A stretch of 64,000 nucleotides of DNA from Acidimicrobiales bacterium (GTDB lineage Bacteria > Actinomycetota > Acidimicrobiia > Acidimicrobiales > Iamiaceae): positions 51,698 to 115,697 of the forward strand of contig JAUJOW010000003.1 of NCBI GenBank assembly GCA_030447445.1. The letters are read 5' to 3'. The notes beneath the pieces are model-generated. The model ran no database searches. It saw nothing but the letters and a program-made list of their open reading frames with translations, and had not been told where the DNA came from. Of this stretch, positions 1-64,000 are shown one piece after another (positions within the stretch are counted from its first letter, which is position 1; every line of letters starts with the position of its first letter). Made by a program: the position numbers and the translations under genes.

Positions 1-111
1 GGGCTGGCCGAGCAGGTCGCACCGGCACCGGTGGTGCGGGTGCCGTTCCTGCGCACCGACGTGCACGACGTGTCCGGCCTCGACGAGATCGCCGCCCACC
101 TCTTCGCCTAG
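1..111 (+). CDS. C-terminal end of a CDS entering from the left (possibly ArsA-like anion-transporting ATPase)
   Basis: Open frame from base 1: GLAEQVAPAPVVRVPFLRTDVHDVSGLDEIAAHLFA*; only 36 aa visible. Confidence 0.4.
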   Translation, partial: GLAEQVAPAPVVRVPFLRTDVHDVSGLDEIAAHLFA

Positions 112-464
112 GTGGCGGGCCCATCGGCGTGGTCGGCGAGGGCGGCAGCCGCCCCTTCGAGGGTCTCGGTGACGGGCACGATCCGGTCGAACCCGGTGGT
201 GTGGAGCAGCCGGGTGAGCGTCGGACGGGCACAGGCCACCGCCACCTCACCGCCCGCCTCGCGGGCCCGGCGGATACCGCCGATGAGGGCCCCGAGGCCG
301 GCCGAGTCCATGAACGGCACCGCCGACAGGTCGATCAGCAGGCGGGGGGCGGCGGTGACGTTGCCGAGCGCCTCCCGGAACTCGTTGACGGTGTAGGCGT
401 CGAGCTCGCCGACCGGGCGGCACAGCATGTACCCGTCGGCCTGTTCGACCTCGATCTCGAGCAC
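108..464 (-). CDS. STAS-domain protein (anti-sigma factor antagonist-like)
   Basis: VLEIEVEQADGYMLCRPVGELDAYTVNEFREAL...LLIDLSAVPFMDSAGLGALIGGIRRAREAGGEVAVA: STAS motif with the DSAGLG phospho-site; GTG start proposed. Confidence 0.85.
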   Translation of the reverse strand: MLEIEVEQADGYMLCRPVGELDAYTVNEFREALGNVTAAPRLLIDLSAVPFMDSAGLGALIGGIRRAREAGGEVAVACARPTLTRLLHTTGFDRIVPVTETLEGAAAALADHADGPAT

Positions 465-579
465 GCGTCCTCCGAGGGGATGGTGTGCGAGCGCGAATCG
501 TACCCGCGCCCTCCCCCGGCAACCGCCGGCGGGGACCGGCGACGGGGTGGCCGCCGAGCCCGCAGTAGCCTCACCGGCC

Positions 580-1014
580 GTGCCCGACGTGCTGCTGGCC
601 ACCGATGCCGACTGGATCGCCGACGAGGTCGACGCCGCCCTGGCCGGTCCCGACACCCAGGTGCGGCGGGTGCGCTCGGGCGCCGAGGTGCTCCCCGCGG
701 TGGCCGCCGACCCGCCCGACCTCGTGTTGCTCGACCTGCAGATCGGCAACATGGGAGGCATGGCCACCTGCATGAGCCTCCGCCTCGAACAGGGCGCTGG
801 CCGGCTGCCCCCCATGCCGGTGCTGATGTTGCTCGACCGCAGCGCCGACCTGTTCCTGGCCCGCCGTTCCATGGCCGACGGTTGGCTGGTCAAGCCCCTC
901 GACTCCTTCCGCCTGCGCCGGGCCGCCGAGGCCCTGCTGGCCGGCGGCCAGTACCAGGAGGACGCCGATCCCGCCGTGCACATGGGATCTGCCGAGGCCC
1001 GACAACCGGGTTAG
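580..1014 (+). CDS. Response-regulator receiver-like protein
   Basis: GTG start; VPDVLLATDADWIADEV...DLVLLDLQIGNMGGMATC...VLMLLDRSADLFLARRSMADGWLVKPLDSFRL; REC-like LLDLQ and KP motifs. Confidence 0.7.
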   Translation: MPDVLLATDADWIADEVDAALAGPDTQVRRVRSGAEVLPAVAADPPDLVLLDLQIGNMGGMATCMSLRLEQGAGRLPPMPVLMLLDRSADLFLARRSMADGWLVKPLDSFRLRRAAEALLAGGQYQEDADPAVHMGSAEARQPG

Positions 1015-1034
1015 CGGTACCATCCCGGATCCAC

Positions 1035-1111
1035 CGGGCTGTGGCTCAGTTTGGCAGAGCGCTGCGTTCGGGACGCAGAGGTCGTGGGTTCAAATCCCGC
1101 CAGCCCGACCA
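1035..1111 (+). tRNA. tRNA-Pro (anticodon CGG), CCA encoded
   Basis: cgggctg acceptor pairs with cagcccg; anticodon arm ctgcg-ttcggga-cgcag; T-arm ggttcaaatcc; ends acca. Confidence 0.93.
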
Positions 1112-1139
1112 CGGTGCATCGAGTGCAGACTGAACCCGC

Positions 1140-2708
1140 GTGGACGACGTGCCTGAAGCGACGCCCGCCCGCTTGATACGGCGGTGCGCTGGCAACGTCG
1201 GCTACGTCAGCGTGTTCGGCGTCGCCCTCGTGTTGCGCCTGCTCGTTCCACTGACCAGTGGCGGCCTTACCGGCGTTTACGGATACGACGCGAGCGTCTA
1301 CTACGCAGCGGGCGCCGCGCTGGTGCATGGCCGCGTGCCCTATCAGGACTTCATCCTGCTGCACCCGCCCGGTGCCATGCTCGCCACGGCTCCGGCGGCG
1401 TGGATCGGCACGCTGACAAGCGACCAGGCGGGGTTCGCCACCGCGACCATTCTGTTCGCCGCCATCGGCGCGGCCAATGCGGTGCTGGTTGTGGCGATTG
1501 GGCGCCGCCTGGGCCTCGGCCCGGCGGGGAGCATGGCGGGCGGCTTCTTCTACGCCGTGTGGTTCGCTGCGGTCCACGCCGAGTACCAGAGCAGGCTGGA
1601 GCCCCTCGGGAACCTGTTGCTCTTGTGTGGACTCCTCGGTTGCTCCGGTATCGGCGGGCGGCACAGCAGGCGCTCGGCGATCCTCTGCGGTGTCGGGCTC
1701 GGCGCGGCCGCGTGCGTCAAAGTCTGGTACGCGGTGCCGCTGTTGGTGGTGGTCGGCTGGCTCATGGTGGCGCATCGCTGGTTCTGGGCTGCCGGTCGTG
1801 CGGCGCTCGGCGCGGTAGGCGCCGTCACGGTGATCTGCGGTCCGTTCTTCGCGTTCGCGCCGTCTGCGATGTGGCAAACGGTCATCTCCCAGCAGCTCGG
1901 CCGGGATCAGTCGAACTCGCTGCGCCAGGTGCTGATGCTGCGACGGCTGCCCACCGAGGCGCCCTCCTGGTCGCTCGACGCAAGGCAGGCCTACGTGATC
2001 GATGGCGTGTTGCTGGCCGCCGCAGCGCTGTTGCTGTTGCTGGCTTGGCGGGTGTCGGCGGCGCGGTTGCCGGTGGTGCTTGTGTTCGCGCAGGCGGCTG
2101 TGCTGCTGTCCGCCCCGTCCTTCTACATCTTCTACCTCGACTACCTGACGCCGGCGGTCGCGTTGTGCGTCGCCGCCGGCGCAACGTGGCGTCCGGTGAC
2201 CACTGGCGGCCTGATCGGCCGGACGGCTGCACGCGCCAGCGCGATCGCCGCCGTCGTCATGGTGATCGTGGTGCTGGCCGTCCCCGCGGTGGGGCTGTGG
2301 TATGGGCGCGGCGGCACCACAGTGGCCCAGTTCCCGACGGCGCAGCTGGCGCCAGCGGTCACACAGGTGCGCTGCGTGATGTCCGACTCCCCGACCGGGC
2401 TGATCGCACTGAACGCCTTGAGCCGCAACCTGGCCAACGGCTGCCGCAACTGGGTGGACGTGACGGGGCGGACCTACGCCCCCGACATGCGCGTCCGACG
2501 GCCCGACGGCCAGCGAGTCCCCCGAGAGGCCAACCTCAGATGGCAGCGCGCCCTGCGCAACTACCTGCTCTCCGGCGAGGCGGTGATCATCAGGCACTCG
2601 ACGGCCTCTGGCATGAGCCGGAGAACCTGGGACGAGATCCGTAGCGGCGGTGTGCTCGCCTCCGAGGATGGGCATGTCGTCTACCGGGTCAGGCCAGCAG
2701 CTCCGTGA
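1140..2708 (+). CDS. Multi-pass membrane glycosyltransferase (GT39/GT87-like)
   Basis: Many TM segments; N-terminal YGYDASVYYAAGAALVHGRVPYQDFILLHPPGA resembles the GT-C acidic/substrate loop. Confidence 0.7.
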   Translation: MDDVPEATPARLIRRCAGNVGYVSVFGVALVLRLLVPLTSGGLTGVYGYDASVYYAAGAALVHGRVPYQDFILLHPPGAMLATAPAAWIGTLTSDQAGFATATILFAAIGAANAVLVVAIGRRLGLGPAGSMAGGFFYAVWFAAVHAEYQSRLEPLGNLLLLCGLLGCSGIGGRHSRRSAILCGVGLGAAACVKVWYAVPLLVVVGWLMVAHRWFWAAGRAALGAVGAVTVICGPFFAFAPSAMWQTVISQQLGRDQSNSLRQVLMLRRLPTEAPSWSLDARQAYVIDGVLLAAAALLLLLAWRVSAARLPVVLVFAQAAVLLSAPSFYIFYLDYLTPAVALCVAAGATWRPVTTGGLIGRTAARASAIAAVVMVIVVLAVPAVGLWYGRGGTTVAQFPTAQLAPAVTQVRCVMSDSPTGLIALNALSRNLANGCRNWVDVTGRTYAPDMRVRRPDGQRVPREANLRWQRALRNYLLSGEAVIIRHSTASGMSRRTWDEIRSGGVLASEDGHVVYRVRPAAP

Positions 2709-2811
2709 GCGCTGTCGCACAGGGATGGACCATCATGAGTGGGATGGACCACATGGCTTCACGACTACCGATCGTTCCCGCCGTGCGGCAACCGGCACGC
2801 CAGCCCGACTC

Positions 2812-3783
2812 ATGACGGTGATCGCGCACGAGTCCGACGCTGATATCGGGGTGTTGGACGGGGCGAAGGTGGCGGTGGTCGGCTACGGCAACCAGGGCCG
2901 GCCGTGGGCACTCAACCTGCGGGACTCCGGCCTCGACGTGACCGTGTGCGTGCGAGCCGACCCCACCAGGGACCGGGCCATCGCCGACGGGTTCGCCGCC
3001 ACCGACCTCGATGCGGCCTCCACAGCCGACGTCGTGTGCGTCCTCGTCCCCGACGACGCCATCCCCGGGCTGCCCCTCGAGCCGCGCCCCGATGCCCTCG
3101 TGGTGGTGGCCAGCGGCTACACGCTGGCCTTCGACCGGTTCGCCCCACCGTGTGACCTGGGCCTGGTCGCGCCGCGGATGCTGGGGCCCGAGGTGCGTCG
3201 GTGCTACGAGGAGGGCGTCGGGTTCATCACCGCCTTCGGGGTGCACGCCGACACCACCGGTCGAGCCCGCGAGCGGGTGCTCGCGGTGGCCAAGGCCATC
3301 GGCGGGCTGCGCCAAGGGGCGATCGAGCTGACCCCCACCCAGGAGGCGGTCCTCGACCTCGCCGTCGAGCAGGCGCTGTCGCCTGCCCTGCGGCGGGTGA
3401 CCCAGGCCTTCGTCGAGGTCATGCTCGAGCACGGCATCCCGCTCGAGGCGATCCTCACCGAGCTGTACCTCTCGGGTGAGGTCGAGCGGACCTACCGGCT
3501 GCTGCGCACCGAGGGCTACGCCGCCCAGATGGAGCACCACTCACCGGTGAGCCAGTACGGCCAGCTCTCCCGCGAGCACGAGTTCGACGACCTCGACGTC
3601 CCGTCCAGGATGCGGGCCATCGTCGATGGCATCAGGTCGGGCCGCTTCGCCGACGAGTGGGACGCCGAGCGCGACAACGGCTTCTCGAACTTCGAGCGCC
3701 TGAAGGAGGCGGCCGTCGGGCCCGACATCATCGAGTGGGAACGCGAGCTGCGCCAACAGCTCGGCGAGCGAGCCGGCTCCTAG
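2812..3783 (+). CDS. Ketol-acid reductoisomerase-like protein (divergent paralogue)
   Basis: [29 protein letters not shown] Rossmann motif; [16 protein letters not shown] matches the KARI metal-site helix; SQYGQLSR C-terminal region. Confidence 0.8.
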
Positions 3784-5024
3784 GCACGCCCCAACCGCAG
3801 GTTGAGGTGGCGGATGCCCGTGTGGCGGTTGCTGCGGGTCCACTCGACCGGCGCCACCAGCTCGTAGCGGTCGAAGGCCGGCAACAGCTCCTCGAACATC
3901 ACTCGCATCTCGAGCCGGGCCAGGTTGGCCCCCAGGCAGAAGTGGATCCCCTGGCCGAAGGAGAGGTGGGGGTTCGGATGGCGGCGGATGTCGAGCTCCA
4001 TCGGGCGGTCGAAGACCAGCTCGTCCCGGTTGGCCGACCCTTCCCAGAACAGCACCTTGTCACCGGGCTGGACGGTGTGGCCGCCGAGGGTCGTCGGCCG
4101 GGTGGCGGTGCGGCGCTTGGCCGGGGAGGGGGTCGTCCAGCGGAGCATCTCCTCGACGGCCGTGGGCATCTGGCCGAGGTCGCTGCGGAGGGCCCGCAGC
4201 GTCTCGGGCCGCTCGATCAAGGCGAGCAGGCCGCCGGCGATGGCGTTGCGGGTGGTGCCCGACCCGGCCGAGAACAGCAGGAAGAAGAACGAGAACAGCT
4301 CGAGGTCGGAGAGCTGGGGCGGGTCGACGTCGGCCAACGTGGCCTGGATGACGACCGAGAGCATGTCGTCGGTGGGGCGGGCCCGCTTCTCGGCGATGAG
4401 GGCGGCGGCGTAGTCGACGGTCCACGCGTTGGTCCACGGGTCGTCAGTGCCAGCGGCGTCGTCGTCGTCGGCGCGGATGTCGAAGATGGGGTCGACGGCC
4501 TGGCGCAGCTCGTGGCGGTCCTGCTCGGGCACGCCGAGAAGGATGCAGATGACCTGCATCGGCAGCTCGGCCGCCACCTCCACGAGGAAGTCGAGCGGCA
4601 CACCGTCCTCGACGCCGGCCAGCAGGTTCCGGGTGCGGCGGCGCAGCTCCCACTCGAGCCCGGCCACCCTGCGGGGGGTCAGGCCGGCGCTCACCAGTCG
4701 ACGGATTCGGGCGTGGCGGGGGTCGTCCATCATCGACAGGACCGAGCCGGCCGCCTCGAGGTCCTGGAGGAGAGTGCCGCCGTGGGCCCGCCCCCCGCCC
4801 CGTTCCGAGGAGAACGTGTCGGGGTCGCGCAGCACCTGCAGGGTCTCGGCGTGGGTGGCCACCGACCAGAACCCTTCGCCGTCGGGCGTGTGCTCGGTCG
4901 GCTCGTGCCACCACACCGGCGCCTCCCGCCGGTGGAGCTCGAACAGGTGGTGCGGGAAGCCGTCGGAGAAGTTGTCGAGATCGGTGAGGTCGATCTCGGC
5001 CAGCCGGGTCCCGGTTGCCTCCAT
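3780..5024 (-). CDS. Cytochrome P450
   Basis: Heme motif [22 protein letters not shown]-helix [15 protein letters not shown], ExxR-like [16 protein letters not shown] region; stop overlaps the convergent KARI stop. Confidence 0.93.
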
Positions 5025-5039
5025 GCGCGCCAAGCCGGC

Positions 5040-7299
<2,260 letters not shown>

Positions 7300-7356
7300 G
7301 AATCCACTCTGGCACCTACCTGTGCTGGTGCTGCACCTCGTTGGTTCCCGCGCTCG

Positions 7357-7866
7357 TCAGAGGTCGGGGCCGTCGAGGAGGACCTCCCAGGATCGGAGCT
7401 GGGCCACGCCGGTGGGGATGTCGCCGCCGACCAGCGTGCAGAGCGCTTTGAGGTCGTCGTGGCGCAGCGACAGGACGCGTCCGTTGAAGTCACCGCGGGC
7501 TTCGATGATCGAGCGCACGAACCGCTGGATGGGCTCGGCGGCGTCGATCCGGCGCAACGCCTCCAGGTCGAGGACCAGCTTGCGCCGTTCGGGGGGCTCG
7601 TTGTACGGGCCGGGCTCGCCGAGCAGCACCGACACCGGCACCCGGTAGAACTCGGCCAGGGCGTTGAGGCGGGGCAGTGACAGGTTCCGGAACCCCCGCT
7701 CGTAGGCGCCGATGGCCGATGAGCTCCACCGCCCGCCGGAACGCTCTTCCACGTCGACGAGGGACATGCCCTGGGCCTGGCGGATGGCCCGCAGCCGCCG
7801 ACCGACGGCCAAGGCGAAGGCGGTGTCCTCGTCCTCGTGCGGCGAGACGTCATCCTGGGCCGACAT
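7357..7866 (-). CDS. bldD: BldD-like helix-turn-helix regulator
   Basis: VGRRLRAIRQAQGMSLVDVEERSGGRWSSSAIGAYERGFRNLSLPRLNALAEFYRVPV plus C-terminal RGDFNGRVLSLRHDD (c-di-GMP binding motif of BldD). Confidence 0.88.
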   Translation of the reverse strand: MSAQDDVSPHEDEDTAFALAVGRRLRAIRQAQGMSLVDVEERSGGRWSSSAIGAYERGFRNLSLPRLNALAEFYRVPVSVLLGEPGPYNEPPERRKLVLDLEALRRIDAAEPIQRFVRSIIEARGDFNGRVLSLRHDDLKALCTLVGGDIPTGVAQLRSWEVLLDGPDL

Positions 7867-7973
7867 CCCGTCATCATCTCACGTTTCGTGGCCGAACCTG
7901 CACGGTCTGTGCGAGGAGACAGAGAGAGCCGGTGCCCCAGTGGTGGGCGGGTCGGTCGGTAGCGTGGCGGGCC

Positions 7974-8825
7974 ATGCCCACGGACAAGCGGCGGCGGCAC
8001 AAGGCGGGGCACCAGTCTCGGATGGAGGCGGCTCGGCTCGCCGCTGCCCGCCGACGGCGACGCACCCTCGTGCGCAACCTGGCCCTGCTGCTGGTCGTCG
8101 TGGCCCTGGCTGTGGGCGGCCTCGTCGTGGCCACCGGTGGCGACGACGGGGTGAACCTCGAGACGGCGGCCGGCTCCACCACCACGATCCCGTCGAGCGA
8201 ACCCGGCGAGCTCGTCGAGCTGACGCCGCCGCCCGAGGGGGCCTCGATCACCGGTGAGACGCCGTGCCCGCCGACCGACGGCAGCGCCGAGCGCACCACC
8301 TCGTTCGAGCAACCACCGCCGATGTGCATCGACACGACGAAGCGCTTCAGCGCCGAGGTGGTCACCACGGCCGGGTCGTTCACCATCGATCTCGACGTCG
8401 GCCAGGCTCCCACGACGGTCAACAACTTCGTCGTGCTGGCCCGCTACCACTTCTACGACGGGGTCCCCTTCCACCGCATCATCCCCGGCTTCGTCGTCCA
8501 GGCCGGCAGCACTGGTCGCCCCAGCTTCGGTTCGGGTGGCCCCGGCTACTTCCTCGAAGACGCCGAGCGCCCGACCACCCCGTTCCAGGCCGGCACGGTG
8601 GCCATGGCGGTGGGCAAGGACGAAGCCGGCCAGGACCACCCGAGCGGCAGCCAGTTCTTCGTGGCCGTCGACCCCACCAAGCTCGACCCGGGTGCATTCC
8701 CGCAGTTCGGCCAGGTGATCGTCGGTCTCGAGGTCGTGGAGCAGATCCAACGGGCCGGCACCCTCGGGACCGGCGCCCCCACGCAGGAGATCGTCATCGA
8801 GCGCATCGTGGTCAGCGAGCTCTAG
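7974..8825 (+). CDS. Membrane-anchored peptidyl-prolyl cis-trans isomerase (cyclophilin type)
   Basis: N-terminal TM; FTIDLDVGQAPTTVNNFVVLARYHFYDGVPFHRIIPGFVVQAG and SGSQFFVAVDPTKLD. Confidence 0.93.
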   Translation: MPTDKRRRHKAGHQSRMEAARLAAARRRRRTLVRNLALLLVVVALAVGGLVVATGGDDGVNLETAAGSTTTIPSSEPGELVELTPPPEGASITGETPCPPTDGSAERTTSFEQPPPMCIDTTKRFSAEVVTTAGSFTIDLDVGQAPTTVNNFVVLARYHFYDGVPFHRIIPGFVVQAGSTGRPSFGSGGPGYFLEDAERPTTPFQAGTVAMAVGKDEAGQDHPSGSQFFVAVDPTKLDPGAFPQFGQVIVGLEVVEQIQRAGTLGTGAPTQEIVIERIVVSEL

Positions 8826-8915
8826 CCCAGCGGCGGGGTGCAACCTCGCGGGGCCGTCGTGCGTCATGCAGGGTGTGGGAGAGCAACGGGCGCGCTGAGT
8901 CGACCCACGATCCGC

Positions 8916-9385
8916 GTGACGCCACCAGATCCCCGTGAGGACCCTTCGCCGGCCTGGCGGCGCTGTACGTCGAGCACCACGTGGCCTTGGTGCGGCTGGC
9001 CCATGTGCTGACCGGCTCGAACGCCATCGCCGAGGAGCTGGTGCAGGACTCCTTCGTGGCCGCCGCTCATGCCCTGGAGCGAGCCGGCAACCCGTACAGC
9101 TACCTGCGCACGACCGTGGTCAACCGCTGCCGCTCCCACCTGCGCCGGCGGCGCTTGGAGCGTGACCGCTCGCAGGCCGACGTGCGGGTCGCGCTGCCGC
9201 CGGAGGTGGACGAGACGTGGGAGGCGCTCGCCGGGCTCCCCGAACGGCGCCGGGTGGCGTTGGTGCTGCGGTTCTGCGAGGACCTCTCGATCGACCAGAT
9301 CGCCGAGCTCATGGGATGCCGTCCCGGCACGGTGAAGTCGCTGATCCACCGTGGACTGGGTTCGATGCGGGAGGTGCTGTCGTGA
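8916..9385 (+). pseudogene. ECF/SigE-type RNA polymerase sigma factor with an apparent N-terminal frameshift (intact ORF 8981-9385)
   Basis: VALVRLAHVLTGSNAIAEELVQDSFVAA...LPERRRVALVLRFCEDLSIDQIAELMGCRPGTVKSLIHRG; adding one C near 8940 joins VTPPDPREDPFAGLAALYVEHH upstream in frame. Confidence 0.75.
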
Positions 9386-10404
9386 CCGAGTCGTCGAACG
9401 GAGGGCCGAGCTCCGGTCAGATCGAGGATCGGCTGCGCCGGGACCTCGCCGTGATGGCCGAGCGCACCGAAACCCCCGACCGGTGGGACGAGGTGGCCGA
9501 CCGGATCGGCGGCGGGACGGTCGTGGCCCTCGCTCCTCGTGCGCTCACCCCGCTCACGCATCGGCCGCCTGGTCCGGCCCCTGCTCGTGGCCGCCGCCGT
9601 CATCGCCGTGGTGGCGGCGGCCACCGTCGTGCTCCTCAACCGGGCCGCCGACGAGGCCGACGTGACCACCGAGCCCTCGCCCGGGACCGGGTGGATGATC
9701 CCGACAGAGATACCGGCCGGGTGGGAGCTGCTCTCGGTCGACACGGACTTCATGGACGTTGAGGTGTGCCCCGCACCGTGCTTCCTGCGTACATGGAGCG
9801 CCCGGGAGGGCGGACAAGCTGCGCTCACCATCATCGAGGGCAAGCTCGCCGAGGACGTCCAACCGACGGGCGGACGAACCGTCGACCTCGGTCCGGTGTC
9901 TGGCCTGCTGGGCGACGAGGTGTCCTTCGGCTCCAGCGCGAAGCCTCTTTGGCGCCACAACGGCACGGCCGTGCTGGTGATCGCCCGCGGCATCGACGAA
10001 GACGAACAGATCCCCGCGCATCGTGGCCCAGGCTCGCCCGGACCAGGCTCCGGTTGAAGTCGAGCCGGACTTGCCCGACGGGTTCGACGGGCGCCCCTGT
10101 GCTCACCTCCGACATCCCTGCCGGGGGCGGCTCCGTTCCGGGCCATCCGGGTCGCCTTCCGCCACGTTGCCAGCGGACGGATCCTCCTCTACGGCCTCTT
10201 TCCGAGAGGTCTGGGGGGGTGCGCATCGCTCCAGCGACGCTGAGCTTCAGCGTGGAGCGGGTAGGCGATATCACCTGGACCCGCACCGAGGGGCCGATCG
10301 GTGGCGAGGAGGCCCCTCAGGTGCCGCACTACGAGCTCCAGGGTCCCAACTCCGATGTGGTCGCCGGTGGTTCACCGATCGACGGCATGGTCAGCGAGGA
10401 GTGA
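9382..10404 (+). pseudogene. Hypothetical membrane protein, candidate anti-sigma partner, split across several frames
   Basis: VTESSNGGPSSGQIEDRLRRDLAVMAERTETPDRWDEVADRIGGG / RSRIGRLVRPLLVAAAVIAVVAAATVVLL (TM) / AIRVAFRHVASGRILLYGLFPRGLGG / VRIAPATLSFSVERVGDITW lie in different + frames. Confidence 0.6.
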
Positions 10405-10568
10405 CCAGGGCTGACGTCGAGTCCTTCCTGCGGTCGCTCGAGGAGGTGGATGCGGCGACGTGGCGGGCGTTCACCCGCCGTGCCAGCGAGCCGGCCGACG
10501 CCGAGACCCAGAGGGTAATCGACGCCCCGTCCATCGACGATCCCTCGCTCTACCGCGGCGAACCCTGA
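10401..10568 (+). CDS. Small hypothetical protein
   Basis: GTG start overlapping the preceding TGA; VTRADVESFLRSLEEVDAATWRAFTRRASEPADAETQRVIDAPSIDDPSLYRGEP*. Confidence 0.35.
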   Translation: MTRADVESFLRSLEEVDAATWRAFTRRASEPADAETQRVIDAPSIDDPSLYRGEP

Positions 10569-10572
10569 CCCG

Positions 10573-11820
10573 TCAGTTGGGCGAGGGGGGCGGGTCGAAC
10601 TGGACCCACTTGGTGTGGAGGGGTTCGCCGAGGGGTGGTTGCCAGGCGCTGGTGGGTCCGGTGGTGGGGTCTTGGGGTGGGGTGGGCCGGGGGTGGCCGG
10701 TGAGTCTTCGCCCGTAGGGGTCGGTGAAGACGAGCCCGTCGGGCCGGTCGGCGTCGCCTTGGATGCCCAGGCGGCCCCGGTGGTGCATGCGGTGATGGGC
10801 CGGGCACAGGCAGATGAGGTTGGCGGTGTCGGTGGGTCCGCCGTCTTCCCAGTGCACCATGTGGTGGACATGGGTACGCCGACGCCGGTCACAACCCGGT
10901 ACCCGACAGCCCCCGTCGCGGTGCTCCACCACGATCCGGGTCCGGTCGGGCACGATGTGCTGGGCCCGACCCACATTCACCGCCACCCCGCCGATCTCGC
11001 CGATCACCTTGATGTGGCCGTCACAGGTCAGATAGCGGCGCAGACTGTCGGGCAGGCGGGGCCCCAGGTGCACCCGGGCCTGGGGGTGGCCGTCGGGGCC
11101 GGCTTCGAGGTGCAGCATGGTCATGTACCGGTCCCGGTGGGCCCGCTCGGAGACCCGGCCCCCAGGTAGGCGTCGGCCAACTCGGCCGCGCCGGCCCAGG
11201 TGACCAGTTCGCTGTCACCGTCGGCCTTGCCAGCGTTGGAGAGATGGTTGCGGGCCGCTCCCAGGGCCGATTCGACCAGGGCCCCCTCATCGGCGGGCAG
11301 ATGGATCGACGCCCGCCAGGACCCGTCATCGTCGAAGTGGAACCCCACCCGGCGCTCCTCCTCCACCGACGGCTCTCCACACTCGGCCTCGGCCTCGGTG
11401 TCGGTGTCGGTCCAGGCGTAGCGGGCCAGGGCCCGCACCAACTGGGGGACGGTGGCCATGGTGGCGAACTCGGCCACCTCGGCATCGGCCCAGGCCGGGA
11501 TGTGCCGGCACACCACCGCCACCTGATCCTCGGACAACCGACCCTCGCCGAAGGCCGCCATGGTCACCGGCAACTCCGCCCACCGGCGGGCGATGGCCAC
11601 CCAGGCCGGGCCCGACGCGCGGCGACACCCCGCACTTCCAGGTCACCCAATGCTCCGGCGACCGGATCCCCCACCCTCCCACGCACCGGTGTCGAGCGCT
11701 TCGGCGATCACCGCCACCGTCCGAGCGGCGGTGACGTTGTGCCATCCCACACAACGACCCCAGCTCGCCCTCGAGCCGATCAGTGACCCGGTCTCGGGGC
11801 TCTTCCTCGACGACCGCCAT
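10573..11820 (-). pseudogene. DUF222/HNH endonuclease (13E12-like), frameshifted
   Basis: C-terminal HNH: GCRVPGCDRRRRTHVHHMVHWEDGGPTDTANLICLCPAHHRMHH; upstream parts MAIARRWAELPVTMAAFGEGRLSEDQVAVVCRHIP and MAVVEEEPRDRVTDRLEGELG sit in other frames. Confidence 0.8.
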
Positions 11821-11918
11821 CCCTTTATCGTACACATGTTCGATCACGCTCCGCAACTCCGGGCAGCCGATCCGTTCGAACTTGTGGTCTCGGAATCGGA
11901 CCGGCTGACACCCTGGCG

Positions 11919-12463
11919 CTACGGCAACGCACGGACGAGCCGCTCGTAGGTGGCAGCCGGATCCCCTGAGGTGGACCTGACGACGACGGTCTGCGGCCGC
12001 TCCTGCAGCACGGCCACGAGCCGGTCGTACATCCGGGCGAGCTCCTCGTTGCCACCTCCGGCCTCGACTCGCACTGCGGCCTCTCGATGCGGCGGCCGAG
12101 GAGGTGGCGGATCGATGGTGGAAACGTTCGAGCGCCTTGTCCTTGGCGTCCATCAGCGCCACCTCGTGGAATGAGGCGTTGCCGCGCAGCCACCCCACCG
12201 AGCTGCTCGATGAACTCGACGCGGGCCACGAACTGCGGGACGATCACGTCGCAGCCCGACCGCAGCGCCTCTGAGGCCATGGCGACGGCGAGCCTGCGGG
12301 CGAGTCGACCCGCCTCGGGCGGGTCGTCCATCCAACGACCGAGCTGGCCGCGCACGAGATCGATGTCCAGGTTGAGCGCCAACGGCCGCTCGCCGATGTA
12401 CATCTGTGCAAGGGTGGACTTGCCGATGCCGGGCGGACCGTTGAGCAATACGAGTCTCGGCAT
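11919..12463 (-). pseudogene. AAA/P-loop kinase-like protein, frameshifted
   Basis: MPRLVLLNGPPGIGKSTLAQMYIGERPLALNLDIDLVRGQLGRWMDD (Walker A) then EQLGG/WLRGNASFHEVALMDAKDKALERFHHR in another frame; C-term ATYERLVRALP* in a further frame. Confidence 0.7.
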
Positions 12464-12537
12464 GCTGAGACCTCACTGGTAGGTCGTGAGGTCGTGGTCG
12501 GTGGCCGATCCGCCGTGCAAAGTGTCCGCCCTCCGCG

Positions 12538-12954
12538 TCAGGTCGGAGAGCTCAGATAGGCCTCCCGCAACAAGGCGAGGAGCGCGTCGTCCAGGTCGTC
12601 GGCACTGCGCAGGTTGGCGACGTGGTGGTATCGCCCGTGGTACTCGACGACCTTCCTGGTGATGCGCTCGTGCTGGACCTTTCGAGGCAGCGAGAAGGAG
12701 AGCGCCACCCAACGGTCCTTCGGGCGCAGCTGGGCGAAGGTCTGGGCTCGCTTGAGGAAGATGCCGACCGACACCGGCTCGACGTGGACGGGGCCGACTG
12801 GGCCGAGATGGTCCATCACGGCCTCGTAGATCGGTCGCTCGTGGGCCGGGCCGGTCGAGAAGTACTCCTCCAACGACATGGCCGGGGCGCACTCGTGGGC
12901 CTGCCCGGCCCGCCGGAACCGGCGTTGACAACCCGGGCAGGTCCAGCCTGGCAT
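12538..12954 (-). CDS. DUF5655-like protein
   Basis: MPGWTCPGCQRRFRRAGQAHECAPAMSLEEYFSTGPAHERPIYEAVMDHLGPVGPVHVEPVSVGIFLKRAQTFAQLRPK. Confidence 0.65.
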   Translation of the reverse strand: MPGWTCPGCQRRFRRAGQAHECAPAMSLEEYFSTGPAHERPIYEAVMDHLGPVGPVHVEPVSVGIFLKRAQTFAQLRPKDRWVALSFSLPRKVQHERITRKVVEYHGRYHHVANLRSADDLDDALLALLREAYLSSPT

Positions 12955-12987
12955 CGCCGCGATCCTGTCCGGACCTGGCCGGCAGGC

Positions 12988-13376
12988 TCACCGCTCCGCT
13001 CTCGTCGATGGGGCCAGGGCCACCTCCCACGGATGGCCCTCGGGGTCGATGCTGAGTAGCCGCCCCAGAAGGTCGGCCCGGACTCCCGGCCGATCGTCGC
13101 ACCGGCGGCGCCGGCCTCGGCGATGACCGCGCCCACCTCCTCCCGGCGATCGGGTGTTGTAGGCGAGGGTGACGCCGCCCCAGCCGCCGCTGTCGTCGAC
13201 CGCGGAGTCCTCGGCGAGCTTGGCTCGGTCCCACAGCGCCACGATCATGCTGCCCGCCTGGAAGAAGCTGATGTCCTCCCCGCCGACGCCACTCCCCCAG
13301 CCGATGGCCCGTAGAACCGCCGGGCCCGTTGCAGGTCTCTCACTCCAAGGGTGATCAAGCTCAGACGCTGCTCCAT
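12988..13376 (-). pseudogene. VOC/glyoxalase family protein, frameshifted
   Basis: MEQRLSLITLGVRDLQRARRFYGP... in one frame; MIVALWDRAKLAEDSAVDDSGGWGGVTLAYNTRSP and IDPEGHPWEVALAPS in others. Confidence 0.7.
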
Positions 13377-13421
13377 GGCCGGCATCTTGTCAGCGGACCG
13401 TGGGTCGACCGGGTCGGCTGC

Positions 13422-14089
13422 TCAGCGGGGGAGGTCGGACAGATCCGCCGGCGCCCCACCGCGGAAGACCTGGACCGCCCCCACCCCTCCGTCCGCCAGG
13501 AACCGTCAGGGTCCCGGACGAGCGCCGTGCGGCGGGGTACCCCGACGAGGGCCAGGTCGGGAGGGCTGAGCTTGCGGGTGCGGTGCACGGCGTCGTCGGA
13601 CCAGTCGTCGAACTCGGGGATCACCCCGACGTTGGCCAGCAGCCCGAGTCCGACGGTGAACGCTCCGCCCCGCGGGTCGACCATCGGGTCGCAGAGCACC
13701 ATGGCGCCGGCCACCGATCCGGCGAGCACGGCGCCGTCCTGCCAGGCGGCCACCACGGCGTCCCACACCGGCGTGTCCTTGAGCACCGAACGGAGGTGCA
13801 TGGGCGACTCGCCGGCCAGGTAGACGAAGCGGGCCGCTCGGGCCGTGGCCGCCGCCTCCTCGTCGAGGGCGTCGGGCCGGCGGAGCACGTCGAGGCCCCG
13901 CACGCCGGCGCCGAGCTGGCCGAACCAGGCCGTGGCCCGCTCGACGAGGCGCTCCGGGTGCTCGTAGGCCGCTCCGGTGGGCAGCAGGACCACCTCCTCG
14001 GCGCCGCTGACCTCGAGCAGACCCCGGTCGAAGTTGCAACCCTCGGTGAACTCGTCGCCGCCGACGAGGGCGAGGGTCCCGCTGGCCAT
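13422..14089 (-). pseudogene. Peptidase S51/cyanophycinase-like protein, one apparent C-terminal frameshift
   Basis: MASGTLALVGGDEFTEGCNFDRGLLEVSGAEEVVLLPTGAAYEHPE...AVLAGSVAGAMVLCDPMVDPRGGAFTVGLGL; adding one G in the run at ~13484-13488 gives GVGAVQVFRGGAPADLSDLPR*. Confidence 0.75.
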
Positions 14090-14140
14090 GGGCCGGCAAC
14101 CTACCGGCCGAGGAGAGACCGGCGGGTAGCGTGGCCCGCC

Positions 14141-14995
14141 ATGACGATCAGGCGCGTGGGAATCGTGGGCTCGGGGATCATGGGGACCGGCATCGCCGAG
14201 GTGGCGGCCAAGAGCGGGCACGAGGTGGTCCTGCGCTCACGCCGGCAGGAGACCGCCGACGCCATGGTGGCGGGGCTGGGGCGGTCGCTGGCCAAGCAGG
14301 TCGATCGGGGCAAGCTCGACGCCGGCGAGCGCGACGACGTGCTCGCCCGCGTGACCGCCAGCCATCATCTGGGTGACCTCAAGGCCTGCGACCTCGTCAT
14401 CGAGTCGATCGTTGAGGACCTGGAAGCCAAGCTGGAACTGTTCCGGGACCTCGACCAGGTGGTCGACGACGGGGCCATCCTGGCCACCAACACCTCGACG
14501 CTTCCCGTGGTGGAGATGGCCGTGGTCACAGAGCGGCCCGACCGGGTCTGCGGCGTGCACTTCTTCAACCCCGCTCCGGCCATGTCCCTGGTCGAGATCG
14601 TCCGACCCCTCACCGCCTCGGACGCCACCATCGCCGCCGTCACCGCCTTCGCCGAGGCCTGCGGGAAGGGGCCGGTGGAGGTGAAGGACCGGGCCGGCTT
14701 CATCGTCAACGCCCTGCTCTTCCCGTACCTCAACAACGCCGTCAAGATGCTCGAGAACCGGACCGCCTCCCGGGACCACATCGACGCCGCCATGAAGGGC
14801 GGGTGCAACTTCCCGATGGGGCCGCTGGCCCTGCTCGACCTCGTCGGCCTCGATACGTCGCTGGCCATCCTCGACGCCCTCTACGACGAGTACCGCGACC
14901 CCAACTACGCCGCTGCGCCGGCCCTGCGGCGCATGGTCGCCGCTGGCCACCTCGGTCGGAAGTCCGGGCGCGGGTTCTACGATCACGGTCGGTGA
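14141..14995 (+). CDS. 3-hydroxybutyryl-CoA dehydrogenase
   Basis: MTIRRVGIVGSGIMGTGIAEVAAKSGHEVVLRSR...VCGVHFFNPAPAMSLVEIVR...KDRAGFIVNALLFPYLNNAV. Confidence 0.93.
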   Translation: MTIRRVGIVGSGIMGTGIAEVAAKSGHEVVLRSRRQETADAMVAGLGRSLAKQVDRGKLDAGERDDVLARVTASHHLGDLKACDLVIESIVEDLEAKLELFRDLDQVVDDGAILATNTSTLPVVEMAVVTERPDRVCGVHFFNPAPAMSLVEIVRPLTASDATIAAVTAFAEACGKGPVEVKDRAGFIVNALLFPYLNNAVKMLENRTASRDHIDAAMKGGCNFPMGPLALLDLVGLDTSLAILDALYDEYRDPNYAAAPALRRMVAAGHLGRKSGRGFYDHGR

Positions 14996-15582
14996 CGAGA
15001 CGCCGGCTGCTGGCCGTGGCCCTGGCGCTGGCGATGGCGGCCGGGGCCTGCAGCGACGACGACGAGAGCGGAGGCGGGGGTGACCAGCTCGGCGGATCGA
15101 CCGTGCCGGCGACGGCCACGACGCTGCCCGCCGACTCCTTCGATGCGGCCGTGTGCCCGGCCACGTTGCGCTGGTCGAGCAGCATCGTCGTCATCGCCAA
15201 CGACTTCGCCGACCTGAGCCGTCCGCTCGACGACGACCCGGGCGAGCGCCGCCGGGTCTACCTCGAGACCTTCGACCGGGTGGCGGCGGCCACCGACGAG
15301 CTGGCCGATGTCGTCGGCTCCGCACCCGCCCCCCGGGGCGCATCGGCCGACGCCATCGTGGAGGGGGTGGTCGACGCCGTCGAGGCCGCCTCCGAGGAGG
15401 TGGCCGCCGCCCGTGCCATCGCCGGCGGGCTCGGCACGGCCGACTTCCGGTTCCGGTCGGTGCGCGGCGGCAAGCTCTACGTGACCACCGAGAAGGCGCG
15501 CGCCATCGTGCTCCACGCCCTCGGCGACCTCGCCGAGGATCACGACTACCCGGCGCTGGCCGGTGGGTGCGGTCGACGGTGA
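14992..15582 (+). CDS. Hypothetical lipoprotein
   Basis: GTGA overlap with upstream stop; VTRRRLLAVALALAMAAGACSDDDE signal peptide with lipobox AAGAC. Confidence 0.6.
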   Translation: MTRRRLLAVALALAMAAGACSDDDESGGGGDQLGGSTVPATATTLPADSFDAAVCPATLRWSSSIVVIANDFADLSRPLDDDPGERRRVYLETFDRVAAATDELADVVGSAPAPRGASADAIVEGVVDAVEAASEEVAAARAIAGGLGTADFRFRSVRGGKLYVTTEKARAIVLHALGDLAEDHDYPALAGGCGRR

Positions 15583-16379
15583 ACTCCGGGGACGACGCCG
15601 AGCTGGCTCGGGCGGTGGGCGAGCTGGGGGGCGACGAGCGGCCCACCGCCCGCCAGCTCGGAGAGGTGGCCAGGTTGACGGCGTCGTCGGCCCGGCGGGC
15701 GGGCACCAAGGCGGTGACGTCGGGGCGGTGGCTGGCCGAGGTGACCCTCGACGCCGCCGGTCACGTGCCGGTGCGCGACCTCGAGACCCTCATGGCCCAC
15801 CACCACGGCCAGTCCGGAGCGCTGCTGGCCGGCACGCTCATCCGCAACGCCAGCCTCGCGTCGGCCGCGGTCGGGGCCGCCACCGGGGCGATGGCGGCGG
15901 CTTCCCAGCTGACGCCGGCGACGTGGGCCGCCCTGCCCGTCGAGCTGGCGGCCGAGACGCTCGTCGTGGTGGCCGTCGAGATCAAGCTGGTGGGCGAGCT
16001 GCACGAGGCGGCCGGCATCCACATCCCGGGCCCGCTGCGGGAGAAGGGCCCGGTCCTGACCCGGGCGTGGGCCGACTCGCGGGGTCTTCGCCCCCATGAC
16101 CTGCTGGCGTTGCGGCGGGGACTCGCCGGTGCCGATGGTGCCGGGGGCGGTGCGGGGGGGAGCCTGGCCGGGGCCGCCGCCGACATGCTCGGCCGGTCGG
16201 GCCGCGATCAGCTCACGGCCCAGATCCGCAAGCGGCTCCTGCGCCGGGCCGGTGGGAACCTGTCCTCGATGGTGCCCTTCCTGGCCGGGGCGGTGGCCGG
16301 CGGGGAGCTCAACCGCCGGGCCACCCGCTCGCTCGGCACCAAGGTGGCGACCTCGCTCGGCATCCCCCCACCCCGCTGA
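15579..16379 (+). CDS. EcsC-like hypothetical protein
   Basis: GTG start overlapping preceding stop; long Ala-rich protein with LASAAVGAATGAMAAASQLTPATWAALPVELAAETLVVVAVEIKLVGELHEAAG. Confidence 0.5.
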   Translation: MNSGDDAELARAVGELGGDERPTARQLGEVARLTASSARRAGTKAVTSGRWLAEVTLDAAGHVPVRDLETLMAHHHGQSGALLAGTLIRNASLASAAVGAATGAMAAASQLTPATWAALPVELAAETLVVVAVEIKLVGELHEAAGIHIPGPLREKGPVLTRAWADSRGLRPHDLLALRRGLAGADGAGGGAGGSLAGAAADMLGRSGRDQLTAQIRKRLLRRAGGNLSSMVPFLAGAVAGGELNRRATRSLGTKVATSLGIPPPR

Positions 16380-16389
16380 GCCGGCCCCG

Positions 16390-17064
16390 GTGGCCCGCCC
16401 CGTCGAACCTCCCCCGACGACCTGGACCTTTCCTCCGCCCCATGCCGCCGACGAGGACGGCATCGTCGGCATCGGGGCCGATCTCGAGCCTGGCACCGTG
16501 CTCGCCGCCTACCGGCGGGGGCTGTTCCCGATGCCCGCCGGCCGGGGGCGGGTGCCGGCGTGGTGGTCGCCCGACCCGAGAGGCGTGATCCCCCTCGACG
16601 GGCTGCAGGTCAGCCGCTCCCTCCGGCGGTCGTGCCAGCGCTACCGGATCGGCGTCGACACCGCCTTCGAGGCGGTGCTCCACGGCTGCGCCGACCCCCG
16701 CCGCCGCGGGGCGTGGATCGACCGCCGCATGCGGGCCGCCTACCTGCGCCTGCACGAGCTGGGCTGGGCCCACAGCGTGGAGGCGTGGACGGCCGACGGC
16801 GAGCTGGCCGGCGGGCTCTACGGCATCGCCATCGGCGGGCTCTTCGCCGGGGAGTCGATGTTCCACCGCCACCGCGACGCCTCCAAGGTGACCCTGGTCG
16901 GGCTGGTCGAACGGTTGGTGCACGGTGGCGCCACCCTGCTCGACGTGCAGTGGACCACCCCGCACCTGGCCTCGCTGGGAGCCGTCGAGATCCCCCGCGA
17001 GGAGTACCTGTCCCGGCTGGCCGAAGCGCTGTCCCGCCCGCTCCCGGCCCTCTGGACCCGCTGA
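16390..17064 (+). CDS. aat: Leucyl/phenylalanyl-tRNA--protein transferase
   Basis: GIVGIGADLEPGTVLAAYRRGLFPMP...WWSPDPRGVIPLDGLQVSRSLRRSCQRY...GGLYGIAIGGLFAGESMFHRHRDASK. Confidence 0.94.
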   Translation: MARPVEPPPTTWTFPPPHAADEDGIVGIGADLEPGTVLAAYRRGLFPMPAGRGRVPAWWSPDPRGVIPLDGLQVSRSLRRSCQRYRIGVDTAFEAVLHGCADPRRRGAWIDRRMRAAYLRLHELGWAHSVEAWTADGELAGGLYGIAIGGLFAGESMFHRHRDASKVTLVGLVERLVHGGATLLDVQWTTPHLASLGAVEIPREEYLSRLAEALSRPLPALWTR

Positions 17065-17104
17065 CGGGTGTGACAGCGGACGCCCGGGGACGGAGAATGG
17101 AGCG

Positions 17105-19060
17105 ATGAAGGAGCCCAGGCCCCGAGACCGCCCGTGGATGATGCGCACCTACTCGGGCCACTCCTCGGCCCTGGCCTCGAACGAGCTGTACCGCACCAAC
17201 CTGGCCCGGGGCCAGACCGGCCTGTCGATCGCCTTCGATCTGCCCACCCAGACGGGCTACGACCCGGACTCGCCCCTGGCTCGGGGCGAGGTCGGCAAGG
17301 TCGGCGTGCCCATCGTGCACCTCGGGCACATGGAGGCCCTGCTCGACCAGATCCCGGTCGGCGAGATGAACACCTCGATGACCATCAACGCGACGGCGGC
17401 GTGGATGCTCGGGCTGTACGTGGCCAACGCCGAGGACCAGGGCGTGCCGTCCCGCCAGCTCCGGGGCACGACCCAGAACGACATCGTCAAGGAGTACCTG
17501 AGCCGCGGCACCTACATCTTCCCGCCGCTGCCGTCGCGGCGGTTGATCGTGGACATGGTGGCGTTCTGCCAGGAGTGGATCCCGCACTGGAACCCGATGA
17601 ACGTGTGCAGCTACCACCTCCAGGAGGCGGGCGCGACGCCGGTGCAGGAGCTGGCCTACTCGCTGGCCACCGCGGTGGGGGTGCTCGACGCCGTACAGGA
17701 GTCGGGCCAGGTCGCCGCCGACCGCATGCCGGCGGTGGTGGCGTCGATCTCGTTCTTCGTCAACGCCGGCATCCGCTTCGTGGAGGAGACCTGCAAGGTG
17801 CGGGCCTTCACCGAGATGTGGGACCGGCTGTGCGCCGAGCGCTACGGCGTGACCGATCCGAAGGCCCGGCGGTTCCGCTACGGCGTGCAGGTCAACAGCC
17901 TGGGGTTGACCGAAGCCCAGCCCGAGAACAACGTGCCCCGCATCGTGCTCGAGGCCCTGGGGGTGACCCTGTCGAAGCGGGCCCGGGCCCGCTCCATCCA
18001 GCTCCCGGCCTGGAACGAGGCCCTCGGCCTGCCCCGCCCGTGGGACCAGCAGTGGTCGCTGCGGGTCCAGCAGGTCCTCGCCTACGAGACCGACCTGCTC
18101 GAGTACGACGACATCTTCGACGGCTCCAAGGTGATAGAGGCCCGCACCGCCGAGCTGGTCGAGGAGGCCCAGGCCGAGCTGGACGACGTGCTCGCCCTGG
18201 GGGGCGCCTTCGAGGCCATCGACGAGCTGAAGGGCCGCCTGGTGCGCAGCCACGCCGAACGGGTGCGGCGCATCGAGAGCGGCGAGCTGCAGGTGGTCGG
18301 CGTCAACTGCTTCACCGAGACCGCCGAGTCGCCCCTCGGCGGGGAGGAGTCCATCCTGCGGGTCGATCCCGCCGTGCAGGAGCGCCTCGTGGCCGAGGTG
18401 GACGAGTGGCGCTCGACCCGGGACAACGACGCCGTGAAGCGGTCCCTCGACGAGCTGCGCCGGGTCGCCCGCTCGGGCGAGAACGTGATGCCGGCCACGA
18501 TCGACCTCGCTCACGCCGGCGGCACCACCGGCGAGTGGTCGGAGGTGCTGCGGGAGGAGTTCGGCGAGTACCGGGCCCCCACCGGCGTGGGCGCCGCCAC
18601 CGGCGTGGCCGGTGGGCTCGACGGGCTGCGGGCCCTGGCCGAGCGGGTGCGGACCATGGCCGGTGGGCCCCCCCGGTTCCTCGTGGCCAAGCCCGGCCTC
18701 GACGGGCACTCCAACGGCGCCGAGCAGATCGCCGTGGCCGCCCGGGACGCCGGCATGGAGGTCGTCTACCAGGGCATCCGGCTGACGCCGATCGAGATCG
18801 CGGCGGTGGCCAGGGACGAAGACGTCGACGTGGTGGGCCTGTCGATCCTGTCCGGCAGCCACCTCGAGCTCGTCCCCGAGGTCGTCCGCCTCCTGCGAGC
18901 GGAGGGGGTCGACGCCCCGGTGATCGCAGGTGGCATCATCCCCGAGGCCGACCGGCCTCGATTGCTCCAGGCCGGCGTGGCCGCCGTGTACACGCCGAAG
19001 GACTTCGAGTTGACCCGCATCATGACCGAGATCGCCGACCTCGCCGAAGCCGCCCGGTGA
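17105..19060 (+). CDS. ecm: Ethylmalonyl-CoA mutase (MeaA-type, B12-dependent)
   Basis: DRPWMMRTYSGHSSALASNELYRTNLARGQTGLSIAFDLPTQTGYD...NPMNVCSYHLQEAGATPVQEL; C-terminal cobalamin domain KPGLDGHSNGAEQIAVAARDAGMEVVYQG. Confidence 0.87.
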   Translation: MKEPRPRDRPWMMRTYSGHSSALASNELYRTNLARGQTGLSIAFDLPTQTGYDPDSPLARGEVGKVGVPIVHLGHMEALLDQIPVGEMNTSMTINATAAWMLGLYVANAEDQGVPSRQLRGTTQNDIVKEYLSRGTYIFPPLPSRRLIVDMVAFCQEWIPHWNPMNVCSYHLQEAGATPVQELAYSLATAVGVLDAVQESGQVAADRMPAVVASISFFVNAGIRFVEETCKVRAFTEMWDRLCAERYGVTDPKARRFRYGVQVNSLGLTEAQPENNVPRIVLEALGVTLSKRARARSIQLPAWNEALGLPRPWDQQWSLRVQQVLAYETDLLEYDDIFDGSKVIEARTAELVEEAQAELDDVLALGGAFEAIDELKGRLVRSHAERVRRIESGELQVVGVNCFTETAESPLGGEESILRVDPAVQERLVAEVDEWRSTRDNDAVKRSLDELRRVARSGENVMPATIDLAHAGGTTGEWSEVLREEFGEYRAPTGVGAATGVAGGLDGLRALAERVRTMAGGPPRFLVAKPGLDGHSNGAEQIAVAARDAGMEVVYQGIRLTPIEIAAVARDEDVDVVGLSILSGSHLELVPEVVRLLRAEGVDAPVIAGGIIPEADRPRLLQAGVAAVYTPKDFELTRIMTEIADLAEAAR

Positions 19061-19518
19061 CGACGTCTGCGTCCGGCGGCCACATCCGCGACGAGGCCTC
19101 GGGGCTGTTCAGCGAGGCGTTCCTGCACGCCGTGCTCCCGGCCCGGGTGGCGGCCTCCCGGCGGGGCCTGCACCAGCTCGGTCTCGTGGTGATCGCCATC
19201 GAGGACGGCGCCGGAGCCGAGGCCGCCGCCGTCCTCAATCGCACGGTACGGGACTCGGATCTCACCTTCCGCCTCGACGACGGCCGCTACGCGCTCATGC
19301 TGGAGGAGACGCCGGTGCACGGCTGCACCCGCACCGCCGAACGGGTCCGGGAGGGCATGGAGGTGGCCCTGCCCGGGGCCCGCCTGTGGGCGGGCGTGGC
19401 CTGCTACCCGGCCCACGCCTTCGACGCCGACGAGGTGCGGGCGGCGGCGGACCACGCACTGGTCACCGCCCGGCGGGGCGCCGCCGGCACCATCGAGGTC
19501 GCCCCCGTGGCTGACTGA
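19057..19518 (+). CDS. Degenerate GGDEF-domain protein (paralogue 1)
   Basis: TVRDSDLTFRLDDGRYALMLEETP in place of a GGDEF loop; WAGVACYPAHAFDADEVRAAADHALVTAR matches the GGDEF C-terminal helix pattern. Confidence 0.65.
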   Translation: MTTSASGGHIRDEASGLFSEAFLHAVLPARVAASRRGLHQLGLVVIAIEDGAGAEAAAVLNRTVRDSDLTFRLDDGRYALMLEETPVHGCTRTAERVREGMEVALPGARLWAGVACYPAHAFDADEVRAAADHALVTARRGAAGTIEVAPVAD

Positions 19519-19584
19519 TCCCCGGTTGCTCAGCGGCGCCAGGGAGCCCTTGATTCCCGGGCCGCATCGGCCGATCCTGTCCTC

Positions 19585-20229
19585 GTGATCGATCGTCGCG
19601 CCGTCCTCGGGTTGGTCACCGGGACGGCGGGGATCGCCTGTTCGGTGGCGGCCCTGATCAGCCTGCGCCGCACCACCGTCCGCCTGCGGACCGAGGCGCA
19701 GGCAGCCAGCCGGGACGACCCCCCGCCGCCTCCCCGCCCTCGGCCTACGCAGGCGCTCTCCTCGCCCCGGTCGGTCGGGATCACCGACGCCGAGACCGGG
19801 CTGTTCAGCGAGGCGTTCTTCCTCGCCACCCTCGACAAGCGGGTGTCGGCCGCCCGCCGTGGCCTGCGGCCGCTCGCCGTCGTGCTGCTCGAGGTGGTCG
19901 ACGGGACGGCACCGGTGGCTCCCCGGGCGGTCGCCGGCAGCCTGGTCGAGACCCTGCGCGACGCCGACACCACCTGCCGGCTGGTCGACGGCCGGTTCGC
20001 GGTGGTGCTCGAGGACACCAACGAGGCCGGCGCGGTGTGGACCATCGAGCGGGTGCGTCGCCGTCTCGTCGAGGACGACGCCAGCCGCACGGTGTGGGCC
20101 GGCGTGGCCTGCTACCCGGCCCACGCCTTCGACGCCGCCCAGATCCTCGAGCAGTCCCGCCGGGCCCTGGATGCCGCCAAGGACTGGGGTCAGCACCGCA
20201 TCGAGGTCGCCGCCATCCCCGACGACTGA
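19585..20229 (+). CDS. Degenerate GGDEF-domain protein with N-terminal TM segment (paralogue 2)
   Basis: GTG start; TM AVLGLVTGTAGIACSVAALISL; TLRDADTTCRLVDGRFAVVLEDT; WAGVACYPAHAFDAAQILEQSRRALDAAK shared with paralogue 1. Confidence 0.65.
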   Translation: MIDRRAVLGLVTGTAGIACSVAALISLRRTTVRLRTEAQAASRDDPPPPPRPRPTQALSSPRSVGITDAETGLFSEAFFLATLDKRVSAARRGLRPLAVVLLEVVDGTAPVAPRAVAGSLVETLRDADTTCRLVDGRFAVVLEDTNEAGAVWTIERVRRRLVEDDASRTVWAGVACYPAHAFDAAQILEQSRRALDAAKDWGQHRIEVAAIPDD

Positions 20230-20236
20230 CGTCGCC

Positions 20237-21646
20237 TCAGTCGGAGCGCTGGATCACGACGCGGGCATCGATCTGGCGACCGTCGCGGTCGAGGGCGCGG
20301 ACCGGCCGAGGCTCGTCGTCCTTGTGGGTCACCCCGTACGGCGTCACCAGGATGCGGTCGCGGTCCACCTCCACGAGCAGGCAGTGTGGCTCCGACGCCC
20401 ACCTCGTGGTGCCGCCGTCGTCCCACCGGAACGGCGGGTCCTCCTGCAGCTTGCCGCCGGCGCCGGAGACGATGTAGTCGATGCCGTCGACGTGGCCGTG
20501 CTGGAAGTTGTGCTCGTGGCCGCTGAGCACGAGCCGTACACCTGACCGCCGGTAGAGGGGAACGACGTGCTCGATCTGTGCGCCCATGTTCTCGTGGTGG
20601 GGCCCGGCGCAGTACGCGGGGTGATGGCAGAACGGGATCCGCCACGTGGGAGACGGGCCGGATCCGCCGTCCGGAGGGAGCACCTCTTCGAGCCACCGCT
20701 TCGCGCGCTCGTCCTCGAAGTCGTGGACGCCCTCCTCCTCGCCCCACGAGGTGTCGACGCAGACCATCTCGACCAGCCCGCCGACGCGAAGTGCGTAGAA
20801 GAGCCCGGGATCGAGTGACGCCCGGCCCTGGGCCACCCGCCGACCGAATCGGGTGTCGATGTGGAAGTTGTCGGCGAGTTGGGCCCGATCGTCGCTCGAC
20901 TCCTCATCGGCGCCATCGTGGTTGCCGGCCGTCGGGTACATCGGGAGGTGATCGATCAGGTACCGGTAGGGCTCGTAGTAGGTGAGGTACCAGTCGTCGT
21001 CCTCGTCGCCGGACTGGGCCAGGGCGTCTTCCTCCCCGTGGTAGATGTTGTCGCCGAGGCCGACGAGGAAACGCACCGGATGCGAGGCCGACAGCTTCTC
21101 GAGCGTCCGGGCCACCCCCTGCTGGCGCCGGCCGGCTTCCCCGTTGGTGATGCCGACGCCGTAGTCGCCGAAGGCGAGGAACGCGACGGGGACAGGTGCG
21201 TCGCCGGCCGGGTGGGTGCGGAAGCGGAGGTCGTAGGTCCGTTCCGACGGCGTCGGCCCGTCGGCGTCGAGCTGCCAGTCCCACAGCTCGCCTTCGCCCC
21301 AGAGCCGCCCGTCGACCACGATCCGGTAGCGGTACTCGGTATCGGGCTCGAGCCCCTCCACCCACGTGTGGTTGACGCCGGCCGCCTTCGCCGAAGCCAC
21401 GACGTCGCCCCGGACGTCGAGCACCTCGACGAGCCCGAGGCCGTAGGGCGGCGACGCCGCGCCGATCGTCCCTCCCCGTCGGCGCCGGGCTGTGCCGAGG
21501 TCGTCGTCGTCGACCACGAGCCAGCCGTCGTGCCGTCTGGCCAGAAAGAACCCGCCCCATGCCACGAGCACCGACGTGTCCGTGACGTCGACCAGGTGGA
21601 CGAATGGCTCGAAGCGGCGATCCATCGTCGGCATCGGGTCCAGCAT
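20237..21646 (-). CDS. Calcineurin-like/purple acid phosphatase-like metallophosphoesterase
   Basis: FLAFGDYGVGI...FLVGLGDNIYHGEED...YPTAGNHDGAD...VLSGHEHNFQHGHVDGIDYIVSGAGG. Confidence 0.9.
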   Translation of the reverse strand: MLDPMPTMDRRFEPFVHLVDVTDTSVLVAWGGFFLARRHDGWLVVDDDDLGTARRRRGGTIGAASPPYGLGLVEVLDVRGDVVASAKAAGVNHTWVEGLEPDTEYRYRIVVDGRLWGEGELWDWQLDADGPTPSERTYDLRFRTHPAGDAPVPVAFLAFGDYGVGITNGEAGRRQQGVARTLEKLSASHPVRFLVGLGDNIYHGEEDALAQSGDEDDDWYLTYYEPYRYLIDHLPMYPTAGNHDGADEESSDDRAQLADNFHIDTRFGRRVAQGRASLDPGLFYALRVGGLVEMVCVDTSWGEEEGVHDFEDERAKRWLEEVLPPDGGSGPSPTWRIPFCHHPAYCAGPHHENMGAQIEHVVPLYRRSGVRLVLSGHEHNFQHGHVDGIDYIVSGAGGKLQEDPPFRWDDGGTTRWASEPHCLLVEVDRDRILVTPYGVTHKDDEPRPVRALDRDGRQIDARVVIQRSD

Positions 21647-21732
21647 GGCCGACGAGGGGGGATCAGGCCGGGCCGAGGCCGTCTGCATTTCGTTGGGGGC
21701 CGGGGGACGCGCCGAGCATGCTGGGCGCCATG

Positions 21733-22374
21733 AGCCCTCCGACCGAACGCACCCGGGTCCGGCGCCGTCCCGATCGGGGACGCTACGACGTGGACACCAT
21801 CGCGGCCATCCTCGACGAGGGCCTCGTCTGCCACCTCGGCTTCTCCGCCGGTGGGCGCACCACCGTCGTGCCCACGCTGCACGTCCGGGTCGGTGAGGCC
21901 GTCTACCTCCACGGTGCGCCCGCCAACCAAGCCCTCGGCGAGCTGGCCGGCGGCATCGAGGTCTGCCTCACCGTCACCCTCCTCGACGGGCTGGTGCTGT
22001 CCCGGTCGGCGTTCCACCACTCGATGAACTACCGCTCGGTGATGGTGTTCGGCGTGGCCGAGCCGGTGGCCGATGTCGACGAGAAGCGCCGGGCGCTCGA
22101 GGCGCTCGTCGAGCACGTGGTCCCCGGCCGGTCGGACGGCACCCGGGCGCCGAGCGCCCAGGAGCTGCGGGCGACGCTCGTGCTGCGGTTGCCCATCACC
22201 GAGGCGTCGGCCAAGGTCCGCAGCGGCGGCCCGGTCGAGGCTCCCGAGGACCTGCCCTCGGAGCTCTGGGGCGGGCACGTCCCGCTCCAGCTCGTCGGAG
22301 GGGAGCCCGTCCCCGACGCCCATGTGCCCGACGGCGTACCGGTCCCCTCCCACGCCGTCAGCTACACCCGCTGA
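21733..22374 (+). CDS. Pyridoxamine 5'-phosphate oxidase-family flavoprotein
   Basis: RGRYDVDTIAAILDEGLVCHLGFSAGGRTTVVPTLHVRVGEAVYLHGAPANQAL...SRSAFHHSMNYRSVMVFG. Confidence 0.85.
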   Translation, partial: SPPTERTRVRRRPDRGRYDVDTIAAILDEGLVCHLGFSAGGRTTVVPTLHVRVGEAVYLHGAPANQALGELAGGIEVCLTVTLLDGLVLSRSAFHHSMNYRSVMVFGVAEPVADVDEKRRALEALVEHVVPGRSDGTRAPSAQELRATLVLRLPITEASAKVRSGGPVEAPEDLPSELWGGHVPLQLVGGEPVPDAHVPDGVPVPSHAVSYTR

Positions 22375-22399
22375 GCCGGGAACGGGGTGGCGACGTCCC

Positions 22400-23539
22400 T
22401 CAGTGGCCGTCCAGCTCGCTGAGCACCTCGGCGGTGTCGGCTCCGAGGGGCCGGCCGGCGAAGCGCAGGCGCCCGGGCGTGGCCGAGAGGTGAGCGACGA
22501 GGCCCTGCATGGGCACGCCGTCGAGGTCGACCACCGCCTCCCGAGCGGCGAAGTGGGGATCGTCGGCGATGTCGGCCATCGTGTACACGGGAGCGGCGGC
22601 AGCGTTGGCGGCCTCGAACGCGGCCAGGACCTCGACGAGGGGCCGGGCCGCCACCCAGTGTGCGACGAGCCGGTCGACCTCGTCGCGGTGCGCGACACGG
22701 TCGGCGAAGGTGGCGAACCGGGGATCCTCGCTGGCGCCGACGAGGGCCATGACCCGCCGGGCCACCGTCTCGGCCGACGACGAGATGGCCACCCAGCGGT
22801 CATCGGCGGTGCGGTACGTGCCCCTGGGGACCGAGTACGGGATGCCCGATCCGAGGCGGGGCTGCTCGTAGCCGATGAGCTGCTGGGCGGCGAACAGCGG
22901 CCCCATGAGCTGGAACAACGACTCGAGCAGGTTGACGTCGACCACCTGGCCCACCCCTGTGTGGACGGCCACCATGGTGGCGAAGGCGGCGACGAGCGCG
23001 GCGACCTCGTCGGTGAGCGCGATAGGAGGGAGCAGGGGGCCGCCGTCGGGCTCACCGTTGATGGCGGCGAAGCCCGAGAGGGCCTCGGCCAGGGTGGCGA
23101 AGCCGGGTCGACCGGCGTAGGGACCGTCCTGGCCGAAGCCGGTGACCCGGGTGACGACCAGACGGGGGTTCCGGGCGATCAGCTCACGGGGGTCGAGCCC
23201 CAGCCGTTCGAGGGTGCCGGGACGGAAGTTCTCGACCAGCACGTCGGCGGTGGCCACGAGGCGGCGCATCGTGTCCACGTCGGTGGGATCCTTCAGGTCC
23301 AGCACCACGGTGCGCTTGTTGCGCCCGACCAGCTTCCACCAGAGGGTTACGTCGTCGGCGGGGTCCCGCCACCCCATGGCCCGGGTGGTGTCGCCCCCGT
23401 CGGGTCGCTCGACCTTGATCACGTCGGCTCCGAAGTCGGCCAGGTAGCGGGCACAACCCGGACCGGCGAGCACGGTGGCGCAGTCGATCACCCGGAGGTC
23501 GGCGAGCGGGCCCCGGCCCTCGCCGGCCCGGGCGCTCAC
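22400..23539 (-). CDS. CaiB/BaiF family CoA-transferase
   Basis: LADLRVIDCATVLAGPGCARYLADFGADVIKVERPDGGDTTRAMG...NFRPGTLERLGLDPREL...GFGQDGPYAGRPGF. Confidence 0.92.
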   Translation of the reverse strand: MSARAGEGRGPLADLRVIDCATVLAGPGCARYLADFGADVIKVERPDGGDTTRAMGWRDPADDVTLWWKLVGRNKRTVVLDLKDPTDVDTMRRLVATADVLVENFRPGTLERLGLDPRELIARNPRLVVTRVTGFGQDGPYAGRPGFATLAEALSGFAAINGEPDGGPLLPPIALTDEVAALVAAFATMVAVHTGVGQVVDVNLLESLFQLMGPLFAAQQLIGYEQPRLGSGIPYSVPRGTYRTADDRWVAISSSAETVARRVMALVGASEDPRFATFADRVAHRDEVDRLVAHWVAARPLVEVLAAFEAANAAAAPVYTMADIADDPHFAAREAVVDLDGVPMQGLVAHLSATPGRLRFAGRPLGADTAEVLSELDGH

Positions 23540-24558
23540 CTCTCGGTTCTCGGGCCGATGGCGAAGCAGCGGTCGTGGATGGTCCCAAAGGCGTACTCGC
23601 CGTAGACGCCGCTGAACATCTGCCTGGTCTTCTCGCTCCACGCCAGCGCCTCGGGGGTGGAGGTGCGGTGGAAGACCTGGAGCACCCCGCCGTCGTGGAC
23701 CCGGTACTCGGCCCACCCGCCCGGGTAGTCCTTGGTGCAGGACACCTCCACCCAGGGCACTCCGCCGGTGGCGGCGAAGCGACGGACCCGGTTCCGATGG
23801 GTGTGGCCGGCGAAGTATCCGAGGATCGAGGGCCGGCGGGCGACCACGCCGACGAGCCCCTCGGAGGCGTCGGGGTGGATGCCGTAGTAGGAGTCCGAGC
23901 GGTCCGCCGAGCCCGGGTTCCACGCGTGGTGGTGGCCGAACACCAGGACCGGTCGGTCGCTGTCGGCGGCGAGGGCGTCGAGCCAGTCGATCTGGTCGGC
24001 GGTGAGGCTCCCCGACGGCCGGCCCGGCACCGTGGTGTCGAGCAGGGCCACCCGCACGCCGGGCAGCGCCACCTCGGCGGTGGGGGTGGCGGCGAAGGTC
24101 TCGCGCGAGGAGGCGTCGTGGTTGCCCCGGACGTGGAGCAGGCGGTCCCCGAAGGCCGGTTCGTAGAAGGACAGGAACCGCTCGTACTCGGCCCGGGCGC
24201 CGGTGGCCGTGAGGTCGCCCTTGACCACCACGGCGGCCGGGTCGATGGCCGCCATCTCGGCGACGGCCCCCCGGTTCATGACCTCCGGGTAGGGGTCGTC
24301 GCCGGGCTCGGCCCGGAACACCGGACCGGCCTCGGGGTCGTCGTGGAGCCGGCCGCACTCCACCTCACCGAAGTGGACGTCGTTGACCGCCGCGAAGCGG
24401 CAGAGCAGCTCGCCCGGTTCGGGCAGGGTCCGGAAGGTGAACCCGTCGCGCTCGTGGTCGGCGTCGGGGGCGAGGCCGTCGTGGCAGCGCACGTCGGTGC
24501 CGACGTGGACGACCGCCTCACGGGAGGCCACCGTGGTCAGCTCACCGAGGGTCGGCAC
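23536..24558 (-). CDS. Metallophosphoesterase
   Basis: FAAVNDVHFG...VVVKGDLTATG...HVRGNHDASS...VLVFGHHHAWNPG...GYFAGHTHRNRV. Confidence 0.88.
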   Translation of the reverse strand: MPTLGELTTVASREAVVHVGTDVRCHDGLAPDADHERDGFTFRTLPEPGELLCRFAAVNDVHFGEVECGRLHDDPEAGPVFRAEPGDDPYPEVMNRGAVAEMAAIDPAAVVVKGDLTATGARAEYERFLSFYEPAFGDRLLHVRGNHDASSRETFAATPTAEVALPGVRVALLDTTVPGRPSGSLTADQIDWLDALAADSDRPVLVFGHHHAWNPGSADRSDSYYGIHPDASEGLVGVVARRPSILGYFAGHTHRNRVRRFAATGGVPWVEVSCTKDYPGGWAEYRVHDGGVLQVFHRTSTPEALAWSEKTRQMFSGVYGEYAFGTIHDRCFAIGPRTER

Positions 24559-24693
24559 TGGTGGCCAGGCTACCGCTGGCCGCGGGGTGCCTCGTCGGGC
24601 GCGAAGGTTGGTCACCCCCCGCCATCGGGGCCAGCACCACCGGCGGCCACACCTCGAGGGGGCCGATGCGCAGCGGCGGCGGTGTCTCAGCGG

Positions 24694-25305
24694 TCAGGGA
24701 CCCCGCGCCCAGAGGTCGGTGACGGCGACGCCGAGCTCGGCGAGGAGGCGGCGCAGCAGGGGCAGCGACAGGCCGATGACGTTGGAGTGGTCCCCCTCGA
24801 TGCCCTCGACGAAGACCGCTGAGCGACCGTCGAGGGTGAACGACCCGGCCACGCCGAGCGGCTCGCCGGTGGCCACGTAGGCGTCGACCTCGGCGTCGGT
24901 CATGGCCCCGAAGGTCACACGGGTGACGGCCACCCCGGTAGCCCGACGCCGGGCCGCGGTGTCGATCAGGCAGTGCCCGGTGCGCAGCACCCCCGAGCGC
25001 TCCCGCATCGCGCGGATGCGCCGCGCCGCCTCGGCCGCCGAGCACGGCTTGCCGAACACCTGCCCATCCAGCTCGAACAACGAGTCGCAGCCGACCACCA
25101 GGGCCGGGGGTCCCCCCGCCAGGCGGTCGGCCACCGCCGCCGCCTTCGCCTCCGCGAGGGTGACGACCAGCTGGGCCGGCGGCGCCTCGGCCACGGCCCG
25201 TTCGTCCACACCACTGACCATCACCTCGGGGTCGAGACCGGCCGCCCGCAGCAGCGAGAGGCGGGCCGGCGACGCAGAGGCGAGCACGAGGCGGGGTGCC
25301 GGAAC
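24694..25305 (-). CDS. maf: Maf-like nucleotide pyrophosphatase
   Basis: PRLVLASASPARLSLLRAAGLDPEVMVSGVDE...VVGCDSLFELDGQVFGKP...GVAGSFTLDGRSAVFVEGIEGDHSNVIGLSLPLL. Confidence 0.9.
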   Translation of the reverse strand, partial: VPAPRLVLASASPARLSLLRAAGLDPEVMVSGVDERAVAEAPPAQLVVTLAEAKAAAVADRLAGGPPALVVGCDSLFELDGQVFGKPCSAAEAARRIRAMRERSGVLRTGHCLIDTAARRRATGVAVTRVTFGAMTDAEVDAYVATGEPLGVAGSFTLDGRSAVFVEGIEGDHSNVIGLSLPLLRRLLAELGVAVTDLWARGP

Positions 25306-25325
25306 GGCGTCCGGCCCGGCGGTGG

Positions 25326-25733
25326 TCAGGCCCGCACCACCCGCGTGTCGCACACCATGTCGTGCCACGTCCGCTTCTCGGGGTCCCACACCGCCCACAG
25401 CAACCCGAGGTAGCACACCTGGGCAGAGACCCACGTCTCGAACAGGTAGCGGCCGAGGGCCTTGCCGGCACTGGGCGGGGCCAGGGTGCGAGCGTCGATC
25501 ACCCTGATGCCGAACAGGCGCCGACCGGGGGTGCGGCCGCTGCGGGCGACGGGCACGAAGAACACGAGCGAGGCCACGCCGTCGAACAGGAGCGCTCCCA
25601 AGCGGGCACCCACCCCGGCCAACGGCGGCAGGACGGACCCGTAGGCCACCCCCGGGTAGGGCGCCGCCCCGCCGTACATGGGCCCGGGGTACCCAAGCGG
25701 CGGGTAGCCCGGTGGGGGCGGCGTCCAGCTCAC
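25326..25733 (-). CDS. RDD family membrane protein
   Basis: ARLGALLFDGVASLVFFVPVARSGRTPGRRLFGIRVIDARTLAPPSAGKALGRYLFETWV. Confidence 0.75.
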   Translation of the reverse strand: MSWTPPPPGYPPLGYPGPMYGGAAPYPGVAYGSVLPPLAGVGARLGALLFDGVASLVFFVPVARSGRTPGRRLFGIRVIDARTLAPPSAGKALGRYLFETWVSAQVCYLGLLWAVWDPEKRTWHDMVCDTRVVRA

Positions 25734-25791
25734 GGTCGGGACCGTACCCAGGGGGCTGGGCGGCCGGTACGGGGTGGGCTCCCCGTCGATC

Positions 25792-25964
25792 TCACCAGGG
25801 CCGCTCGCGGCGCTCCGGCACCGGCTTGGACCACCAGCGGCCGCTGAACCGCCATCGGGGCGGTGGCGGCGAGCCGGTCGCGGCGCTGGGCCGGGGCCAC
25901 ACCACCTCGACGGCGGCGACGATGGCAGCCACCTCCTCGTCGTTCGCCTCCGGCTCGGCCGGTC

Positions 25965-25968
<4 letters not shown>
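25792..25968 (-). CDS. Acyl-CoA carboxylase epsilon subunit (58 aa; not in the ORF track)
   Basis: GTG start overlapping the carboxylase beta stop by 4 bp; [66 protein letters not shown] is the family pattern. Confidence 0.75.
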
Positions 25969-27515
<1,547 letters not shown>

Positions 27516-27626
27516 GGGACGGCCTTCATGGCCGGCGAGGTTAGGCGCCGCGATCAAGCCGACCCAGCCCCGACGACCTGAGAGGCTTCTCATCTGCCTC
27601 TTCGGTTCTCCTCACCTGCCCCGAGG

Positions 27627-28202
27627 ATGATCAAGGCCGTGACCCATCGCAGCGCCCTCATCGCCGCGGCGGTGGCCGCGGTGGCGGCGATCATCGGGGC
27701 GGTGCTGTGGCTGGGCTCGTCGACGCCGACCATGCCGGCCCGGGAGGTGCAGCTCCGGCCTGAGGATGGCGGCGCACGCAATGGGGGCGACACCCCGCCG
27801 AGCACCACCAGCCCACGGGCCACCACGGTGACGGCGACGGTGACGGCGACGACGGGGCCCCCGACGACGGCGCCACCTCCCCCGACCACCGCCCCTCCGC
27901 CGACCACTGCACCATCGCCGCCCCCGCCGGCCGCACCAGCCCCACCGCCCCCGCCGCCCACAACCCTCGCACCGGCCCCACCGGCGCCCCCCACGACGGT
28001 CGCCCCGGCCCCACCACCGCCCGCCCGGCCACCGCCGCCGCCACCGCCAGCGCCGCCCCGCCGCCAACCGCCCCCGGCCACCGTCGCTCCACCGCCGACC
28101 AACCCACCCCTGCCTCCCCCCGACGACGGGGGCGGGGATGACGGCGACGCCGGCACCAGCGACGATGGGGTCGATGACCTCGACGAGGGCGATGAGGGCT
28201 GA
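27627..28202 (+). CDS. Membrane-anchored Pro/Thr/Ala-rich low-complexity protein
   Basis: N-terminal TM AALIAAAVAAVAAIIGAVLWL-like segment, then (P)nTTAP repeats and an acidic tail DDGGGDDGDAGTSDDGVDDLDEGDEG. Confidence 0.6.
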   Translation: MIKAVTHRSALIAAAVAAVAAIIGAVLWLGSSTPTMPAREVQLRPEDGGARNGGDTPPSTTSPRATTVTATVTATTGPPTTAPPPPTTAPPPTTAPSPPPPAAPAPPPPPPTTLAPAPPAPPTTVAPAPPPPARPPPPPPPAPPRRQPPPATVAPPPTNPPLPPPDDGGGDDGDAGTSDDGVDDLDEGDEG

Positions 28203-29625
28203 AGGCCGTGAGCACCGGGTGTGGCGCAGCGCCCGGATGCGGATCCTGGCCTGGTACCTGGTCCTCCTGGCGGCGTCGACGGTGGCGTCGCTGGTGCTGG
28301 TGAGGACCCTCGTGCGGCGTCAGCTCTCGGAGCGGCTGGACCGGACGATCGCCCAGGAGATCGACGAGTTCCGAGCCCTGGCCGACGGCGTCGACCCCCG
28401 CAACGGCCGACCCTTCGGCAAAGACGTGGCCCGGATCGCCGACGTGTACTTCACCCGCAACGTCTTCGCCGAAGGGGAGGCCGTCCTGATCCTGGTCGAC
28501 GGCAAGCCCTACCAGTCCTCCTTCGGAGCCGACTACGACCTGAGCCGGCTGGACGAAGCCGTCGCCGAGTGGGCGAAGCTGCGAGCACCGCGACGCCTCA
28601 CCGTTGACACGCCGGCCGGCGAGGCCAGGACCGTGGCCGTCCCGGTCCTCGACGGGGACGAGATCCGCGGCACGTTCGTCTCGGCCGTGTTCCCGGCCGA
28701 GGAGCGGGCCGAGGTCGACGCCGCCATCAGGGTGGCCGTGGTCACCTCGTTGAGCGTGTTGGTGCTGGCCTCGGCGGCGGCCTGGTTGATCGCCGGGCGG
28801 GTGCTGGCCCCGGTCCGCGAGGTGACGGGCACGGCCCGATCCCTCTCGGAGTCCGACCTCAGCCGCCGCATCGAGGTGCGAGGCCACGACGAGGTGGCCG
28901 AGCTGGCCCGCACCTTCAACGCCATGCTCGACCGGCTCCAGGCCGCCTTCTCCAGCCAGCAGGCCTTCCTCGACGACGCCGCCCACGAGCTGCGAACGCC
29001 GATCACGGTGGTGCGCGGCCACCTCGAGCTGCTCGGCGACGACCCCGACGAGCAGCGGGCCACGATCGCCCTGGTGACCGACGAGCTCGACCGGATGGCC
29101 CGCCTGGTCAGCGACCTCGTGCTCCTGGCCCGGGCCGACCGACCCGACTTCCTTCGCCTCGAGGCCGTGGACGTCGGCCCCTTCACCGACGGGCTCGTCG
29201 CTCGCGCCCGCACCGTGGCCGACGTGCCGTGGCAGGTCGACGGCCGGGGCACCGGTCGGGTCATCGCCGACCCGCAGCGTCTCACCCAGGCCGTGATGAA
29301 CCTGGTCGAGAACGTGGCCCGGTACGCGCCGACCACGCCCTCCGCCGGCATCGGCTCCGCCGTCGAGGACCGCACGGCGCGCTTCTGGGTGCGCGACCAG
29401 GGGCCCGGCATCCCCGACGGCGAACGCGAGGCCATCTTCGAGCGCTTCGGGAGGGGATCCCACGTCGGGCGCTCGACCGACGGACGAGGGCTTGGGTTGT
29501 CCATCGTGCGGGCCGTCGCCGAAGCCCACGGCGGCCGGGTCGTGGTCGAGAGCGAGGTCGGCGTCGGTACCACGTTCACCATGGCGTTGCCGGTCGACCC
29601 GCCCGGCGAGGCGTACCCCCGATGA
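28192..29625 (+). CDS. Sensor histidine kinase (HAMP, HisKA, HATPase)
   Basis: Two TM segments; H-box FLDDAAHELRTPITVVRGHLELL; DQGPGIPDGEREAIFERFGRGS; GRGLGLSIVRAV. Confidence 0.93.
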   Translation: MRAEGREHRVWRSARMRILAWYLVLLAASTVASLVLVRTLVRRQLSERLDRTIAQEIDEFRALADGVDPRNGRPFGKDVARIADVYFTRNVFAEGEAVLILVDGKPYQSSFGADYDLSRLDEAVAEWAKLRAPRRLTVDTPAGEARTVAVPVLDGDEIRGTFVSAVFPAEERAEVDAAIRVAVVTSLSVLVLASAAAWLIAGRVLAPVREVTGTARSLSESDLSRRIEVRGHDEVAELARTFNAMLDRLQAAFSSQQAFLDDAAHELRTPITVVRGHLELLGDDPDEQRATIALVTDELDRMARLVSDLVLLARADRPDFLRLEAVDVGPFTDGLVARARTVADVPWQVDGRGTGRVIADPQRLTQAVMNLVENVARYAPTTPSAGIGSAVEDRTARFWVRDQGPGIPDGEREAIFERFGRGSHVGRSTDGRGLGLSIVRAVAEAHGGRVVVESEVGVGTTFTMALPVDPPGEAYPR

Positions 29626-30302
29626 CCAGAGTGCTGATCGCCGAGGACGAAGCCGGCATCGCCAGCTTCCTCGAGAAGGGCTTGGTGGCCAACGGCTTCT
29701 CGACCTGGACGGTCGCCGACGGCCATGCCGCCGCCCGCCTCGCCCGGGACGAGGACTTCGACCTGCTCATCCTCGACGTCGGCCTGCCGGGCATGGACGG
29801 GTTCCAGGTGCTGCGCCAGGTACGCACCCGAGGCGAGCACATGCCGATCATCGTGTTGACGGCCCGCGACGGGGTGGCCGACACGGTGGCCGGGCTCGAC
29901 GGCGGAGCCGACGACTACCTCACCAAGCCCTTCAGCTTCGAGGAGCTGCTGGCCCGGATCCGGGCCCGGACCCGGCCGGAACGCACACCGGAGCCCACCG
30001 TGCTCGACGGTGGCCGCATGCGCCTGGACCTGCGGACCCGGCGGGCCATCGTGGGCGACCGCACCATCGAGCTGTCGGCCCGGGAGTTCGCCCTCACCGA
30101 GACCTTCCTGCGCCACCGCGGGCAGGTGCTGAGCCGAGAACAGCTCCTGTCCCAGGTCTGGGGATACAGCTTCGAGGTCGGCTCCAACGTCGTCGAGGTC
30201 TACGTCGGCTACCTCCGTCGCAAGCTCGGCGAGGACCTCATCAGCACGGTCAGGGGGATGGGTTACCGCTACGACGGGGGTGAGCCGAGCGACACCACCT
30301 GA
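29622..30302 (+). CDS. OmpR-family response regulator
   Basis: MTRVLIAEDEAGIASFLEKGL...DLLILDVGLPGMDGF...DDYLTKPFSFEELLARIRAR; wHTH C-term GYRYDGG; 4-bp overlap with the kinase. Confidence 0.95.
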   Translation: MTRVLIAEDEAGIASFLEKGLVANGFSTWTVADGHAAARLARDEDFDLLILDVGLPGMDGFQVLRQVRTRGEHMPIIVLTARDGVADTVAGLDGGADDYLTKPFSFEELLARIRARTRPERTPEPTVLDGGRMRLDLRTRRAIVGDRTIELSAREFALTETFLRHRGQVLSREQLLSQVWGYSFEVGSNVVEVYVGYLRRKLGEDLISTVRGMGYRYDGGEPSDTT

Positions 30303-30342
30303 TGGCCCGTCGAGCGCTCCCGGGGTCCTACCGTGGGCGTCG

Positions 30343-31425
30343 ATGCGCCTCCCGGTGATGCCCCCCGTCAAACCGATGCTGACCAAAGCCGTCGACGCCC
30401 TGCCCGACGCCCCGTCCGGCGACCTGCTCTTCGAGCCGAAGTGGGACGGCTTCCGGTGCATCGTGTTCCGCGACGGCGACGAGGTGGAGCTCGGCAGCCG
30501 GAACGAGCGGCCCCTCACCCGCTACTTCCCCGAGCTCGTCGAACCGTTGCGAGCAGCGCTCCCCGAGCGGTGCGTGGTCGACGGCGAGATCGTGGTGGCC
30601 ACCGGCGCCGGCCTCGACGTCGAGGCGCTCCAGCAGCGCATCCACCCGGCGGCATCGCGCATCGACCGGTTGGCGGTGGAGACGCCGGCCGCCTACGTCG
30701 CCTTCGACCTGCTCGCGCTCGACGACGAGTCACTCCTCGACGCGCCGCTGCGTGATCGCCGAGCCCGGCTGGCCGAGGCGCTCGCCGCCGCCCGGCCGCC
30801 GGTGCACCTCACCCCGGCCACCACCGACCGCGCGGTGGCCGGCGACTGGTTCGCCCGCTTCGAGGGGGCCGGGCTCGACGGGGTGGTGGCCAAACCCACC
30901 GGTGGCACCTACCAGCCCGACAAGCGGGTGCAGTTCAAGGTCAAGCACCAGCGCACCGCCGACTGCGTGGTCGCCGGCTTCCGCACCCACAAGGACGGCG
31001 AGGGCGTGGGGTCGTTGCTGCTCGGCCTGTACGACGACAACGGCCGGCTGCACCACATGGGGGTGGCGTCGTCGTTCAGCGCCGCCCGCCGGCGGGAGCT
31101 GAAGGACGAGCTCGCCCCGTACGCCCTCGACCCCGGCGGCGAGCACCCGTGGGCGGAGTGGGCCGAGGCGGCGGCCCACGCGTCGGGCGACCACGGCCGG
31201 ATGCCGGGAGCGCCGTCGCGGTGGAACGCCACCAAGGACCTGTCGTTCACGCCGCTGCGGCCCGACCTCGTGGCCGAGGTCGCCTACGAGCGGGTCGACG
31301 CCGGCCGGTTCCGCCACAGCGCCCGCCTGCTGCGCTGGCGGCCCGACCGCGACCCCGGGTCGTGCATGTTCGACCAGCTCGAGGTCACGCCTCCGGTCGA
31401 GCTGGCCCTCGTGTTCGGCGCCTGA
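30343..31425 (+). CDS. ATP-dependent DNA ligase (LigC-like)
   Basis: LLFEPKWDGFRCIVFRDGDEVELGSRNERPLTRYFPEL; adenylation Lys in KWDGFR; EGLDGVVAKP-like motif. Confidence 0.92.
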   Translation: MRLPVMPPVKPMLTKAVDALPDAPSGDLLFEPKWDGFRCIVFRDGDEVELGSRNERPLTRYFPELVEPLRAALPERCVVDGEIVVATGAGLDVEALQQRIHPAASRIDRLAVETPAAYVAFDLLALDDESLLDAPLRDRRARLAEALAAARPPVHLTPATTDRAVAGDWFARFEGAGLDGVVAKPTGGTYQPDKRVQFKVKHQRTADCVVAGFRTHKDGEGVGSLLLGLYDDNGRLHHMGVASSFSAARRRELKDELAPYALDPGGEHPWAEWAEAAAHASGDHGRMPGAPSRWNATKDLSFTPLRPDLVAEVAYERVDAGRFRHSARLLRWRPDRDPGSCMFDQLEVTPPVELALVFGA

Positions 31426-31449
31426 GCCGGGCCGGAACGCATCAGCGCG

Positions 31450-32604
31450 TCAGGTCGGCGTGACCTCGAGGATGACGTCGGTTCCACCACCGTTGGAGGT
31501 GGTGAGGTAGAGCTTGCCGCCGGGCCCGAGCTGCGCGGTTCGGAGCCGGCCGTACGTGCCCTTGAAGACGGTGGCGACGACGGACAGGTTGCGGTTGCCG
31601 TCGAGTCGCATGATGCGCAGCGACGAGTCCTTGAGGGCGGCCACGGCCAGCGTGCCGTCCCAGCCCTCCCACTGGCTGCCGGTGAGCCAGGTGGCCCCCG
31701 ATGTCGCCACGGTGGGAACTCCCGAGCTCCACCGGGCCCCCTTGGCATCGGGGAACTTCCTGAAGTCGGTCATCGGGACCGACTCGTTGTAGGTCCCGGG
31801 CACCGGGTCCCACCCGAAGTTCCCCACGATGCCCTCGTTGACCTCGTCGTCACGGTCGGGGCCGTGCTCGACGGTCCACATCGAGCCGTCCTGGGGTCGG
31901 AAGGCGACGCCCTGGACGTTGCGATGGCCCCAGGAGATCAGCCGCCGGGTGTTGGCGTTGGAGCTTGAGAAGAACGGGTTGCCCGACACGCCCTGGCCGG
32001 TGAACCGGTCCACCCGGAGGATCTTGCCGCCCAGGTTGGCGAGGTTCTGCGGGTTCGTGCCGGTGGCGGCGTCACCGGTGCCGATCCAGAGCCGGCCCTG
32101 GCTGTCGAAGCGCAGGCGACAGCCGCCGTGGCGGCCGCTCGTGATCGGCATGCCGGTCACGAGCGGCGGGAGGCGGTCGAGGACCCGGGCCCCGACCCGG
32201 AGGGTCCAGGGCACCACCCGGATGTCACGGGCGGCGCCGTTCGTCCACCCCTGGCAGGTGTAGACCCGGCGGTTGCTGTCGAAGGCGGGGTCGAAGACGA
32301 TGCCCATCAGACCGGTCTCGCCCGAGGCGAAGAGATCGGACAGGTCGGCGGCCACCGGGGCCACGCTGCCGTCGGGGTGGCGGACGCCGACCGCCCCGCC
32401 CCGCTGGGTGAAGAGCATCGTGCCGTTGGGGGCGAAGCTAAGGTCCCAGGGGATGTCGAGCCGGCTGGCCACCACCCGAACCGACAGCGACGGCGAGGTG
32501 CACCCCGAGAGGCCGAGGAGCGCAATGGCCACGGGCAGGGCCACCACGCTGGTGAGGAGCCGGGCCGGCCGGGAGCGGCGTCGCCGGGCGGGGGATGCGG
32601 TCAT
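31450..32604 (-). CDS. PQQ-dependent sugar dehydrogenase-like lipoprotein
   Basis: Lipobox LLGLSGC; LDIPWDLSFAPNGTMLFTQRGGAVGV...GLMGIVFDPAFDSNRRVYTC...ISWGHRNVQGVAFRP. Confidence 0.88.
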   Translation of the reverse strand: MTASPARRRRSRPARLLTSVVALPVAIALLGLSGCTSPSLSVRVVASRLDIPWDLSFAPNGTMLFTQRGGAVGVRHPDGSVAPVAADLSDLFASGETGLMGIVFDPAFDSNRRVYTCQGWTNGAARDIRVVPWTLRVGARVLDRLPPLVTGMPITSGRHGGCRLRFDSQGRLWIGTGDAATGTNPQNLANLGGKILRVDRFTGQGVSGNPFFSSSNANTRRLISWGHRNVQGVAFRPQDGSMWTVEHGPDRDDEVNEGIVGNFGWDPVPGTYNESVPMTDFRKFPDAKGARWSSGVPTVATSGATWLTGSQWEGWDGTLAVAALKDSSLRIMRLDGNRNLSVVATVFKGTYGRLRTAQLGPGGKLYLTTSNGGGTDVILEVTPT

Positions 32605-33185
32605 GGGCCGGTCTCCTCCTGGACCAGGGTGCGATCGGGATCCTGTGCGGGTGCGACGGGTCCGGGAGGACGGGTGTAGGGGCCCGGCGGGTAGGAGGCG
32701 GCTGGCCCGGGTTCGGCGTAGGCGCCACGGACGGGAGCGCGGGAGGTGGCGGCGAGCAGGGCGGTGAGCAGCAGCACGCCGATCCACAGCACCGCCTGGG
32801 CCCGACCGACGAGGAACCAGGGCTGGTACTCGCGCACCCAGTCCGGCGGGGCCTGGTCGAAGGACCCGACCGGCCAGATCAGCGACGGCACGTACAGCAC
32901 CGCCAAGCCGACGGCGGCCAGGGCGACCAGGACCCGCCCGGCCCGCAGACCGGACATGCCGACCAGGGCCACGACGACGACCACCAGGAACACGGCGTCA
33001 CGGGTGACGGCTTGGAGGACGGGCTGGGAACCTTCGGCACCGTCACGGATCCAGAACAGGGCGCGGAGCACGCTCTCGGCCTGGTCGCCGAAGGAGCCCC
33101 GCTCGTAGGTGAAGCGGCCGAGCTGGGTGTCGATGACGCTGAGGAGGGGGGCCAGGAGCAGTGCGCCTGCCGCTCGTACCCGCAT
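32601..33185 (-). CDS. Hypothetical membrane protein
   Basis: Four predicted TM segments; ATGA overlap with the downstream dehydrogenase. Confidence 0.6.
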   Translation of the reverse strand: MRVRAAGALLLAPLLSVIDTQLGRFTYERGSFGDQAESVLRALFWIRDGAEGSQPVLQAVTRDAVFLVVVVVALVGMSGLRAGRVLVALAAVGLAVLYVPSLIWPVGSFDQAPPDWVREYQPWFLVGRAQAVLWIGVLLLTALLAATSRAPVRGAYAEPGPAASYPPGPYTRPPGPVAPAQDPDRTLVQEETGP

Positions 33186-33519
33186 GACCGACCTCCCCCG
33201 TTCGACGCGCCAACCACCCTACCGATGGTCGCCAGGACGCTCTTGGTGTTGAGGAGGGGCTAGTCCGACAAATGGCACGACCGGGCTATGGCCGTCGCTG
33301 TCTCTTTCGCGCCATTGTCTCGGTACTGCAGCGAGCGCGAGACACCACAGCCTTCCGCCACGCATCTCGCTCGTGCAGGTTCTGCGGCCTGGATCGGGGG
33401 ACTCGGGCCGCTGACGGCCGACGGCGGGAGCCCGCTCCCGCCGGTCGGCCTCGCGTGCGGGGACCACCACGGCGGTGGCCCGGAGCCCGGGAGGGGGCTC
33501 GGGGCCGCCAGCCGGTCCC

Positions 33520-34404
33520 TCAACCCTCGCCGGCCCGAGCGGCGGCGAGGGCCTCGGCCCGTCGCGCCAGGGCGGGGGCGTCGAGCGCGTCGCAGAGTGC
33601 CTCGAACCCGTCGGTCGGGCCTCGCCATTCCAGCTCATCCACGTCGTCGGCCACCGGGGCGTCCCGCTCGAGGGTGGCGATCCGCCGGAACAGCAGGGCC
33701 AGGTCGAGGTGGTCCCGGAGCGTCACGGCCAGCCGGCCGGCGGCCCGCACGTCGACCCCCCAGTCCACCGCCGTGGCCGGCACGGCCTCGAGGTGGTGCC
33801 ACCGGTCGAGCACGGCGGCGGCCGACCGCGCCCCCCACCCGGGCAGGCCGGGGAAGCCGTCGGCGCTGTCGCCGACGAGGGCCAGGTAGTCGGGGATCGA
33901 AGCCGGTTCTATGCCGAACTTGGCCCGGACGCCATCGGCATCGAGGACGGTGCGGCGGCGACGGTCGAGCTGGACGACCTTCCCGCCCACGCACTGCCCG
34001 AGGTCCTTGTCGGGCGTGCAGATCAGCACCTGCTCGACCCGCTCGTCGGCGGCGGCCAGGGCGGCGGCGGCGGACAGGGCGTCGTCGGCCTCGTACTCCA
34101 CCATGGGCCACACGACGAACCCCGCCGCCACCAACGCCTCCTCGACGAGCGGGAACTGGGCCAGGAGTGTGGGGTCGACGCCCTCCCCCGTCTTGTACCC
34201 GGCCCACAGGTCGTTGCGGAACGACTCGATGACGTGATCGGTGGCCACGCCCAGGTGGGTGGCCCCCTCCTCGACCATGTTGAGGACCGAGCCCACCACG
34301 CCCCTGGTGGCGGCCACCTCCCGGCCGTCGCCGGTGACGTGGGAGGGCACCGCGAAGTGGTGTCGGAAGAGCTCGTAGGTGCCGTCGACGAGGTGCACCC
34401 GCAT
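33520..34404 (-). CDS. Standalone 5'-3' exonuclease (FEN/PolI-N domain)
   Basis: MRVHLVDGTYELFRHHFAVP...VEYEADDALSAAAALAA...ICTPDKDLGQCV...DYLALVGDSADGFPGLPGWGARSAAAVL. Confidence 0.9.
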   Translation of the reverse strand: MRVHLVDGTYELFRHHFAVPSHVTGDGREVAATRGVVGSVLNMVEEGATHLGVATDHVIESFRNDLWAGYKTGEGVDPTLLAQFPLVEEALVAAGFVVWPMVEYEADDALSAAAALAAADERVEQVLICTPDKDLGQCVGGKVVQLDRRRRTVLDADGVRAKFGIEPASIPDYLALVGDSADGFPGLPGWGARSAAAVLDRWHHLEAVPATAVDWGVDVRAAGRLAVTLRDHLDLALLFRRIATLERDAPVADDVDELEWRGPTDGFEALCDALDAPALARRAEALAAARAGEG

Positions 34405-34462
34405 GGGCTCGCACGCTACGCCGCTGTGCCGGCGCTCCTCTCCCGACGGGTAGCGTGCGGCC

Positions 34463-34771
34463 ATGGACCCGGCCGACAACGAACGGGCCGAGGTCATCAT
34501 GGCCGCCGCCGAGCGCGTCGCCGCCGTGGTGGCCGACGGCGAGGAGGCGTTGCAGCGGAGCCCGGACCGCCAGCGGGAGCTGTGCGAGCTGGTGGAACTG
34601 ATCGGTGGCGCCGCCGCCGGCATGGGTGAGGAGGGGCGGGGCAACCGACCCGACGTCGACTGGGCAGCGGCGGCCCGGCTGGCCGACCCGGTCACCGACC
34701 CCGGTGAGCTGTGGCACCGGGCCTCGGTGCAGGTTCCCGGGCTGGCTCGCGAGATCGCCACCCAAGCCTGA
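34463..34771 (+). CDS. Hypothetical protein
   Basis: ATG start; MDPADNERAEVIMAAAERVAAVVADGEEALQRSPDRQRELCELVELIGG. Confidence 0.45.
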   Translation: MDPADNERAEVIMAAAERVAAVVADGEEALQRSPDRQRELCELVELIGGAAAGMGEEGRGNRPDVDWAAAARLADPVTDPGELWHRASVQVPGLAREIATQA

Positions 34772-34818
34772 GTCGCAGCCGCTCCTGATGATGCCGGTGA
34801 CGCGGTAGGCTACTCATC

Positions 34819-35076
34819 ATGCGCACCACGGTCGCCATCGACGACGAGCTGCTGGCGGCGGCCAAGCACCGGGCCCGCCTCCGCGGCGAGACCCTCGGCC
34901 AAGTGGTCGAGGCCGCCCTCCGTCGGGAACTGGCAGCCAACGGCGCGCCCGGCGAGGCGCCGCCGATCCCGGTGTTCACCGGTGGCACGGGACCACGTCG
35001 TGGCATCGACCTCGAGTCCAACCGGGCGCTGCACGAGGCTCTCGACGACGACCTCGACCTCGATCGCCGACGCTGA
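34819..35076 (+). CDS. VapB-like antitoxin (ribbon-helix-helix)
   Basis: [38 protein letters not shown]. Confidence 0.85.
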
Positions 35077-35079
35077 GGG

Positions 35080-35508
35080 GTGCTCGTCCTCGACGTCAAC
35101 GTCGTGCTGGCCGCCCACCGTGGCGACCACCCCCGCCATGACGTGGTCCGACGGTGGTTCGACGCGCTGGTCGCCACCGACGGCGATTTCGGGGTTCCCG
35201 ACACGGTGTGGGCGTCGTTCCTCCGCCTCGCCACCAACCGCCGCATCTTCGTCGTGCCCACCCCCCTCGGGGAAGCCTTCGCCTTCATCGCAGCCACCAT
35301 CGCGCAGGGCCGCCATCTCCCCGTCCATCCCGGTCCCCGCCACCTCACCCTCGTCCGTCGGCTCTGCGAGGAGGCCGACGCCACCGGCGACCTCGTGCCT
35401 GACGCCGTGCTCGGCGCCATCGCCCTCGAACACGGCGCGACGGTGGCAACCCTCGACCGGGACTTCAGCCGCTTCTCATCGGTCCGCCACCTGCGCCCCG
35501 AAGGGTGA
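35080..35508 (+). CDS. VapC-like PIN-domain toxin
   Basis: GTG start; [30 protein letters not shown]...[34 protein letters not shown]. Confidence 0.88.
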
Positions 35509-35523
35509 CCAGACGCCGGGCGG

Positions 35524-35745
35524 TTACTCCTCGACCAGCTCATGAGCGTCCCGAAGGCCGTCTTGGGATGGATGAAGGCCACCGTCGTGCCCCGGACCCC
35601 GGACGGGGGGCGTCGTCGATCACCCGACCCCCGTTGTCCTTCACGGATTGGAGGGCGACGGCGCAGTCCGCCACCCGGTAGGCGATGTGGTGGATGCCTT
35701 CGCCCTTGCGCTCGAGGTACCTGGCCACCGGGGAGTCGTCGCTGG
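35524..35745 (-). pseudogene. 3'-terminal fragment of methylmalonyl-CoA epimerase (duplicate of 37814-38037)
   Basis: Near-identical DNA to the intact epimerase 3' end; encodes SDDSPVARYLERKGEGIHHIAYRVADCAVALQSVKDNGGRVIDDAPRPG. Confidence 0.9.
35557..35745. repeat. Direct repeat copy 1 (189 bp)
   Basis: By eye matches 37848-38037 apart from one G deletion (ccccggacccc vs ccccgggacccc). Confidence 0.9.
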
Positions 35746-36612
35746 CCGCCGTGAATGTGAGCGGCACGAGGGCGGCGACGGCCACCGCAGGCGGGATCCC
35801 TCCCTCGCCGGGACCGGCGGCGGCGGCCAGGCGCACCAGCCGGGCAGCCGGCCATCGCAGCACCCCACGCCAACCCCGCTGCCACACCGGGAAGCGGGCC
35901 TGCCCAGCGGCGCGCAGAAGCGGCACCCAGGGGCGAGACCGGGGAAGGTCCAACGCCAACTGGCGACGGAGGACGAGGACGGTACGAAGGTCCTGGAGGG
36001 TCACGGCGAACCTGAGCTGGCCGACCAGCGACGTGCGCCGTTCAGCCTCCTCGAGCGACACGCCGGCCACTCCGGTCAGCCCGACGGCGACGAGAGCTCC
36101 GGCGGCGGCCAGCGCCACCAGATCGACGGGACGGACATCGAGCGGCCACAGTGCCAGTCCACCGACCAACGAGGTCGGCGAGGGAGCCGCCGGCCGGACG
36201 CCACGAGGGCGGTGCCCACCCCCAACCCGGTGACGGTGACGGCGTACAGGGCTCCGGCGGCCACCCACTCAACCGCCGCCGCCGGCAACCGGCGACCGGC
36301 GAACTGGCCGGTGGTCGCTCCCACCGCACCGGCGGCGAACACCGCGAAGCGGAGCTGGCGGCGGGCCGGCGGGCGTAGCGCCCGTCCCGGTCGACGGGGG
36401 CGAGGAGCACGCGACGAACCTGGCCGCTTCCACCGCCAGCGGCCGGCTCGGCTGCCCGACCGCAGCCCGACGGCGACGGCCACGGCGGCGACCACCCCGA
36501 GCACGGCGGGGCAGTCGGCCCGCACGTCGGTGACGGCGGCGGCGTCGAGGCGCCGTCGCCGATGACGGTGGGACACGGCCAGCACGCCGGCAGCGAGAGC
36601 CAACCCGGTCAC
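35746..36612 (-). pseudogene. Frameshifted membrane protein (ABC exporter permease-like), 3' end replaced by epimerase fragment
   Basis: QLRFAVFAAGAVGATTGQFAGRRLPAAAVEWVAAGALYAVTVTGLGVGTALVAS in one frame; LRFAVTLQDLRTVLVLRRQLALDLPRSRPWVPLLRAAGQ in another. Confidence 0.5.
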
Positions 36613-36821
36613 GTAGACTGGTAGAGGGCGTTCGATCCAGTGGATGGCGGCACCCGATGGCGGCGCCGGGCACCCCGGAGGTCCTCGACGACCGTGGCGG
36701 AGATCGGTAGGGCGACGGGCACGGCCGCTGACTACGTCGCTCCAGGAACCCGTCGTCGCCGCCGACTGACCCGCTCACCCGGCCAACCGGTGGCGCGGCT
36801 GGTCGACCCGTTCGCCGCCCG

Positions 36822-37736
36822 TCAGTCCAGATTGAGCTCCTCGAGAACGGCCCGCAGCTCGGGATCGTCGTCGACATCGGTGACCTGGGCGGCGGGCGGC
36901 GGCTCCACGTCGACCTCGGCTCCGAAGTCGTCGAGGGTCAGATCCCACTCGATCGTGATCTCCGCATCGAGGTCCCCGTCGATCGGGTCGGCGGGACGGA
37001 CCTCACCCCTGAGGTGCAGGCGCCGCACCCGGCCGTCGCCGTCGATGGCGACCTCACCGGTGACCTCGAGCTGGGAGTCGCCGGTGGCCCGGATCAGGTC
37101 GGCCACCGCCGCCCGGCGTTCGGCCGGGGCCCGGTCGACGACGTCGTCGGCGGCGGTGAACGTGAAGGTCCGCACCGGCACGCCTGCGACCCGGTCGGTG
37201 CCCTTCCCCCGCACGTCGGTCGCCCCGCGGAGGTAGTAGAGGAGGTCGTAGGGCACGTCGCGCTCGAAGTCGAAGTCGATCCCGGCCACGTCGTCCGCCT
37301 TGGTGACATGGATCCACGACACGCCCTCCGGCAATGCCTCGGTGGCGGCGCCCTCGAGCTTGAGCCAGGCGTCGTCTCGGTCGAGGCGCAGCTTCACCCC
37401 TCGATCGGTGGAGGTGAGGTCGACCTCGATCCTCGGGACCTTCCGGTCGACGGCTCCGGCCACGCCGAGCCGCTCCGGTCCCGTCGGGGCGTCGACGGTG
37501 GCCTCGGCCTCGAACGACGAGCGAGGCTGGGTGGTCGTCGTCCGGAGCGCCCGTTCGAGCGCCTCGACGGCGGCCTCGCCCGAGACTGGGGGTGGGGCCT
37601 CGGTGGGCTCGTCCCCGGCGCCAGCCGAGCCGTCGTTGGTGACCCCACAGGCCGGGGCGGCGAGGAGGACGGCACCGACAAGGGCGGCGGTGAGGCGGCG
37701 GCGTGACCGGACGGGCGCTGCGGTGGTGATGGGCAT
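36822..37736 (-). CDS. LppX/LprG-like lipoprotein
   Basis: Lipobox LLAAPAC; SSFEAEATVDAPTGPERLGVAGAVDRKVPRIEVDL...VPVRTFTFTAADDVVDRAPAERRAAVADL. Confidence 0.6.
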   Translation of the reverse strand: MPITTAAPVRSRRRLTAALVGAVLLAAPACGVTNDGSAGAGDEPTEAPPPVSGEAAVEALERALRTTTTQPRSSFEAEATVDAPTGPERLGVAGAVDRKVPRIEVDLTSTDRGVKLRLDRDDAWLKLEGAATEALPEGVSWIHVTKADDVAGIDFDFERDVPYDLLYYLRGATDVRGKGTDRVAGVPVRTFTFTAADDVVDRAPAERRAAVADLIRATGDSQLEVTGEVAIDGDGRVRRLHLRGEVRPADPIDGDLDAEITIEWDLTLDDFGAEVDVEPPPAAQVTDVDDDPELRAVLEELNLD

Positions 37737-37813
37737 GGTGTGATCCTGCCCAACCTTCCCCGAGAGCCCACGGGGAGGCGTCCCCCATCGGCCCGACCGG
37801 TCACCGCCGGGCG

Positions 37814-38290
37814 CTACTCCTCGACGAGCTCGATGAGGGTGCCGAACGCCGTCTTGGGATGGATGAAGGCCACCGTCGTGCCCCGGGACCCCGGACGGGG
37901 GGCGTCGTCGATCACCCGACCCCCGTTGTCCTTCACGGATTGGAGGGCGACGGCGCAGTCCGCCACCCGGTAGGCGATGTGGTGGATGCCTTCGCCCTTG
38001 CGCTCGAGGTACCTGGCCACCGGGGAGTCGTCGCTGGTGGGCGTGAGGAGCTGCACGTAGCTCTCCGCCACGGCCAGCAGCACCTCCTCCACCCCGTCGC
38101 TCTCGACCACCTCGCGGTGCTCGACGACGGCGCCGAAGGTCTCACGGTAGTAGTCGACGGCGGCACCGAGGTCGTGCACGGCGATGGCCACGTGGTCGAT
38201 CTCGGTGAGCAGGGGGCCGGTCACCTGACCGCCCTGAGCGGCCTCGCGCTCGGCGTCGGTCTCGTGGGGGTCCCGGGCGGTCACTGGCAT
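37814..38290 (-). CDS. Methylmalonyl-CoA (ethylmalonyl-CoA) epimerase
   Basis: LLTEIDHVAIAVHDLGAAVDYYRETFGAVVEHREVVESDGVEEVLLAVAESYVQLLTPTSDDSPVARYLERKGEGIHHIAYRV. Confidence 0.94.
   Translation of the reverse strand: MPVTARDPHETDAEREAAQGGQVTGPLLTEIDHVAIAVHDLGAAVDYYRETFGAVVEHREVVESDGVEEVLLAVAESYVQLLTPTSDDSPVARYLERKGEGIHHIAYRVADCAVALQSVKDNGGRVIDDAPRPGSRGTTVAFIHPKTAFGTLIELVEE
37848..38037. repeat. Direct repeat copy 2 (190 bp), inside the intact epimerase gene
   Basis: Same orientation and near-identical to 35557-35745. Confidence 0.9.
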
Positions 38291-38319
38291 TGGTCGTCCT
38301 CTCGGTCAGGCCTGGTCGA

Positions 38320-39660
38320 TCAGGCGCCGTGGCGGCGGAACAAGGTGATGCGGTCCTCGCCCACCTGGGCGCGGAAGGCGGGGTCGTCGATGCCCTCCCC
38401 TTCGGCCGGGGCCAGGCAGAGCACGCCGATCTTGCCCTCGTGGACGTTGCGGTGCACCGCCGAGGCGGCGTCACCGACCGCCTCGAGCGGGTGGACGGCC
38501 GACAGGATGGGTTGGATGCGCCCCTCGCAGATGAGGCGGTTGGCCTCCCAGGCCTCCCGGTAGTTGGCGAAGTGGGAGCTGACGATGCTCTTGAGCTTCA
38601 TCCAGAGGTGGCGGTTGTCGTACTCGATCATGTAGCCGCTCGTGGCGGCGCAGGTGACGACCTTGCCACCGCGGGCGGCCACGAACACCGAGGCCCCCAT
38701 GGTCTGGCGGCCGGGATGCTCGAAGACGATGTCGGGGTCCCGCCCGGCGAGGGCCCGGACGTCCTTGCCGAAGCGGCGCCACTCCTTCTCGTCCTGGGTG
38801 TGCTCGTCGGCCCAGAAGCGGTAGCCGGCGGCCTTGCGGTCGATGACGGCCTCGCAACCGAGCTCCTGCAGCAGCTCCACCTTCGACGCCGACGACACCA
38901 CGCCCACCGGCGTGCCGCCGCCGTTGAGCACGTACTGCACGGCGTAGCCACCGAGGCCGCCCGAGGCCCCCCAGATCAGCACCACGTCGCCCTGCTTCAT
39001 GGCTCCGGCGTTGTGGCTCACGAGCATCCGGTAGCTGGTGGAGTTGGTGAGCGCGTTGCAGGCCGCCTCCTCCCAGGAGAGGTGGCGGGGCTTCGGCATG
39101 AGCTGGTTGGCCTTGACCACGGCGAGGTCGGCGAGGCCACCGAAGTTGGACTCGAAGCCCCAGATGCGCTGGTTGGTGGCCAGCATCGAGTCGTCATGGG
39201 CCGACGGGTCCTGGTCGTCCACGTGGTTGCAGTGGATGGTCACCCGATCTCCCGGTGACCAGTTGCGCACCGCGGAGCCGACCCGCAGGACCACCCCGGA
39301 GCCGTCCGAGCCGACCACGTGGTAGGGCTGGGCGTGCCGAGCCCCCCAGGCCGACTCCTTGGCCAGGCGGTCGAGGAACCCGAAGGTGGGCAGCGGCTCG
39401 AAGATCGACGTCCACACCGTGTTGAAGTTGATGGCGCTGGCCATCACGGCCACGTAGACCTCGTCGGGGGCCAGCTCCGGGGTGGGCACCTCGTCGACGT
39501 GCAGCGACTTGCGGGGGTCCTTGTCGGCCGAGTCGAGCCCGTCGAACATGTCGACCTCGTCGCGCTTCACGAAGGCGGCCCGGTACGACTCCGGCACCGG
39601 CAGGTTGGCGAGCTCCTCTCCAGCGGCGCCGGCCTGGATCGCTTCGAGGATCTGGTGCAT
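38320..39660 (-). CDS. ccr: Crotonyl-CoA carboxylase/reductase
   Basis: VAVMASAINFNTVWTSIFEPLPTFGFLDRLAKESAWGARHAQPYHVVGSDGSGVVLRVG...WGFESNFGGLADLAVVKANQLMPKPRHLSWEEAAC...GGRVVTCAATSGY-like motif. Confidence 0.94.
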   Translation of the reverse strand: MHQILEAIQAGAAGEELANLPVPESYRAAFVKRDEVDMFDGLDSADKDPRKSLHVDEVPTPELAPDEVYVAVMASAINFNTVWTSIFEPLPTFGFLDRLAKESAWGARHAQPYHVVGSDGSGVVLRVGSAVRNWSPGDRVTIHCNHVDDQDPSAHDDSMLATNQRIWGFESNFGGLADLAVVKANQLMPKPRHLSWEEAACNALTNSTSYRMLVSHNAGAMKQGDVVLIWGASGGLGGYAVQYVLNGGGTPVGVVSSASKVELLQELGCEAVIDRKAAGYRFWADEHTQDEKEWRRFGKDVRALAGRDPDIVFEHPGRQTMGASVFVAARGGKVVTCAATSGYMIEYDNRHLWMKLKSIVSSHFANYREAWEANRLICEGRIQPILSAVHPLEAVGDAASAVHRNVHEGKIGVLCLAPAEGEGIDDPAFRAQVGEDRITLFRRHGA

Positions 39661-39814
39661 GGCCGGATCCTAGGGAAGGCCGCCGCGGTCGACCCAACCC
39701 CCATGCCGTTCGGGCGGTTCGCGCACCACGTGACCCTGCGAGCGGTCTGGTACCGGCGCGTAGACTGCCGCCCGATCAAAGGGCTGGTTCGACCACGAGG
39801 GCGAGGGACTTGAG

Positions 39815-40954
39815 ATGGCGCTGCTGACACCCGAGGAGATCGAGACCAAGGAGTTCCCGGTCGGGCTGCGGGGCTATGACCGGGACGAGGTGTCGAGCTT
39901 CCTCGCCCAGGTGGCAGCCGACTTCCGGGCGTCGCTGGAGCAGGCCGGGACGGCGCTCTCCGACGGCGGCGGGAGCGCCCGTGACCCGTCTTGGGCGGGG
40001 GGCGGGACCGACGACACCGATCGGATGGTCGCCGAGGCCGAGGCGCGGGCGGCCGACATCCTGGCCGAGGCCGAGCGCCAGGCCACCGAGATCACCCAGT
40101 CGGCCGAGGGACGAGCCACCGTGGTCATCGCCCAAGCCGAGGCCCGCGCCCGTGACCTGGCCGAGGAGGCCGACGGTCGTCTCGCCGCCGCCGAGGAGCT
40201 GGAGTCCCGAGCCAGTGCGCTCATGGCCCAGGCCGAGAGCCGGACCGAGGCCCCGGCGCCCGAACCGCAACCGGCGGCGACGGCGCCCACCGTCGATGAC
40301 TGGGCCCGCATGGGCGAGCAGGTGGCCGCCGTGATGAGGACCGCCGAGGAGCAGGCGGCCGCCCTCACCGCCGAGGCCGAGCAGGCCGCCACCGAGGCGC
40401 GGCGGGCAGCGGAGGCCCAGGCCGACCTGGCCAGGGTGGAGGCCGAGGCCTACGCCGCCGACCTGCGGGCCAACGCCGAGTCCTGGGCCGAGGCCCGCCA
40501 GGGCGAGTCCGACGCCGATCGCGAGGAGGCCCGGCGGGCCCTGGTCAAGGCGCAGGAAGACGCCCTCGCCCTCGTGGCCGACGCCCAGACCCGCGCCGAT
40601 CGCATGCTCGACGCCACCGAGCGGCGGGCTCAGGGGCGGGCTCAGGAAGTCCTCACAGAGGCCCGGGCCCAGCTCAACCACCTGGTCGAGAGCGAGCGGG
40701 TGACCCACGCTCGGCTGGTCGAGGCCCGCAACCACCTCCAGACCGCCATCGACGCCTTCGGCGCGAAGGAGCTGCCGATGCTCGACCCCGACGAGCCGAT
40801 GGTGAACCGTGACGATCCCTACGCCGCCAACGCCGGCGGCGATGGCGGCGACGCCGCTCCCACCGAGCCCACCGAGCCCACAGAGCCCACCGAGCTCACC
40901 GAGCTCACCGAGCTCACCGAGCTCAGCGAAGGCGGGGACCAGCCCGAGTTGTAG
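39815..40954 (+). CDS. DivIVA/Wag31-like coiled-coil protein
   Basis: LLTPEEIETKEFPVGLRGYDRDEVSSFLAQVAADF N-terminal DivIVA domain followed by a long Ala/Glu coiled coil. Confidence 0.85.
   Translation: MALLTPEEIETKEFPVGLRGYDRDEVSSFLAQVAADFRASLEQAGTALSDGGGSARDPSWAGGGTDDTDRMVAEAEARAADILAEAERQATEITQSAEGRATVVIAQAEARARDLAEEADGRLAAAEELESRASALMAQAESRTEAPAPEPQPAATAPTVDDWARMGEQVAAVMRTAEEQAAALTAEAEQAATEARRAAEAQADLARVEAEAYAADLRANAESWAEARQGESDADREEARRALVKAQEDALALVADAQTRADRMLDATERRAQGRAQEVLTEARAQLNHLVESERVTHARLVEARNHLQTAIDAFGAKELPMLDPDEPMVNRDDPYAANAGGDGGDAAPTEPTEPTEPTELTELTELTELSEGGDQPEL
40864..40926 (+). repeat. 9-bp tandem repeat (GAG CCC/CTC ACC)n in the 3' end of the DivIVA-like gene
   Basis: gagcccacc/gagctcacc units encoding EPTEPTEPTELTELTELTELSE. 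Confidence 0.9.
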
Positions 40955-41014
40955 CCCTGCCGGCGGCGGTCGGTACGCTCCTCGCACCACCTGTCGCCCA
41001 CGGGGAGTCGCCAC

Positions 41015-42199
41015 ATGGCCGGATCAGTCATCATCGCCGGTGCCCGCACGCCGATCGGCAAGCTGTCGGGAAGCTTCGCCTCCTTCAGCGGCGCCGACCT
41101 CGGCGGCTTCGCCATCAAGGCCGCCCTCGACCGAGCCGGCGTCTCACCCGACCAGGTCGACTACGTGTTCATGGGCCAGGTGCTCCAGGCCGGCACCGGC
41201 CAGATCCCGTCCCGCCAGGCGGCGGTCAAGGCCGGCATCCCCATGGGGGTGCCTTCCACCACGGTCAACAAGGTCTGCCTGTCGGGGCTTCACTCGATCT
41301 ACCTGGCCGACAAGCTGGTGCAGGACGGCGACGCCGACGTCGTCGTGGCCGGCGGCATGGAGTCCATGACCAACGCCCCCTACCTGCTGCCCGGCGCCCG
41401 GGCCGGGTACCGCCTGGGTGATCAGAAGGTCGTCGACTCGATGATGTACGACGGTCTGTTCTGCGCCTTCGACGTCTGCGCCATGGGTGCGGGCACCGAG
41501 AAGTACGCCGCCGCCGGCGGCCTCGAGCGGGTGCCCCAGGACGAGCTCGCCGCCGCCTCCCACGTGCGGGCGGCGACGGCGGCAAAGAACGGCCTGTTCG
41601 ACGACGAGATCGTCCCCGTCGAGGTGCCGCAGCGCAAGGGTGACCCGCTGGTGATCACCACCGACGAGGGGGTGCGGGGCGAGACCACGGCCGAGTCCCT
41701 CGCCGGCCTGCGCCCCGCCTTCGACAAGGCCGGCCACATCACCGCCGGCAACGCCAGCCAGATCTCCGACGGTGGCGCCGCCGTGGTCGTGACGTCCAAG
41801 GCCAAGGCCGACGAGCTCGGTGTCACCCCGCTCGGCGAGATCCTGGGCTACGGGCAGGTGGCGGGGCCCGACCCGTCGCTCCTGACCCAGCCGTCACGGG
41901 CCATCAAGGCCGCCCTCGACCGGACGAGCATGAGTGTCGGCGACCTCGAGCTGTTCGAGCTCAACGAGGCCTTCGCCGCCGTGGGCCTGGCCTCGATGGC
42001 CGACCTCGGCATCACCGACGAGGTCACCAACGTGAACGGTGGCGCCATCGCCCTCGGCCACCCCATCGGCATGTCCGGGACCCGCGTCGCGCTCACCTTG
42101 CTGCTCGAGCTGGCCCGCCGGGGTGGCGGCACCGGCACCGCCGCCCTCTGCGGGGGCGGCGGCCAGGGCGACGCCATCCTGCTCAAGACCGTCGCCTGA
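41015..42199 (+). CDS. Acetyl-CoA C-acetyltransferase (thiolase)
   Basis: VIIAGARTPIGKLSGSFASFSGADLGGFAIKAAL...VNKVCLSGLHSI...NVNGGAIALGHPIGMSGTRVALTL...ALCGGGGQGDA. Confidence 0.96.
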   Translation: MAGSVIIAGARTPIGKLSGSFASFSGADLGGFAIKAALDRAGVSPDQVDYVFMGQVLQAGTGQIPSRQAAVKAGIPMGVPSTTVNKVCLSGLHSIYLADKLVQDGDADVVVAGGMESMTNAPYLLPGARAGYRLGDQKVVDSMMYDGLFCAFDVCAMGAGTEKYAAAGGLERVPQDELAAASHVRAATAAKNGLFDDEIVPVEVPQRKGDPLVITTDEGVRGETTAESLAGLRPAFDKAGHITAGNASQISDGGAAVVVTSKAKADELGVTPLGEILGYGQVAGPDPSLLTQPSRAIKAALDRTSMSVGDLELFELNEAFAAVGLASMADLGITDEVTNVNGGAIALGHPIGMSGTRVALTLLLELARRGGGTGTAALCGGGGQGDAILLKTVA

Positions 42200-42222
42200 C
42201 CCTGCGACCCCGCTGAGCTCGC

Positions 42223-42825
42223 TCAGTCCACGTCTCGCCGGCCCTCCAGGGCGCGGCCGAGGGTGAGCTCGTCGGCGTACTCGAGATCACCGCCCACCGG
42301 GAGACCGCTGGCGATGCGGGTGACCCGCACGCCGAGCGGCTTGACGAGCCGGCCGATGTACATGGCCGTCGCCTCCCCCTCGATGTTGGGGTTGGTGCAG
42401 AGGATGACCTCGGTGACGCCCTCGCCGTCGAGCCGGCCGAGCAGCTCCTTCACCCGGAGCTGGTCGGGTCCGATCCCCTCGATCGGGCTGATGGCGCCCT
42501 GGAGCACGTGGTAGCGACCCCGGAACTCCTGGGTCTTCTCGACGGCCACGAGGTCGCGGGGCTCCTCGACGACGCACACCACGGTGGCGTCGCGTCGGTC
42601 GTCGGTGCAGATGCCGCACAGGTCGCCCTCGGAGACGTTGAAGCAGCGCTGGCACCACGCCACCCGGTCCCTGGCCTCGGCGATGCTGTGGGAGAGGCGA
42701 AGGGCGTCCTCCTTCGCCACCTTCAGCAGGTGGAATGCGATGCGTTGGGCTGACTTCGGACCCACGCCGGGCAGCCGTCCGAGCTCGTCGATGAGGTCCT
42801 GGACGGGACCGGCGTAGACGCCCAC
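42223..42825 (-). CDS. recR: Recombination protein RecR
   Basis: [27 protein letters not shown]...[22 protein letters not shown]...[46 protein letters not shown]. Confidence 0.97.
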
Positions 42826-42834
42826 CCCCGCTGA

Positions 42835-43275
42835 TTACCCGTCGCCGCCGAGCAACCCGCCGAGGTCCATGCCGCCGAGCGAGCCGGCCTGGAGCTCGTG
42901 GACCTGTTCGACGGCATCGCGGACAGCGGCGAGGACGAGGTCCTCGAGCATGTCGACGTCGTTCGGGTCGACGGCGTCGGGCGAGATGGTGATCGACCGG
43001 AACTCCATGGCCCCGGTGACCTCGACCCGCACCACCCCGCCGCCGGCCACGCCCTCGACGGTGGTGGCGGCGGCCTCCTCCTGCGCCGCCGCCATCTGCT
43101 CTTGCATCTGGGAGGCCTGCTGGAAGAGCGCGTCCATGTCGAGACCACCCTCGCCCCCACCGAAGAGGGCGCCGAGCTCGGGCCCCTGCTCGACCCCGCC
43201 GGCCGGCTCGACCGGCACCGCTGGGGGGGAGACGTCGTCGGATGGGCGCGGGGTGGGGTCCTCGGGCGGGTTCAT
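42835..43275 (-). CDS. YbaB/EbfC nucleoid-associated protein
   Basis: ASQMQEQMAAAQEEAAATTVEGVAGGGVVRVEVTGAMEFRSITISPDAVDPNDVDMLEDLVLAAVRDAVEQ; between dnaX and recR. Confidence 0.93.
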   Translation of the reverse strand: MNPPEDPTPRPSDDVSPPAVPVEPAGGVEQGPELGALFGGGEGGLDMDALFQQASQMQEQMAAAQEEAAATTVEGVAGGGVVRVEVTGAMEFRSITISPDAVDPNDVDMLEDLVLAAVRDAVEQVHELQAGSLGGMDLGGLLGGDG

Positions 43276-43291
43276 CGGGGCGTGGGCACGG

Positions 43292-45187
43292 TCATGGGTG
43301 GGGCTCCTCGATCAGCTCGGCGCCGGGGAACGCCCGGGTCAGGCGGTCGACGTGCGAGCGGGGCTCGTCGTCGGCGTCGACCAGGTCGTCGATGTCGATG
43401 GTCTCAGGGTCGACGGTCTCGGGGTCGATGGTCTCAGGGGCGATGAGCTCAGGGTCGATGGTCTCGGGGTCGACCTCGCCGGGGGCGGCGTGGTCGCCGC
43501 CCGACTCGACGGCGGTGCGGCCGTCGTCGACGACCAGGCGCATCGGTACGGGGCGACCGAAGTGGGAGACCAGCACGGCGTCGACCTCGGGCTGCTTCTT
43601 CCGGCACCGCTGCAGGTGGACCTCGTTGGGGACGGCGAACACCGCCACGCCGTCCTCCACCGACGTGAACCGGCCGGCGTTGTACAGCGCCTTGGTCATG
43701 CCCCCAAGCCTTGGGAGCACGGCGTCGGCCCACGCCAAGGTGAGGCTGTCGCGGTCGGGCATCCCGGCCGCCTCGACCGGGTCGGTCGCCTCGGCGGCCT
43801 CGGCCGGACCGACCGCTTCGGCCGGCCCGGCGGCGGTCGGAGTCGGCGACGGTGCCGGGGCCGGCGGCGGATCCGACGATGGGAACGGCGGCGGGCTCGG
43901 CGCCGCCTGCTCCTCCCCGCCGGCCAGCGCGGCGCGGGCGGCCGCCGCCGGCCCGGGAGGATCAGCACGGGGAACCGGCACCGACGGCGGGACCGGAGCG
44001 TCACCGGGTGAGGCGTGGGGCCGGCCGGGATCGGCCGACGGCGGTGGTGGCGGTGGTGTGAGCGCCTCGGCGGGAACAGCCTCGGCGGCGTCGGCCACCT
44101 GTCGCTCCAGGCGCTCGATGCGGGACAGGAGCGCGTCGAGGTCGGCGCCGGTGTCCAGCCTGGTGAGTCGCACGAGGGCGACCTCGAGGGGGATGCGGGG
44201 GTCGGGGGCCTGGCGCATCTCGAGCAGGGCCGCGCCCAGCGCCGCCGGCGCCCGGGTGGTGGCCCGGTCGGTGAGCTGGGCCCCCCAGCTCGCCACCCGA
44301 TCCCGATCCGCCTCGGGCACGTGGCCGATCGACGCTCCCATGCGGTGCAGGAACACGTCGCGTAGCCGGCCGACGAGGGCCTCCCCCAGCACCCGCGGAT
44401 CCCGCCCGGCCCCGGTGGCCTGGCTCACGGCGGCAAGGGCAGCGCCCGGATCGGTGGCGCAGAGGGCGTCGACCAGTGCGTCGGCCTGGTCGGACCCGTC
44501 GGTGACACCGCCGGCAGCGGCCTGGTCGAGCGCCGACAGCGCATCCCGGGCCGAACCCCGGCCCTGGCGCACGACGTGCTCCACGGTGCCCGGGGCGACC
44601 TCGAGACCAGCGTCGTCGATCACCCACCGGACGTGGTCGGCCAGCGCGCCGGCGCCGAGGAGGTGGAACTCGAAGTGCTGGGTGCGGCTGCGGATGGTGG
44701 GCAGCACTTTCTGCGGGTCGGTGGTGGCCAGCACGAAGACGACGTGGGGGGGCGGCTCCTCGAGGGTCTTGAGGAGGGCGTTCGACGCCCCCGCCGAGAG
44801 CATGTGGACCTCGTCGAGGATGTAGACCTTCGTGCGCCCCGGAGAGCCCAGCGCCACCCGCTCGATCAGGTCCCGCATCTGCTCGACCTTGTTGTTGGAG
44901 GCGGCGTCGAGCTCCTGGAGGTCATAGGACGTGCCCGCCTCGATGGCCCGGCACGACGCGCAGGCGCAACACGGCTCGCCATCCCGGAGGTCCTCGCAGT
45001 TCAGGGCCTTGGCCAGGATGCGGGCGGAGGTGGTCTTGCCGGTGCCCCTGGGGCCGCTGAAGAGGTAGGCGTGGCCAACTCGGTCCTTCCGCACGGCGTT
45101 GCGCAACGTCCCCACCACGTGATCCTGGCCCTTGACCTCCGAGAAGCGCCGGGGCCGGTAACGGCGGTAGAGGGACTGGTAGGCCAT
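43292..45187 (-). CDS. dnaX: DNA polymerase III gamma/tau subunit
   Basis: MAYQSLYRRYRPRRFSEVKGQDHVVGTLRNAV...YLFSGPRGTGKTTSARILAKALNC...C-x-C zinc site...EVHMLSAGASNALLKTLEEPPPHVVFVLATTDPQK. Confidence 0.96.
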   Translation of the reverse strand: MAYQSLYRRYRPRRFSEVKGQDHVVGTLRNAVRKDRVGHAYLFSGPRGTGKTTSARILAKALNCEDLRDGEPCCACASCRAIEAGTSYDLQELDAASNNKVEQMRDLIERVALGSPGRTKVYILDEVHMLSAGASNALLKTLEEPPPHVVFVLATTDPQKVLPTIRSRTQHFEFHLLGAGALADHVRWVIDDAGLEVAPGTVEHVVRQGRGSARDALSALDQAAAGGVTDGSDQADALVDALCATDPGAALAAVSQATGAGRDPRVLGEALVGRLRDVFLHRMGASIGHVPEADRDRVASWGAQLTDRATTRAPAALGAALLEMRQAPDPRIPLEVALVRLTRLDTGADLDALLSRIERLERQVADAAEAVPAEALTPPPPPPSADPGRPHASPGDAPVPPSVPVPRADPPGPAAAARAALAGGEEQAAPSPPPFPSSDPPPAPAPSPTPTAAGPAEAVGPAEAAEATDPVEAAGMPDRDSLTLAWADAVLPRLGGMTKALYNAGRFTSVEDGVAVFAVPNEVHLQRCRKKQPEVDAVLVSHFGRPVPMRLVVDDGRTAVESGGDHAAPGEVDPETIDPELIAPETIDPETVDPETIDIDDLVDADDEPRSHVDRLTRAFPGAELIEEPHP

Positions 45188-45270
45188 GGCAGACCGACTC
45201 TACCGATCGGTCACCGGTGGGTGGCCAGGGGCGGCGGTCGACTATCCTTGGCACGCCCCGCTCTCGCCGG

Positions 45271-45374
45271 TGGCGGTCGGGCCCTGTGCAATCGCAGCCC
45301 GTGAACCGAGTCAGGGCCGGGAGGCAGCAGCTCTCAGCGGAGCCCGCGGTGTGCCGCAGGTCGCCTGACCGCCA
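45271..45374 (+). ncRNA. ffs: Bacterial signal recognition particle RNA (small/4.5S type)
   Basis: ggcggtcgggccctgtgcaa...gtcagggccgggaggcagcagctctcag...gtgtgccgcaggtcgcctgaccgcc; terminal tggcggtc/gaccgcca pair; upstream of dnaX. Confidence 0.87.
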
Positions 45375-45399
45375 CCAGTGGGAGCGGGGCGAAGTACCC

Positions 45400-45487
45400 G
45401 GAGGGTTGCGAGAGCGGCCGAATCGGCACGCTTGGAAAGCGTGTGTGGCGCAAGCCACCGTGGGTTCAAATCCCACACCCTCCGCCA
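45400..45487 (+). tRNA. tRNA-Ser (anticodon GGA), CCA encoded
   Basis: ggagggt...accctccgcca; cacgc-ttggaaa-gcgtg anticodon arm; long variable arm; ggttcaaatcc T-arm. Confidence 0.94.
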
Positions 45488-45554
45488 GCGGCCTTGGGCC
45501 ATGACGCCGGAGGAGATGGCCGACCTCGCGCAGCTGCGCCGGGGCGCGACCGCA

Positions 45555-45898
45555 TGGACCGCGACTACGCGCAGCCCCTGATCGTTCAGTTCACGCTTCA
45601 CCGAGATCTTCGGCGAGACGCCGTCGCAGTACCGCTCGCGCGACCACCGCGACAGCGAGGTCGTTCCTTCATGCGTGGCGGTCGTTCGCAGGCCGAGGGC
45701 GACGCCCTCCTGTCGCTCGTGACGCAGGGGTCGCTGCAGGCGGCGATCTTCCGCTCCGACGACCTCGACACCACGTTCGAAAAGGTCCGGGCATCGGGCG
45801 CCGAGGTGCTCCAGGAGCCGACGTCCCAGCCCTGGGGCGCCCGCGACTGCGCGCTCCGCGACCCCTCGGGCAGCCTCGTCCGCATCGCGCAGGCCTGA
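45555..45898 (+). pseudogene. AraC-family C-terminal remnant joined to a VOC-family C-terminal remnant
   Basis: FTEIFGETPSQYRSRDH (AraC C-term) about 70 bp before LLSLVTQGSLQAAIFRSDDLDTTFEKVRASGAEVLQEPTSQPWGARDCALRDPSGSLVRIAQA* (VOC C-term). Confidence 0.7.
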
Positions 45899-45964
45899 CC
45901 GCCGTCTGCCCGGAGTGCCGCACATACCGCCGGCGGTCTGCCGTGCCGCGTCCATCATGGGCCG

Positions 45965-46410
45965 ATGACGACCTGGGGCGCCTTCGCCGCCGCCGAACCG
46001 GAGCTGGCAGCGTTCGTGGCGGAGCGGCTGCGGGCGGCGCCGTCGTACCTGGCGACCGTGCGGGCGAGCGGCGCGCCCGGGTCCACCCGGTCACGCCGAT
46101 CTTCACCGCCGACGGGCTCTACCTGTTCATGGAGCCGACGTCACCAAAGGCCGCGGACCTCCGCGAGCGCGGGTGGTTCGCCCTCCACAACGGCGTGCCC
46201 GACAACGCCGGGACGGGCGGAGAGGCGTTGGTGAGCGGCACCGGGCACCCCGTCGACGACGCCGCCGTGCGGGCGACGGTCGTCGCCGCCACCCGTTACG
46301 ACCCCGCCGACCGCTACGTGCTGTTCGAGCTGCGACCGACCGAGGTGCGCTGCAACGGCTACGGCGACGTCTCGCTGCCCGAGCGTCGACGGTGCGCGCG
46401 CCGACCCTGA
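45965..46410 (+). pseudogene. Pyridoxamine 5'-phosphate oxidase-family protein, one frameshift at ~46080
   Basis: MTTWGAFAAAEPELAAFVAERLRAAPSYLATVRASGAP then, in another frame, RVHPVTPIFTADGLYLFMEPTSPKAADLRERGWFALHNGVPD. Confidence 0.75.
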
Positions 46411-46502
46411 TCCGGCTGCGAGCTGGGACGCCGTACGGTCCTGACCCGATGGAGCAGGCGAGGGCGACGACCGCGGTGAGGCCCAGGAAGGATGGTGACA
46501 CG

Positions 46503-48914
<2,412 letters not shown>

Positions 48915-48926
48915 GACGAGTTACCT

Positions 48927-49127
48927 GTGGACCGTTCGGGACCGCTCTCGGCTACTTTTGGACCGACGGTCAGCGTCGCGTTCGAACGGGTCGAAGCGCT
49001 CGAGTTGCTCGCCATGACCTTGGCGCACCTCAACGGTGCCGAGGCCAGGGCCGAGGTGTCCCCTCGAGTCCCGTTGCTGATGGCCATCCGGGACAAGCTC
49101 GCCCTCGACCTTCGGGAGGAGCCATGA
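48927..49127 (+). CDS. Small hypothetical protein
   Basis: GTG start; 66 aa; overlaps next start as ATGA. Confidence 0.4.
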   Translation: MDRSGPLSATFGPTVSVAFERVEALELLAMTLAHLNGAEARAEVSPRVPLLMAIRDKLALDLREEP

Positions 49128-49387
49128 GTTACACCGACGCACAGGTTTCGTCTGCCGTCGCGGCCGTTGAGAAGTACCGCAGCAGCGAGACGGGGGAGGT
49201 CGGCGCTGCACTCGCCGTCGTCGGCCTGAGCTCAGAGCGGGTTGCGAAGGAAGCGCAGATTCGCGACGACATGATTCGAGTCGCACACCGGGCCGGGGCC
49301 TCGCTCCGCCAGCTCGCCGAGGTTTCAAAGCTGGATCGCAAGACAGTGACCGCCATCGTGGGCGCCACTGTGCGTTCGCACGACTGA
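49124..49387 (+). CDS. Small helix-turn-helix-like protein (87 aa)
   Basis: MSYTDAQVSSAVAAVEKYRSS...IRVAHRAGASLRQLAEVSKLDRKTVTAIVGATVRSHD; HTH-like LRQLAEVSKLDRKTVTAIV. Confidence 0.5.
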   Translation: MSYTDAQVSSAVAAVEKYRSSETGEVGAALAVVGLSSERVAKEAQIRDDMIRVAHRAGASLRQLAEVSKLDRKTVTAIVGATVRSHD

Positions 49388-49436
49388 GGCCGGTGGGGCC
49401 GGGCTCCCGGTCGCTCGACGGTGGCAGGATGCAGCT

Positions 49437-49913
49437 ATGACGAGCGAGCGACTGGAGGTCCAGCGGACGATCGCCGCGGACCCCTCGACGATCTTCGGAG
49501 TCCTCTGCGACCCGCAGGGCCATGTGGCGATCGACAGCTCCGGCATGCTGATCGACGCCACCGGCGAGCCGGTGGCCGCCGTCGGCGACAGCTTCGTGGT
49601 CCACATGGATCGCGAGGCCCTGAACGACTACCCGATCGGCCGCTACGACGTCACCGTCACCATCACGACCTTCGTTCCGGACCGCGAGATCGCATGGACC
49701 CCACTCGGCCAGATCCGCCCGCAGATCGGCCACGTCTACGGCTACACGCTCGAGCCCATGAACGACGGCACGCTCGTCACCTCCTACTACGACTGGTCGT
49801 CCATCGACCCGGTATGGAAGGAGGCCGGGATCTTCCCGGTGCTGTCCGAGGGAGCGCTGCGGGCCACCCTCGGGATCCTCGCCCGGACGGTGATGCGAGG
49901 CGGCACCGGTTGA
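49437..49913 (+). CDS. SRPBCC-family protein
   Basis: MTSERLEVQRTIAADPSTIFGVLCDPQGHVAIDSSGML...VTITTFVPDREIAWTPLGQIRPQIGHVYGYTLEPMNDGTLVTSYYDWS. Confidence 0.8.
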   Translation: MTSERLEVQRTIAADPSTIFGVLCDPQGHVAIDSSGMLIDATGEPVAAVGDSFVVHMDREALNDYPIGRYDVTVTITTFVPDREIAWTPLGQIRPQIGHVYGYTLEPMNDGTLVTSYYDWSSIDPVWKEAGIFPVLSEGALRATLGILARTVMRGGTG

Positions 49914-49984
49914 GCGCGCCGGCGCAAGCCGTTGGCGGGGCGTCACCGCAGCACAGCGGCGTCAACCCCCGCTACCGTCGCCGC

Positions 49985-50362
49985 ATGGCCTCGTCCATCA
50001 GCACCATCACCTTCGACTGCTCCGACGCCGCCCGGCTGGCTGCCTTCTGGGCCGAGGTCACGGGCTGGGGCGTCGGGCCCGAGCCCAGCCAGCAGTTCGC
50101 CGTCGTCGGTGGCCCTGCCCGGCCAGCCGACTGCCCGGGCCTGATGTTCATCCAGGTGCCCGAGGGCAAGGTGGCAAAGAACCGCGTCCACCTCGACCTC
50201 GCCGCCGAGGACCCGGAGGCGGAGGTGCGACGGCTGGGCGGCATCGGCGCCACCCTCGTGCACGAGAAGGAGGAGTGGGGCGTCCACTGGTGGACCCTGC
50301 AGGACCCTGAAGGCAACGAGCTCTGCGTCGCCTCCCCCCATCAGGTGGGCGCCGGCCAGTAG
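49985..50362 (+). CDS. VOC-family protein
   Basis: MASSISTITFDCSDAARLAAFWAEVTGWGVGPEPSQQFAVVGG...LMFIQVPEGKVAKNRVHLDLAAEDPEAEVRRL. Confidence 0.88.
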   Translation: MASSISTITFDCSDAARLAAFWAEVTGWGVGPEPSQQFAVVGGPARPADCPGLMFIQVPEGKVAKNRVHLDLAAEDPEAEVRRLGGIGATLVHEKEEWGVHWWTLQDPEGNELCVASPHQVGAGQ

Positions 50363-50431
50363 CGGCCCGTCCGGTTGCCGGAGTGCCCCGGTGTTGGCGG
50401 TCGCATGTCCGCAGTGGCCGCGCGGCGTTCG

Positions 50432-50926
50432 TCATTCGTTGCGACGGCCCTTCTCGGCCGGCAGGCGAGGCAGCCATCGTGGGACGGCACGGCGGTAGGA
50501 CTCGTAGTCCAAGCCGAATCGTCAACGCAGCGTCGGTTCCTCGTAGGCCAACACGAACAAGTGGATCGCGACGGCTACCACGGCGGCCCAGACGAGGAGC
50601 CGAAGAGAGCGGAACAGCAGCACCTCGCCGATGAGCACCATGCAGACCGCCACGTACATCGGGTTCCGCACGACCCGGCAGAGGCCGCTGCGAACGACGA
50701 ACAGGGGCGCATCGACGGGTGCCAGCGTGCCTCGACCTTGGCGCCCGAAGTCCCAGATGCACCAGAGCAGGCCTCCGGCTCCGAGGACGATCAGTGGTGC
50801 GCCGATCCATCGCACCCAGCCGATGTCGAGGCCTGACCCGCTGGATCTCGACAGCCAGAGGGGCACCCATACGAGCACCGTGCCCGGCAGCACGAGCGCG
50901 AAGAACGTCGACCTGAGCCACAACAC
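50432..50926 (-). pseudogene. Isoprenylcysteine O-methyltransferase/PEMT-like membrane methyltransferase with an in-frame TGA
   Basis: ...RSGLCRVVRNPMYVAVCMVLIGEVLLFRSLRLLVWAAVVAVAIHLFVLAYEEPTLR-TGA-RFGLDYESYRRAVPRWLPRLPAEKGRRNE*; both sides in the same frame (165 codons). Confidence 0.8.
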
Positions 50927-51062
50927 CCTTCGAAGTCTGATGCGTCAGATGACCAACCGGCTGACAGGGTCACAGGGCGGGTGCCGGACGTCGTCACTCC
51001 CGTGTCTGCTTCGGAGCCACAGCAGCGGGTAGTACGGCCGTCCGCGTCGAAAGCGAGCATCA

Positions 51063-51314
51063 GTGATCGGTTTCATCGTCTTCGGGTTGGTGGTCGGGGC
51101 GTTGGCTCGGCTCGTACTTCCCGGCAAGCAGCACCTGAGCATCGTCGCCACCCTGTTGATCGGGGTGGTCGGCTCCGTGATCGGTGGCGTGGTGGCCAAC
51201 GCCCTCGGTACGGGGGACATCTTCGAGCTCAACCTGTTGGGTTCGATCGTGGCGGTCATCGCTGCCGCCGTGCTCATACTGGCCATCGACCGGGTGAGCG
51301 CCAGCCGGCGCTAG
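51063..51314 (+). CDS. GlsB/YeaQ/YmgE-family stress-response membrane protein
   Basis: MIGFIVFGLVVGALARLVLPGKQHLSIVATLLIGVVGSVIGGVVANAL. Confidence 0.88.
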   Translation: MIGFIVFGLVVGALARLVLPGKQHLSIVATLLIGVVGSVIGGVVANALGTGDIFELNLLGSIVAVIAAAVLILAIDRVSASRR

Positions 51315-51382
51315 GCCGGCGGTGAGTTTCCCGTCGTCGCTCCGTCTAAAGGGTGAGAGAACCGACAGAGGAGCGAGAAGCG

Positions 51383-52051
51383 ATGGGTCCTCCCAAGGTC
51401 GTGTCACCGGAGGAGTGGCGTGCTGCTCGTATCGAGCTTCTCGCCGAGGAGAAGGCGCTGACCCGGGCCCGTGATCGGCTCAACATGAAGCGGCGCGAGC
51501 TGCCGATGGTCGAGATCGAGAAGGACTACGTGTTCGAGGGCCCGGAAGGCCGCGCCAGCCTGCTCGACCTGTTCGACGGCCGCAACCAACTGATCATGGC
51601 TTCCTGGCTCATCTGCACACCAGGGACACCAGCTACGCCATGGTCTCGAGAGCGCCGTTGGCGAAGCTCGAGCGCTGGAATGCCACGCGGGGCTGGACAT
51701 CCCCTGGTACTCCTCGGGCGACGGTGACTTCAACTACGACTTCGGCGTCACCATCGACGCCTCCCGAGGGTTCGACGAGTACAACTTCCGCACCCTCGAC
51801 GAGTACGCCGCCCGAGGCGAGGAGAGCATGAAGACCTCCGAGCAGCCCTACGACATGCCCGGCCGCAGCTGCTTCCTCGAGGCGGACGGTCGGGTCTTCC
51901 GCACCTACTCCCAGTACGCCCGTGGGCTCGAGGCCACGGGCGGCTCTACTACTTCCTCGACCTGACCGTCCTTGGCCGGCAGGAGGACTGGGAGGAGCCG
52001 AAGGACCGCACGGCCGACGCACGGAGTGCCGTCCCCGACTTCTCGGCCTGA
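51383..52051 (+). pseudogene. DUF899-family (thioredoxin-like) protein with internal deletion/frameshifts
   Basis: VSPEEWRAARIELLAEEKALTRARDRLNMKRRELPMVEIEKDYVFEGPEGRASLLDLFDGRNQLIM then RDTSYAMVSRAPLAKLERW and IPWYSSGDGDFNYDFGVTIDASRGFDEYN in other frames; expected central Cys-rich segment absent. Confidence 0.75.
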
Positions 52052-52098
52052 CCCCGGGTCCGGCCGGGGGTCGGCTGCTCGCCGCTACGGTCCGGCCG

Positions 52099-52545
52099 AT
52101 GGACGACCACACGGCCATGGGGGTGGCCCTGAACGAGGCCGAGGCCGCTCCCTCCCACGGCGACGTCCCCATAGGGTCGGTGGTGCTGGTCGACGGGGCC
52201 GTCGTGGCCCGCCGCCACAACGAACGTGAGCGCCTCGGGGATCCCACCGCCCACGCCGAGGTCCTGGCTCTGCGCGACGCCGCCGCCGCCGTCGGCGACC
52301 GCCGGTTGGCCACCGCCACCCTCCTGGTCACCGTCGAACCGTGTCCGATGTGCGCCGGCGCGGCGTGGGCAGCGGGCGTGGCCAAGGTCGTGTTCGGTGC
52401 CGCCGACCTCAAGGCCGGTGCCGTCGGATCGCTCTACAACGTGGCCGTCGACCAACGCCTGAACCACACCTCCGAGGTGGTGGCCGGGGTCCGCGCCGAG
52501 GAGTGCGCTGCTCTCGTCACCCGCTTCTTCGCGGACCGCCGCTGA
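52099..52545 (+). CDS. tadA: tRNA-specific adenosine deaminase
   Basis: ALNEAEAAPSHGDVPIGSVVLVDGAVVARRHNERERLGDPTAHAEVLAL...TVEPCPMCAGAAW. Confidence 0.93.
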   Translation: MDDHTAMGVALNEAEAAPSHGDVPIGSVVLVDGAVVARRHNERERLGDPTAHAEVLALRDAAAAVGDRRLATATLLVTVEPCPMCAGAAWAAGVAKVVFGAADLKAGAVGSLYNVAVDQRLNHTSEVVAGVRAEECAALVTRFFADRR

Positions 52546-52570
52546 ACCACCGGCGGCTACCCTCGTCCCC

Positions 52571-52657
52571 GGAGGGTTGCCGGAGCGGACGAACGGGACG
52601 GTCTCGAAAACCGTTGTGGCCGCAAGGTCACCGTGGGTTCAAATCCCACACCCTCCG
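52571..52657 (+). tRNA. tRNA-Ser (anticodon CGA)
   Basis: ggagggt...accctccg; anticodon arm acggt-ctcgaaa-accgt; long variable arm; CCA not encoded. Confidence 0.93.
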
Positions 52658-52699
52658 CTCCTGTTGTGAGATCCGTAACACTGAAGAGTTGCTCCGTCC

Positions 52700-53048
52700 G
52701 ATGCCTCGATGGTCCGATCGTACGGAAGGGGTGGCGGCGGAGGCGCCGTACGCTCGACGAGGACCAGCAAGTGGCGAGGTGACTCGCTCAGAGCTGAAGG
52801 CGAGGTAGGGATATGTCTCGAATCGCGCCCTGCCAGAGTCGACGTGTTCCCGGTTCCTCCTCGTCGCCATCTCGATCATCTTCTGCGACCGGTCGATCGC
52901 CGTCAGCCGACCGCGGCCGAGCCTCGCAGACCAGCGAAGCGGCGACCCCGTGGCCGCAGCCGACCTCGAGCACCCGGTCGGCCGGCGCCAGGGCGAGCGT
53001 GTCGACCGCCCACTCCAGCCGGGGCGACGCATCCCTGGCCACCGGCAC
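52700..53048 (-). pseudogene. Truncated class I SAM-dependent methyltransferase
   Basis: [39 protein letters not shown] then [31 protein letters not shown] in another frame; no C-terminal portion found. Confidence 0.7.
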
Positions 53049-53063
53049 ATCAATGGGGGGCGA

Positions 53064-53540
53064 CTACTCGAGCGCGGCGTAGGTCGCGGCGGTCACGATG
53101 CCGAAGGCCAGGTGGGGCACGACGTCGCTGATCCAGTCGGTGGTGGTCCAGGACCGGGGATCGGTGATGCCGAGCGCGGTCATGGGTCCGTTGCCGGCGA
53201 CGAGGGCAGCGGCGCTGGCGAGGACCGCACCCATCCACGTCGGCGGGCGGAGCCCCAGCGAGCGGGTCAAGCCGTAGACCTTGCCGACCCCGACACCGGT
53301 GATGATCCCTGACAGCGCCCCCAACGCCAGCGCCCGGTTCTCCCGGGCGTCGCCGTCGCCGGGGATGTCGACGTGGGCCATCTCGGCCACCCGCTCCACG
53401 GTCTGTGTGGGGACCTCGCTGACCGGCCGACCCCGCCAGACCATGTCAGCGTAGGTGGCGGCGTTGAGCGCAGTGGTGCCGGCGGCGCCGGCGGCTGCCC
53501 CTCGAAGCACGTCTCGGATCATGAGAGCAAAGGCTGTCAC
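53064..53540 (-). CDS. Hypothetical membrane protein
   Basis: VTAFALMIRDVLRGAAAGAAGTTALNAATYADMVWRGRPVSEVPTQTVERVAEMAHVDIPGD... Confidence 0.65.
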   Translation of the reverse strand: MTAFALMIRDVLRGAAAGAAGTTALNAATYADMVWRGRPVSEVPTQTVERVAEMAHVDIPGDGDARENRALALGALSGIITGVGVGKVYGLTRSLGLRPPTWMGAVLASAAALVAGNGPMTALGITDPRSWTTTDWISDVVPHLAFGIVTAATYAALE

Positions 53541-53633
53541 GGTTGCACCGGCGTGACCACCGTGTCCCTCGGCGGCGGTCGGTCGATCCCGCCCTGCCGC
53601 GTCCGCTGACACCGCTCGTACCCTGTGGCCACC

Positions 53634-55502
53634 ATGCGCCAGTCCCCCCACATGATGTTCGGGTCCGACCCGTCGGCCGTCGCCGGCAACCGCCTCGGGG
53701 CCGACCTCGTGCGCCGGGTGTGGGCCTTCGCCCGCCCGTACCGGGCCCGCACCGTGGGGTTCCTCGCCGTCATCGTGGCGGCGGCCGTCGTCAGCCTGGC
53801 CCCACCCCTGCTGATCCGCCGCATCATCGACGAGGCCCTGCCCCAGGGTGACGAGGGCCTCGTCACGCTCCTGGCCGGGCTGATGATCGTCGCCGCCCTC
53901 GCCATCGCCGGGCTCTCGCTCGTCGAGCGCTACCTCTCGTCCACCATCGGCGAGGGCCTGATCTATGACCTGCGGGCGGCCCTGTTCGACCACGTGCAGC
54001 GACTCCCCGTCGCCTTCTTCACCCGTACCCAGACCGGTGCCCTGATCAGCCGCATGAACAACGACGTGATCGGGGCCCAGCGAGCGGTCACCCAGACCCT
54101 CGGCGCCGTCGTGTCGAACGTCGTGGTGCTGTCCACCACCCTCGTGGCCATGGCCGTCCTCGAGTGGCGTCTCACCCTCCTCGCCCTGGTGCTGCTCCCG
54201 GTCTTCATCATCCCGGCCAAACGGGTGGGCCGCCGGCTCCAGGCCATCACCCGCGAGTCCTTCGACCTGAACGCGTCGATGAACACGACGATGACCGAGC
54301 GGTTCAACATCTCCGGGGCGCTGTTGGTGAAGCTGTTCGGCCGCCATGACGACGAGAGCCGGGAGTTCACCGGCCGGGCCGCCCGGGTGCGGGACATCGG
54401 GGTGCGCAGCGCCATGTACGGCCGCACCTTCCTCACCGCGCTCACCCTCGTCGGGGCGGTCGGCACCGCCGTCATCTATCTGGTCGGGGGGCGGCTCGTC
54501 CTGTCGGGCGCGATCACCCTCGGCACCCTCGTGGCTCTCGGCACCTACGTCACCCAGATCTACGCACCGCTGACCCAGCTGACCAATGCCCGGGTCGACC
54601 TCATGACGGCGTTCGTGTCCTTCGACCGGGTCTTCGAGGTGCTCGACACCGGCAACGCCATCGCCGACCGCCCGGGTGCGGTCGACCTCGTCGCTCCCGC
54701 CGGACGCATCGAGTTCGACCACGTGTGGTTCCGCTACCCCGCCGCCAGCGAGGTGTCGCTGGCCTCCCTCGAAGCCGACGTGAGCGCGGCGCTGTCCGAG
54801 GAACCGTCAGCGCCCGTGCTGCGCGGCGTCGACGTCCCCATCGAGCCCGGCCAGCTCATCGCGCTCGTCGGCCCGTCGGGGGCGGGCAAGACGACGATGA
54901 GCTCGCTGGTTCCCCGGCTCTACGACGTCACCGACGGGGCAGTGCGGGTCGACGGGGTCGATGTGCGCGACCTGACCCAGGAGTCGCTGCGGGCGGCCAT
55001 CGGCGTGGTGAGCCAGGACCCACACCTCTTCCACGAGACCGTGGCCGCGAACCTGCGCTACCCCCGGCCCGGGGCCTCCATGGCCGAGTTGCAGGAGGCG
55101 TGCCGTGCCGCCCGCATCCACGACGTGCTGATCGGGCTTCCCGACGGGTACGACACCGTGGTCGGCGAGCGGGGCCACCGGCTCTCGGGGGGCGAGAAGC
55201 AGCGCCTGGCCATCGCCCGGATGCTGCTGAAGGACCCGGCCATCGTCATCCTCGACGAGGCCACCAGCCACCTCGACTCCGAGAACGAGGCGCAGGTGCA
55301 GGAGGCGTTGGCCGAGTCGCTGGCCGGGCGCACCTCGATCGTGATCGCCCACCGGCTGTCGACCATCACCGCCGCCGACCAGATCCTCGTCCTGGACGAG
55401 GGCCGCATCGTCGAACGGGGCAGTCACGACAAGCTGCTCGTCGACGGTGGCCTCTACGCCGAGCTCTACCACACCCTCCTGCGCACCGAACCGGTCTCTT
55501 GA
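53634..55502 (+). CDS. ABC exporter (fused permease/ATPase)
   Basis: TM domain plus Walker A LVGPSGAGKTTMSSL, signature LSGGEKQRLAIARMLL, Walker B AIVILDEATSHLDSE. Confidence 0.95.
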   Translation: MRQSPHMMFGSDPSAVAGNRLGADLVRRVWAFARPYRARTVGFLAVIVAAAVVSLAPPLLIRRIIDEALPQGDEGLVTLLAGLMIVAALAIAGLSLVERYLSSTIGEGLIYDLRAALFDHVQRLPVAFFTRTQTGALISRMNNDVIGAQRAVTQTLGAVVSNVVVLSTTLVAMAVLEWRLTLLALVLLPVFIIPAKRVGRRLQAITRESFDLNASMNTTMTERFNISGALLVKLFGRHDDESREFTGRAARVRDIGVRSAMYGRTFLTALTLVGAVGTAVIYLVGGRLVLSGAITLGTLVALGTYVTQIYAPLTQLTNARVDLMTAFVSFDRVFEVLDTGNAIADRPGAVDLVAPAGRIEFDHVWFRYPAASEVSLASLEADVSAALSEEPSAPVLRGVDVPIEPGQLIALVGPSGAGKTTMSSLVPRLYDVTDGAVRVDGVDVRDLTQESLRAAIGVVSQDPHLFHETVAANLRYPRPGASMAELQEACRAARIHDVLIGLPDGYDTVVGERGHRLSGGEKQRLAIARMLLKDPAIVILDEATSHLDSENEAQVQEALAESLAGRTSIVIAHRLSTITAADQILVLDEGRIVERGSHDKLLVDGGLYAELYHTLLRTEPVS

Positions 55503-55505
55503 CGT

Positions 55506-55865
55506 CTAGGACACCACACGGAGGCGGCCGACGTCGCCCCGGCCGGGCGGCCCACCGATGACAGACTCGAGCGCCCGGGTCGTCGGGGTGTCGCCCCTAT
55601 GCGGCTCGGAGGTAGGCGAGCGACTCCGGGGCCGCTCCCAGTCCGGGTGGACCTGGCGGGCGAACCGGCCCATGAAGGTGAACCAGACCGTGTTCCGGCG
55701 CTCGACCGGAACGACGCCGAAGTCGGTGACCAGGCGGGTGAACGCATCCTTCCAGGCGAGCACGTCGAGCCGCCGCCCGATCACCAAGGCGGGGATCGCA
55801 GCGAGTAGTCGACGCTCAGCCCCGGCGAGGTCGGCGAGCTCCTGCGGCCGTAGCCCTGGGATCCG
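55506..55865 (-). CDS. Hypothetical protein, possibly truncated
   Basis: RPQELADLAGAERRLLAAIPALVIGRRLDVLAWKDAFTRLVTDFGVVPVERRNTVWFTFMGRFARQVHPDWE; boundaries uncertain. Confidence 0.35.
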   Translation of the reverse strand, partial: RIPGLRPQELADLAGAERRLLAAIPALVIGRRLDVLAWKDAFTRLVTDFGVVPVERRNTVWFTFMGRFARQVHPDWERPRSRSPTSEPHRGDTPTTRALESVIGGPPGRGDVGRLRVVS

Positions 55866-55970
55866 ACGGTGCGGGAGGACGGCCGACCCCAGGTCGCGCC
55901 GATGTGGCTCTCCTGGGACGGACAGCGACTCCGCTTCACCCACACCTCCACTCGCTCCCCTCACACCGGT
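55866..55970 (+). pseudogene. N-terminal fragment of an F420/FMN PPOX-type protein
   Basis: TVREDGRPQVAPMWLSWDGQRLRFTHTSTRS then unrelated sequence. Confidence 0.7.
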
Positions 55971-55990
55971 ATGGACGGCTTGGACTTTGA

Positions 55991-57231
55991 GTGTCACACC
56001 CCCTGTTTATGCTCGTGGCAGATCCTATGGAATGCCTTGTCTCTCATCTCCGAGAAGCGGTCGACGACCTGCAGTTGATCGACGTCGACGGTCTGTGCGA
56101 TGAGGACCTGTCGGGTCTGTTGGTGGACCTGCACACCCAGTCGGCCCGGCTAGACGCGGTCCGGGTGGAGCTGACCGGGGCCTGGGATGCCCGGCGGGCC
56201 TGGTCGACGGATGGGGCCAAGTCGGCGGCGGCCTGGTTGGCTCATCGCACCCACCAGCCCCGGGGGCCCTGAACGGCGAGGTGCGCCTGGCCCGCCGACT
56301 CCGTGGGATGCCGGCCACCGCCGCTGCCCTGGCCGCTGGTGACATCTCCGCCGACCACGCCGACCGCCTGGCCCGGGCTAACCGGCCTGGCCTGGAGGCG
56401 GCCTTCGCCCGCGACGAGGAGATGCTGGTCGGTCATGCCACCGAGTTGGGGTGGTCCGATTTTGCTCGGGCGGTGGCCTATTGGGAGCAACTGGCTGCCC
56501 CCGACGAGACCGAAGCGGACGCCGAGTCCCAGCGTGCTGCCCGGCGGGCTCACTGCTCGGAGACCCTGGAGGGCACCTGGGTCCTCGACGCCCTCTTGGA
56601 CCCTGTTGGTGGAGCCATCTTGAACGAGACGCTCACCGGGATCGAAGCTGAGCTGTTCGCCTCTGACTGGGCCACCGCCAAAGTCGTCCACGGCGACGAC
56701 GTCACCGTGGACAAGCTGGCCCGTACCCCGGCCCAGCGGCGGGCCGACGCCTTGGTGGAGATGGCCACCCGGGCCCGCACCGCCCCCACCGACGGGTGCC
56801 GGCCCCGACCGTTGATCACCGCCCTGGTCGACTACCCCACCCTCACCGGCCGGGTGTGTGAGCTGGCCAACGGCACCATCGTGGCCCCCGGCACCCTGGC
56901 CGGCCTGCTCAGTGAGGCCGACATCGAGCGCATCGTGTTCAGCGGGCCATCCCGGGTCATCGACGTCGGCCGACGGACCCGGTTCTTCACCGGGGCCCTG
57001 CGCCGGGCCATCCAGGTCCGGGACCGGCACTGCACCTGGCCAGGCTGCGATGTCCCTGCGCAGCGGTGCGAGGTCGACCACGTGATCCCCTACACCGACG
57101 GCGGGGAGACGGCCCAGGACAACGGTCGCCTCCTCTGTCCCTACCACCACCGCCACGGCCACCGACGAACCAGAGCGGACCCGACCGCGCAAGACTCCCA
57201 CCACCCACCCGACAACACCCCGACCCAATGA
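55991..57231 (+). pseudogene. DUF222/HNH endonuclease (second copy), one apparent frameshift at ~56265
   Basis: LDAVRVELTGAWDARRAWSTDGAKSAAAWLAHRTHQPRG / ALNGEVRLARRLRGMPATAAALAAGDISADHADRLAR; HNH HCTWPGCDVPAQRCEVDHVIPYTDGGETAQDNGRLLCPYHHRHGHR. Confidence 0.85.
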
Positions 57232-57245
57232 AGGCGGAGACCCCA

Positions 57246-57560
57246 CTAGACGACGGTCTCGTCGAGGGGAAGGAGGCCTCGCTCCGCCAGCCCTCCGGTG
57301 CGACGGCCGTGGCGTTGGGGACGCGTGGGAACCCGGCGAACCGCTCGGGGCGCACGACGAGGACGACCCGTTCGGCTCGGTCCGGGAACGTCTCGAGGTG
57401 GAGCCCGTAGCGGTCGGCAGGGAGGTCGAAGAAGACCCCCTCGAGACCGGGGTCGATCCGCTCGACGGCGCCTCGCACCTCGACGTAGCGATACGGCTGG
57501 TCCGGGTCCTGCACCGCCACCGACACCTGGGCTCGGCCGCCACCTGCCGGCACCGTGGCG
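57246..57560 (-). pseudogene. C-terminal fragment of an F420/FMN PPOX-type protein
   Basis: VSVAVQDPDQPYRYVEVRGAVERIDPGLEGVFFDLPADRYGLHLETFPDRAERVVLVVRPERFAGFP; lacks the N-terminal half. Confidence 0.7.
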
Positions 57561-57627
57561 GGGACATGGCCTCCACGGCGCTGTCGACGGGCCCGGCGAC
57601 GACTGCGGTAGGGTACCCCCCGATCCT

Positions 57628-57903
57628 ATGAGGGGCTACGACGACACCAGGGACGACCACCTCCTCCGCTTGCGCCGCATCGAGGGTCAGGTCCGGGGGC
57701 TCCAGCGCATGATCGACGAGGACACGTACTGCATCGACGTGCTCACCCAGATCGCGTCGGTCACGAAGGCCCTGCAGAAGGTGGGCCTGAACCTGCTCGA
57801 CGAGCACGTGCGCCACTGCGTGGTGGAGGCGGCGGCGGCCGGCGAGGGCGATGCCAAGGTCCACGAGGCGGTCGACGCCGTGGCCCGCATGCTCCGCACC
57901 TAG
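57628..57903 (+). CDS. CsoR/FrmR-family metal-sensing repressor
   Basis: LLRLRRIEGQVRGLQRMIDEDTYCIDVLTQIASVTKALQKVGLNLLDEHVRHCV; Cys/His/Cys ligand pattern C-x..-H-x3-C. Confidence 0.93.
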   Translation: MRGYDDTRDDHLLRLRRIEGQVRGLQRMIDEDTYCIDVLTQIASVTKALQKVGLNLLDEHVRHCVVEAAAAGEGDAKVHEAVDAVARMLRT

Positions 57904-57913
57904 CTGTAGCGCC

Positions 57914-59410
57914 TCAGGCGGCCGTCGGGCACCGGTGCGGATCGGCCTGGAGCGGCGTGCCGTCGACGTTGCAGTGCACACGGCGGGCGGTGCGCCTGGC
58001 CTGCGCATGGGGGGCGAGGCCCATGAAGGCCAGCGGCCCCGCCGCCGCCGCCAGACAGGCGGCGATGACAAGGGCCAGCCGGTAGGAGTCGATCACCTCC
58101 GCTGGGCTCGTCGCCGCCGACAGCCCCGCGACCACCGGGACGACGGCGAGCGCGGTCAGGCTGGCCGCCCGGGCGATGGCGTTGTTCACCCCCGACGCCA
58201 CGCTCACGTGGTCGGGATCAGCGGCGCCCATCACCGTGGCGGTGAGCGGCGCCACGAAGGTGACCAGCCCGAGGCCGAACACGACGGCGCCGGGCAGCAC
58301 GTCGCTGGCCCACGAGGCGTCGGCCCCGATCCGGGCCAGCAGGAGCAGGCCGGCCCCGGCCAGCAGGGGGCCGACGGTGAGCTGGGTCCGGGGGCCGATC
58401 CGTTGGGCGAGCGAACCTGATGCGGCGGACAGCGTCAGCAGGAGCACCGTCGCCGGCAACAGGGCCAGGCCGGCCTGGACGGCCGACCAACCGGTCGCCA
58501 CCTGCAGCTCGTAGGCGACGAGGAAGAACGACAGGCCCAGCGCGCCGTAGAGGAGCACCGTCGCCAGGTTGACGACGGTGAACGTGCGGTCGTGGAACAA
58601 CGCCGGCGGCACGAGCGGATCGTGGGCGTGGCGCATGCGCCATACGAAGGCGGCGATGGCAGCGAGGGCGACAGCTCCTGTCGAGACGACCGCGGTGTCG
58701 GTCCAACCGCGCGGTCCTGCTTCGATCAGCGCCCAGGTGCTGGCGCCCAGACCCACGACGGCGAGGCCGGCACCGGCGGCGTCGAGGCCTCGAGCGGCGT
58801 GCGGGTCGCGGGTCTCGGGCACGGCGGCGTGGGTGCAGGCGATGGCGACCGCGGCCACGGGCACGTTGATGAGGAACGCCCATCGCCATCCCGGTCCCTC
58901 GACGAGCCCGCCGCCCACGAAGGGTCCGATGGCTCCAGCCACGCCGCCCAACCCCGACCACGCACCGACGGCGGCGGCACGGTCGGACGAGCGGAAGCTG
59001 GCCTGCAGGATGGCGAGGCTCCCGGGTGTGAGGAGCGCTCCCCCCACGCCTTGGAGGACCCGTGCCACGACGAGCACCTCGATGTTGGGGGCGGCTCCGC
59101 AGAGCAACGACGCGGCTGCGAACCACACCGTGCCGATGACGAAGACCTTCCGCCGCCCGAACCGGTCACCGAGCGCACCTCCGAGCAGGATGAGCGACGC
59201 CAGCGCGAGCAGGTACCCGGTGAGCACCCATTGCAACGCGGGGAGGCTCGCGTCGAGGTCCGTTCCGATGCGGGGCAGCGCCACGTTGACCACGGTGGCG
59301 TCGAGGCTGGCCATGGCGCTGGCCGCCACCGTGGCCACGAGCGCCACCCGTCCCATCGGCGATCGCAGCGCCAGGCCCTCACCGGCCTCGGCGACGGCGG
59401 TGAGGGTCAT
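57914..59410 (-). CDS. MFS transporter, EmrB/QacA (DHA2) family
   Basis: ATVVNVALPRIGTDLDASLPALQWVLTGYLLALASLILLGGALGDRFGRRKVFVIG; about 14 TM segments. Confidence 0.93.
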   Translation of the reverse strand: MTLTAVAEAGEGLALRSPMGRVALVATVAASAMASLDATVVNVALPRIGTDLDASLPALQWVLTGYLLALASLILLGGALGDRFGRRKVFVIGTVWFAAASLLCGAAPNIEVLVVARVLQGVGGALLTPGSLAILQASFRSSDRAAAVGAWSGLGGVAGAIGPFVGGGLVEGPGWRWAFLINVPVAAVAIACTHAAVPETRDPHAARGLDAAGAGLAVVGLGASTWALIEAGPRGWTDTAVVSTGAVALAAIAAFVWRMRHAHDPLVPPALFHDRTFTVVNLATVLLYGALGLSFFLVAYELQVATGWSAVQAGLALLPATVLLLTLSAASGSLAQRIGPRTQLTVGPLLAGAGLLLLARIGADASWASDVLPGAVVFGLGLVTFVAPLTATVMGAADPDHVSVASGVNNAIARAASLTALAVVPVVAGLSAATSPAEVIDSYRLALVIAACLAAAAGPLAFMGLAPHAQARRTARRVHCNVDGTPLQADPHRCPTAA

Positions 59411-61155
59411 CGCCGATTCGGACGGCGAAGCTGGGATGCGGCCGTGGCCGGGTCGGCGATCAGCTCGACGCCGGCGGCCGACAGCCGGCCGGGACGGGCG
59501 GCGTCGAGCAGGTCGCCGCACCGGGCCGGCGGGCCGGCGATGGCGGCGGTGTCGGAGGCTCGTCCCAGCTCCAGAACCTCGTCGAGGAGGGCCCGGGCGT
59601 CGCCGTCGAGCAAGCCCAGGTCGTCGGACACGAGGGCCATGCCGCCGCACACGCCCACGGTGTGGGCCCAGGTCCGCACGGCGTCGGCCTCCAGCCGGGT
59701 GTCGGTCCTGCGCAGCATGAGGCAGTCGGGATCGTTGAGCCACAGGCGCCGGTGCAGGAAGGACCGGGTGAGCGTGTTGGTGAAGGCGTTGGCCGTGGCC
59801 GGTTCGCCGCCGGCGTAGGGGCCGGGAAGGTGCTGGCCCTCCTGCAGGTGCCACCACGGCGCCACGTCGGCCCCGATGCGCATGCCGTCGACCACGCCGA
59901 CCACCGCCCCGAGCGGCGCTCCGCACCCGAGGACGAACGCATCCTCGCCGGCCCCCCTTCGGACGGCGTCGTAGCCGGCCCGGACCCGTTGGGCCGGCGT
60001 CATGGTGGGGTCGTGGTACACGCCGTCGGCGGCGGGGGCGTAGGTGAAGTCGAGCTTCAGGTAGGTGAACCCGGCGCCGACGAGCGCCCGGGCCACCCGC
60101 TCGAGGTGGTCGAGCACCTCGGGGTGGGAGGTGTCCAGGGTGAGTGTCTCGCCTCCCCACACCGGGTGCCACATGCCGACGAGCGGGGCCACCCCGTCCC
60201 GGTAGCGGGCGATCCAGCCCGGGTTGGCGGTGGCCACGATGGCGTCGGGCCGGGCGAGGAAGGGGGCGATCCAGATGCCGGGGCGGCGACCGGCGGCGGC
60301 GATGGCGTCGGCGAGCTCGTCGAGGTCCGAGGAGAACTTGCCGTTGGTCCCCAGCCAGTCCCCGATGGCGGGTTGGTACCCGTCGTCGAGCTGGAACACC
60401 TCGAAGGGCCAGTCGGCGGCGTGGGCGAGGTTGGCCCGCAGGTCGCCCTCGGTGACATAGCCGAAGTAGTGGTACCAGGAGCACCAACCGACCTGGTAGT
60501 GCCCGTCGATGCGAGCGTTCTCGACCGTGCCGTAGGCGGCCGCCCACGCCTCGAGGAGCGGCCCCTGATCGGCGCCGCTGGCCACCACCACCGGGTGCAG
60601 GGAACGTTCCTCGCCCGGCGCGAGCGTGGCTCCACCGAGGAAGGCCTCGGCGGCCAGCTCGGCGCGGCCCTCGCCGTCACCGTCGTGGAGCCGCAGCGTG
60701 CCGTCGTGGCGGTGGCCGCCCTCGAAGCCCACGAGCACCCGGACGGGTCCGCCGTCGGCCAGGACGGTCACCATCTCCGAGCGCAGCTCACCCGGTGCCA
60801 CGGGCTCCTCGTCGGCGTGGTGGGTGGAGCGCACCAGCCGGGGTACTCCGCCGGCCTCGGAGGGGTCGCGGTCGAGGCCGAGGGTGGCCACCGCCGACGG
60901 CGACCAGGACTGGTAGCCGTTGCGGAAGAGACGCAGCGGGCCGACCACGCCGGTCACCGCGAACACCAGCCGGACGGCGCGCACAGGGACGGGCCGGTCA
61001 CCGCGGTTGGCCACGGTCCACGTGAACCGGTCAGCGCCGGTCGACGGTTGGACGGTGATCACCAGCCTGCCGGCGGTGACGGCACCGGAGCCGTCGAGCG
61101 GCATGCGGCCGCCGGAGGCTCCGACCACGTCCACGCGGACCGGGTCCAGGCGCAC
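59407..61155 (-). CDS. Alpha-galactosidase (GH36)
   Basis: GWCSWYHYFGYVTEGDLRANLAHAADWPFEVFQLDDGYQPAIGDWL; TYLKLDFTYAP nucleophile region; GMRIGADVAPWW acid/base region. Confidence 0.92.
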   Translation of the reverse strand: MRLDPVRVDVVGASGGRMPLDGSGAVTAGRLVITVQPSTGADRFTWTVANRGDRPVPVRAVRLVFAVTGVVGPLRLFRNGYQSWSPSAVATLGLDRDPSEAGGVPRLVRSTHHADEEPVAPGELRSEMVTVLADGGPVRVLVGFEGGHRHDGTLRLHDGDGEGRAELAAEAFLGGATLAPGEERSLHPVVVASGADQGPLLEAWAAAYGTVENARIDGHYQVGWCSWYHYFGYVTEGDLRANLAHAADWPFEVFQLDDGYQPAIGDWLGTNGKFSSDLDELADAIAAAGRRPGIWIAPFLARPDAIVATANPGWIARYRDGVAPLVGMWHPVWGGETLTLDTSHPEVLDHLERVARALVGAGFTYLKLDFTYAPAADGVYHDPTMTPAQRVRAGYDAVRRGAGEDAFVLGCGAPLGAVVGVVDGMRIGADVAPWWHLQEGQHLPGPYAGGEPATANAFTNTLTRSFLHRRLWLNDPDCLMLRRTDTRLEADAVRTWAHTVGVCGGMALVSDDLGLLDGDARALLDEVLELGRASDTAAIAGPPARCGDLLDAARPGRLSAAGVELIADPATAASQLRRPNRR

Positions 61156-61218
61156 CAGGCGGACGCTACCTCCGGCCCCATCGGTCCGGCGCCACCGGTC
61201 CGGTCAGCGCAGGTCGGT

Positions 61219-64000
61219 TCAGGACGCGGCGCGGGCCTGGGCCCACTCCAGGAGCTCGTCGGGTGGCACGGGCGGGCAGAACAGGTAGCCCTGGGCCAGG
61301 TCGCAGCCGAGGGCGGTGAGCGCCTCGAGCTGGTTCTCGGTCTCCACCCCTTCGGCCACCGAAGTGAACCCCAGGTCGCGGGCCAGTACCAGCGACGCCG
61401 AGCAGATGGCCTGGTCGCGGGCCGCCCGGCTCTCGAGATCGGCGACGAAGGACCGGTCGATCTTGAGCTGGTCGGCCATGCCGAACCGGCGCACGTAGTC
61501 GAGCGACGAGTACCCGGTGCCGAAGTCGTCGATGGCCACACCCACGCCGAGGTCGTGGAGTGCGTCGAGGGCCTGGACGGCCACGTCCAGGTCTTCCACT
61601 AGGGCGCTCTCGGTGAGCTCGAGCCCGATGGCGGACGGCGGCAGGTCGTGTTCGGCCAGCGCCGCCGCCACCGTGCGGGGGAAGTCGGGATCGGAGAGCT
61701 GGCGGGCCGACACGTTGACGGTCACCTTCATGTCACCCATCCCGTCCATGGCCCGCCACGCCGAGATCTGGGCACAGGCCTGGCACAACACCCAACGGTC
61801 GATGGGCACGATGAGGCCTGTCTCCTCGGCCACGGGGACGAACAGGTCGGGCACGACCAGCTCGTGGCCGGGCCGGTCCCAGCGCACGAGCGCCTCGGCC
61901 CCGACGAGGGAACCGTCGTCGATCCGCACCACCGGCTGGTAGTGGACGACGAGCTGCTGCTCGGACAGCGCCACCCGCAGCGCCCGCTCGAGGTCGAGGC
62001 GGAGCACCACCCGCTCGTGCAACGCCTCCTCGAACACGGCGTGGCCGGCGCGGCCCTGCTCCTTGGCCCGGTACATGGCGGCGTCGGCGTCGCGGATGAG
62101 GGCCTCGGGGTCGGCCCTGGCGCTGTCGGCCAGGGTGATGCCGACGCTGGCCGTCACGACCACCTCTTCGCCGCCGAGCTCGAAGGGATCGAGCAGGGCG
62201 GCGGCCAGCGCCTCGGCCACGGCGACAGCCCCGACCTCGCCGCCCACCTCCTCGCACACGACGAGGAACTCGTCGCCTCCCAGGCGCCCCACGGTGTCCC
62301 CGGCGCGGACGGCACCGGTGAAGCGCTCGGCGACGTGGCCGAGGAGGAGGTCACCGGCAGCGTGGCCCAGGCTGTCGTTTATGAGCTTGAACTGGTCGAG
62401 GTCGACGAGGAGGACGGCCACGTCGGCGGTGCGGCGCCGGCCCCGGAGCAACGCCTGGCTGACCCGGTCGAGCAGCAGGGTGCGGTTCGGGAGCCCGGTC
62501 AGCTCGTCGGCCACGGCGAGGTGCTCGAGCCGCTCCTCGAAGCGTCGCCGCTCGACGGCGATGGCAGCGAGGTCGCGGGCTCGCTCCACGATCTCGACCT
62601 CGGCCGGTTCGGGACCCCGGGCCTCGGGCACGAACACGGCCACCACCCCCAGGTGGGCGCCGGTGCCGGGCGCCGTCATCGGGTAGCACCAGCAGGCGCG
62701 AAAGCCGGCCGCCTGGACGGCGGGGTGCAGCGCCTTCCACCGGCGGTCGTTGGCGATGTCGGGAAACAGGGTGGGCTGACCGGAGCGCACCGCCTGGCCG
62801 ATCTCGGCCTCGGGCGGGGACATGTCGAGGGCGGCGACGAGCGTGCCCGGGAGCGAGGTGGGGAAGGGGTGGCGCATCACGTCGTCGGCGTCGAGGATCG
62901 ACACGGTGACCCCCGAGCCCGGCAGCCGGTCCTCGATGAGAGCCGCCGCCCGCTCGACCGTGGTCATCAAGGGCCGGCCCCGCGCTACTCCCTCGAGGGC
63001 GTTGGCCTGGTCCCGCACGAGGTCCTCGGCCCGGCGACGGTCGCTCACGTCGCGGCCGTTGAGGACGATGCCCTCCACGTCGGGGTCGTCGACCAGGTTG
63101 GTGCCGAGCACCTCCAGGTTGCGCCACGTGCCGCCCACCCACACCCGCAACTCGACCGGGTCGGAGCGGCCGGGGGTCGACACCGCCGCCTGCAGCGCTT
63201 GCCGGGCGATCGGCTGGTCGTCGGGGTGCACCTGGTCGAACACGTCCCTGAGGCCCTCGGCATCCTCCGGCAGGCCGAGCACCTCGGTCACCGCGGGGCT
63301 CGAGTAGCGCACCGAGCCGTCCCGGTCGACGAGCACGATGACGTCGGAGGAGTTCTGGACGAGGGCACGGAACCGACGCTCGCTCTGGCGCAGGGCGTTG
63401 GCCGCCTCCACCTGGTGGGTGACGTCGTGGGCGTTGACGACGATGCCGTGCACGTCTGAGTCGGTGCTGAGGTCGTGGCCGAAGACGTCGAGGAAGCGGA
63501 TGCTTCCGTCCTCGTGCACCATCCGCCAGCGGCTGCTCGTGGAGGCCGGGCCGTCGCCGCTGACCGAGGCCACCTCGAAGCGGGCGAAGTCGACGTCGTC
63601 AGGGTGCACCAGCTCGAAGCAGTCGCCGCCGACGAGGTCCTCGGCGGCGCGACCGAGGACGGCGCCCGCCGAGGGCGACGCCCAGGAGATGGTGCCGTCC
63701 CGGTCGATCAGCAGGATGAGGTCGAAGCCGTGGCGCACGAGGGACTGCGACCAGGCCTCGCTGCGCCGCAAGCGCTCCTCGGCCTCGTGGCGGTCGGTGT
63801 CGTCGCGGGCGCTGACGACGAGACCCCCGACGGTGGGGTCGTCGAGCCTGTTCGTGACGACCGCCTGGAAGAAGCGCACCGACCCGTCAGCAGCCCGCAG
63901 GTTCACCCCGAACGGGCCGTGCGGGCCCGGTGTGCGGGAGATGGTGCTGAAGCGGTCGTCGAAGCCCGGGTGCAAGTCACGCACGACGATGTCGGCGACG
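61219..64000 (-). CDS. PAS/GAF/GGDEF/EAL protein, N-terminus beyond the right edge
   Basis: VRAGDTVGRLGGDEFLVVCEE (intact GGDEF plus RxxD I-site); LVGAEALVRWDRP, LTESALVEDLD, DDFGTGYSSLDYVRRFGMADQLKIDRSFV (intact EAL). Confidence 0.94.
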   Translation of the reverse strand, partial: VADIVVRDLHPGFDDRFSTISRTPGPHGPFGVNLRAADGSVRFFQAVVTNRLDDPTVGGLVVSARDDTDRHEAEERLRRSEAWSQSLVRHGFDLILLIDRDGTISWASPSAGAVLGRAAEDLVGGDCFELVHPDDVDFARFEVASVSGDGPASTSSRWRMVHEDGSIRFLDVFGHDLSTDSDVHGIVVNAHDVTHQVEAANALRQSERRFRALVQNSSDVIVLVDRDGSVRYSSPAVTEVLGLPEDAEGLRDVFDQVHPDDQPIARQALQAAVSTPGRSDPVELRVWVGGTWRNLEVLGTNLVDDPDVEGIVLNGRDVSDRRRAEDLVRDQANALEGVARGRPLMTTVERAAALIEDRLPGSGVTVSILDADDVMRHPFPTSLPGTLVAALDMSPPEAEIGQAVRSGQPTLFPDIANDRRWKALHPAVQAAGFRACWCYPMTAPGTGAHLGVVAVFVPEARGPEPAEVEIVERARDLAAIAVERRRFEERLEHLAVADELTGLPNRTLLLDRVSQALLRGRRRTADVAVLLVDLDQFKLINDSLGHAAGDLLLGHVAERFTGAVRAGDTVGRLGGDEFLVVCEEVGGEVGAVAVAEALAAALLDPFELGGEEVVVTASVGITLADSARADPEALIRDADAAMYRAKEQGRAGHAVFEEALHERVVLRLDLERALRVALSEQQLVVHYQPVVRIDDGSLVGAEALVRWDRPGHELVVPDLFVPVAEETGLIVPIDRWVLCQACAQISAWRAMDGMGDMKVTVNVSARQLSDPDFPRTVAAALAEHDLPPSAIGLELTESALVEDLDVAVQALDALHDLGVGVAIDDFGTGYSSLDYVRRFGMADQLKIDRSFVADLESRAARDQAICSASLVLARDLGFTSVAEGVETENQLEALTALGCDLAQGYLFCPPVPPDELLEWAQARAAS

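Follow-up and report, generated by a model that had tools for sequence, protein, structure and literature searches.

Degenerate GGDEF domains that bind c-di-GMP through RxxD, the motif of the inhibitory site (I-site), have been described in several bacteria. In WspR, the RxxD arginine contacts c-di-GMP at the I-site (PMC2270323). YdaK, from Bacillus subtilis, is a membrane-anchored, catalytically dead GGDEF protein, whose binding of c-di-GMP needs the RxxD arginine, R202; it features four transmembrane helices and belongs to an exopolysaccharide operon (PMC7064775). In PelD, a membrane-associated degenerate GGDEF protein from Pseudomonas aeruginosa, RxxD is used for reception, and the same role is played by the intact I-site which accompanies the degenerate active site of PopA, from Caulobacter (both reviewed in PMC10333796). 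BcsE carries a dead domain, GGDEF*, which binds c-di-GMP via RxxD (R415, D418) and has a separate face for partner proteins (PMC7439463); in SgmT, a dead GGDEF domain binding c-di-GMP by RxxD is one domain of a kinase (PMC3509222).

Two proteins apparently related to these systems are encoded in the window analyzed here, the whole 64,000-nucleotide stretch of DNA from an Acidimicrobiales bacterium. Their genes are adjacent on the + strand, directly 3' of an acyl-CoA mutase gene, and both begin at a predicted GTG start codon, which also sets the predicted N-terminus. P0001 (19057-19518, +) is a degenerate GGDEF-domain protein of 153 aa; P0002 (19585-20229, +), of 214 aa, is the N-terminally anchored, ancestral-type copy. 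An earlier note had described the former as soluble and the latter as carrying an N-terminal membrane segment, and hydrophobicity agrees: no membrane segment is found in P0001, while in P0002 positions 19600-19665 (+) encode a hydrophobic, membrane-spanning-like segment (Kyte-Doolittle 19-residue mean 2.07). The Pfam GGDEF profile (PF00990, curated cut-off 23.8) matches P0001 with 30.1 bits and P0002 with 42.7 bits; no other Pfam family scores above its own cut-off in either protein, in a search of the Pfam profiles. Profile match and fold, described below, place both in the GGDEF-domain superfamily.

Like YdaK, these are dead GGDEF domains with an intact I-site, membrane-anchored in the P0002-type form, but the family is found behind an acyl-CoA mutase or behind aat (leucyl/phenylalanyl-tRNA-protein transferase), with one hydrophobic segment or two at the N-terminus. 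The likeness to PelD lies in the membrane association and in the degenerate GGDEF domain with RxxD; PelD, however, has a GAF domain, a GGDEF core degraded much further and a role in Pel polysaccharide control, whereas the core is complete in the present proteins, whose closest folds are canonical cyclases. Gene neighbors and Pfam content also differ from those of PelD and YdaK, so that orthology, which would imply a shared context, a GAF domain and an exopolysaccharide synthase operon, is not indicated. PopA is similar in its degenerate active site and intact I-site, but its architecture is REC-REC-GGDEF and the cited literature describes no membrane anchor for it, while no REC domain is present in P0001 or P0002. 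BcsE GGDEF* and SgmT share the dead domain with RxxD, and differ in domain architecture, gene context and taxa. By sequence and by analogy, the family is best read as a further instance of the known kind, membrane-anchored I-site c-di-GMP receptors such as YdaK, PelD and PopA; a receptor role is suggested because the experimental precedents (YdaK, BcsE, SgmT, PopA and PelD) follow the same logic.

The register of the motifs was established by alignment with PleD and WspR, using sequences checked in the PDB. PleD residues R359, D362, GGEEF 368-372 and R390 correspond to alignment columns 65, 68, 74-78 and 96. The earlier note had proposed that DDGRY and VDGRF stand in place of GG(D/E)EF, with RDSD and RDAD five residues upstream; the alignment bears this out. 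The arginines (PleD R359, WspR R242) and aspartates (D362, D245) align with RxxD, that is with the putative I-sites RDSD of P0001 (19249-19260, +) and RDAD of P0002 (19957-19968, +), and GGEEF aligns with the lost catalytic loops, DDGRY (19276-19290, +) and VDGRF (19984-19998, +), respectively. The equivalent of PleD R390, the third primary I-site residue, is also kept in both proteins. Substrate-side metal residues are not conserved in the family: neither a GG(D/E)EF loop nor conserved metal-binding acidic residues, as in an active diguanylate cyclase, are present. The sequences thus combine a lost A-site with an in-register RxxD, as do receptors of the PopA, PelD, YdaK and BcsE kind. For the secondary I-site the register is ambiguous: R26 and R27 are almost invariant in the family, and R27 corresponds to WspR R198 by ungapped count from the DxD aspartate, while in the HMM alignment column 30 holds R198 and column 24 holds PleD R313.

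Structure prediction supports the assignment. AlphaFold models have a pLDDT of 92.3 for P0001 and 95.6 for the P0002 domain (pTM 0.90), and the nearest solved structures found by Foldseek are GGDEF domains (WspR, GcbC, PleD, MorA), with TMq about 0.8-0.87 to WspR and PleD; several of them are c-di-GMP-bound. Structure prediction, by which the earlier note could have been refuted, came out in favor of a GGDEF domain.

Conservation was evaluated on 90 non-redundant family members, left after dropping sequences more than 90% identical. The catalytic motif GG[DE]E is found in none of them, while RxxD is present in 89, and all 90 have the equivalent of PleD R390; conservation of RxxD among orthologues, on which the receptor proposal depended, thus holds with the catalytic loop lost throughout. 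Because 89 of 90 relatives show this pattern too, its presence in P0001 and P0002 is far beyond chance. Ranked by conservation among 152 columns, D362 is 8th, R390 10th and R359 16th; the five columns of the GGDEF loop rank 121st, 100th, 105th, 107th and 65th. Parsimony on the family tree gives a similar picture: one step for R359, one for D362 and none for R390, against 23-35 for each GGDEF-loop column. Residual catalysis was considered and rejected, as every catalytic column drifts.

The drift of the columns holding metal and substrate residues (33 changes for D327, 25 and 33 for E370 and E371) indicates that selection does not act on the pocket at the catalytic side. This bears on the possibility that a remodelled pocket senses another nucleotide, whether GTP, (p)ppGpp, c-di-AMP or some further cyclic dinucleotide. 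GTP binding and ATP hydrolysis are both known from degenerate GGDEF domains (PMC10333796), and structures of PleD with ppGpp and pppGpp are available (PDB 9g85 and 9g86); yet the residues frozen in the family are those of the c-di-GMP I-site, not those of the pocket, and sensing of a different nucleotide appears quite improbable.

It could also be that the I-site residues are kept for the structure or for a protein interface, the protein being an inactive scaffold without a nucleotide ligand, working only through dimerisation or contact with a partner. Many further positions are just as frozen (Y117, P118, H120, G113, R26, R27, C116), salt bridges between RxxD and the R390 equivalent are conceivable, and the PdeB GGDEF domain is described as working through binding to a landmark protein (PMC9061725). 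However, when 97 canonical GGDEF domains, taken from 13 genomes of Acidimicrobiia, are placed in an HMM alignment, RxxD is found in 59 and the R390 equivalent in 62 (family against canonical domains, Fisher p about 1e-11, sequences treated as independent). Since 38 of the 97 lack RxxD, the GGDEF fold does not require it, and the structural reason for its persistence, which the earlier note had left standing as an alternative, is weakened. The co-retention of all three primary I-site residues and the absence of the family from genomes without cyclases, reported below, also speak against a scaffold, which is regarded as rather unlikely.

Two sequences depart from the common pattern. L088 (G149; 5665-6462, +) is the only clear member without RxxD: it has DQRH and the loop AGGEF, in a genome with 15 GGDEF matches. 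L123 (G114; 5851-6432, +), a divergent, lower-scoring relative from the same taxonomic family as the window, no longer has the RxxD arginine; it is not near a mutase, and its genome has a single canonical GGDEF match.

The distribution of the family was followed in three sets: 27 loci in named genomes, almost all of them bearing the title of Acidimicrobiia or of one of its subgroups; a class sample of 395 genomes; and a phylum sample of 397 genomes. Relatives from the first two sets were extracted with flanking DNA. Members were found in 79 of the 395 genomes, a count which depends on a bit-score cut for membership and on draft and metagenome-assembled genomes. A wider actinobacterial distribution was rejected: in the 397-genome phylum sample nothing scores above about 90 bits outside Acidimicrobiia, and of the two best matches found there, a quick check showed one to have an intact GGEEF and the other no match to the motif. 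The family is confined to Acidimicrobiia in the samples examined.

The P0001/P0002 pair is a local duplication. A hydrophobic N-terminal segment precedes the domain in 71 of 76 family-bearing genomes examined, and in most relatives the membrane-anchored copy stands alone. P0001-type copies form a clade (support 0.995) including the window, L010, L011, L013 and G110, with a P0002-type copy adjacent in every case: the duplication placed the soluble copy directly 3' of the mutase or of aat, upstream of the membrane copy.

In the class sample, presence of the family follows that of c-di-GMP enzymes. A canonical GGDEF domain is present in all 79 family-bearing genomes, and none of the 126 genomes without canonical GGDEF domains has a member. 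Among mutase-bearing genomes, the family occurs in 68 out of 148 with a canonical GGDEF and in 0 out of 17 without; Fisher tests on such co-occurrences treat genomes as independent. The same direction is seen within one taxonomic family, f4, where the sampled genomes of genus g8 have the mutase and no family member, four out of five lacking any cyclase match, while in its other genera both family and cyclases are present. EAL domains were found in 13 of 13 genomes tested. The window genome has 7 canonical GGDEF matches and 9 EAL matches, so that c-di-GMP biosynthesis, to be expected in the host of a receptor, is indicated there as in all 79. A PAS-PAS-GAF-GGDEF-EAL protein of this genome, with GGDEF intact, reaches the window's end (61222-63999, -) and is likely a c-di-GMP synthase or hydrolase. 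Two genomes of genus g40, G205 and G271, each combine a single canonical GGDEF match with a family member whose RxxD is intact; for the G205 member (L084), the domain match is limited to profile positions 1-118.

Because a dead loop and a frozen I-site occur together, always in genomes with c-di-GMP synthase domains, P0001 and P0002 are likely to be GGDEF domains that have lost catalysis and been retained as c-di-GMP receptors, as judged from sequence, models and analogy. Against this stand the lack of RxxD in L088 despite its cyclase-rich genome, and the lack of an output domain pointing to a target. The ligand, probably as an intercalated dimer, would bind the I-site formed by RxxD and the R390 equivalent, where it may bridge two dead GGDEF domains; binding would alter a protein-protein contact. 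P0002-type proteins would be anchored in the membrane by their N-terminal hydrophobic helices, followed by a linker and a receptor domain, presumably cytoplasmic as in YdaK and PelD; P0001 is a soluble duplicate limited to the window's lineage. The family probably represents previously undescribed c-di-GMP sensors, and would give a large, mostly uncultured actinobacterial class a family of receptors for a second messenger that is nearly universal. Its evolutionary signature, a drifting active site with a frozen ligand site, may be searched for elsewhere.

The upstream gene (17105-19060, +) is of the ethylmalonyl-CoA-mutase type: its product matches PF01642 with 418.6 bits and the B12-binding domain with 80.9 bits, scores 493 against the methylmalonyl-CoA mutase (MCM) equivalog NF006944, far under the cut-off of 876, and co-occurs in the same genome with a crotonyl-CoA carboxylase/reductase (Ccr; 38389-39573, -; TIGR01751, 551 bits). 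The latter supports the presence of the ethylmalonyl-CoA pathway in the source organism, as far as profile matches indicate. Ccr is over cut-off in all five mutase-bearing genomes tested, the window's included, and in neither of two mutase-less ones. The 4-bp overlap between the mutase stop and the P0001 start, claimed in the earlier note, is confirmed as GTGA at 19057-19060. A survey of gene neighborhoods showed the link to be real and wide: among 76 family-bearing genomes, 59 have the mutase as the first gene detected upstream, 21 of them with an exact 4-base overlap, and six more have it within 5 kb on the same contig. Neighbors of the family are the acyl-CoA mutase, aat and 3-hydroxyacyl-CoA dehydrogenase. 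In the window aat (16096-17064, +; true start inside the ORF) precedes the mutase; in lineages without the mutase it is the direct upstream neighbor of the family. Being often directly upstream in the first 27 loci, aat was considered as the ancestral partner, and set aside when the wider sample placed the mutase upstream of most deep-branching members.

As 11 of the 79 family-bearing genomes have no such mutase, and the two of them that were tested lack Ccr as well, the mutase is not an obligatory partner, an obligatory partnership is rejected as sole explanation, and the protein can persist without the ethylmalonyl-CoA pathway. The same 11 genomes make it hard to see in these proteins functionless remnants of decaying diguanylate cyclases, carried along with the mutase operon, as the loss of the catalytic loop and the absence of an output domain might suggest; class-wide conservation with many invariant columns, and duplication and retention in the window's lineage, make such decay extremely improbable.

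If the proteins are receptors, co-expression would make the mutase, or its carbon flux, the first candidate output, while the persistence pattern argues against the mutase as the only one. A more specific proposal, in which a class-wide, dedicated receptor family regulates the ethylmalonyl-CoA mutase step, for instance by drawing the co-translated mutase to the membrane or gating it there, is considered unlikely. If true, it would couple acetate/C2 assimilation to lifestyle signaling via c-di-GMP, and P0001, being soluble, would serve this mutase as an additional receptor in the cytosol. No paper tying a degenerate GGDEF protein to Acidimicrobiia or to ethylmalonyl-CoA mutase, and no description of a connection between c-di-GMP and ethylmalonyl-CoA carbon assimilation, was found in open full texts, a body of literature outside which most subscription journals fall; the operon link makes such a connection directly testable.

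At L017 (4500-5537, +) a gene of the beta-eliminating-lyase family lies between the mutase and the dead GGDEF gene, and other genomes of the same taxonomic family, f9, show a gap of similar size at this position.
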